Assembly (NCBI RefSeq): GCF_001642955.1
Contig: NZ_LWSK01000061.1
Span: forward strand, 1-34,206
DNA length: 34,206 bases
DNA from: Rubripirellula obstinata
GTDB taxonomy: Bacteria; Planctomycetota; Planctomycetia; Pirellulales; Pirellulaceae
Direction: 5' to 3'
Every line of letters begins with the position of its first letter. Position 1 is the first letter of the stretch. The translations under genes were made by a program, and so were the position numbers. Below are positions 1-34,206 of the stretch, piece after piece. The notes under the pieces are model-generated. The model had not been told where the DNA came from. It did no database searches and saw nothing but the letters and a program-made list of their open reading frames with translations.

Positions 1-43
1 GATGCCCACGCGGTTAAACAGTTTAAAAACCCTTCACGGCGTG
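1..43 (+). repeat. Right half of a MITE-like palindrome, cut by the window edge
   Basis: The first 43 bases match the right arm of the complete element at 3860-4015: the GATGCCCACGCGGTTAAACA stretch followed by CCCTTCACGGCGT. The left arm would lie outside the window. Immediately downstream, 54-73 forms a perfect 8-bp stem (CCGGGTGC / GCACCCGG) with a four-base loop, followed by more GC-rich dyads up to about 96. Nothing else is recognised before the cyclase gene. Confidence 0.7.
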
Positions 44-199
44 GGGCAGCCATCCGGGTGCTCGCGCACCCGGCAGGGAGCTGCCGGCCCTCCGGGCCTA
101 ACGCGCAGTAACTGATGCGACGTCCCGAGCGAAAGGCGACTATAAAAAGTCGTACGTTCCTCAGCGGTTAGTATCTAGCTGTTAACTTTCCATTCCATC

Positions 200-1933
200 A
201 TGCCCTCACCGCTAATCGCTAACAGCCAACCGCTAAAAGCTACTTCCATGCCCGATTTAATTGCTCAAGGTCCCGGTTCTGGCGATCGCTGGCGACGCGA
301 ATTGCCCGACGCCACCTCTGCATCACAATTGTCGCTTGGGCGGCGAGCGAGCGATTGGAATGTGCCTTGGGATTCAATGATCTCACGCAACCACATTCGA
401 TTGATCCCGATGCCGGATGAACGCATCGAAGTGATTGGATCGCCGGCGGCTCGTAATCCGATCTTCCACCACGGCCAACAAACTCGCCGATTCACGCTGG
501 TGGTTGGCGATCATTTTGTGATTGGCAGGACCACGTTCACGTTGGTGAATCGACCTGGTGTCGTGGATTCGTCTTCAGATTTAGCGGCTGAATTGGCGGG
601 AGATTCCAGTGCTGATCAAGCACGCGCAGGTCAAATGAGCGCAGACCAAGCGAGTCGATCAACCGAATTGATGCAGCATTCTTACGACCCGGTGGCGCTG
701 CGACGAAAGAGTTTTACTGATGCAGCATCCCGAATTGACATGCTTAGCCGATTGCCAGATTTGATCATCGGCAGTGCGACCGATCAGGAATTACTTGTCC
801 GCGTCACCAACGTCATGCTGCAAGAAATCCCCAACGCGTCGGCTGTGGCGGTCGTACAGTGCGACCCAACTTCGTCGGTCAAATTGCTGCACTACGATAG
901 CCGAACTGGCAGCATCGACGAACCATCGGTCAGCGCACGACTGGTTCGAGATGCGACCAAAAAACGCGAAAGCGTGTTGAATCTTTGGTCGCCGCGACAG
1001 CTTTCTGAAACCCGCAGCACCGAAGCCTTCACCGCGAACGAATCCGTTGACTGGGCGTTCTGTGTTCCGCTTAGCAGCGATGGATGTCCTGGCTGGGCAA
1101 TCTATGTCAGTGGTGGTTTACAAACGGAATCAGGCGGTGAAACCCAGGGAATGGATTTCGAGAAGTCGATTCAGTCCGCGCCCGATGATTTGCACGACGA
1201 TGTCAAGTTTACGGAATTGGTGGGAACGACATTGTCGAACCTACGACAAAGCCGGCGGTTGCAACGGAGGCAGGCTCAGATGCGACACTTCTTTGCACCG
1301 GTGGTCTTGGATGCCTTGTCCGATCAAAACTTGGACGAAGTTCTGGTGCCTCGGGAAGTAGACCTGTCTGTCCTGTTCTGTGATCTGCGTGGTTTTTCGC
1401 GGCGAAGCGAGCAGGATTCGGCAGACTTGTTGGGGCTTCTTGCACACGTCAGCAAAGCGCTTGGCGTGATGACGCGGCACATCATGGAAGGGCAGGGGGT
1501 GATCGGTGACTTCCACGGCGACGCGGCGATGGGATTTTGGGGCTGGCCACTGGAACAACCCGATGCAGCCATCCGCGCGGTCGAAGCAGCTTCGAAGATC
1601 CGCGCCGACTTCCGAATTCATGCCGACAAACTTGGCTTTCGTTGCGGCATCGGCGTGGCCACCGGCCGTGCCGTCGCCGGACAAATTGGAACGATCGATC
1701 AAGTCAAAGTCACCGCCTTTGGTCCGGTCGTCAACCTGGCCAGCAGGCTGGAGGGCATGACCAAGACAATGGGAGCCGAGGTGATCGTCGACGAAGCGAC
1801 CGCCAACGCAATCGCCAAAGCGGCTGATCCAAGGTTCCAAACTCGATCGCTGGGAAGCGTCCAACCATCAGGTTTCAGTTCAGAATTCGAGGTCGCCGAA
1901 CTCTTGTCGGATTCCGACGGTTCGTTGATCTAG
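200..1933 (+). CDS. FHA-GAF-class III adenylate/guanylate cyclase
   Basis: Predicted cytosolic nucleotidyl cyclase that makes cAMP (or cGMP) from ATP (or GTP). The N-terminus has an FHA-like phosphothreonine-binding pattern (LGR at 46-48, SRNH at 62-65). A GAF-like region lies at about residues 190-340, and a class III catalytic domain at about 380-565. Visible catalytic features are the metal-binding aspartates D395 (FCDLRGFS) and D441 (GDAAMGFWG), the base-contacting KVTAFG segment near 500, and the transition-state Asn/Arg in NLASRLE. No membrane segment is present, so input probably comes through FHA and GAF. The ATG at 248 (residue 17) is an equally possible start; neither has a clear Shine-Dalgarno. 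It converges with the AAA ATPase, with 9 bases between the stop codons. Substrate choice (ATP or GTP) cannot be settled from the motifs alone. Confidence 0.9.
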   Translation: MPSPLIANSQPLKATSMPDLIAQGPGSGDRWRRELPDATSASQLSLGRRASDWNVPWDSMISRNHIRLIPMPDERIEVIGSPAARNPIFHHGQQTRRFTLVVGDHFVIGRTTFTLVNRPGVVDSSSDLAAELAGDSSADQARAGQMSADQASRSTELMQHSYDPVALRRKSFTDAASRIDMLSRLPDLIIGSATDQELLVRVTNVMLQEIPNASAVAVVQCDPTSSVKLLHYDSRTGSIDEPSVSARLVRDATKKRESVLNLWSPRQLSETRSTEAFTANESVDWAFCVPLSSDGCPGWAIYVSGGLQTESGGETQGMDFEKSIQSAPDDLHDDVKFTELVGTTLSNLRQSRRLQRRQAQMRHFFAPVVLDALSDQNLDEVLVPREVDLSVLFCDLRGFSRRSEQDSADLLGLLAHVSKALGVMTRHIMEGQGVIGDFHGDAAMGFWGWPLEQPDAAIRAVEAASKIRADFRIHADKLGFRCGIGVATGRAVAGQIGTIDQVKVTAFGPVVNLASRLEGMTKTMGAEVIVDEATANAIAKAADPRFQTRSLGSVQPSGFSSEFEVAELLSDSDGSLI

Positions 1934-1942
1934 CAGTCTGTT

Positions 1943-3754
1943 TCAGCTTTCTGCTTGGGTCTCGCTATCTTCGACCACTTCGGTTGTTTCATCTGGCGTG
2001 GGCAGGACTGCGACGGGTTCACCCCAGTCCGCGTCGAATTCGGTTTCGCAGGACTTGCACGTTACCTTGGTGCCAAGCAATTGGTCGTCGATGACCTCGG
2101 CCGCATCGCATGAAGTGCATTGGATGCGTACGCTGCCGGGTTCGGCGGCCATGGCTTTCAAGTGAGCTTCCATGACGCCGGCGACTTCGATGTCTTCGGG
2201 TTGCAATGTCGTTAGAAGTTCGCGATTCATTTCCTTCATGCTGGCCAAACGATTGGCTAATTTTCGGACGCTTCGTTCAAAACTGTTTCTGCTGGATCGA
2301 CCGTTGCCAAAGTGCCGATCGCGTCCGATGTACAGGTAAGTGAATCCACGCAGTAGTCGGCGGCGTGATTCGGTGGGCAGGGTGTACTTGGCTTTCTTGG
2401 CGATCAATTCAAAGATTCGGCACAAAGCTTCGGGCGGATAATCTTGGAACGTCATCGTCGTGCCGACGCGGGAACTGAGCCCCGGGTTGCTGCGGATCAT
2501 CGTGTTCATTTCGTTGGGATAGCCCGCCAAAATGACGACCAAACGATCGCGTTGGTCTTCCATTCGCTTGAGCAATGTTTGGATGGCTTCGCGTCCGTAT
2601 TGGTCTTGGCCGCTTTCGTCGATCAACGTGTAGGCTTCATCAACAAACAACACGCCATCGAGTGCTTCGTCAATCTTTGCGTTGGTCTTGGGGCCAGTTT
2701 GCCCGGCGTACTCGGCAACCAGACCGCTGCGATCGGTTTCGACAAGTTGTCCTTGTTCCAAAACGCCCAACGCGCCGTAGATCTCGGCAACAATGCGGGC
2801 GACCGTCGTTTTCCCCGTGCCCGGATTACCAACGAACGCCATGTGAAGACTTGGACGTGTCGTGGGTAGACCTTCCTTTTCACGAAGCCGTTCCATCTTC
2901 AAAAAATTGGTCAGCGTTTCAATCTGATCCTTGATTCCTTCCAGCCCCACCAAGCGATCCAGTTTGGCGCGAGCGTCCGCCAATCGTTGCTCGGGAGTTC
3001 GATCGTCGGAAATTTGATTGCTGGGTGGCCCGCCAGCAGCAGTCTTGGAAGGCTTCGGTTTTTCTCTTGCACCTGATCCACCGGGCCCGGCCAACGGCGT
3101 CGGTTTTTCAGCCGCCGTGACGCTGACGCCTTCTCGCAATCGCTTGGCTTCTTCGCGCAGCCAAGACAGCGCGTCGCGAGCGTTGTCGGTATCGACTTCG
3201 TTGGCCAGATGTTCGGGAGCTTTACCTTGCAGCTCGTCAAATTGCCGCTGCATCGATTGGATGCTTTGGTTGTCGGCTAGCGAGATATCGCCATCGACCG
3301 ACGCCAACAGATTGGCCATTCGCATTGCCAGGGTTTCCAGTTCGCCCCAACGATCTCGCACCGCCGGAATCTCGGCAAAGGGTCGCACGAGTTCTGACCA
3401 TCGGAAGTCGTTGCTGGCACTGATCAGCCAATCGACGGCTTCATGCAGTTGGCTGCCCATCACGGACTTACCCCAAATGTGTTCCAACAGTGCTCGCCCA
3501 AGTTGCCGTTGTTCCATCGATCGGGCATCGGTTTGCGGAACGACGGCGGCAAAGACTTTCATCAAGAAACCTTGATGCAGGTCATCCATCTGATCCGCGA
3601 CCGACATTGCGTCACCATCGTCGCTGCCGCGAAGCCATCCGTAGGATCCGCGAATCAGTTCGCCGCTCTCGACATACAGGGCACGAGTTTCTTTCAAAGC
3701 GTCGCGATAAAGACGGATGGATTCAACTATGCGGTCGTCAGAAGAGGAAGACAT
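1943..3754 (-). CDS. CbxX/CfqX-type AAA ATPase with C-terminal zinc-ribbon-like tail
   Basis: AAA+ ATPase of the CbxX/CfqX (SpoVK-like) group, presumably a remodelling chaperone with an unknown client. In a 603-residue reading the Walker A motif (GNPGTGKTT) is near residue 308 and Walker B (LFVDEAYTL) near 367. An SR/NPGLSSRV segment with arginine-finger character follows. The first 280 residues are helical and contain a Pro/Lys-rich linker. The C-terminus has two CxxC pairs (CTSC, CKSC) about 21 residues apart, resembling a zinc ribbon, followed by an acidic tail. The start was placed at 3754 (MSSSSDD) because the in-frame extension to 3799 has a composition unlike the rest. The gene stands alone and converges on the cyclase. 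Confidence 0.85.
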   Translation of the reverse strand: MSSSSDDRIVESIRLYRDALKETRALYVESGELIRGSYGWLRGSDDGDAMSVADQMDDLHQGFLMKVFAAVVPQTDARSMEQRQLGRALLEHIWGKSVMGSQLHEAVDWLISASNDFRWSELVRPFAEIPAVRDRWGELETLAMRMANLLASVDGDISLADNQSIQSMQRQFDELQGKAPEHLANEVDTDNARDALSWLREEAKRLREGVSVTAAEKPTPLAGPGGSGAREKPKPSKTAAGGPPSNQISDDRTPEQRLADARAKLDRLVGLEGIKDQIETLTNFLKMERLREKEGLPTTRPSLHMAFVGNPGTGKTTVARIVAEIYGALGVLEQGQLVETDRSGLVAEYAGQTGPKTNAKIDEALDGVLFVDEAYTLIDESGQDQYGREAIQTLLKRMEDQRDRLVVILAGYPNEMNTMIRSNPGLSSRVGTTMTFQDYPPEALCRIFELIAKKAKYTLPTESRRRLLRGFTYLYIGRDRHFGNGRSSRNSFERSVRKLANRLASMKEMNRELLTTLQPEDIEVAGVMEAHLKAMAAEPGSVRIQCTSCDAAEVIDDQLLGTKVTCKSCETEFDADWGEPVAVLPTPDETTEVVEDSETQAES

Positions 3755-3859
3755 CGGCGCGGCGTCCAGGCAGTGGTGTGATCGATTGAGCCCAGGCAAG
3801 CTGGACGTTTGGTGTGAGCATCAGGATAGCATTTTGGTGGTGGTTCAGGGATGCAGGTC

Positions 3860-4015
3860 AACGCCGTGAAGAGTTTCGGTCCCGGAAAACGCGGATTAGT
3901 TCGTTTAGCCGCGTTGGGCATCGCCCCGCGCGTCGTGCTGGCCCCCACAACGCGCGCCACAGCGCGCGGGGCGATGCCCACGCGGTTAAACAATTTAGAA
4001 ACCCTTCACGGCGTT
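3860..4015. mobile_element. 156-bp MITE-like element with 11-bp target duplication
   Basis: A near-palindromic element that starts AACGCCGTGAAG and ends CTTCACGGCGTT. The middle is also inverted (GGGCATCGCCCCGCGCG against CGCGCGGGGCGATGCCC). It is flanked exactly by the direct repeat GGATGCAGGTC at 3849-3859 and 4016-4026. It encodes no protein. The ends match those of the IS4-family element at 24807-26399: AACGCCGTGAAGAGTTT on the left and AAACCCTTCACGGCGTTGG on the right. It is therefore probably a non-autonomous derivative moved by that type of transposase. Related copies are at 1-43 and 10941-11315. Confidence 0.85.
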
Positions 4016-4112
4016 GGATGCAGGTCCCGTCACATGGTGACGAACGATGACAAATACGGTTTGGTTTCAAAACCTGATCCAGCTAGACTGTAACCGTTGG
4101 TTAAAACTGCCC

Positions 4113-4182
4113 GTAGCTGATCCCGCCAGGGTTCAGTCCTCGATCCGTTGAAGTTCGACTGAAACCTGGCGGGATCAGCTAC
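4113..4182. repeat. GTAG-type REP pair (inverted, 26-bp arms)
   Basis: Left arm 4113-4138 begins GTAGCTGATCCCGCCAGG. Right arm 4157-4182 is its inverse with one mismatch, and the spacer is 18 bases. Each arm is GTAG plus a small imperfect hairpin (CTGA.CCC / GGG.TCAG), the classical layout of REP sequences recognised by Y1 REP-associated transposases. A second copy of the pair brackets 10897-11361. The rest of the 3755-4244 gap holds only this and the MITE. Confidence 0.75.
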
Positions 4183-4244
4183 GTTCTCAATAAGATTCCA
4201 GCGGTTTCTCGCCTCTGTCTCACCCACCCTTTCATCGTTACTTC

Positions 4245-7200
4245 ATGCTGGTCCATTCGTCGCGATTTTTGGTCGTCCTGACTTGCGTGGTTCTGATTTG
4301 CACCATTCTCATTAGCACGGCGGCGTGGGTTGGGTCAGCATTGGTCGCTGATGGCTCGCCCATCAATCCAGCGGAAGGCGATGCAGCGGAAGAGACCGAT
4401 TTTTCGCAGACCCATTGGTCGCTCCGCCCGATCGACTTCGCGAACGTTCCAACCTCAACTTCTGTCGCTGAAACCGCCGCCGTCATCGACGACTTGCTTG
4501 AACAGGAAATTGATCGCGTCGGCCTTGATCCAAACGGACTCGCCGATCAACGCACCCAGATCCGTCGTCTGCACTTGGACCTGACGGGACTTCCGCCGTC
4601 GCGAGCCCAACTGGCCGAGTACTTAGCCGACGATTCAGAGCGAGCTTATGAAAACCAAATCGATCGATTGCTACAGAGCAAACACTTCGGCCAACACTTT
4701 GGTCGCTACTGGTTGGACTTGGTGCGGTACGCCGACACGCATGGTTTGCACCTGGACAATTATCGCGAAATCTGGCCCTACCGTGATTGGGTGATCGACG
4801 CATTGAATGACAACATGCCGTTCGACCAATTCGCCACCAAACAAATTGCTGGCGACCTGTTACCCGACGCCACCGACAACGATCGCATCGCTAGCGGTTT
4901 CAATCGTCTCGGATTAACGACCAACGAAGCCGGTTCGATTTACGAAGAAGTCTTGACTCGAAATTGCGTCGATCGCACGAATGCATTCAGCACCGTGTTC
5001 CTGGGATTGACGATGGAATGTGCAGCCTGTCACGACCACAAGTATGACCCGATCTCTCAACGTGATTACTATTCTCTGTTAGCGTATTTCAACAGTCTGG
5101 ATGGTCCCGCTCTCGATCAAGACCTCAAAGATCCACCGCCAGTAATCGATGTCCCGTCGGCGGAACAGGAAAAGTTGCTGAAAGAGTTTGACGAGTCGAT
5201 CGCAGAGTTGCGGTCCGAAATGCGAAGTCCGATTTCAGAAGTCGATCAAGACCGGATTGCTTGGGAGCGATCGTTAGGAGGTCAGACCAAACCAAAACAG
5301 TTGTCATTGGACTTGGTATCAGGTCAGAACTCGATCACCGCAGATCTACCGCCAGACGCTCATTGGCAGGCACTGCAAATCAGTAGTCCATTTTTTGAAA
5401 TCGCCAACCCAACCGTCGAGGTGACGGACGATGACCTGGGTGGAACCTGGATCAACGTGCCCATCACCTGGACATTCGATGATCCGGGTCAACAGTGCCG
5501 ATGGCTGGGAACACCATCGCTGGTCGCCGAGGGCCCCGGCGCTCGCGTAAGAGTGACGTTTGACAAACCACTCGATGCCGCGGAGCTAACGCTGCAAGAC
5601 GCACGGCCTCCGATGCCCACTTCCATGCAAATCGGGCTTGGTGATGTTCACGTTTTGGGTCCGCTGGAAATTGAAAGTCCCAGTCGTGGCTATGACCGAT
5701 CGTTTGCGTCGCAGGAAACAGCGTTTGAGTCCAGCGAAGTCTTTCGGTACCTAGACCAACCCTATCGGTGGCAGCACCGCGACGATTGGAAACAAGCCAC
5801 ACCATTGCAAGTCCCGACGATTCAAGATCGACCCTCAGTGACCATGGTCCATCACGCCATCGAATCACCGAGCGAACAATTGGTGGATTTGTTGATCGGC
5901 GTTGACGACGGTTACGTCATCTACCTAAACGGCAAAGAAATCGCAAAGGTGGACCATGCAATGCCGCGGATGCCACTGTCAAATCGACACAGGCTACGAT
6001 TGGTCAAAGGCCCAAACGATCTGTATTTCAAACTGGTCAATCATCACGGTGATTCCAAACTCACCTACGCACTGCGATCACCTTGGATCGAAACGCCCGA
6101 CCACATTGCGGCGCTGGTGCAGTTACCTCGAATGAAGCGTAGTAAATCCGACGTTGAACAGATTCAATTCTATTTTCGTCATGTTCAGTGCGAGCACCCT
6201 CGCTGGCAAATTCTGCAGGACTTGGAAAGAGGTTTGCAGCGTAGCCGTCAGCAACTCAAAGACGAAATTCCAACGTCGTTGATTTGGAAAGAAACCCAAA
6301 CGCCCAGGCGGGCACACATTCTGGAGCGAGGTTTCTATGACGAACCTGGCGAATTGGTGATCCGTGACACGCCGGATTGTTTACCACCGATGTCTGGCGA
6401 TGTACCGGCGAACCGTTTTGGTTTGGCGACTTGGTTGACTTCACCCGAACATCCTTTGACCGCTCGCGTGGCAGTCAACCGATTTTGGCAAGCAATCTTC
6501 GGCACCGGCATTGTCAAAACGGGCGAGGACTTTGGCGTCATGGGCGAATCACCTAGCCATCCGGCTCTGTTAGATTTTTTGGCCGCCGACTTTGTTCGCA
6601 GCGGTTGGAATGTCAAACGGTTGATCAAGTCAATCGTGATGACCGATGCCTACCGTCGTGATGCAGAGATTTCTGCAAAAACACAAAGCATCGATCCACA
6701 CAATCGATGGCTCGCACGCGGGCCGCGAATTCGTTTGGATGCAGAAACGCTGCGCGACCAAGCACTCTTTCTATCGGGCCAATTAGTCGATGATTTGGGT
6801 GGACCGAGCGTGAAGCCGCCGCAGCCAGATGGTCTATGGGAAGCCGTTGGATATGTGGGCAGCAATACTGCTAAATTCCAAGCGGATCAGGGCGACAAAA
6901 TTCGCCGTCGCAGCGTTTACATTTTCTGGAAACGAACCAGTCCGCCACCTCAACTGTCAACCTTCGATGCACCCAGTCGTGATTCCTGTACCGCCCGGCG
7001 CGACCGCACCAACACTCCGATGCAGGCATTGGTTCTGCTAAACGAATCACAGTTCTTGGACGCGGCTCGCGGTCTTGCCCGAATCGAGTTTTCTAGCAAT
7101 GACCAAGCCAATCGCTTGGTTGAATTGTTCGAGACGGTGACCGCTCGGTTGCCCAACGACCAAGAGCAAACCGAACTGCAGCATCTACTCGATGACCTTT

Positions 7201-7325
7201 TGGAACACTATCAGGCCAATCCTGATCAGGCAGAACGATTGGTCGGCTTGCCGGATCCCGATTGGGCCGCCTGGACGATGGTTGCCAGCACGTTGTTAAA
7301 CCTGGACGAGGTAGTCAACAAATGA
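4245..7325 (+). CDS. DUF1549/DUF1553 planctomycete protein with CxxCH motif
   Basis: Large exported or membrane-anchored protein of the planctomycete-specific DUF1549 (PSCyt2) / DUF1553 (PSD1) type, 1026 residues. An uncleaved or cleaved hydrophobic segment lies at about 8-33. DUF1549 covers about 60-290 and contains a CxxCH haem-c type motif at C259/C262/H263 ([11 protein letters not shown]). A central carbohydrate-binding-like beta domain lies at about 400-640, and DUF1553 at about 690-1000. The usual separate N-terminal PSCyt1 cytochrome domain is absent. The stop overlaps the start of the DUF1501 gene (ATGA), so the two are cotranslated. The biochemical role is unknown; large expanded families of this pair often sit near sulfatases or other polysaccharide-degrading genes in planctomycetes. 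Confidence 0.92.
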
Positions 7326-8797
7326 ATCAATTAAGCAACGATCCGGCTTCCATCGAGCGCGCCATCCTAAAACGATTCAGCCGACGGGCATTGTTCGCCA
7401 AAGGAACCGCGGGATTGGGCGCAGCGGCGCTGGCGTCATTGTCACCGACGTATTCACCGTCCGCGAATGCTGGGGCTGGGCTGCCGAACCTGCCCGATCA
7501 CCAACCAAAGGCAAAGCGAGCCATCTATTTGTTTATGTCCGGTGCGCCCAGCCAAATGGATCTATGGGACCACAAACCGGAGATGCAAAAGTGGTACGAC
7601 AAGGAATTGCCCGAATCGATTCGTCGTGGACAACGGTTGACCACGATGACCAGCGGCCAATCGCGATACCCGATCGCGCCGAGTGCCTACAAGTTCACTC
7701 CCCACGGGGAAAGCCAAACCATGGCCAGTGAACTGATTCCCCACATGGCCGGCAAAGTCGATGAAATCACGCTAATCAAATCGATGCACACCGAAGCGAT
7801 CAACCATGATCCTGCGGTGACTTACCTTTGCACCGGAGACCAGTTGCCGGGCAAGGCTTCGCTTGGATCCTGGCTTAGCTATGGACTGGGCAGCGAAAAT
7901 GAAAACCTGCCCGCGTTCATGGTGATGACGGCATCGTGGACGGGCCGGCGACAGGCCCAAGCTCTGAATCAACGATTATGGGGCAGCAGTTTTCTGCCAA
8001 CAAAGCATCAAGGCGTTGCGTTGCGATCGGGTGCCGACAAAATGCTGTACCTGACCAATCCGCAGGGCATTCAAGCACCCGTCCGTCGCCGGATGCTGGA
8101 TTCGCTCGCGCGGTTGAACGAGATGACGAGTCAACGAATCGGTGATCGGGAAACCCACGCTCGGATCGAACAATACGAGATGGCGTTTCGGATGCAGACA
8201 TCGATTCCAGAATTGGCCGACATCAGTGATGAACCGCAGCATGTGCTGGACTTGTACGGTCCCGAAGTCACAATTCCCGGCACTTATGCGAACTGCTGTT
8301 TGATGGCTCGACGGATGGCGGAGCGGGGTGTTCGATTCACGCAAATTTTCCATCGCGGCTGGGATCAACACGACCATCTTCCCACCGACTTGCCCAAGCA
8401 ATGTCGTGACACCGATCAGGCGTCGGCTGGTTTGTTGACGGACCTTCGGCAGCGCGGAATGCTGGACGACACGTTGGTGGTTTGGGGCGGTGAGTTTGGG
8501 CGTACGATGTATTGCCAAGGTGATTTGGGTCAGGCCAATTATGGCCGCGATCACCACCCAAAATGCTTCTCGATGTGGCTAGCCGGTGGCGGAATCCGAC
8601 GCGGAATGACCTACGGTGAAACTGACCCATTCAGTTACAACATCACCAAAGATCCCGTCCACATTCGTGACCTGAACGCGACGATTTTGCATCAGATGGG
8701 AATCGATCACGAAGGATTCACGTACGCCTTCAAAGGACTTGATCAGAAGCTAACCGGTGTGGAAGAGGCCAGCGTGGTGCATGACATCGTTTCATGA
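7322..8797 (+). CDS. DUF1501 protein, Tat-exported
   Basis: A 491-residue DUF1501 (sulfatase/alkaline-phosphatase-like fold) protein, the constant partner of DUF1549/1553 proteins. A twin-arginine signal is visible ([11 protein letters not shown]21-R22, then a hydrophobic stretch to about 40), so it probably crosses the membrane folded. Conserved family segments include [28 protein letters not shown] and [10 protein letters not shown], then GRDHHPKCF near the C-terminus. The start was set at 7322, where ATG overlaps the upstream stop by four bases (ATGA); the open frame extends back to 7262 but that part lies inside the upstream gene. The exact reaction is unknown. Confidence 0.92.
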
Positions 8798-8821
8798 TCC
8801 CATCGACATCGGCCGTTGGCA

Positions 8822-10804
8822 TTACCGGCGACGATTGTTCTTTTTGCGGCCTGCGACGCCGGCATCTTGCCACGGCGGTGGGCTTTGATAGACGCGGTCG
8901 TAGAACATTGCCAAAGATCGCAAGGCGTGGCCCTTGGGACCAATGCTCCAATCACGGTCGCGTTCTTCGTACATCGAATTGAGCAAGAATCGGACCGCTG
9001 ACAAAAGACGCGGGTTCTGCAACTGAGCGTTCGGCGTGACCGTTAACAACCATTCGACCATGTGACCGGTTGTTTGAATCTTACGGTCAAGGTCACCGTT
9101 GTCTTCACGTCCTTCAAACCAATCGGTGCTGAATGAACCATCGCGGTTTTGAAGTCGGTACACGTATTGCACAAAGTCTTCGGTGAATTTTTCGGCACGC
9201 TTCCATTGGCCTTCGATTGGCTTTCCCTCGAATCGTCGTTGACGAAGTGCATGTCCAAAACCCATCAAACGATGCGTTCCGCCACAGGCAGCCCCGACGA
9301 CCGGTTGCGAAAGCTCCTCGCGGATCAGCCGCTCGAAATCCCAAGACTCTCCATCGGCACTTAGCCATTGCTCGTCGGTATCGAGGTAGTGAGCAAGGGC
9401 GATCAGAATGAAGGTCAGTTCATTCCCTGATTTGCACGCCAACATTTCAGATTCGATAATGTCTTGCACGGCAAACTTGTAGTCGCCTGCATAAATCGGG
9501 TAGCTAGCGGGAACGCCACACAAAGAAAAGACGGCCAGCAATTGTCCATCGTGACCTTGCAGTCCTACTCCGCTTTTGACGACGAGTTGCCCGTTGTCTT
9601 CTTCAAAGAGACGTTGGCCCCGGCAAACATTGTTACCAGCGACCCAAGCGATGGTGCTGAAACTCCGTCGCCCGACAACCACTTTTGTATCGATGCCGTA
9701 GACCATCATCGCGTGCATCATTCCCCAATTGCTACGACCGCTGGCAATCTCCATGTCAGAGTAATAGGCTCGCAAACAACGATGCATCTTGCTACGCATT
9801 TGATACGAACTACGCGTCAACTTAACCGGTTGCTTGGGAAAACCTGCGTAATCAAATTCAACCGACGGATCGGCTTCAGGACCGGCGCTACCGAGCGACT
9901 GTTGACGATCTGAATCGTCAATTCGGACCTCCGTTTCACTCTGATCGAATTCTTGGCGGTTGTTGAACTCGGCCGCGGGTTCTGAATCGGCCGCTTCGTT
10001 ATCAGTTGAGTCCAGCGATCTTAGAGGCTTGCTATTTTCGATTCGCAGCGGACGCAGGCTCGGCGTCGTATCTGTGCTTTCGATGCCAACGTCAGTCAGT
10101 GGCATCGGTGTTTCAGTATCGGCTGGCGATTGGATTCTTCGACGTGTACTTTGTCGCGCACTTTGCCGGGTGCTTTGCCGAGTACTTGGACGGTTCAGAT
10201 CCCCGACGCTCGCTGATGGGCTGGCGGGCTTTGCGTGAACCCGCGAAGAAGACCTTCGCGAGATCCAGCGATCGTCTTCGCCTCGCAGTCGGTCATTCCC
10301 ACCAAGCGAAGGCGGTTCGATTCGGCCTAGCGACGGTGGATCCAAATTACTGACCGGCGGCCGGGGCGGATCCATTTTGACAGAGCTGTCTTTTTCCGGG
10401 CCGACCAGCTTTTCCAACAACCACGGTCGTTTCGCAACTCGCAATCCTGTGTCAGCACTGTCGGAACCTGAACCTGCAACGTGATCACTGGTGTTAGTTG
10501 AATCGTAGTTTGATCCGGCATTGGTTGGCGCTTGCAACACCAATGACCCATCATCCTGGACCGCCGGCGATACCACCACGACCGTTTCCAGCGGCATCGT
10601 GTCTTGCGCCGCCGAGTCATCGACGAAGCCGACGCTAGATGCTGAAAACGTTAGAGTGCTGATTGCAATGGTTCGAAGACAATAGCTCGAATTTCGCAAA
10701 ATACTTGCTAGCAACGCTACGCGACATTCGGATGGGCATAATCGACCGGAATCAAATTTTGGAAACAACAAGTGCACGAAGGACTCCAGGTAGAAGCGGA
10801 CCAT
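8822..10804 (-). CDS. Secreted planctomycete protein of unknown function, toroid-like C-terminal domain
   Basis: I do not recognise a named family with certainty. The 660-residue product has a hydrophobic signal-like segment near residues 40-60 (LRTIAISTLTFSA). A long low-complexity Ser/Arg/Asp-rich region follows at about 70-310 and includes a short degenerate tandem repeat (RQSTRQSARQSTRRR). The C-terminal half (about 320-640) is helical and cysteine-containing, with spaced HRLMGFGHAL, QNRDGSFSTDWF and TTGHMVEWLL segments. These resemble the alpha/alpha-toroid of prenyltransferase/squalene-cyclase-like folds. The gene converges with DUF1501, with 24 bases between the coding ends. Export and a non-catalytic or carbohydrate/lipid-binding role are inference. 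Confidence 0.7.
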   Translation of the reverse strand: MVRFYLESFVHLLFPKFDSGRLCPSECRVALLASILRNSSYCLRTIAISTLTFSASSVGFVDDSAAQDTMPLETVVVVSPAVQDDGSLVLQAPTNAGSNYDSTNTSDHVAGSGSDSADTGLRVAKRPWLLEKLVGPEKDSSVKMDPPRPPVSNLDPPSLGRIEPPSLGGNDRLRGEDDRWISRRSSSRVHAKPASPSASVGDLNRPSTRQSTRQSARQSTRRRIQSPADTETPMPLTDVGIESTDTTPSLRPLRIENSKPLRSLDSTDNEAADSEPAAEFNNRQEFDQSETEVRIDDSDRQQSLGSAGPEADPSVEFDYAGFPKQPVKLTRSSYQMRSKMHRCLRAYYSDMEIASGRSNWGMMHAMMVYGIDTKVVVGRRSFSTIAWVAGNNVCRGQRLFEEDNGQLVVKSGVGLQGHDGQLLAVFSLCGVPASYPIYAGDYKFAVQDIIESEMLACKSGNELTFILIALAHYLDTDEQWLSADGESWDFERLIREELSQPVVGAACGGTHRLMGFGHALRQRRFEGKPIEGQWKRAEKFTEDFVQYVYRLQNRDGSFSTDWFEGREDNGDLDRKIQTTGHMVEWLLTVTPNAQLQNPRLLSAVRFLLNSMYEERDRDWSIGPKGHALRSLAMFYDRVYQSPPPWQDAGVAGRKKNNRRR

Positions 10805-10940
10805 AGGAGTGGTATCGGTCGGACTAAATTGAAAGTTGACCTAGAAAGAAGCTGTGAAACTTAGGAAGTGTCGCGAAATCACTTCCCGGTTTTTTCGTAG
10901 CTGGGCCCGCCAGGGTTCAGTCCATCGGTAGCTGCACCCG

Positions 10941-11315
10941 ACGCCGTGAAGGGGTCTAAATTGTTTAACCGCGTGGGCATCGCTCCGCGCTGTGGGGCCA
11001 GCACGACGCGCAGGGCGATGCCTGGCCTGATGAAAATCATTGCAACGCAGCAAATTGGGCAAGCTGCACCATGGCAGGCAACACAAACTGCAGCGCTGTG
11101 AAGCATTGTGGCAACGGCACATTTTCCTGATCGCCAGCATGTAGGCCGTAGCGAGCCATAGCGAGTTACGGCAATTTGCGCAACGCCGTAACTCGCTTTG
11201 GCTCGCTACGGCCTACTTTCAAGGATCGTGACAAGCTGACAACGACACATGTTCATCAGCCCAGGCGATGCCCAAGCGGCTTAACGAACTAATCCGTGTT
11301 TTCTTCACGGCGTTG
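10941..11315. mobile_element. Diverged MITE copy, inverted, with internal expansion
   Basis: The left end (ACGCCGTGAAGG, then CTAAATTGTTTAACCGCG) matches the inverse of the right arm of the 3860-4015 MITE. The right end (GGCGATGCCC ... CTTCACGGCG) matches the inverse of its left arm. About 245 bases of extra sequence, including the palindrome at 11141-11216, separate the halves. Possible decayed target duplications, AGCTGCACCCG at 10930-10940 and AGCTGTACTCG at 11316-11326, agree at 9 of 11 positions. Confidence 0.6.
11141..11216. repeat. 76-bp near-perfect palindrome beginning GTAG
   Basis: Two 32-base arms (11141-11172 and 11185-11216) match as inverted repeats at 31 of 32 positions, with a 12-base spacer. 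The sequence starts GTAGGCCGTAGCGAGCC and ends with its inverse. This is a third GTAG/CTAC-bounded palindrome family in the window, nested inside the diverged MITE. Confidence 0.75.
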
Positions 11316-11435
11316 AGCTGTACTCGACTGAACTCGACTGAACCCTGGCGGGCCCAGCTACCAAAGATTTCGCCATCGACGGAACTTGTTTCAGGACAGT
11401 TCCTCAGCGATCACAAATTCGTGAAAGCCAAAACT

Positions 11436-12464
11436 TTACAGGTCAAAATCGTCCAAGGAATCGATCAAATGATCGAGATCGTCCTTGGGTTCTGCCTTCA
11501 AATCGGCTTGTCTTTTCGCCAGTTGATCATCAATGCCAACGGCTTCTCTTCCAGAGAGTAATAACTGTTCATCGCGTTCGCGGGCCGCAGTGGCGATCGG
11601 ATCCCCATCGGTGGCAGGGGCTCCGAACAGCAATGACAAATCAATCTTGAACCCCTCTTCGCCTTCGACGTGAGCGCCAGCGATTGCGGGTGCTTTGTGT
11701 TGAGGAAAGATGATCGCGTTTTCAGGACACACTCGACTGCATGCCGGGCAACCTTTGCGGCAATTGTCGGGCTGTTCGACCAGAATGTTTTCGCCGTAGT
11801 CGAGTCCGTAGACGCCAAACAAACAGAAATCAACGCACTCCATGCAGTTTGTACATCGATCAAAATCAATCACCGGATACCAGCGACGCGAAGTCTTCTC
11901 ATCGACTTGGACTAGTTTCCCGCCAACGATCGGCAGTTCGTGATCAGAATTAACACCGCGTTCAATCGAAGGCGGAATCTCTTGCCCGGCGATCCGACGA
12001 ATCTCGCTGACAAACAAATCAGAATTCTCACCCAACTTTAAATCTAGACCATAGATATTGCGGTCCGGTCGTGGGTTGATATCCGTGACTCGATCGACGG
12101 GTTCGGATGATTCATCGGTTGCTGATTCGACATCACCATCTTCGTCATCTTCCGAATCATCATCGGCCGCCAATTCAACGTCACCGACTTGCCCCCCGAT
12201 ACCGTTACGGTCTAGCACCCAGTGCGCGGCACGAGCGTAGATCCACGACACTAAAACAATGTCGCCCGTGATCGCTTTTAGGCTGGCGAACGACTCGCTT
12301 GATTTGGGCAGGTCGTATAGATGGGGTATGACCAGTACTTCCACGCCTTCGATCTTCGCCGACGCATCCGCGATCGCCTGTTCGAGTTTGCGTTTCTGCG
12401 GATTTCTAGATTGGCCGCGAGAAACGACGACGGTCAACGTTGAAGGTTTAGCCGCAATAATCAT
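11436..12464 (-). CDS. Two-[4Fe-4S] ferredoxin-domain protein downstream of purL
   Basis: A 342-residue protein with a dicluster ferredoxin domain in the middle: CTNCMECVDFC (CxxCxxCxxxC) and a second motif CRKGCPACSRVCP. It should carry two Fe-S clusters and pass electrons. The N-terminal about 90 residues form an alpha/beta domain that looks like a flavodoxin/CoA-ligase-like fold. It is followed by a very acidic linker (DDDSEDDEDGD). The C-terminal third is charged. The start was placed at 12464 because it lies four bases after the purL stop, whereas the longer frame overlaps purL. The partner enzyme is unknown. Confidence 0.8.
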   Translation of the reverse strand: MIIAAKPSTLTVVVSRGQSRNPQKRKLEQAIADASAKIEGVEVLVIPHLYDLPKSSESFASLKAITGDIVLVSWIYARAAHWVLDRNGIGGQVGDVELAADDDSEDDEDGDVESATDESSEPVDRVTDINPRPDRNIYGLDLKLGENSDLFVSEIRRIAGQEIPPSIERGVNSDHELPIVGGKLVQVDEKTSRRWYPVIDFDRCTNCMECVDFCLFGVYGLDYGENILVEQPDNCRKGCPACSRVCPENAIIFPQHKAPAIAGAHVEGEEGFKIDLSLLFGAPATDGDPIATAARERDEQLLLSGREAVGIDDQLAKRQADLKAEPKDDLDHLIDSLDDFDL

Positions 12465-12468
12465 GACG

Positions 12469-15411
12469 TTACCAATCCAATGGAGCGATCCAGGCCGATT
12501 TGACTTCGGCCACCGACGAATGAAGCACCGACTGGTCGCCAACTGTTATCGACAAATTGGGGCTGGATTCAATCGTCCCCAAACGCGTGACTTTCACTTT
12601 AGCCGCTGTCAGCAAAGCGGCAAATAAATCTGCGTTGTCTGGCGTGGTTTCGATCAGAAAACGTGTGTTGGATTCACTAAACAAAGCTTCAGTGGGCGAC
12701 AAGTCGTCACGACAAACCTCTGCCAGATCCAACTTCATCCCCAAACCGCCCGCCATCGCCATTTCGACCGCCGCCGCAACCAGTCCGCCTTCGCTGAGGT
12801 CGTGACAGGATCGGACTAAGCTCTTCTGCATCGCATCATGGACCGCTGCAAAGGTGACCTTCGCCTGAATCGCATCGACCTTGGGCACTTCGCCGCCCTT
12901 CAAATCGCGAACCAGGCTGAAATGAGATCCACCGAGTTCGGCGTGAGTTTCACCGACCAGGAAGACAACATTGCCAGCTTCCTTGGCGTCCATCGTCACT
13001 GATTTGGAAACATCATCGATTTGTCCCATCGCGCTGATCAGCAAGCTGGGCGGAATCGAAATCGTTTCCTTGTTGCCATCGTCATCGAAGAAACTGAATT
13101 CGTTGTTCAGCGAATCTTTCCCGCTGACAAACGGTGTGCCCAGCGTGATCGCCATGTCTTGGCAAGCGATCGCGGCGCGGACCAGCGATCCCAGTGTTTC
13201 AGCCCGGTCGGTGTATCCCCAACAAAAGTTATCCAGGATCGCAATGCGGCTTGGATCGGCACCGACGGCAACTGCGTTACGCATCGCTTCGTCAATCGCT
13301 GACGCTGCCATGTGATAGGTGTCGAAATCGCCGTAGTGCGGATTCATGCCACACGACAGCACCAAACCACGTCTGGAATCGATCCGTGGTCGGACGACGG
13401 CTGCATCGCCGGGGCCGTCGCATTGGGGACCGACCAGCGGCTTGACCACGCTGCCGCCTTGGACTTCGTGGTCGTATTGGCGAATGACCCAATGCTTGCT
13501 GGCGACATTTAAACTGCTCATCACCTGCAACAGCGTTTGGTGATGATCGTCGGCCGACATCGCGGGAATTTCGATCGGGTCAAACGTGGGCACATCGTAA
13601 TTGGCATCGCGAATGATCGGTGGGCGACCGTCGTGCAAAAACTGCATCGACACATCGCCGACGGTTTCGCCGTGGTAGGTCAACAACAATCGGCCGGTGG
13701 GCGTGAACTTGCCCAACACCGCGGCCTCGACGCCTTCGCTTTCGCACAGCAGACGAAATTCGTCCCATGATTCCTGCGGTACCGAAAACACCATTCGTTC
13801 TTGAGCTTCCGAGATCCAGATTTCGGTGTACGTCAGCCCGTCATACTTAAGCGGAGCCTTGTCCAGCCAAACCTCGGCCCCCAGCTCTTCGCCCATTTCA
13901 CCGACCGCGCTGCTGAACCCGCCCGCACCGCAATCGGTCACGGCGGTAAACAGACCACGATCGCGTGCTTGGATCAGAACATCCAAGACCATCTTTTCAG
14001 TGATCGCGTTACCGATCTGAACTGCGCCGCCGGAAAGTGATTCTGATTCGCTGGTCAGTTCCGCAGAACTAAACGTCGCACCGTGGATCCCATCGCGTCC
14101 GGTTCGCCCACCGATCGCCACGATCAGGTCGTCGGGCATGACTTCTTTGTTTTCCATGCCAACAGGAATGATGCCAGCGTTGCCGCAGTACACCAGCGGA
14201 TTGCCCAGGTACCGTTTGTCAAAATAGACCGCGCCGTTGACCGTCGGGATGCCCATTCGATTGCCGTAATCGCGGACACCTGACACGACACCCTTGATCA
14301 CTCGCCGTGGATGCAGCACGCCCGGCGGCAATTCGTCTGGCTTGATGTCCGGTGGTGCAAAGCAAAACACGTCGGTATTGCAAATCGGTTTGGCACCCAT
14401 CCCGGTGCCCATCGGGTCGCGAATGACTCCGCCGATGCCGGTGTTGGCACCGCCGTAGGGTTCCAGAGCAGATGGGTGGTTGTGAGTTTCGACTTTGAAA
14501 CAGACGTGGAAGTCATCATCAAATTTGACAATGCCCGCGTTGTCTTTGAACACGCTGACGCACCAGTCATCGTCGCCTAGATTTTTGCGGATCGTTTGAG
14601 TGGCTGCAAAGATGGTTTCTTTGAGCATGTTTTCGTATTGGCGTTCATCGCCGAACGGAGTTCCATCGGATTGGGGTCCGCGGTAATGGATCCGTCCCGC
14701 CAACGTTTTGTGGCTGCAGTGTTCGGACCAGGTTTGCGCGATGGATTCCAGTTCGATGTCAGTCGGGTCACGACCGAGTGACTGGAAGTGGTTACGAATC
14801 GTCTGCATTTCGACCAGCGTTAAATACAGTTGTCCTTCGCGCGACAGTGTTTCCAATTCGGTATCGGTCAGCGAGCGAATCGGAATCGTGATCAGTTTGA
14901 ATTCGTAAGACGAACCGATATCGAGTTCATCCATTTCCAAAGGACCGACCACGACTTGTTCGATCGCGTCGTTGGAAAGGGCTCGCCGACAAATCGTTTG
15001 CAGCGAAGTGTCATCCATTTCGCCGAGCCAATACTTTCTCATCGAACGAACGGCGGTGACATCAAAACCGGCATCGCGAGCCGCGCTCAGCGTACTCGAC
15101 GCCACCGGATCCATGACGCCGGGTTTGGGCATCACGTTGACCATGATCGTTTCGGATCCGGGTGCTTCGTTGAGCGTGTCTTGTCCGGCGATCGCGACGA
15201 CGGGCGTTTCGGTAACGCTGTCGGACAATAGTGTGGTCGCCAAACGCGTGGCTTCGTCAAACGCAAATTCGCCTTGCACCAAAAACGATCGCGAAAACGA
15301 GACGGCGACATCATCGCCCAATCCCAATTCGTGAATCTCTTCGGTCGTCCGAACGGCTTCGCGGTCGGCTTGACCTTCGGCCGGGTAAATATCGATTTGC
15401 CAAAGTGGCAT
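12469..15411 (-). CDS. purL: Phosphoribosylformylglycinamidine synthase, PurS-PurL fusion
   Basis: ATP-dependent FGAM synthase of purine biosynthesis (FGAR + ATP + NH3/Gln to FGAM), 980 residues. The first about 165 residues hold two PurS-like domains. The second ([12 protein letters not shown]..., about 95-165) shows the PurS signature best. The PurL synthetase core follows: ETHNHPSA near residue 309, [28 protein letters not shown], and HDLSEGG near 865. There is no C-terminal glutaminase, so a separate PurQ elsewhere must supply ammonia. The length lies between small PurL (about 740) and the eukaryote-like large form (about 1290). It is the first gene of a pair with the ferredoxin protein. 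The start at 15411 fits the conserved [12 protein letters not shown] beginning. Confidence 0.95.
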
Positions 15412-15492
15412 GGTTTAACCTTAGTTGTGTTCAGTTTTAAGTTTTCGATTCAGTCCCGGAGGGCCGGTAGCACGGTGCCGGGCGTGTCACGA

Positions 15493-15604
15493 CCTGTCGG
15501 TTTAATCGACATCTCAGCGGTAATGGTGAGCCGCTGGCCGTAAGGCCTCCGTCAGTGGGTAAGCCCGGCCGCTCACGCGTCCAAGGCTAAATTTAATCGA
15601 CAGG
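15493..15604. repeat. Intergenic inverted-repeat block
   Basis: CCTGTCGGTTTAA at 15493 is mirrored by TTTAATCGACAGG ending at 15604. Inside, GTGAGCCGCTGGCC and GGCCGCTCAC form a second imperfect dyad. It looks like a non-coding dispersed repeat. The 15412-15800 stretch has no credible gene. Confidence 0.5.
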
Positions 15605-15804
15605 CCGGTCGGTCAGCACAGGGAACAATGTATCAATCAACCCTCTCTGCCGCGAGCGATCGGCAGAGACAACCAAGAGGGCACACATCCGGGTGCTACC
15701 GAACAATTCCACTTACTTTAGCCCCGGATGGGCCGTCAGCACGTTGCCGAGGGTCTTGACCCACGTAGCCAAACGCAACCAAAATCGAAGCCCCGGCAGG
15801 CAAC

Positions 15805-16029
15805 CGAGCACGGGGACAGGGCACACGCGGGCGGCGAGAAGACGAGAGGGAGTTACGGCAGCGGTTGTAGGCCGGACGAGCACGGGGACAGGGCACGAGG
15901 AGAAAGCCGAGCACGGACCGAGCACGGGGACAGGGCATGTTCATGATCAATCGGTCTCGCCGAGAACGGGGACAGGGCACAAGCGAGAACGGCGAGAGAA
16001 CGAGAACGACCGAGAACAGGGACAGTGCA
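15805..16029 (+). repeat. Five direct copies of a CGAGCACGGGGACAGGGCAC motif
   Basis: Copies begin at about 15805, 15877, 15919, 15961 and 16011. The first three start CGAGCACGG, the fourth CGAGAACGG, and the fifth is degenerate (AGGGACAGTGCA). Spacing is irregular (72, 42, 42 and 50 bases). They lie just beyond the 3' end of the Y1 transposase gene, and an inverted copy lies upstream of it at 17483-17500. The same core forms both arms of the 80-bp elements further right. Together this is a REPtron-like arrangement. Confidence 0.75.
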
Positions 16030-16229
16030 TGTGTATGATGGTGTATGACCGGTCGCTCCCGCCTGGAAACCTAATTCTAGGCTCGGCTGGGGTGCTTGGT
16101 GGTTGATGACTCGTTTGAGCGATGAATCAACCGAGAGTTGACGCAGAAACGGACGCTTCGGCGCGCAGCATACGGTGGGGCGAAACGTTGGGTCGCCGCT
16201 GAGGGAGAAAGAAGAGACGATGCGGTCGG

Positions 16230-17297
16230 TTAGTCTGCTGTTGGCATTAACCTGCGCACTCGGCGGTGAACTCGGAAACGCTGATGCTTGCGATGGCTGC
16301 GCATCGAGTCGATTGAATCGGGATTTCCGGCCACGTGATGAAACAGCCTGCCAAACCTGCTCACCAATTCGCACCAATTCTCCGGCGCGATCCCCAAACG
16401 CTTAATCACCGGTGGAAGATCGGTCGGCGTCTTGCCTCGCTTGCTTCGGTGACTCTGACGGGCTGTCCAGTCGAGCAGTTCGACATAGTCAAGCAACGAC
16501 ATTGATAGGAATCCTTTCTCACTGCATCGTTTCCCCTCAGCGCTGACGCATGGTCCGGTAGGATCCGACTTTTCATCGATAGACAACGGACTCAAAAAGG
16601 CAGCGGGGTCACGCTGAAAGGACTTCGGTTCGGGGCGTTCAGCTTGGTTTTGCAACCGCATCGCATCAATGCGGAGTTTGGCCGAAGTATGCTCACTCGA
16701 TTCGATCGTCTGACAGATCTCCGCTCGGATGGGGTTCAAATCCACGTAGGCACTGCAAGCGATGATCGAAGCTTCGTCAATCAACCGAATGGCTTTGTAG
16801 CGTTCTTCAAAGAAACGTCCGGTTGCCTGATCTTCGCGGTTACTTCGCATTGCAATTCGCTGGCACAGAAGCCGCATCCACCACGAAACATCGGCCAAAC
16901 GCTCTCGCATCTGCGCTAGCTTGAGCGGGCAATTTCGGATCAGGTTCAGTTCCGCCTCGCTGGGTGCCATCGGCTTGCCTTGCTTGTCGGTTCGGTGCGG
17001 ACAGATCATCAGCCAGCGGCGAGCGACTTCGGTATCGGACCAAGTTCTGACCACGTCGGGCCGATTGCGGAGGATCAAATGAAAATGATTATTGAGCACC
17101 GCGAAGGTCAATAAATCGATACCGAAGTGGGCGGCGAAGTGTTCGAGCCATTCTTCGATCCAGACTTTACGGTGATCGAAATTCTTACCGGTCAGAGGGT
17201 CCTGACCAAAGAGGAAGCACCGTCGAACGGTACGGTTGTAAACATGAACGACATTAATTTCCGATGAGTCAATTACCTCACATCGAGCTTTTCGCAT
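16230..17297 (-). CDS. REP-associated Y1 (HUH) transposase, IS200-like superfamily
   Basis: Single-strand DNA transposase of the REP-associated tyrosine transposase type, 355 residues. The HUH metal-binding motif is H71-F72-H73 (NNHFHLIL). The catalytic tyrosine is probably Y184 in SAYVDLNPIRAEI. Another typical segment is SWWMRLLCQRIAMRSNRED before it, and a C-terminal family segment MSLLDYVELLDWTARQ. The start at 17297 gives the usual short basic beginning followed by VIDSSEINVVHVYNR; the open frame extends to 17336. The gene is bracketed by GGGGACAGGGCAC repeats, which are its likely substrates, although this pairing is inferred from position. No terminal IS ends were found, so it is probably a domesticated or REP-propagating enzyme. 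Confidence 0.85.
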   Translation of the reverse strand: MRKARCEVIDSSEINVVHVYNRTVRRCFLFGQDPLTGKNFDHRKVWIEEWLEHFAAHFGIDLLTFAVLNNHFHLILRNRPDVVRTWSDTEVARRWLMICPHRTDKQGKPMAPSEAELNLIRNCPLKLAQMRERLADVSWWMRLLCQRIAMRSNREDQATGRFFEERYKAIRLIDEASIIACSAYVDLNPIRAEICQTIESSEHTSAKLRIDAMRLQNQAERPEPKSFQRDPAAFLSPLSIDEKSDPTGPCVSAEGKRCSEKGFLSMSLLDYVELLDWTARQSHRSKRGKTPTDLPPVIKRLGIAPENWCELVSRFGRLFHHVAGNPDSIDSMRSHRKHQRFRVHRRVRRLMPTAD

Positions 17298-17457
17298 CAC
17301 GCTAATCCTGATCAGAGGGATCGAACGCATTTGCATCAGGTGGCAATTCGTTCAGTTGGGGTGAGGTTAGCGAGAATGCGACCAGGCTGTCAAATTTTTT
17401 GCAAGCATGCCTCCGTTAGTAACGCAAAACAGGGAAAAACCGTGATCACATTTGCTA

Positions 17458-17724
17458 TCAATTTCCGCAACGATTCGCGCGAGTGCCCTGTCCCCGTTCG
17501 GCTTGGTGTTCGTCAATCGTCACTGGCTTGATTTTGCTCGCCATCAAGCGAGCGCAGCGCTTCGCATCGTTCTCGTTGTCGAGGAAGTCGGCAACGAGTT
17601 CAAATGCTACGGCCATCGGATTCCAGTCGGATACGGTTAACATCACTTCGCCGCGACAGATGTTTTTCCATTTGATTTCTGTCGGCTTCGCGAATCCGGT
17701 GCAGGGTTTTGTTATTCGCCGCAC
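17458..17724 (-). pseudogene. Small protein truncated at a GGGGACAGGGCAC repeat
   Basis: An 88-codon frame follows and overlaps the glycohydrolase stop, starting at a GTG inside that gene. Its middle (VMLTVSDWNPMAVAFELVAD and NENDAKRCARLMASKIKP) has the composition of a real protein. The last residues (ERGQGTRANRC) are read from the REP motif at 17483-17500, so the original C-terminus appears lost. I do not recognise the family. The start is uncertain; M at 17643 is another option. Confidence 0.4.
17483..17500 (-). repeat. Inverted GGGGACAGGGCAC copy upstream of the Y1 transposase
   Basis: Reads GTGCCCTGTCCCCGTTCG on the plus strand, which is opposite in orientation to the five copies at 15805-16029. 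It also supplies the 3' end of the broken frame 17458-17724. The rest of the 17298-17457 gap shows no feature. Confidence 0.75.
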
Positions 17725-18698
17725 GCTTGCGTCTGCAACCGATTCTCAAGCAACCAATGGTATCTGACGGCAAGTGCCGCAATGGACTCTGAATCTTGTA
17801 GATCCGCGACGAGATTGGCGGGGATGCCTTCAACGCCGTGGATAGCACCGGACATCGCGCCAACAATTGCCCCCAGTGTATCGACATCACCGCCAAGTTG
17901 CACGGCAGATGTGACTGCGTCAATCCAGGAGTTTCGGTGTTGGTTAATGCAGTAGATCGACGCAAGTACCGTTGGAATCACGAAAGGCGAAATGATCGGC
18001 TCAGTGAATTCGGCGGAAGGTTGGCCAGCGGCAGCGATGAATTTTTTGCAATCGGGTGAGCGACTCCGATCGGGCAACGCCCGAATGAGACTGGCCAGTT
18101 CGGTGTCGATTGGGTCAATTGAATCGGCAAGTGCGTTGCACAATTCTGCTGCACCAATCGTGTGATCGGATGCAAGTATGTTTGCTGCAAGCGCAATGAC
18201 AACGCCACCTGCGATGCTGCGTGGATCTTGATGCGTGAGCCTGGAAATGTCGGCAACGGTCGAAACCAACGAATGGCGATCGTTACCAAACCACAGCCCG
18301 ATCGCTGCAGTTCGCATGGCAGTTCCGTTACCAGCCTGGCCAACAGGTGCACCCATATCGAAATGGTTGCCAGTTGCGAGGTATTTTTCGGCGGCTTGAG
18401 TGCAGGCACCGCCTGGGCCGATCACCGAGTGATGACGCCAAAGCTCGGAAATGGAACGTGCAACATCGGGGATGACGATGTCGCCGTTTTGCACAATGGA
18501 TTGGATTGTCGCGATCGTTAGCTGCGTGTCGTCGGTGTATTGACCGGACGGGTATCCATGATATTCGTGGAACGATGAAGCAAGAGATTCCGCATTAGGG
18601 ATATCATCGGACCACAGTCCCTCGAACGGTGCTCCCATCGCGTCGCCGACTGCACCGCCAATGAGCATTCCAATGACGATTGAGCGGGAAAGCATCAT
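17712..18698 (-). CDS. ADP-ribosylglycohydrolase (DraG family)
   Basis: Metal-dependent hydrolase that removes ADP-ribose from proteins or other molecules, 328 residues, full length. Seen motifs are the N-terminal GGAVGDAMGAPFEG (14-27), the di-magnesium site YTDDTQLT (T55, D56, D57), and the C-terminal GGDVDTLGAIVGAMSGAIHG (D271/D273, T274). The start ATG overlaps the stop of the upstream 104-residue gene (ATGA). That gene in turn overlaps a 109-residue gene (TAGTG), so the three form one coupled unit. A macrodomain gene encoded 1 kb upstream on the same strand suggests a local theme of ADP-ribose reversal. The substrate is unknown; no ADP-ribosyltransferase was seen in the window. Confidence 0.93.
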   Translation of the reverse strand: MMLSRSIVIGMLIGGAVGDAMGAPFEGLWSDDIPNAESLASSFHEYHGYPSGQYTDDTQLTIATIQSIVQNGDIVIPDVARSISELWRHHSVIGPGGACTQAAEKYLATGNHFDMGAPVGQAGNGTAMRTAAIGLWFGNDRHSLVSTVADISRLTHQDPRSIAGGVVIALAANILASDHTIGAAELCNALADSIDPIDTELASLIRALPDRSRSPDCKKFIAAAGQPSAEFTEPIISPFVIPTVLASIYCINQHRNSWIDAVTSAVQLGGDVDTLGAIVGAMSGAIHGVEGIPANLVADLQDSESIAALAVRYHWLLENRLQTQACGE

Positions 18699-19009
18699 GA
18701 TTGATAACGGTGACGCAAGTGGCGAAGTAGGGGAAAGGATTCTGACGGCCCGTGGATCATTCGAGTCTGCAGGTGCGACTGAAACGGATCATTATTAATC
18801 TCAGACTCAATGAAACGCAATAAATGGCGTTGCTGCGAGTCGTTGAGGTCCATGAAATGGAATCCAGCATCCTCCTCAGGGTGCCAATGAAGATGACCAT
18901 TTTCGAGAAAGTCAAGCCAATGTTCGAGCGACATATACACGTCACAAGGAAGACCAATGGCGTGCAAAGTGGGCTGATGTCTCGCGATCCAATTGTGCCA
19001 ATCAAACAC
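18695..19009 (-). CDS. Small conserved-looking protein coupled to the glycohydrolase
   Basis: A 104-residue, His/Trp-rich soluble protein of unknown family. It starts with GTG, overlapping the upstream TAG by one base, and ends in ATGA overlap with the glycohydrolase gene. Such tight coupling argues that it is real and works with the enzyme. Notable segments are WHNWIARHQPTLHAIGLP, VYMSLEHWLDFLENG and LHWHPEEDAGFHFMDL. It has no signal peptide or membrane segment. A role as an accessory or immunity-like subunit is speculation from size and context. Confidence 0.75.
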   Translation of the reverse strand: MFDWHNWIARHQPTLHAIGLPCDVYMSLEHWLDFLENGHLHWHPEEDAGFHFMDLNDSQQRHLLRFIESEINNDPFQSHLQTRMIHGPSESFPLLRHLRHRYQS

Positions 19010-19338
19010 TAACTACGCCTGTGGGCAATTTCAAAAATGGCAGTTCGGGCAGCCTTCGCGATTTCCGGATCGCGATGATTTTTTAGGGGAGCGAGCAATT
19101 CAATGTCCCCCATCGTTCCGATGACAAACAGGTATGCAATCGCGCCCATAAGTAAATCCTCCCTATGGTCGTCGATCGCTTGCCGGCATGATTCAAGCAG
19201 TTCTTCTTCCGCGTCTTCAGTTGCGTTGAGCACCGTGCGGACACTGCTGCGAAGTCCGTCTTGGCGAATCTGGACGTACTCTGGTTCCGCGCAGGAATGG
19301 CCCACACGCGAGAGCAGACGTTCATGGATTGGATTCAT
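19009..19338 (-). CDS. Small HEAT-repeat-like protein
   Basis: A 109-residue helical protein, the first gene of the coupled trio leading into the glycohydrolase. The C-terminal half (MGDIELLAPLKNHRDPEIAK, then ARTAIFEIAHR) reads like one HEAT/Armadillo repeat; the rest is acidic helix. No enzyme motif is present. It could be a binding partner, for example an immunity-type or adaptor protein, but nothing in the sequence decides this. Confidence 0.7.
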   Translation of the reverse strand: MNPIHERLLSRVGHSCAEPEYVQIRQDGLRSSVRTVLNATEDAEEELLESCRQAIDDHREDLLMGAIAYLFVIGTMGDIELLAPLKNHRDPEIAKAARTAIFEIAHRRS

Positions 19339-19411
19339 GTACGTTCCGAAATTATGAATGGCATCTCAGTCGGTTAGCATCCGATTTTAGTGAGTTGGGA
19401 AAGTTGCTCGA

Positions 19412-19708
19412 CTATCCATGATCCGAGGGAGCCGAATAGATAACAGAACCGCATTCATCAAGGATTGAATCGAGTTCGTTGTAGCGAATGTATCGTCCAC
19501 CTTGATGCTGATGCCTTGGATGATTTTTAGGTATCAAGGCGTCGAACCCGCCGATGCCTTCGGGATCATCTGATGGCGAAGTAACCGAAATCTCGTTGCC
19601 TCTGAGCAGACGCTCACTTGTTCCGTCTAAATAACGGACGATGAAAGCGTCGGGTAAGTCAAGCGAAAGTAGTTCGTCACCGATGTCCATTACGTGAGGC
19701 CATTTCAC
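19412..19708 (-). CDS. Hypothetical small protein
   Basis: A 98-residue acidic protein with a beta-rich look (DAFIVRYLDGTSERL, RYIRYNELDSILDE). No family is recognised. It lies 73 bases upstream of the HEAT-like gene and 64 bases downstream of the macrodomain gene on the same strand, so it may share their transcript. The second ATG (19690, MDIGDELL) is a reasonable alternative start. Confidence 0.55.
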   Translation of the reverse strand: MKWPHVMDIGDELLSLDLPDAFIVRYLDGTSERLLRGNEISVTSPSDDPEGIGGFDALIPKNHPRHQHQGGRYIRYNELDSILDECGSVIYSAPSDHG

Positions 19709-19772
19709 AAAGCATGGGATTGTTCTAGTCGGATTAGGACGCCGCCCACGAATGCTCCGCTAAATGCGACGG

Positions 19773-20330
19773 TTATCCGCTGCTATGAAGGTCATCGGGT
19801 GCGTCAAGAACGCGGTAGTCGACGTCGGCATCTGAGAGGCGGTCCGTGTATATCCGAAAGTCGCGTGGGTCGTAGCAGCAGAGTACCACAGCAGCGGGGC
19901 TCTCGCAGGAACCGACCCACTGCACGACAGTCCCGACAGCAACTTCACAGGCTTGAACGGCCGGATACCCATACGCACCAGTCGAAATGCACGGAAAGGC
20001 GACGGAGCGTAACGCGTTTGCAACAGCAAGTCTTAGTGATGCATTGTACGCGCCAGAAAGCAAAGCATCCGCAGGTTGGTCATGCCCATAGATCGGTCCG
20101 ACAGCATGAATGATATACTTGCAATTCAGGTTGAATGCAGGCGTGATCCTCGCTTCGCCGGCGGGACATGGAGCAAGCAAGCGGCATGCTTCAAGCAGTT
20201 CGGGACCAGCCAGGTCATGGACAGCACCGTCAACGCCGCCGCCACCGATCAGCGCGGAGTTTGCAGCGGTTACGATTGCGTCCACCGCTAGCTCCGTGAT
20301 GTCTCCTTGGTACAACGCAATTCGGGTCAT
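19773..20330 (-). CDS. Macrodomain protein (O-acetyl-ADP-ribose deacetylase-like)
   Basis: A complete 185-residue macrodomain of the MacroD/YmdB type, which binds ADP-ribose and commonly hydrolyses O-acetyl-ADP-ribose or mono-ADP-ribose on proteins. Motifs are GDIT (9-12), [11 protein letters not shown] with the catalytic-type Asn, the glycine-rich loop [10 protein letters not shown] (30-39), and the phosphate loop ISTGAYGYP. The C-terminus extends past the core with an unusual acidic tail. A 545-bp segment that covers most of this gene and its upstream region is repeated nearly perfectly at 21461-22005. With the glycohydrolase it makes two ADP-ribose erasers in 3 kb. Confidence 0.93.
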   Translation of the reverse strand: MTRIALYQGDITELAVDAIVTAANSALIGGGGVDGAVHDLAGPELLEACRLLAPCPAGEARITPAFNLNCKYIIHAVGPIYGHDQPADALLSGAYNASLRLAVANALRSVAFPCISTGAYGYPAVQACEVAVGTVVQWVGSCESPAAVVLCCYDPRDFRIYTDRLSDADVDYRVLDAPDDLHSSG

Positions 20331-20465
20331 TCGATCGGATCAGTCGGATGAAAAAAGGTTTCCACGTCGCCGCCACGAACGAAGTGCTTGTTTTTGTGTT
20401 GCGACAGATTGTACCAATGCAAACGCCCGTTGCCAAAGATCGCAGGTGATACCGAAGGCACTAGT
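19921..20465. repeat. 545-bp duplicated segment, copy 1
   Basis: Covers the first 137 codons of the intact macrodomain gene and 135 bases upstream. Comparing base by base with 21461-22005 I see one difference (G at 19950, T at 21490), which is synonymous in the macrodomain frame. The constant offset is 1540 bases. Homology ends at a CTAGT shared by both copies. Confidence 0.95.
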
Positions 20466-20500
20466 GCAAAAACCTTGTTGTACGCCCACCACGCTGCGAA

Positions 20501-20881
20501 TCACGCACGACATTCCATGACGAAGCCTTCGTGAAAGAAGTAGGCGGCAAGTTTTCCGGGCACGATGGAGAATACGGCGTCATGGCCAGTGCCGAGTTCA
20601 ATTGCGCGTTGCCCCGTTACAAGCAAGGGCGGGTAATCGGCATGGAATTCAAAGAACATTCCAACAGTCGCCGGATCAATCAAAGTTGGTTCAGGTGATT
20701 CCGTGCAGCATGATTTGTCGAGATGTTCGTGGAGCTTATGAGAGTTTTTGAAGAGCTGTTTGGGCCGCGATGAGAACAGATGCATCCAACGGTCGCGGCG
20801 TTCACGTTTGATAAACGCGGAAACGAATGCAGCCATGTGCGTTTGGTAAACATCATCAGGGCATTCGGGATCGGTGTCCAT
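20501..20881 (-). CDS. Hypothetical protein, 126 residues
   Basis: No recognised family. It is rich in His, Phe and charged residues, with a basic N-terminal third (SAFIKRERRDRWMHLFSSRP) and a hydrophobic C-terminal part (GMFFEFHADYPPLLVTGQ, KLAAYFFHEGFVMECRA). There is no signal peptide. It lies upstream of the macrodomain gene on the same strand. This gene appears complete, unlike its neighbours to the right. Confidence 0.5.
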   Translation of the reverse strand: MDTDPECPDDVYQTHMAAFVSAFIKRERRDRWMHLFSSRPKQLFKNSHKLHEHLDKSCCTESPEPTLIDPATVGMFFEFHADYPPLLVTGQRAIELGTGHDAVFSIVPGKLAAYFFHEGFVMECRA

Positions 20882-20936
20882 GTTTCGATCTCTTGGGCTT
20901 ACAGCGTGCTACTAGTCGTCGAAAGACCGGAAATGT

Positions 20937-21326
20937 CTACATTTGGTGTGTCACAGAACTAGCCAAATGGGGACAGGGCACCATCACGCTTGCTATCATT
21001 CCAGTGAAGAACCTTCGTCGTGCCCTGTCCCCGTTCTGTCGTTCGACACCATCCTGCGCAAGAGCCAAGCACCAGACAATAAGGATTACTGAAGGAAGAC
21101 GATAGCGCCACGCAGGAATCAGGAAGCCAACAATGAAAAAAGCGGCACACCAGCGGTAGTGACCAACTTCAGCACCTGGGACGTACGTCACGACCAAACC
21201 GAAAGCGAAGTTCAAGGCCGTAAGCCAGAAGATCGGCTTGAAGATGTAGCGAACAATGGATTCGTATCGCGTTCGAGTCGTGGAAGGCTCCGGTGGGGTG
21301 TCCAAGTGAGGTGTTGACACATTCAC
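20937..21326 (-). pseudogene. Three-helix membrane protein truncated by an 80-bp element
   Basis: The N-terminal about 95 residues encode three likely membrane segments (FWLTALNFAFGLVVTYV, WCAAFFIVGFLIPAW, LPSVILIVWCLALA). After DGVE the frame runs into the 80-bp element at 20961-21040, which supplies the last about 30 residues ([12 protein letters not shown] and on). The original C-terminus is therefore lost. It probably starts at a GTG, 21326 or 21320. Family unknown. Confidence 0.55.
20961..21040 (+). repeat. 80-bp palindromic element, copy A
   Basis: Starts AGCCAAAT, then GGGGACAGGGCAC, a 38-base loop, the perfect inverse GTGCCCTGTCCCC, and GTTCTGTC. All four copies are identical over 80 bases, loop included. 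The arms use the motif that surrounds the Y1 transposase gene. This copy ends the membrane-protein frame. Confidence 0.95.
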
Positions 21327-21367
21327 GTTCCTATTTGCATCCTTGCGTTGAAAAGCCAAATGGGGAC

Positions 21368-21447
21368 AGCCAAATGGGGACAGGGCACCATCACGCTTGC
21401 TATCATTCCAGTGAAGAACCTTCGTCGTGCCCTGTCCCCGTTCTGTC
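21368..21447 (+). repeat. 80-bp palindromic element, copy B (nested in remnants of another)
   Basis: Identical to copies A, C and D. It is flanked on the left by an extra left end (AGCCAAATGGGGAC, 21354-21367) and on the right by an extra right end (CGTTCTGTC, 21450-21458). It therefore looks inserted into, or recombined with, an earlier copy. It caps the truncated second macrodomain copy. Confidence 0.95.
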
Positions 21448-21870
21448 TGCGTTCTGTCGCTGCACGACAGTCCCGACAGCAACTTCACATGCTTGAACGG
21501 CCGGATACCCATACGCACCAGTCGAAATGCACGGAAAGGCGACGGAGCGTAACGCGTTTGCAACAGCAAGTCTTAGTGATGCATTGTACGCGCCAGAAAG
21601 CAAAGCATCCGCAGGTTGGTCATGCCCATAGATCGGTCCGACAGCATGAATGATATACTTGCAATTCAGGTTGAATGCAGGCGTGATCCTCGCTTCGCCG
21701 GCGGGACATGGAGCAAGCAAGCGGCATGCTTCAAGCAGTTCGGGACCAGCCAGGTCATGGACAGCACCGTCAACGCCGCCGCCACCGATCAGCGCGGAGT
21801 TTGCAGCGGTTACGATTGCGTCCACCGCTAGCTCCGTGATGTCTCCTTGGTACAACGCAATTCGGGTCAT
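21403..21870 (-). pseudogene. Truncated second copy of the macrodomain gene
   Basis: The first 137 codons equal those of the intact gene at 19773-20330, including GDIT, the GGGGVDG loop and ISTGAYGYP. After GTVVQ the frame enters element B and ends with [18 protein letters not shown]. The last about 48 residues of the native protein are missing. Both ADP-ribose loops remain, so residual binding cannot be excluded, but it is most likely a decayed duplicate. Confidence 0.85.
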
Positions 21871-22005
21871 TCGATCGGATCAGTCGGATGAAAAAAGGTT
21901 TCCACGTCGCCGCCACGAACGAAGTGCTTGTTTTTGTGTTGCGACAGATTGTACCAATGCAAACGCCCGTTGCCAAAGATCGCAGGTGATACCGAAGGCA
22001 CTAGT
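21461..22005. repeat. 545-bp duplicated segment, copy 2
   Basis: Near-identical partner of 19921-20465, with one mismatch seen. Its left edge lies 13 bases from the 80-bp element B. After the right edge at CTAGT the sequence (22006-22104) is unrelated to copy 1 and shows no recognised gene. Confidence 0.95.
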
Positions 22006-22104
22006 CCCTAAATAAGTATGTCGCGAGGGGATTTTCCTTACTTCGAGACCGCGCAGCATTTCTTTGCTGGCGTAGCCAGTGGCGTTGCTTGGTGGTTTTC
22101 GTGG

Positions 22105-22184
22105 AGCCAAATGGGGACAGGGCACCATCACGCTTGCTATCATTCCAGTGAAGAACCTTCGTCGTGCCCTGTCCCCGTTCTGTC
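22105..22184 (+). repeat. 80-bp palindromic element, copy C
   Basis: Identical to A, B and D. It lies 30 bases upstream of the TPR-like gene start. Unlike the other copies it does not cap a clear minus-strand gene; on its left is about 100 bases of unassigned sequence. Confidence 0.95.
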
Positions 22185-22214
22185 CGTTGCTGTTGAGAAA
22201 AGGAGATAGAACGA

Positions 22215-22769
22215 ATGGATGTTGACTCTTTGACTGAGAAATCTGGCGACTTGCTTGAGGCAGGCCAGCTCAAAGAACTAGAGGCATTGCTTGACAATGA
22301 AATTGGTGAGTACGACGCACCCGACCGCGATACTGTTGGTATTTAATATTACGAACAGGTCGGAGCGTACGAGAAAGCACTTTCGCTGGCTTTGCGTGTT
22401 CTCGAATACAAAGCATGGGAAGCCCTCTCGTCGGAAATCAGATACTCACGTTTACTCGCCATGGCGGGTCACGCCGAACGGGCATTAGAGATTTTGAAGG
22501 TCATTCGTGACAGCGGACGAATTAAACCACACTATGAAAGCGGAATGGCCAGGGCTTTCCTTACTGCCACGATTTGCGCGGCGGCTCAAACGACTGCGTC
22601 CTTTGTCATTCGTCGAGAAGCCCTGCAGCTAGCTCTTGAAGAGATAAAAGCGGGTGCAGCCACGGCTCCTCAAATGCAACGTGAAGTAATTGACGGATTA
22701 AGAGATCTTCAAGACGACCCAACAGTCACGCGGCTTACCACGGAGTTGACATCCTTGATTCCGGTGTAG
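22215..22769 (+). pseudogene. TPR-like helical protein interrupted by an in-frame stop
   Basis: A good Shine-Dalgarno (AAGGAGA) precedes ATG 22215. The frame runs 43 codons (MDVDSLTEKSGDLLEAG...), meets TAA at 22344-22346, then continues in the same frame with YYEQVGAYEKALSLALRVLE and further TPR-like helices to 22769. Removing the stop would give an about 184-residue TPR-type protein. A sense codon such as CAA or AAA changed to TAA is the simplest explanation. Restart at TTG 22392 is possible. It is the only plus-strand gene in this cluster. Confidence 0.65.
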
Positions 22770-22780
22770 AAGAATTCAAA

Positions 22781-22860
22781 AGCCAAATGGGGACAGGGCA
22801 CCATCACGCTTGCTATCATTCCAGTGAAGAACCTTCGTCGTGCCCTGTCCCCGTTCTGTC
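22781..22860 (+). repeat. 80-bp palindromic element, copy D
   Basis: Identical to A-C. On its left it begins 12 bases after the TPR-like stop. On its right it caps the truncated nucleotidyltransferase gene, supplying the last 13 codons. Confidence 0.95.
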
Positions 22861-23418
22861 CTTCGCCAGCAGTTCTGCGCCGAGCGGCGTGACGTTTTCG
22901 ACGATCGGTGAATAGAGACATTCCAGCACGTTCGGGTTCGCCTTGAGCGCGAGCACGATGAACTTCTGCAACTCCCAGTACACTTCCTGCGTTTCATCGT
23001 TTTCGAGTTGCTCGGGAACGCCGTACAACGACCAATGCAGATCGGCGGTTGGTAAGTAGATACCACGACGATCGGTGTCGGACGCTTCATCATCCAGTCC
23101 GTAAGCCCGCGAGCCGATCACGCAGCGATAGATGACTCGTTCGTACAGCCCGGCACTGGCCAGCGATGCATCGGCGTCGCGAATCGTTTGGCTTTTGAAC
23201 TCCGCAAGCCGAACGAGTTGGTCGTGATGGATCGGAGCCTCGAAGCCGTCGCTGAACTTCACTCGGTAAGCATGCGTTCGATCGACTGGGCTGCGGACGA
23301 TGACGCCAACGGCACCGGCCGGATGAGCAATGCGATCGTTCGCCGCCATCACGTCTTTCTGCGCAACGACCTGCGTGCCGACGGAGTAGATCAGGTTGGA
23401 TTCGTTCGACACGGACAT
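22816..23418 (-). pseudogene. Nucleotidyltransferase fragment (YcgL/COG3541-like), 3' end lost
   Basis: About 186 native codons remain. The nucleotidyltransferase signature is IGSRAYGLDDEASDTDRRG (GS followed by DxD), in the style of predicted nucleotidyltransferases of the COG3541 group. The N-terminal about 70 residues form a small beta domain (AGAVGVIVRSPVDRTHAYRV). After GAELLAKD the frame runs into element D and ends [13 protein letters not shown], so the rest of the catalytic and helical part is missing. It starts 12 bases after the stop of the HNH fragment, so the two were probably one operon. Confidence 0.75.
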
Positions 23419-23430
23419 TCGACTGGCGAT

Positions 23431-23694
23431 CTAAAGCTCGGGAAAGACGCCTTCGGTGATCAGTTGGCGTCGATGGGAGACGCGGTGCGAGGCGTTGATT
23501 TGCAGGACGGCGATGGTTGCTCGTCCCGCACTGGTCTTGCCGACCAGCAACGGACCTTGCCATGCAAAATGATCCGGCCACACGTCAACGCGAGGGTCAA
23601 ACAAGAACGCTTTCTCGCCGGTCTCGGCATCAATGCCGGCGATGTTGGGGCCTTTGTGGTTGTTGCAGAACGAGCAAACGCTCTGCCAGCGATC
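23431..23694 (-). pseudogene. HNH endonuclease C-terminal fragment
   Basis: Reading right to left the frame gives SVCSFCNNHKGPNIAGID, then TGEKAFLFDPRVDVWPDHF, then GRATIAVLQINASHRVSHRR and a stop at 23431. This is the conserved C-terminal portion of small HNH nucleases, which bind DNA and cut with a His-Asn-His centre; CNNHKGPNIAG is a family signature. The N-terminal part, including the first metal-binding half, is missing. An in-frame TAA sits just upstream (23695-23697), where sequence belonging to the recombinase element begins. This fragment was too short for a standard start-to-stop search. Confidence 0.7.
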
Positions 23695-23803
23695 TTAACT
23701 GCTGTCGATCCAAAACCGCCCGCACGGTAATATCAATCGAAGCTCTGCTGGCTTTGGCAGAATGGTCGATTTGCTATCAAAACTCGGTTCAAGGAGACGG
23801 ACC

Positions 23804-23994
23804 ATGCGAGACGACGAAACGAGGATTCCCCCCCGCGCCTAACGAATCGGATCCCGCTGAGCGAATTGTGGACGGCAGTCCCTGCGGAGAACCAACAACG
23901 CGTTCTACAAGTTCTTGCGAACCTTGTGACGACCCAGCTTTTGGCTCCTCGGAGCGAACAGGAGGGAAGTCATGAAGACTCTCGAAGCAACTGA
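23804..23994 (+). pseudogene. Small ORF before the serine recombinase, frameshifted in a C-tract
   Basis: AAGGAG precedes ATG 23804. The frame (MRDDETRIPPRA) stops at 23840 just after a run of seven Cs at 23828-23834. One more C would continue in the frame that reads RLTNRIPLSELWTAVPAENQ, then QRVLQVLANLVTTQLL, to a stop at 23992-23994. That continuation resembles the short helical protein often encoded before recombinases of this type. It overlaps the recombinase start by 23 bases. The cause may be mutation, slippage or a sequencing error. Confidence 0.6.
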
Positions 23995-24817
23995 CTCAGT
24001 GGCAAGTTCCACGGCTCATCCGGCCGCGGCCATTCGGTCATCCAAGATCGAGCTTTCGCATCTCGAACGTCTTGCGATCGTTTACATTCGTCAATCCTCT
24101 CCGCACCAAGTTCTGGAGAATCGTGAGTCAACGGCGCGACAATATGCTTTGGTTGAACATGCGATAACGATGGGATGGTCGAAAGATCGTGTTCTCGTGA
24201 TTGATGAAGACCAAGGACAAAGTGGCAAGTCTGCCGAGAATCGTTCGGGATTCCAACGACTGCTAACGGAAGTCACGATGAATCACGTCGGGATCGTTTT
24301 TGGACTCGAAATGAGCCGCTTGGCTCGCAGTTCAAAAGACTGGCATCACCTGCTGGAAGTTTGCGCGATCTTTGACACCTTGCTGGCCGATCAAGACGGA
24401 GTTTACACCGCATGCGATCCAAACGATCGTTTGCTTCTAGGACTGAAAGGAACGATGAGCGAAGTCGAACTTCATACGATGCGCAATCGCCTCCGGCGAG
24501 GCGCGCTCAACAAAGCACAGCGAGGGGAACTGTTCCATGGCGTGCCTTTTGGGTACGTCATACTACAGAATGGCGAAGTGGCATTTGATCCTGACGAACA
24601 GGCCCAGCACGTCGTACGAATAATCTTTGAGAAGTTCGACGAGCTTGGTGCGATTTACTCGCTCTTTCATTACCTGGTTCGCAACGGCATCGACCTTCCC
24701 GTTCGCGCGAAGTCGGGACAGCGAAAAGGTGAGCTGGATTGGCGGCGACCGTCTCTGGCAACTCTTTGCCAGATGCTGCATCACCCGATCTATGCGGGGG
24801 CCTACTCAACGCCGTGA
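23972..24817 (+). pseudogene. Large serine recombinase, C-terminus removed by an IS
   Basis: The N-terminal resolvase domain carries the catalytic serine (YIRQSS, S42), DEDQGQSGKSAENRSGF, GLEMSRLARSSKDW and the EVELHTMRNRL helix. A recombinase domain follows (about 180-281; RRGALNKAQRGELFHGVPFG, HHPIYAGAY). AGGAGG lies eight bases before ATG. The frame ends two codons into the IS at 24807. Family members usually run to 500-700 residues with a zinc-ribbon and coiled coil, so more than half of the DNA-binding region is gone. It probably belonged to a small transposon that had itself inserted into the HNH gene. Confidence 0.88.
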
Positions 24818-24870
24818 AGAGTTTTTGCACGGCAAAAACCGCTGTTTCGCTAATCCCTCATAAATGAAAA

Positions 24871-24927
24871 GGTCAGATTCCCCCCAACACCTAACTGAAA
24901 ACGATTCAGTCGGAAAGGAATCTGACC
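24871..24927 (+). promoter_or_regulatory. Hairpin that pairs the transposase ribosome-binding site
   Basis: GGTCAGATTCC (24871-24881) and GGAATCTGACC (24917-24927) form a perfect 11-bp stem whose right arm runs up to the ATG at 24928 and overlaps the AAGGA site. A smaller ACTGA/TCAGT stem lies in the loop. In a read-through transcript the ribosome site would be hidden, a known kind of safeguard in other IS elements; its use here is inference. Confidence 0.65.
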
Positions 24928-26382
24928 ATGTCTCAAAAAAAATCCGCCAAGCAGGCCAAGCGTTCACAAACAAGGCAGCGTCGTGAAAATAAGAAGGCTC
25001 GCAAAGCCAAGAAACGAAGCAAGCGATCTCATAAGCAAGACGCCAATCGGGCAATCAAACAGTTCTTTGGTACCGGTGATATCTTCGCCAACTATCAGTT
25101 CCATGGCAACATCACTTGGTCGGCCATGGAACTCTGCAAGCTCGCGTTGTTGTTTTCGCTCTCAGAAAAGAAGTTTGTCACCGACGCATTCGATGAAACA
25201 TTAAAACGCGGGCGGCAACTTGCCATCAGTACCACTCACACGACCTATCAAGGATTCATGGGAGCATTGACCAACTACGGACACATTTTTGTTCCCTTGA
25301 TGATCCTACGGCTCCAGCAGCAGATGCAAAAACTCGGTGGCGAGCTTTGGGAAATCTCTGGATTCGTTCCTATTGCGTTTGATGGGTCTCGCAACAGCGC
25401 CTCGCGAACTCGTTCCAACGAACAGGAGTTGTGTTCGTCAAAACTGAGAAAAAAGCAGGCCGCCGCAAAGTCCAAAACCGTGATCGATCCCAAGCCACAG
25501 GCCTGGATAACGTTGATGTGGCACATGGGTTTTCGTCTACCTTGGAATTGGCGACTGGGACCGTCGGACTCAAGTGAGCGAGCGCACGTGCAAGAGATGG
25601 TCGAGAACGACAACTTCCCTGAGAACACGCTTTTTGTGGGGGATGCGGGGTTTGTAGGTTACGATTTCTGGATGACGATGGTCAGTCGCGGGTATCATTT
25701 CATGGTCCGCGTGGGCAGCAATGTGAAGCTGATTAGCGAGATCGTTGACTTCCAGCTCACCGAAGGCGGAGAAGTGCTTTGTTGGCCCAAGGGGAAGCAA
25801 GGTCAACAACCGCCACTGCGATTGCGTCTGGTTCAGGTGAAGATTGGCAATGCGGAAGTTTACCTTTTGACGAGTGTCCTATCGCCAGCACGACTGTCAG
25901 TTGAAACGATGGCGGAGCTGTACAAAAAAAGGTGGGGAATTGAAATCGAATTTCGCGGCCTCAAGCAAACCTTAAACGGTCAAAAACTTCGCTGCCGCAA
26001 TGTCGATCGGTTGTACACAGAATTGCATTGGTCGATCCTTGCGATGGCGGTCGCCGAGTTGCTTGCCGTTGGTGAACAGCTCAGCAACCCGGACCGCGAT
26101 CCCAACTACACTCCCAAAGATCGGAGTCTGGCAGGCACGATGCGAGCACTCTACGACTGCCTGGACGATCTTCACACGTATGCGCTGGAGGGCGAGGATT
26201 TATTCAGTCGCCTCGCTCGCGCAGTGACCGACAACTACGAACGCAATCACTCCAAGCAGGCTCGCTTCAAACCCAAGGTATCCGAGAAAAAGAAGAAGAA
26301 AATCAAACCACCCGAAGTCCGCCCCATCGAGAAAGAAGAACGCGAAAAGCTACAGCGAATTGATAACAACACGGCTGCATAA
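24928..26382 (+). CDS. IS4-family DDE transposase
   Basis: Intact 484-residue RNase H-fold transposase. Catalytic residues read as D152 (PIAFDGSRNS), D239 (FVGDAGFVGYD) and E339 within the IS4 signature Y(2)R(3)E(6)K (Y332, R335, E339, K346). The first 40 residues are very basic (Lys/Arg-rich), as is a C-terminal tail ending in KKKKIKPP, both suited to DNA contact. The gene occupies nearly all of the IS, and its stop lies 17 bases before the right terminus. Translation may be restrained by the hairpin just upstream. It is a candidate driver of the MITE family. Confidence 0.93.
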   Translation: MSQKKSAKQAKRSQTRQRRENKKARKAKKRSKRSHKQDANRAIKQFFGTGDIFANYQFHGNITWSAMELCKLALLFSLSEKKFVTDAFDETLKRGRQLAISTTHTTYQGFMGALTNYGHIFVPLMILRLQQQMQKLGGELWEISGFVPIAFDGSRNSASRTRSNEQELCSSKLRKKQAAAKSKTVIDPKPQAWITLMWHMGFRLPWNWRLGPSDSSERAHVQEMVENDNFPENTLFVGDAGFVGYDFWMTMVSRGYHFMVRVGSNVKLISEIVDFQLTEGGEVLCWPKGKQGQQPPLRLRLVQVKIGNAEVYLLTSVLSPARLSVETMAELYKKRWGIEIEFRGLKQTLNGQKLRCRNVDRLYTELHWSILAMAVAELLAVGEQLSNPDRDPNYTPKDRSLAGTMRALYDCLDDLHTYALEGEDLFSRLARAVTDNYERNHSKQARFKPKVSEKKKKKIKPPEVRPIEKEEREKLQRIDNNTAA

Positions 26383-26523
26383 AACCCTTCACGGCGTTGG
26401 ACGACGCCCCTTTCGCGTAACGGCTTCGTCAACGGATGATGATGAGGCCGGTAAGAAAAAAGCAGGACGCGAACGGGAGGTTTCGAGAGCGGATGGGGCA
26501 AGTGTTGGTGCCGGGGAGCGTGA

Positions 26524-26553
26524 CTCACTCGCTTACGCTTCGGGCTTGTATTC
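26524..26553. repeat. Degenerate copy of the 27730-27759 palindrome arm
   Basis: CACTCGCTTACGCTTCGGGCT plus TTGTATT here agrees with the right arm at 27730-27759 at about 26 of 30 positions. It is read through in frame as SLAYASGLYS by the open frame that includes the DUF3320-like remnant, showing that the sequence upstream of this point is not native to that gene. Confidence 0.55.
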
Positions 26554-27013
26554 GCTTGAGGAATTTACGAACGACGAGTGGATCGCGACCATTCGCGATG
26601 TGTTTGCGTCCGGTGATGCTTTAACGCGAGATGATGCGGCTCGGCTTGTTTTTGACTCGCTGCGGGAACAAGGACTGGATGCGAAACGCTTGACATCGGG
26701 GATTCGTGATTCGGTCAATGGATGGTTCCGCACGGCCGTGCGACGTGGCGTCATCGCGCGAGTCGGCCAATCGTACGAGATGGATTGCCGCACCATCGAC
26801 GACTACCCACGCGACCTATTAGTCTCTTCGCTGGCGTCCGCGATTGGTCGCACGTGGCACTCGCGCGAGGATGCGATCCGGGCCACGGCCCGTCATCTGG
26901 GCTTTCGACGCACGGGATCAAAAATCAAATCAGCCATCAAGTCCGCAATCAATGCCGGCATCCGCCAAGGCAAGATCGAGCGAGACGGCCCGCAGAATAT
27001 CCGAAAAGTGTAG
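26554..27013 (+). pseudogene. C-terminal remnant of a DUF3320-like (large helicase) protein
   Basis: The frame open from before 26360 to 27013 has no credible start. The part after 26554 (EEFTNDEWIATIRDVFASGD, then SREDAIRATARHLGFRRTGS and SAINAGIRQGKIERDG) is helical. It resembles the C-terminal winged-helix/DUF3320 segment of very large SF1 helicase proteins found in defence-rich regions. Everything N-terminal is lost, replaced by a low-complexity linker, a dispersed repeat and the IS. The stop codon TAG is formed by the GTAG of the REP at 27010. The family call is moderate; loss of the 5' part is clear. Confidence 0.5.
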
Positions 27014-27063
27014 TGGATCTTGTTAAAGATCCGCGCAAAAGGATCTTTTACAAGATCCACTAC
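27010..27063. repeat. GTAG-TGGATCTT REP pair, copy 1
   Basis: Left unit GTAGTGGATCTTGTTAAAGA (27010 on) and its inverse ending ...GATCCACTAC at 27063. Each unit is GTAG plus a perfect 7-bp hairpin (GGATCTT / AAGATCC). The same family surrounds the second Y1 transposase at 32346-32927. Confidence 0.9.
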
Positions 27064-27117
27064 AAATCAATCGCTTGCGTCCAGCAGGCGATACAAAAAC
27101 TTATACAGAAGAACCCA

Positions 27118-27522
27118 GTGTCCGATTCATCCGCCAACCGCTCTGTCCTCCGCTACTTCATCGACGAAGCCGGCGACACAACTCTGTTCGGTCGGCGCAG
27201 CAAGAAGATCGTCGTCGGCAGTGACGGAGCGTCCAAGTTCTTCATGCTCGGAAAACTTCGTGTCGATGACGCACCGGCTTTACGACGCGACTTGAAGGAA
27301 CTTCGTCAGTCGTTGTTGGCTGATCCCTGTTTGTAGGCCTGCGACTACATGATGTGGCCGTTGCAGCGGTACTTCGAGCGCCAAGAACGCCGTTACCTGG
27401 AAATGATGTGGCCCAAGGTGGGCGAGATCGTCGACCTGGACCTGGAACACGGTAACCAGCGAGGAAAGTCCTACGCGCCGAATACGCCACTGTTCGATTC
27501 ACCTGAGGATGACAGCGCATAA
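27118..27522 (+). pseudogene. DUF3800 protein with internal deletion
   Basis: A GTG start gives VSDSSANRSVLRYFIDEAGD, the typical DUF3800 beginning with the DEAGD acidic motif, up to SLLADP. A TAG at 27334-27336 follows, and the same frame resumes with ACDYMMWPLQRYFERQERRY, then the WPKVGEIVDLD end typical of the family. The middle (roughly 130 residues in relatives) is missing. DUF3800 proteins have an RNase H-like fold and often accompany mobile or defence genes. As it stands the product would be inactive. Confidence 0.75.
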
Positions 27523-27541
27523 AAAAAGCCAGCGGATATAG

Positions 27542-27583
27542 GGTCTCTCGGAACGAATTCCGAGACCACGCGGCGTGACGCCG
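27542..27583. terminator. Tandem hairpins after the DUF3800 remnant
   Basis: 27542-27567 folds as GGTCTC(TC)GGAA / TTCCGAGACC with a CGAA loop. It is followed at 27571-27583 by CGGCG-TGA-CGCCG and then ATTTTCTTT. The second hairpin with its T-rich tail could act as a terminator, but the stem is only five pairs. Confidence 0.35.
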
Positions 27584-27690
27584 ATTTTCTTTCCACTGAC
27601 CACGTGAAGCGTACTATCCTCCAGCCGCAAAAGCAAATCTAATCTTCTCGGCACTAGGCTGAACTAGCTTTTCAAACTGAGCGAATCAGC

Positions 27691-27759
27691 AAATACAAGC
27701 TCGAAGCGCAAGCGAGTGGATCATCATTATCCACTCGCTTGCGCGTCGAGCTTGTATTT
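27691..27759. repeat. 69-bp near-perfect palindrome
   Basis: Thirty-base arms (27691-27720, 27730-27759) match at 29 of 30 positions around a nine-base loop. The left arm starts AAATACAAGCTCGAAGCGC. A degenerate single arm occurs at 26524-26553. It lies about 60 bases upstream of the HEPN operon and may insulate it or act as a terminator structure. Confidence 0.8.
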
Positions 27760-27820
27760 TGTATAAAAAACAATTGAGCTTCCCTGATCTCACCACCTCG
27801 TCATTGTGCCCCAAGTCACC

Positions 27821-28507
27821 ATGTCGCCTCAAAACCCGTCCGCCGCTGCCCGCACCCGTCTGATTCTCGAAGACCTCGAAGCCGTTCGTGAGAACTTGCT
27901 GGCGTTGTCGGACGACATTTGGTTGTCGATTGACCACAACGATGACGTGGCGCTGCAGGACGGGGCGACGTTCAAACTCGCGTACAACCAGAAGGTCGCC
28001 GCGTTCGACTTGGTCGCTTCGGAACTCTCCGAATTGGTCCAGCAGTACACGACCGTCACGCTGGACTCCGAAGAACAATCCGGCCAGGACGATCAACAAA
28101 CCAACGAGCGGATCATCGCGGATTTGGATCGCGAAGTCCCGCACAGCCTCGATGAAGACTTCACGTTCAAACGTCCTTTCGCGTTCGTCTTTGAAGGGCA
28201 AGCGACCACCGGAGTGACGACGTGGCAACGGCTGTACGAACTGATTTGCCGACAGTTGATCGGCCGTGACGAAGCACGTTTCCGTTTCCTCGTGGACCAC
28301 CCCGATTTCATCAGCAATCGTGGCAACCACACGATCGCCACCGAACCGCACGGGTTGCGAAAGGCGATGCGGTTGGCGGACGACCTGTTCATCGAAAGCA
28401 ACCTGTCAGCCAACGGCATCCGCGACGTGATCGTGAGACTGCTGAGCGTTTACGACATTCCGACAGAAACCGTTCAAATTTACCTGAGGCAAGACCGTGA
28501 CGCCTGA
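27821..28507 (+). CDS. Unknown protein, first gene of the CBS-HEPN operon
   Basis: I do not recognise the family. The soluble acidic protein has a helical N-terminal domain (about 5-75, RTRLILEDLEAVRENLLALS). An acidic linker follows, then a second alpha/beta domain from about 110 (KRPFAFVFEGQATTGVTTWQ, LYELICRQLIGRDEARFRFL, GNHTIATEPHGLRKAMRL). There is no membrane segment and no obvious catalytic motif. The stop overlaps the next gene by 11 bases. The start is ATG 27821, or GTG 27806 five codons earlier. Tight coupling suggests it forms a complex with the CBS-HEPN protein. Confidence 0.8.
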   Translation: MSPQNPSAAARTRLILEDLEAVRENLLALSDDIWLSIDHNDDVALQDGATFKLAYNQKVAAFDLVASELSELVQQYTTVTLDSEEQSGQDDQQTNERIIADLDREVPHSLDEDFTFKRPFAFVFEGQATTGVTTWQRLYELICRQLIGRDEARFRFLVDHPDFISNRGNHTIATEPHGLRKAMRLADDLFIESNLSANGIRDVIVRLLSVYDIPTETVQIYLRQDRDA

Positions 28508-29561
28508 TCCACTGACCGAAATTGCCGATGACGTCCTGAACCACAGCAAGCGGCGGCGGGCGAAGGTGCGCACGCTGCTGGGTTGGTTCGGCTATTCACG
28601 CCGCCGTGCTCAGGTTGTCAGCGAAATCTCAAGGGCTCTGGAATCGGTTGGCTTGAGAACGCAGCCCGATTTCCAAGACGAGTTCTTCGACAACCAGGTT
28701 TACTTCGTTCCGATGGCAGCGGTTGATGATGGTGCCTCTGAGCAGGAAAACGAAATCGAATCGCAGGTCATCGAACCGCCAGAGGAGATCGAGGAATACG
28801 AGCCTCCCGAAGAGATCGCCGCGCCGGTGACGTTAAGCATCATCGAGAACCCGACGTTCCGTGTCAGCCATTTCGCATCGGCACGCAAGGCGGTTGTGCA
28901 TGCGTTGCCCGGCGACACGATCTCGCAGGTGACGACGGTCATGCTGCTGAAAGACTTTGACCAAATCCCGATCATGCGGACCACTCGCGAGGTCAAAGGC
29001 GTGGTGAGTTGGAAGAGCATCGCTCAAGCAAACGCCTCAGGAAAATCAACCGACCTCGCCACCCACTGCATGACGCAGCCGCAAATCATCGAGCAAAGTG
29101 ATTCAATGTTCGAGGCAGTTGATCGTGTTTTGAAGTACGGCTGCGTGCTGGTCCGCAATCAGAAACGAGAAATCTCTGGCATCATCACGGCGCACGACGT
29201 TGCGAAGTCGTTCCACGAACTCGCCAAGCCGTATCTGCTGGTCGGTGAAATCGAACGATTGCTACGAAATTTGATTGCCAATCACTTCACACAGGAAGAC
29301 ATTCGCTCGGTCAAGAAGGACGACGACCGCGAGATCAACGACGTGACTGACCTAACGTTCGGCCAATACCGCCGTCTGCTCGAAAACCCCGTCAACTGGG
29401 AACGGCTGTCGATCAACGTCGAACGCAGCATCTTCATCGCTCGATTGGAAGAGATCCGAATTGCGCGCAACGAGGTGATGCACTTCGACCCCGAGGGATT
29501 GCAGCCGGAACAGAAACGTCAGCTCTGGGAATTTGCCAACTTCCTGCATGGCTTGTGCTGA
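28497..29561 (+). CDS. CBS-CBS-HEPN protein with winged-helix-like N-terminus
   Basis: A 354-residue protein starting at GTG (GAGG ten bases upstream). N-terminal basic winged-helix-like part at about 1-70 (KVRTLLGWFGYSRRRAQVV), then an acidic Pro/Glu linker. Two CBS domains (about 120-245; ALPGDTISQVTTVMLLKDF, ISGIITAHDVAKSF) should bind an adenine nucleotide. A C-terminal HEPN domain of the Swt1 type carries the ribonuclease-type RX4H motif R324-NEVM-H329. The layout suggests an RNase whose activity is gated by a nucleotide ligand. The stop shares one base with the start of the phosphatase gene (TGATG). Confidence 0.82.
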   Translation: MTPDPLTEIADDVLNHSKRRRAKVRTLLGWFGYSRRRAQVVSEISRALESVGLRTQPDFQDEFFDNQVYFVPMAAVDDGASEQENEIESQVIEPPEEIEEYEPPEEIAAPVTLSIIENPTFRVSHFASARKAVVHALPGDTISQVTTVMLLKDFDQIPIMRTTREVKGVVSWKSIAQANASGKSTDLATHCMTQPQIIEQSDSMFEAVDRVLKYGCVLVRNQKREISGIITAHDVAKSFHELAKPYLLVGEIERLLRNLIANHFTQEDIRSVKKDDDREINDVTDLTFGQYRRLLENPVNWERLSINVERSIFIARLEEIRIARNEVMHFDPEGLQPEQKRQLWEFANFLHGLC

Positions 29562-30493
29562 TGGTTTTCTACGACATCATCGGTGACATTCACGGGCATG
29601 CGGATGAGCTGAAGAACTTGCTGAAGTCGCTCGGGTATCAGCGGCATGGTGATGGCTTTCGGTGCTTCGATCGGAAAGTTGTTTTTGTTGGTGACTTCGT
29701 GGATCGGGGGCCGGCGATCGGAGAAGTGGTCGAGATTGCTCGGGCGATGGTGGACGCGGGAGATGCGTTGGCGGTGATGGGGAATCATGAGTACAACGCG
29801 ATAGCGTTTCATACGGCGGTACCGGGAACACACAACCAATGGTTCCGTCCTCGACCGGACAAAAACATACGACAGCATGTCGAAACACTGTCCCAGCTTT
29901 CTGACCTTGAGTTATCCGATGCGATTGAGTGGTTCAAGACATTGCCGGTTGCGATTGAGATCGGTGGGATCCGTGTGGCTCACGCGTCGTGGCAGACGCG
30001 GGACATCGACTGCATCAATGACGCATTGGCCGAAGTGGGGAGATTCACGCCGGACTTTCTAGCGATTTCGGAAGAGTCTGGCAGCGATTTGAACAATGCG
30101 ATTGAGAATGTGTTGAAGGGGCCGGAGTTGCGTTTGCCGGCGGGGCACTCGATTGTTGACAAGGCGGGACACCGGCGAGGCTCGGTGCGGATCAAATGGT
30201 ACGAGGATGGTACTGGTCGAACCTATCGCCAACATCATCTTGGCAGTGACGATGTGCCGGATGTGGCGATCGCGGATGGAGATTTGGCGGGTGTTGACGC
30301 CTACCCGCGTGACGCGGTGCCGGTGTTTGTGGGGCACTATTGGTTGATGGGGACGCCGACTCCACTGGCGGCCAACGTGGCTTGCACGGACTACAGCGTG
30401 GCCAAGGGTGGTAAGTTGGTGGCGTATCGCTGGGATGGCGAGTCGGTGTTGTCGCCGGAGAAGTTTTATTGGGCGGATGGAAGTTTGAAGTGA
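29561..30493 (+). CDS. PPP-family metallophosphoesterase
   Basis: A 310-residue serine/threonine-phosphatase-type or ApaH-like enzyme with a two-metal centre: GDIHGH (D9, H11), GDFVDRGP (D45, D48, R49) and GNHE (N75, H76). A C-terminal VGHYWL and the downstream His supply further ligands. It is third in the operon, and its ATG overlaps the CBS-HEPN stop. ApaH-type members hydrolyse diadenosine tetraphosphate. If that holds here, the enzyme could destroy a nucleotide sensed by the CBS domains; this is inference. The native substrate could equally be a phosphoprotein or an RNA end. Confidence 0.88.
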   Translation: MVFYDIIGDIHGHADELKNLLKSLGYQRHGDGFRCFDRKVVFVGDFVDRGPAIGEVVEIARAMVDAGDALAVMGNHEYNAIAFHTAVPGTHNQWFRPRPDKNIRQHVETLSQLSDLELSDAIEWFKTLPVAIEIGGIRVAHASWQTRDIDCINDALAEVGRFTPDFLAISEESGSDLNNAIENVLKGPELRLPAGHSIVDKAGHRRGSVRIKWYEDGTGRTYRQHHLGSDDVPDVAIADGDLAGVDAYPRDAVPVFVGHYWLMGTPTPLAANVACTDYSVAKGGKLVAYRWDGESVLSPEKFYWADGSLK

Positions 30494-30536
30494 GAAGGGT
30501 CAATCCAGTTTGAAGAGCGAAGTATGAAAGGTTGGC

Positions 30537-30872
30537 CACAGATTGGCACGGATCTTCACGGATTGGAGTCTTGGATTGCCCTGCTGTAAAATGATGAATG
30601 GACCCATTGATTGGCAGTCGCCCAACTCGTCTAAATTAGTGTTTCATTAGCGAAGATTAGTGTTCCCAAAATTTTCAGGCTCGAACACTGATCTCCGCTA
30701 ATCGCACACTAATCTTTTTGATTGCTGGTGGCGCGGCCTCCTCATCCCCAGCCCTTCTCCCCCGCAAAGCCGAGGGCGAAGGGAGCCAAGAGCGACGTTT
30801 GAAGAGTGAAGGGTTGGCTACGGATTGGGTGCTTGGTCTTATCTGTGTTGATCCGTGTGTATTTGTGGTTGA
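30537..30872. repeat. Inverted pair of a dispersed intergenic repeat, plus palindrome
   Basis: CCACAGATTGGCACGGATCT at 30537 and the inverse-like CTGTGTTGATCCGTGTG...TTTGTGG ending about 30872 are copies of one diverged intergenic repeat in opposite orientation. Between them, 30635-30665 and 30683-30713 form a 31-base inverted repeat (26 matches) built of ATTAGTGT and ATTAGCG units. No gene is seen in 30494-30987. Confidence 0.5.
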
Positions 30873-30938
30873 AAATTGCCTTCGATTCTTCACGTTGGAT
30901 GGAGTCATCCCCGTTTTGGCTTGCATTGCCTGACTGAA

Positions 30939-30970
30939 TTACGCATAATGCGTAACGCAGGTTGCGTAAT
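30939..30970 (+). promoter_or_regulatory. Palindromic operator-like site before the ATPase gene
   Basis: TTACGCATAATGCGTAA (30939-30955) is a dyad with one unpaired central position. A third half site, TTGCGTAA, follows at 30963-30970. It lies 18-49 bases upstream of the ATPase start, a place where a regulator would block or help transcription. No regulator for it is encoded in the window. Confidence 0.5.
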
Positions 30971-30987
30971 CTAACCAGGAGATTGGC

Positions 30988-32121
30988 TTGACGAATCCAT
31001 TTACTTACGGCGGTGTGGTTGGCAACGGCGAGTTCTGCAATCGAACTCAGGAATTGGCCGATCTGACGGAAACGATGCGTTCGTGTGGACGCTGCTTTGT
31101 CTACGCGGAACGACGCATGGGCAAGACTTCGTTGGTGATGCGCGCGATTGGCAAACTGCCGAAGAAGTCGTTCATTCCGGTCTATGTTGATCTGTGGCCA
31201 ACAGACGGTTCGGCTTCGTTCGCCACGACAACGGCTCGCGCGATCACTTCGGCGGCAGAAACGAAAACGACGAAGTTGTTGGAGTTCGGCAAGGCGACGT
31301 TTGGGCGATTGCGGCCGAGTGTTTCGCTCGACGATTCCGGTCAGCCGAAGGTTGACTTTGGCGTTGAGGGTCGAAGTGTCTCGAAAACCGATTTGACGGA
31401 AGTGCTGGCTGCTCCTCAGGCCTTGGCCGAGCGGAGCGGGAAAACGGTGGTGATGGTTTTCGACGAATTTCAGCAGATCGCTGACTACGACGATGATTTG
31501 GCCGAGCGTCAGATTCGTAGTTCGATCCAGCATCATAAGAATGTAGCGTATCTGTTTTTGGGAAGCCGAAAGCACTTGCTGCAGTCGATGTTCCTGGATC
31601 AGTCTCGGCCGCTGTATCGGTCGGCAATGCACTATCCAGTGGGACCGATCGCAACGAAGCATTGGCAACCTTTCATCGCCAAGCGATTTACGGACGCGAA
31701 AAAAACGTTCTCCAAATCTTTGGTTTCGGAACTGTGTGAACGTACGCAGGGACATCCGTTCTATACACAGCATCTATGCCACGTGCTTTGGTCGTTGGTC
31801 GAACCAGGCAGCGAGGTAGTTGCTGACCAGATCGACCAAGCTGTCGAGGAACTGCTGCGTCGTGAAAGCCACGCCTATGTCATCTTGTGGGAATCTCTGA
31901 CCAAGAATGAACAACGTTTCTTGCGTGGATTGGCGGATCGTGAAACGCCGCCTCAACCGTTTTCATCCGAGTTCACGCGACAGTACGGTTTGCGTAGTGC
32001 ATCGAATGCCCAGCGTGCCGCAGATTCGCTTGTCGCCAAGGACTTGATCGAACGGGAAGCGGCCTCGTTCGTCATCAATGATCGGTTCTTGCGTTTGTGG
32101 ATCAGCCAACTTTATTCTTGA
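30988..32121 (+). CDS. AAA ATPase with C-terminal winged helix (COG1672-like)
   Basis: A 377-residue STAND/AAA-type ATPase starting at TTG, with CAGGAGA nine bases upstream. The N-terminus (NPFTYGGVVGNGEFCNRTQE) is characteristic of this group. Walker A is unusual, AERRMGKTSL (K46, T47), lacking the first glycine as is common in the family (xRRxGKTSL). Walker B is VVMVFDEFQQ (D159, E160). The C-terminal third (FLRGLADRETPPQPFSSEF, ASNAQRAADSLVAKDLIERE) is a winged helix. It appears to stand alone behind a palindromic operator. Members often act as signal-responsive switches or in mobile-element defence; the actual role is unknown. Confidence 0.88.
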   Translation: MTNPFTYGGVVGNGEFCNRTQELADLTETMRSCGRCFVYAERRMGKTSLVMRAIGKLPKKSFIPVYVDLWPTDGSASFATTTARAITSAAETKTTKLLEFGKATFGRLRPSVSLDDSGQPKVDFGVEGRSVSKTDLTEVLAAPQALAERSGKTVVMVFDEFQQIADYDDDLAERQIRSSIQHHKNVAYLFLGSRKHLLQSMFLDQSRPLYRSAMHYPVGPIATKHWQPFIAKRFTDAKKTFSKSLVSELCERTQGHPFYTQHLCHVLWSLVEPGSEVVADQIDQAVEELLRRESHAYVILWESLTKNEQRFLRGLADRETPPQPFSSEFTRQYGLRSASNAQRAADSLVAKDLIEREAASFVINDRFLRLWISQLYS

Positions 32122-32165
32122 TGGCGAGCAGCGCAGTGAATTTCCATAAAGAGGCAGTCGTGAAA

Positions 32166-32188
32166 GGATCTTTAACAAGATCCACTAC
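32166..32188 (-). repeat. Single REP unit
   Basis: GGATCTTTAACAAGATCC followed by ACTAC, the inverse of the GTAG-TGGATCTT unit, 45 bases after the ATPase stop. Confidence 0.9.
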
Positions 32189-32240
32189 GAAGAGTTGGGT
32201 TTTACCTGCCGAGCTCATCTTGTCGTAGTCGATCATCAAG

Positions 32241-32316
32241 GTAGTGGATCTTGTTAAAGATCCTTTTTGGCGGAGGGATTTGGTATGATTGTGGGATCTT
32301 TAACAAGATCCACTAC
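32241..32316. repeat. GTAG-TGGATCTT REP pair, copy 2, upstream of the transposase
   Basis: Units at 32241-32263 and 32294-32316 in inverse orientation with a 30-base spacer. Lies 29 bases before the start of the Y1 transposase. Confidence 0.9.
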
Positions 32317-32345
32317 GGGATTTACGAGAATTAGGGGGGATTGGT

Positions 32346-32927
32346 ATGTCGAAGCGGGATCATTTGAAGCGACTGCCGCCGGAGCATTACCGTGGATTGG
32401 CGATGGTCCATTGGTCACTGACCATTCGCGAACGAAAGACAGGTTGGCTGGCTGTTCCGTTCTTTTATCGCTTTCGTGAGTTACTGGCACACACGTGTTT
32501 CCGCTACGGAATTGCTTGCCCGATGTTTTGCTTGATGCCGGATCACTTTCACATGCTTTGGGTGGGATTGTTTAATGGTTCAGATCAATTGCTGGCGATG
32601 AAGCACTTTCGCAAGTCTGTGAATGAGTCATTGAAACGGATCAAGTTTGATTTGCAGGATCAAGCCTATGATCATGTCCTGACAGAATCCGAACGCAGCG
32701 AGGATTCGTTTCGCGAGGTTTGCGACTACATCGCTCGCAATCCAGAGCGAGCGGGGTTGGTTCCGGTCGATGAATACGCGAAGTATCCGTACACTGGCGT
32801 TGTCGTTCCGGGTTATCCGCAGCTTCGGCCGTTTGAGGCGAGCTTTTGGGATGAATTTGATCGAACGGTGTCCTATCTGAGGAAGGAAGGTTTGCTGCGG
32901 TTTGAGATGGGTAGTGGATCTTGTTAA
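32346..32927 (+). CDS. REP-associated Y1 (HUH) transposase, second type
   Basis: A 193-residue REP-associated tyrosine transposase. HUH motif H67-F68-H69 (LMPDHFHMLWVG), catalytic tyrosine Y128 in CDYIARNPERAGLV, and the usual helix between (LAMKHFRKSVNESLKRI). It differs from the 355-residue transposase at 16230-17297 in length and sequence and belongs to another subfamily. REP pairs of the GTAG type lie immediately upstream and downstream. The last residues (GSGSC) and the TAA stop are read from the downstream REP itself. It probably nicks and propagates these REPs; this is the standard model for such genes rather than something shown here. Confidence 0.9.
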   Translation: MSKRDHLKRLPPEHYRGLAMVHWSLTIRERKTGWLAVPFFYRFRELLAHTCFRYGIACPMFCLMPDHFHMLWVGLFNGSDQLLAMKHFRKSVNESLKRIKFDLQDQAYDHVLTESERSEDSFREVCDYIARNPERAGLVPVDEYAKYPYTGVVVPGYPQLRPFEASFWDEFDRTVSYLRKEGLLRFEMGSGSC

Positions 32928-32977
32928 AGATCCTGAGCGAATGGTTGGGGATGAGGATCTTTAACAAGATCCACTAC
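32911..32977. repeat. GTAG-TGGATCTT REP pair, copy 3, containing the transposase stop
   Basis: Units at 32911-32933 and 32955-32977, inverse to each other with a 21-base spacer. The transposase TAA at 32925-32927 is the GTTAA of the first hairpin loop. Confidence 0.9.
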
Positions 32978-33030
32978 GGGGAGAGCTAGTTCGCTGTCAA
33001 TGTCCGAGAAGCCGGAGTGCGATGCGAAAG

Positions 33031-33495
33031 TTAGCTCACTTCGCATGTGTCTTTGGTGCAGCGGCCGGTGAGTCGGAGGCGGTTTTTGGCGAAGAGGTGG
33101 TAGCCGAAGTCCATGGCGTGCGAGATGCCGGGCAGGCGGGTTGGCCAGACGAGTCGGCCGAAGCCGACGGCGGCGTAGAGCTGGCGGAAGACTTCGACGC
33201 CGATGATCCATTGGGCAGGCTGGCCGTCTTTGGCGGGTAGGCGGCCGTGAATTTCGTCCATGAATTGGTCGGGCGTTTTGCCGTAGTCGGCGGCGGTGAA
33301 TTCCGCGGCGGCGATGTCGGTGAAGCGGATGTTCTGCTTGCGGTCGAGCCAACGCAGGAGTTTGATCTCGCGGATGCAGAGTGGGCATTCGCCGTCGTAG
33401 AAGACTTCGACGGTGTGGGTGTCGGTAGTGGATCTTGTTAAAGATCCGGTGGGGGAGGGATCTTTAACAAGATCCACTACGGGGGAGTTCGTCAT
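33031..33495 (-). CDS. DUF393 (DCC family) thiol-disulfide oxidoreductase-like protein
   Basis: A 154-residue thioredoxin-fold protein with the DCC-family motif YDGECPLC near residue 33-40 and the conserved [16 protein letters not shown] and C-terminal [11 protein letters not shown] segments. Its ATG overlaps the SOUL gene stop (ATGA), which supports this start. Codons 6-24 (VVDLVKDP ... SLTRSTT) are read from a REP pair lying inside the gene, so the N-terminus carries an in-frame insertion ahead of the fold. It may act as a small redox partner. Whether the insertion harms function is not clear, because it precedes the first strand. Confidence 0.85.
33425..33480. repeat. GTAG-TGGATCTT REP pair, copy 4, inside a coding region
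   Basis: A 56-bp inverted pair with a 10-base spacer, lying within the first 25 codons of the DUF393 gene without breaking its frame. Confidence 0.9.
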
Positions 33496-34136
33496 TGTGC
33501 TAACCGGATTAGGACTTCGTTGCGACGCAGCGGGCCGGGTGTGAAGGGTGGATCGTAAGAGGCGGATTCAACGTTGGTGGACTCGGGATCGCCAGAGTTG
33601 GTTTGGGCGGCGGTGAGGTTTTTGGTTTTCATCCAGTCGCGGAGTTTGGTTTCGTTTTCTTTGGCGAGCTTTTCGCTTAGGCGGCCGGAGAAGCGGATGA
33701 CGGCGAAGCGTCCGCCGGCTCGTTTACGGATCGCGACTCCTTCGCCGGTGGGCTGAGGCGTGCCGGCGACGGCGACTTCTTTGGGCATCACGAATCCCAT
33801 CTGGGCTTCGGTTTCGTCTTTCTCCATGAACACGGGCGTGGTCATCGAGATCTTTTGCTCGGCATGGTTCGCGCCGGAGATGTAGCGGAACAGTTTCATG
33901 AAACTGCCGTCGCGGCCTTGGGCGTCTATTTGAGTGGTCGTCGACGCGAGCATCAGGTCGGGGTATTCGCGGATCTCGAACTTGCCGTCTGTTTCGATCA
34001 CCTTGTACTCGGCGGATTCGTAGCCAGCTCGTGCGGTCATGTTCCAGCCTAAAACGCCGATCACCGCAACGGCGGCGATCCCAGGGCGATTGCACGGGGA
34101 TTTACCGACTGAAAACGACTTTTTCCATGTAGTCAT
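33492..34136 (-). CDS. SOUL-family haem-binding protein
   Basis: A 214-residue SOUL/HBP-type protein. An N-terminal hydrophobic segment ([14 protein letters not shown], about 19-32) suggests export or membrane anchoring. The SOUL core follows with the recognisable [37 protein letters not shown] and [12 protein letters not shown] segments, ending [12 protein letters not shown] as in most relatives. It probably binds a tetrapyrrole at the periplasmic face. It is cotranslated with the DUF393 gene and overlaps the end of another minus-strand frame at its 5' side. Confidence 0.92.
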
Positions 34137-34206
34137 CGTCCCAACCAGCGGTGAGCCGCTTGTTTTTGACTCCGCACTTGGCCGTTTTCTCTTGCTTGAG
34201 CAAGCT
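34102..34206 (-). CDS. C-terminal end of an upstream gene (partial)
   Basis: From the window edge a minus-strand frame reads SLLKQEKTAKCGVKNKRLTA, then [14 protein letters not shown], and stops at 34102, overlapping the SOUL start by 35 bases. The composition is protein-like and the overlap suits an operon. The fragment is too short to identify. Confidence 0.4.
   Translation of the reverse strand, partial: SLLKQEKTAKCGVKNKRLTAGWDDDYMEKVVFSR

Follow-up and report, generated by a model that had tools for sequence, protein, structure and literature searches.

REPIN-like elements at broken and duplicated genes in Rubripirellula obstinata

Seven near-identical copies of an 80-bp element

How did four identical palindromic repeats come to lie beside gene ends in one short stretch of a planctomycete genome? 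The DNA that we analysed, called the window here, is a contig of 34,206 nucleotides (C266) from the 6.58-Mb, 307-contig draft of Rubripirellula obstinata. A sequence-only reading had described four 80-bp copies that all point the same way. These are indeed identical: copies A (20961 to 21040), B (21368 to 21447), C (22105 to 22184) and D (22781 to 22860) are exact 80-mers, collinear and all on the plus strand, and exact 80-mer matches averaged 0.00 over 100 shuffled sequences. The architecture is also as described, with perfect 13-bp arms, GGGGACAGGGCAC and GTGCCCTGTCCCC, around a 38-nt loop; single-stranded folding of the element gave z scores of -3.6 and -4.6. Contig C116 carries the other three of the genome's seven copies, designated E, F and G. 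On that contig their arms begin, in order of position, at 137, 2368 and 3447, all on the minus strand. Relative to the window copies, each has a single change, a substitution in two of them and a one-base insertion in the third, copy E. Four identical copies and three with one change each uphold the earlier suggestion of recent spread. Exact GGGGACAGGGCAC sites number 30 in the genome, and 14 of them are arms of the seven copies. On one strand, all seven have GGC|T ends.

The sequence-only reading had proposed looking for the 80-mer in related planctomycetes. That search came back empty: there was no match in 146 other relatives when the best six candidates per genome were scored, a procedure that also missed copy E of the genome itself, owing either to the scoring limit or to the one-base insertion. 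Inverted arms with any spacer of 20 to 50 nt were found in 0 of 196 other genomes, and no exact 50-mer of the element was found in genome_contigs. C116 DNA had no match in 116 other relatives, a weak negative with the best two candidates scored per genome. No relative yielded an empty site for the element, and an Rfam scan of window positions 15000 to 25000 gave no match at gathering thresholds.

Kinship of the element with RAYT genes

The earlier reading had set the element apart from REP pairs. This contrast is not supported, since the element itself consists of two inverted REPs and matches the flank of a RAYT gene. The window encodes a RAYT-type HUH/Y1 transposase (16233 to 17336, minus strand), which matches NF047646 (REP_Tyr_transpos) at E 3.9e-7. 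Its 30.1 bits lie below the curated cut-off of 80, which is set at equivalog level and is not what defines a RAYT; hence we call the protein RAYT-type and not an equivalog. Over its full length, the element can be aligned with the 5' flank of this gene (approximately 17410 to 17500, minus strand) and with that of a paralogue on contig C2, whose protein is 94% identical. Two further alignments are to C244, where the sequence resembles a RAYT end, and to C78, which has a longer REPIN-like copy. For the window RAYT, the C2 RAYT, C244 and C78, the loop alignment beat 1997, 1988, 2000 and 2000 of 2000 shuffles, respectively. Downstream of the window gene lie four more REPs (15812 to 15980, plus strand), three being exact GGGGACAGGGCAC and one having a single change.

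Among 15 aligned sequences of this RAYT family, H84, H86 and Y197 of the HxH and Tyr motifs are invariant; we take these to be the HUH and catalytic Tyr residues of the RAYT family. NF047646 matches all 15 (best E 3.2e-12), while Pfam Y1_Tnp matches 11 of the 15 at E<=1 (best 0.00016; the window RAYT only weakly, at 0.036). In a PDB profile search with the family, transposases matched only at E about 0.2.

The kinship extends to RAYT loci elsewhere. We found 88 such loci in genome_contigs and retained 80, which by their titles are all planctomycete except for three gammaproteobacterial ones and two named only "bacterium". The heptamer GGGGACA/TGTCCCC occurs within 600 bp at 27 of the 34 near-full-length loci that we examined and is absent at seven; at 23 it brackets the gene in inverted order, GGGGACA upstream and TGTCCCC downstream. 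Mononucleotide shuffles predict 0.04 to 0.32 occurrences per locus. More than 1500 bp from the gene, the heptamer is present at 11 loci and absent at 23. The 34 loci are not all independent, since 10 come from Neorhodopirellula pilleata. Eight of the nine RAYT units listed for that species have ends in common, differing at one or two bases, and the RAYT there looks multi-copy as a whole unit. By eye, six of the eight have partial tandem copies of their ends just outside. Copy B of our element has similar partial end copies on both sides: 14 nt of its AGCCAAATGGGGAC end on the left (21354 to 21367, plus strand) and an 11-nt repeat of its other end, TGC plus GTTCTGTC, on the right (21448 to 21458, plus strand), both read from the sequence. 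Separately, in the Pirellulaceae MAG M30B19 (L114, 402 to 5538), kilobase arrays of dozens of GGGGACA/TGTCCCC repeats flank a RAYT gene on both sides.

To which known class does the element belong? Like the REPINs of Bertels and Rainey (2011, PMC3116915), in the parts of that paper relevant here, it is an inverted REP pair with a spacer that can form a hairpin in single-stranded DNA, and it matches the flank of a RAYT, in this case one of the same genome; its copies are near-identical. Seven copies are few for a REPIN family. Neither a GTAG nor a CGTC foot is present: the arms are bordered by AGAAC and by ATTTG, which reads CAAAT on the opposite strand, and the element is therefore not placed in the REP super-families tagged by those feet. 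GTAG REPs have been reported in the PVC superphylum, and the string GGGGACA is absent from that report (PMC3733652). Class 3 TnpA_REP/RAYT REPtrons, according to the relevant passages of PMC6006769, occur principally in Planctomycetes, Acidobacteria and Proteobacteria, with atypical structures flanking the gene and a CnGA foot. The CAGA within ACAGAAC would fit that foot, as a likeness of class only; unlike what the same passages describe, other REPs of this genome (for example CCAAAC and GAGCAC) miss CnGA, and the N. pilleata RAYT unit looks multi-copy. Within the portions of the REPIN/RAYT literature covered here, we found no description of GGGGACA-type REPINs, or of REPINs at broken genes, in planctomycetes. 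The window also holds palindromes of the GTAG type (27010 to 27063, 32166 to 32319, 32911 to 32977 and 33425 to 33483) and a RAYT-like gene belonging to them (32346 to 32927; 40.6 bits with NF047646, below its cut-off of 80). Similarity to the congener G019 breaks off at 32985, about 8 bases from the end of one of these palindromes.

Perhaps the repeats are integron attC sites? As in a cassette array, small genes stand between repeats of one direction, and the genome does have an integron-like attC array with small cassettes, on C108 (L037, 1 to 6065). However, neither RYYYAAC nor GTTRRRY occurs on either strand of the element or of the 20-base flanks of copy A, several of the segments between copies are broken genes, and kinship with RAYT ends already explains the element's sequence. 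We consider attC sites extremely improbable. As far as sequence comparison can tell, the element fits a REPIN associated with a RAYT. A remnant of the C108 attC repeat does lie at window positions 20355 to 20486, with five clustered matches each in the congeners G001 and G019.

Gene breaks beside the copies

With the element read as GACAGAAC...ATTTGGCT, broken genes precede copies B, D and G, and the breaks lie 12, 2 and 1 bases, respectively, from the same element end. Two of the three are duplications. At B, a 546-bp segment (21460 to 22005, minus strand) contains the attC-like remnant and the 5' part of a macro-domain gene; it matches 19920 to 20465 with one mismatch, and the intact gene (19773 to 20330, minus strand; PF01661, E 1.5e-37) lies 1.5 kb away. 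At its far edge, 22005, the duplicate does not adjoin the gene located before the intact copy but a 99-bp segment, of which we found no second copy in the genome. At G, 127 bp repeat without mismatch the start region of an 88-aa gene, which is intact 3.6 kb away, and the far edge of this duplicate is lost at an end of C116. The intact macro-domain gene belongs to a minus-strand run (17712 to 20881) that also includes an ADP-ribosylglycohydrolase gene and small genes, four of which gave no match above the cut-off in a Pfam scan.

The break at D is of another kind. Here an RlaP gene (22863 to 23418, minus strand) is cut after about codon 185, at GCGA|TGCG. The gene is intact in G019 (945 bp from its ATG; 98.4% identity over the common part), where a second RlaP gene comes next. 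For both the missing 3' part and the second RlaP gene, a search of the R. obstinata assembly gave no match at E<=1e-6; a draft gap is possible. The G019 genes that precede RlaP, presumably SOUL and DUF393, are found at 33 to 34 kb in the window, separated from the RlaP fragment by 9.5 kb of other DNA. Since RlaP follows these genes in G019, we take the fragment to be native. In genome G058 (L070, 8908 to 12438), the order of the RlaP, second RAYT and 33.5-34 kb gene regions differs from that in the window, and it differs from G019 for the two regions that both have; this hints at a rearrangement hot spot.

Three copies, A, B and D, had been proposed to end truncated genes. This was borne out for B and D, and at B the cut gene copy proved to be a duplicate of an intact gene, which had not been mentioned. 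To the right of A, a 95-aa ORF of the minus strand ends (21041 to 21325); it occupies the space before B, looks membrane-like by eye and has no Pfam family at E<=1. Copy C has no visible break and is followed, after about 30 bp, by a plus-strand ORF; by eye, the ORF between C and D (22215 to 22769, plus strand, in-frame TAA) appears to have both start and stop. Next to E comes an LRR ORF for which no start codon was seen before the element is reached; it is likely cut. Copy F may be a simple insertion in a PEP-CTERM gene: with the two sides joined into one protein, the matches of three of six relatives weakly span the join (E 8e-5 to 1e-3), or of one of six upon re-alignment. The association of copies with broken genes thus holds for B, D and G, is likely for E, and is without a proven break at A, C and F. 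REPINs usually, though not by definition, lie outside genes; B, D and G adjoin broken genes, and the settings of A, C, E and F appear mixed.

Could the island have decayed from other causes, the REPINs merely landing in it? Agents of decay are at hand in a serine recombinase (23972 to 24817), the DDE transposase of an IS4-type element (24928 to 26382), the second RAYT (32346 to 32927) and the attC-like remnant, and the copies without a proven break are in keeping with such a history. Chance landing is nevertheless disfavoured, because B, D and G all have their breaks 1 to 12 bases from one particular end of the element, and we think decay from other causes unlikely.

None of the seven right flanks continues the macro-domain, 88-aa or RlaP gene. 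Because no copy bears the matching other half, the breaks at B, D and G are not simple insertions; flanks have been exchanged or lost. The same result weighs against misjoining of flanks at the 80-bp repeats. The draft is fragmented and C116 starts inside a repeat, as an assembly artefact might predict, but no permutation of the seven right flanks restores any of the three genes, and the junctions of B, D, E and F have filler or variant bases of their own. We regard an artefact as very unlikely.

Do the two contigs belong together? The 3' half of an HNH endonuclease gene lies at 23434 to 23679 (minus strand) in the window and the 5' half at 3970 to 4143 on C116; the 5' half ends at C116 position 4143, the 3' half starts near window position 23679, and each adjoins a piece of a serine recombinase gene. 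In relatives both halves form one ORF: a joined query, containing one join residue of our choosing, matched 46 of 147 genomes (R. obstinata included) at E<=1e-10, some only in part, and the G080 ORF matches its residues 1 to 132. In the window, the recombinase gene beside the split HNH gene is cut by the IS4-type element, and the two together span 23972 to 26399. The last 134 bp of C116 are 97.8% identical to the start of this IS, as we place its limits, and the window runs past the IS into other DNA. A gene split over two contigs and whole in relatives suggests that C116 and the window form one array. If they join at the IS, all seven elements would point one way, although the two recombinase pieces may belong to different genes.

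How the arrangement may have arisen

Our preferred reading, to which we give a probability of about 0.6, is that the element is a non-autonomous REPIN that inserted recently in a mosaic island and that its copies then recombined. The mobiliser would likely be the window RAYT or its C2 paralogue, and some insertions into the accessory island would have fallen inside genes. Near-identical copies in the same direction could then recombine, through unequal exchange of the RecA type or, alternatively, RAYT strand transfer at the GGC|T end, which is conserved. Such exchange would remove the downstream part of RlaP and leave the truncated macro-domain and 88-aa duplicates. With insertion first and exchange between direct copies later, one could account for the lost 3' part, the truncated duplicates, the shared orientation and the near-identity of the copies; the far edge of the macro-domain duplicate at 22005 needs an extra step. 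Recombination between copies, one of the two roles that the sequence-only reading had raised, is thus the explanation that we favour.

The other role, capture or joining of gene ends, was not demonstrated. In its RAYT-driven form, the transposase would cut at the GGC|T site at the 3' end and at a distant upstream site, and gene pieces would travel with the element and stack like cassettes. Published TnpA_REP cleaves at C|T beside REPs and, in vitro, also at some distant, discrete sites, according to the parts of PMC8266576 that bear on this. Conservation of the GGC|T ends in all seven copies would suit such cutting, as would the position of the duplicated gene pieces, which B and G have on one common side, and the single direction that the copies would share if C116 is a continuation of the window. 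So would the first missing native base, which is T at all three testable breakpoints; a TG target rule is a lead from three provable cases, too few to establish it. Yet a unit of passenger plus element was not seen at two places, no donor with the element inside the macro-domain or 88-aa gene was found in the genome, and the RlaP fragment shares a contig with its native neighbours, at a distance of 9.5 kb. RAYT-driven capture therefore seems doubtful to us. That an HUH transposase of the domesticated type stacks hairpin-ended units of gene pieces one way, integron-like and without an integrase, is a more speculative idea that we hold to be quite improbable.

How does recombination between REPINs compare with what is known? 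The sections of PMC3116915 considered here report clusters of almost identical REPINs whose flanks are repeated. By comparison with the REPINs of those sections, the present element lacks a GTAG tag, has few copies and is clustered at broken genes, and what is duplicated beside it are truncated pieces of genes, the intact copies of which are without the element. The locus offers a recent example, still readable, of a gene deletion and duplications with REPIN copies at them, and it bears on the effect of REPINs on genome stability. It also connects REPs of the GGGGACA type with a large RAYT family of planctomycetes.
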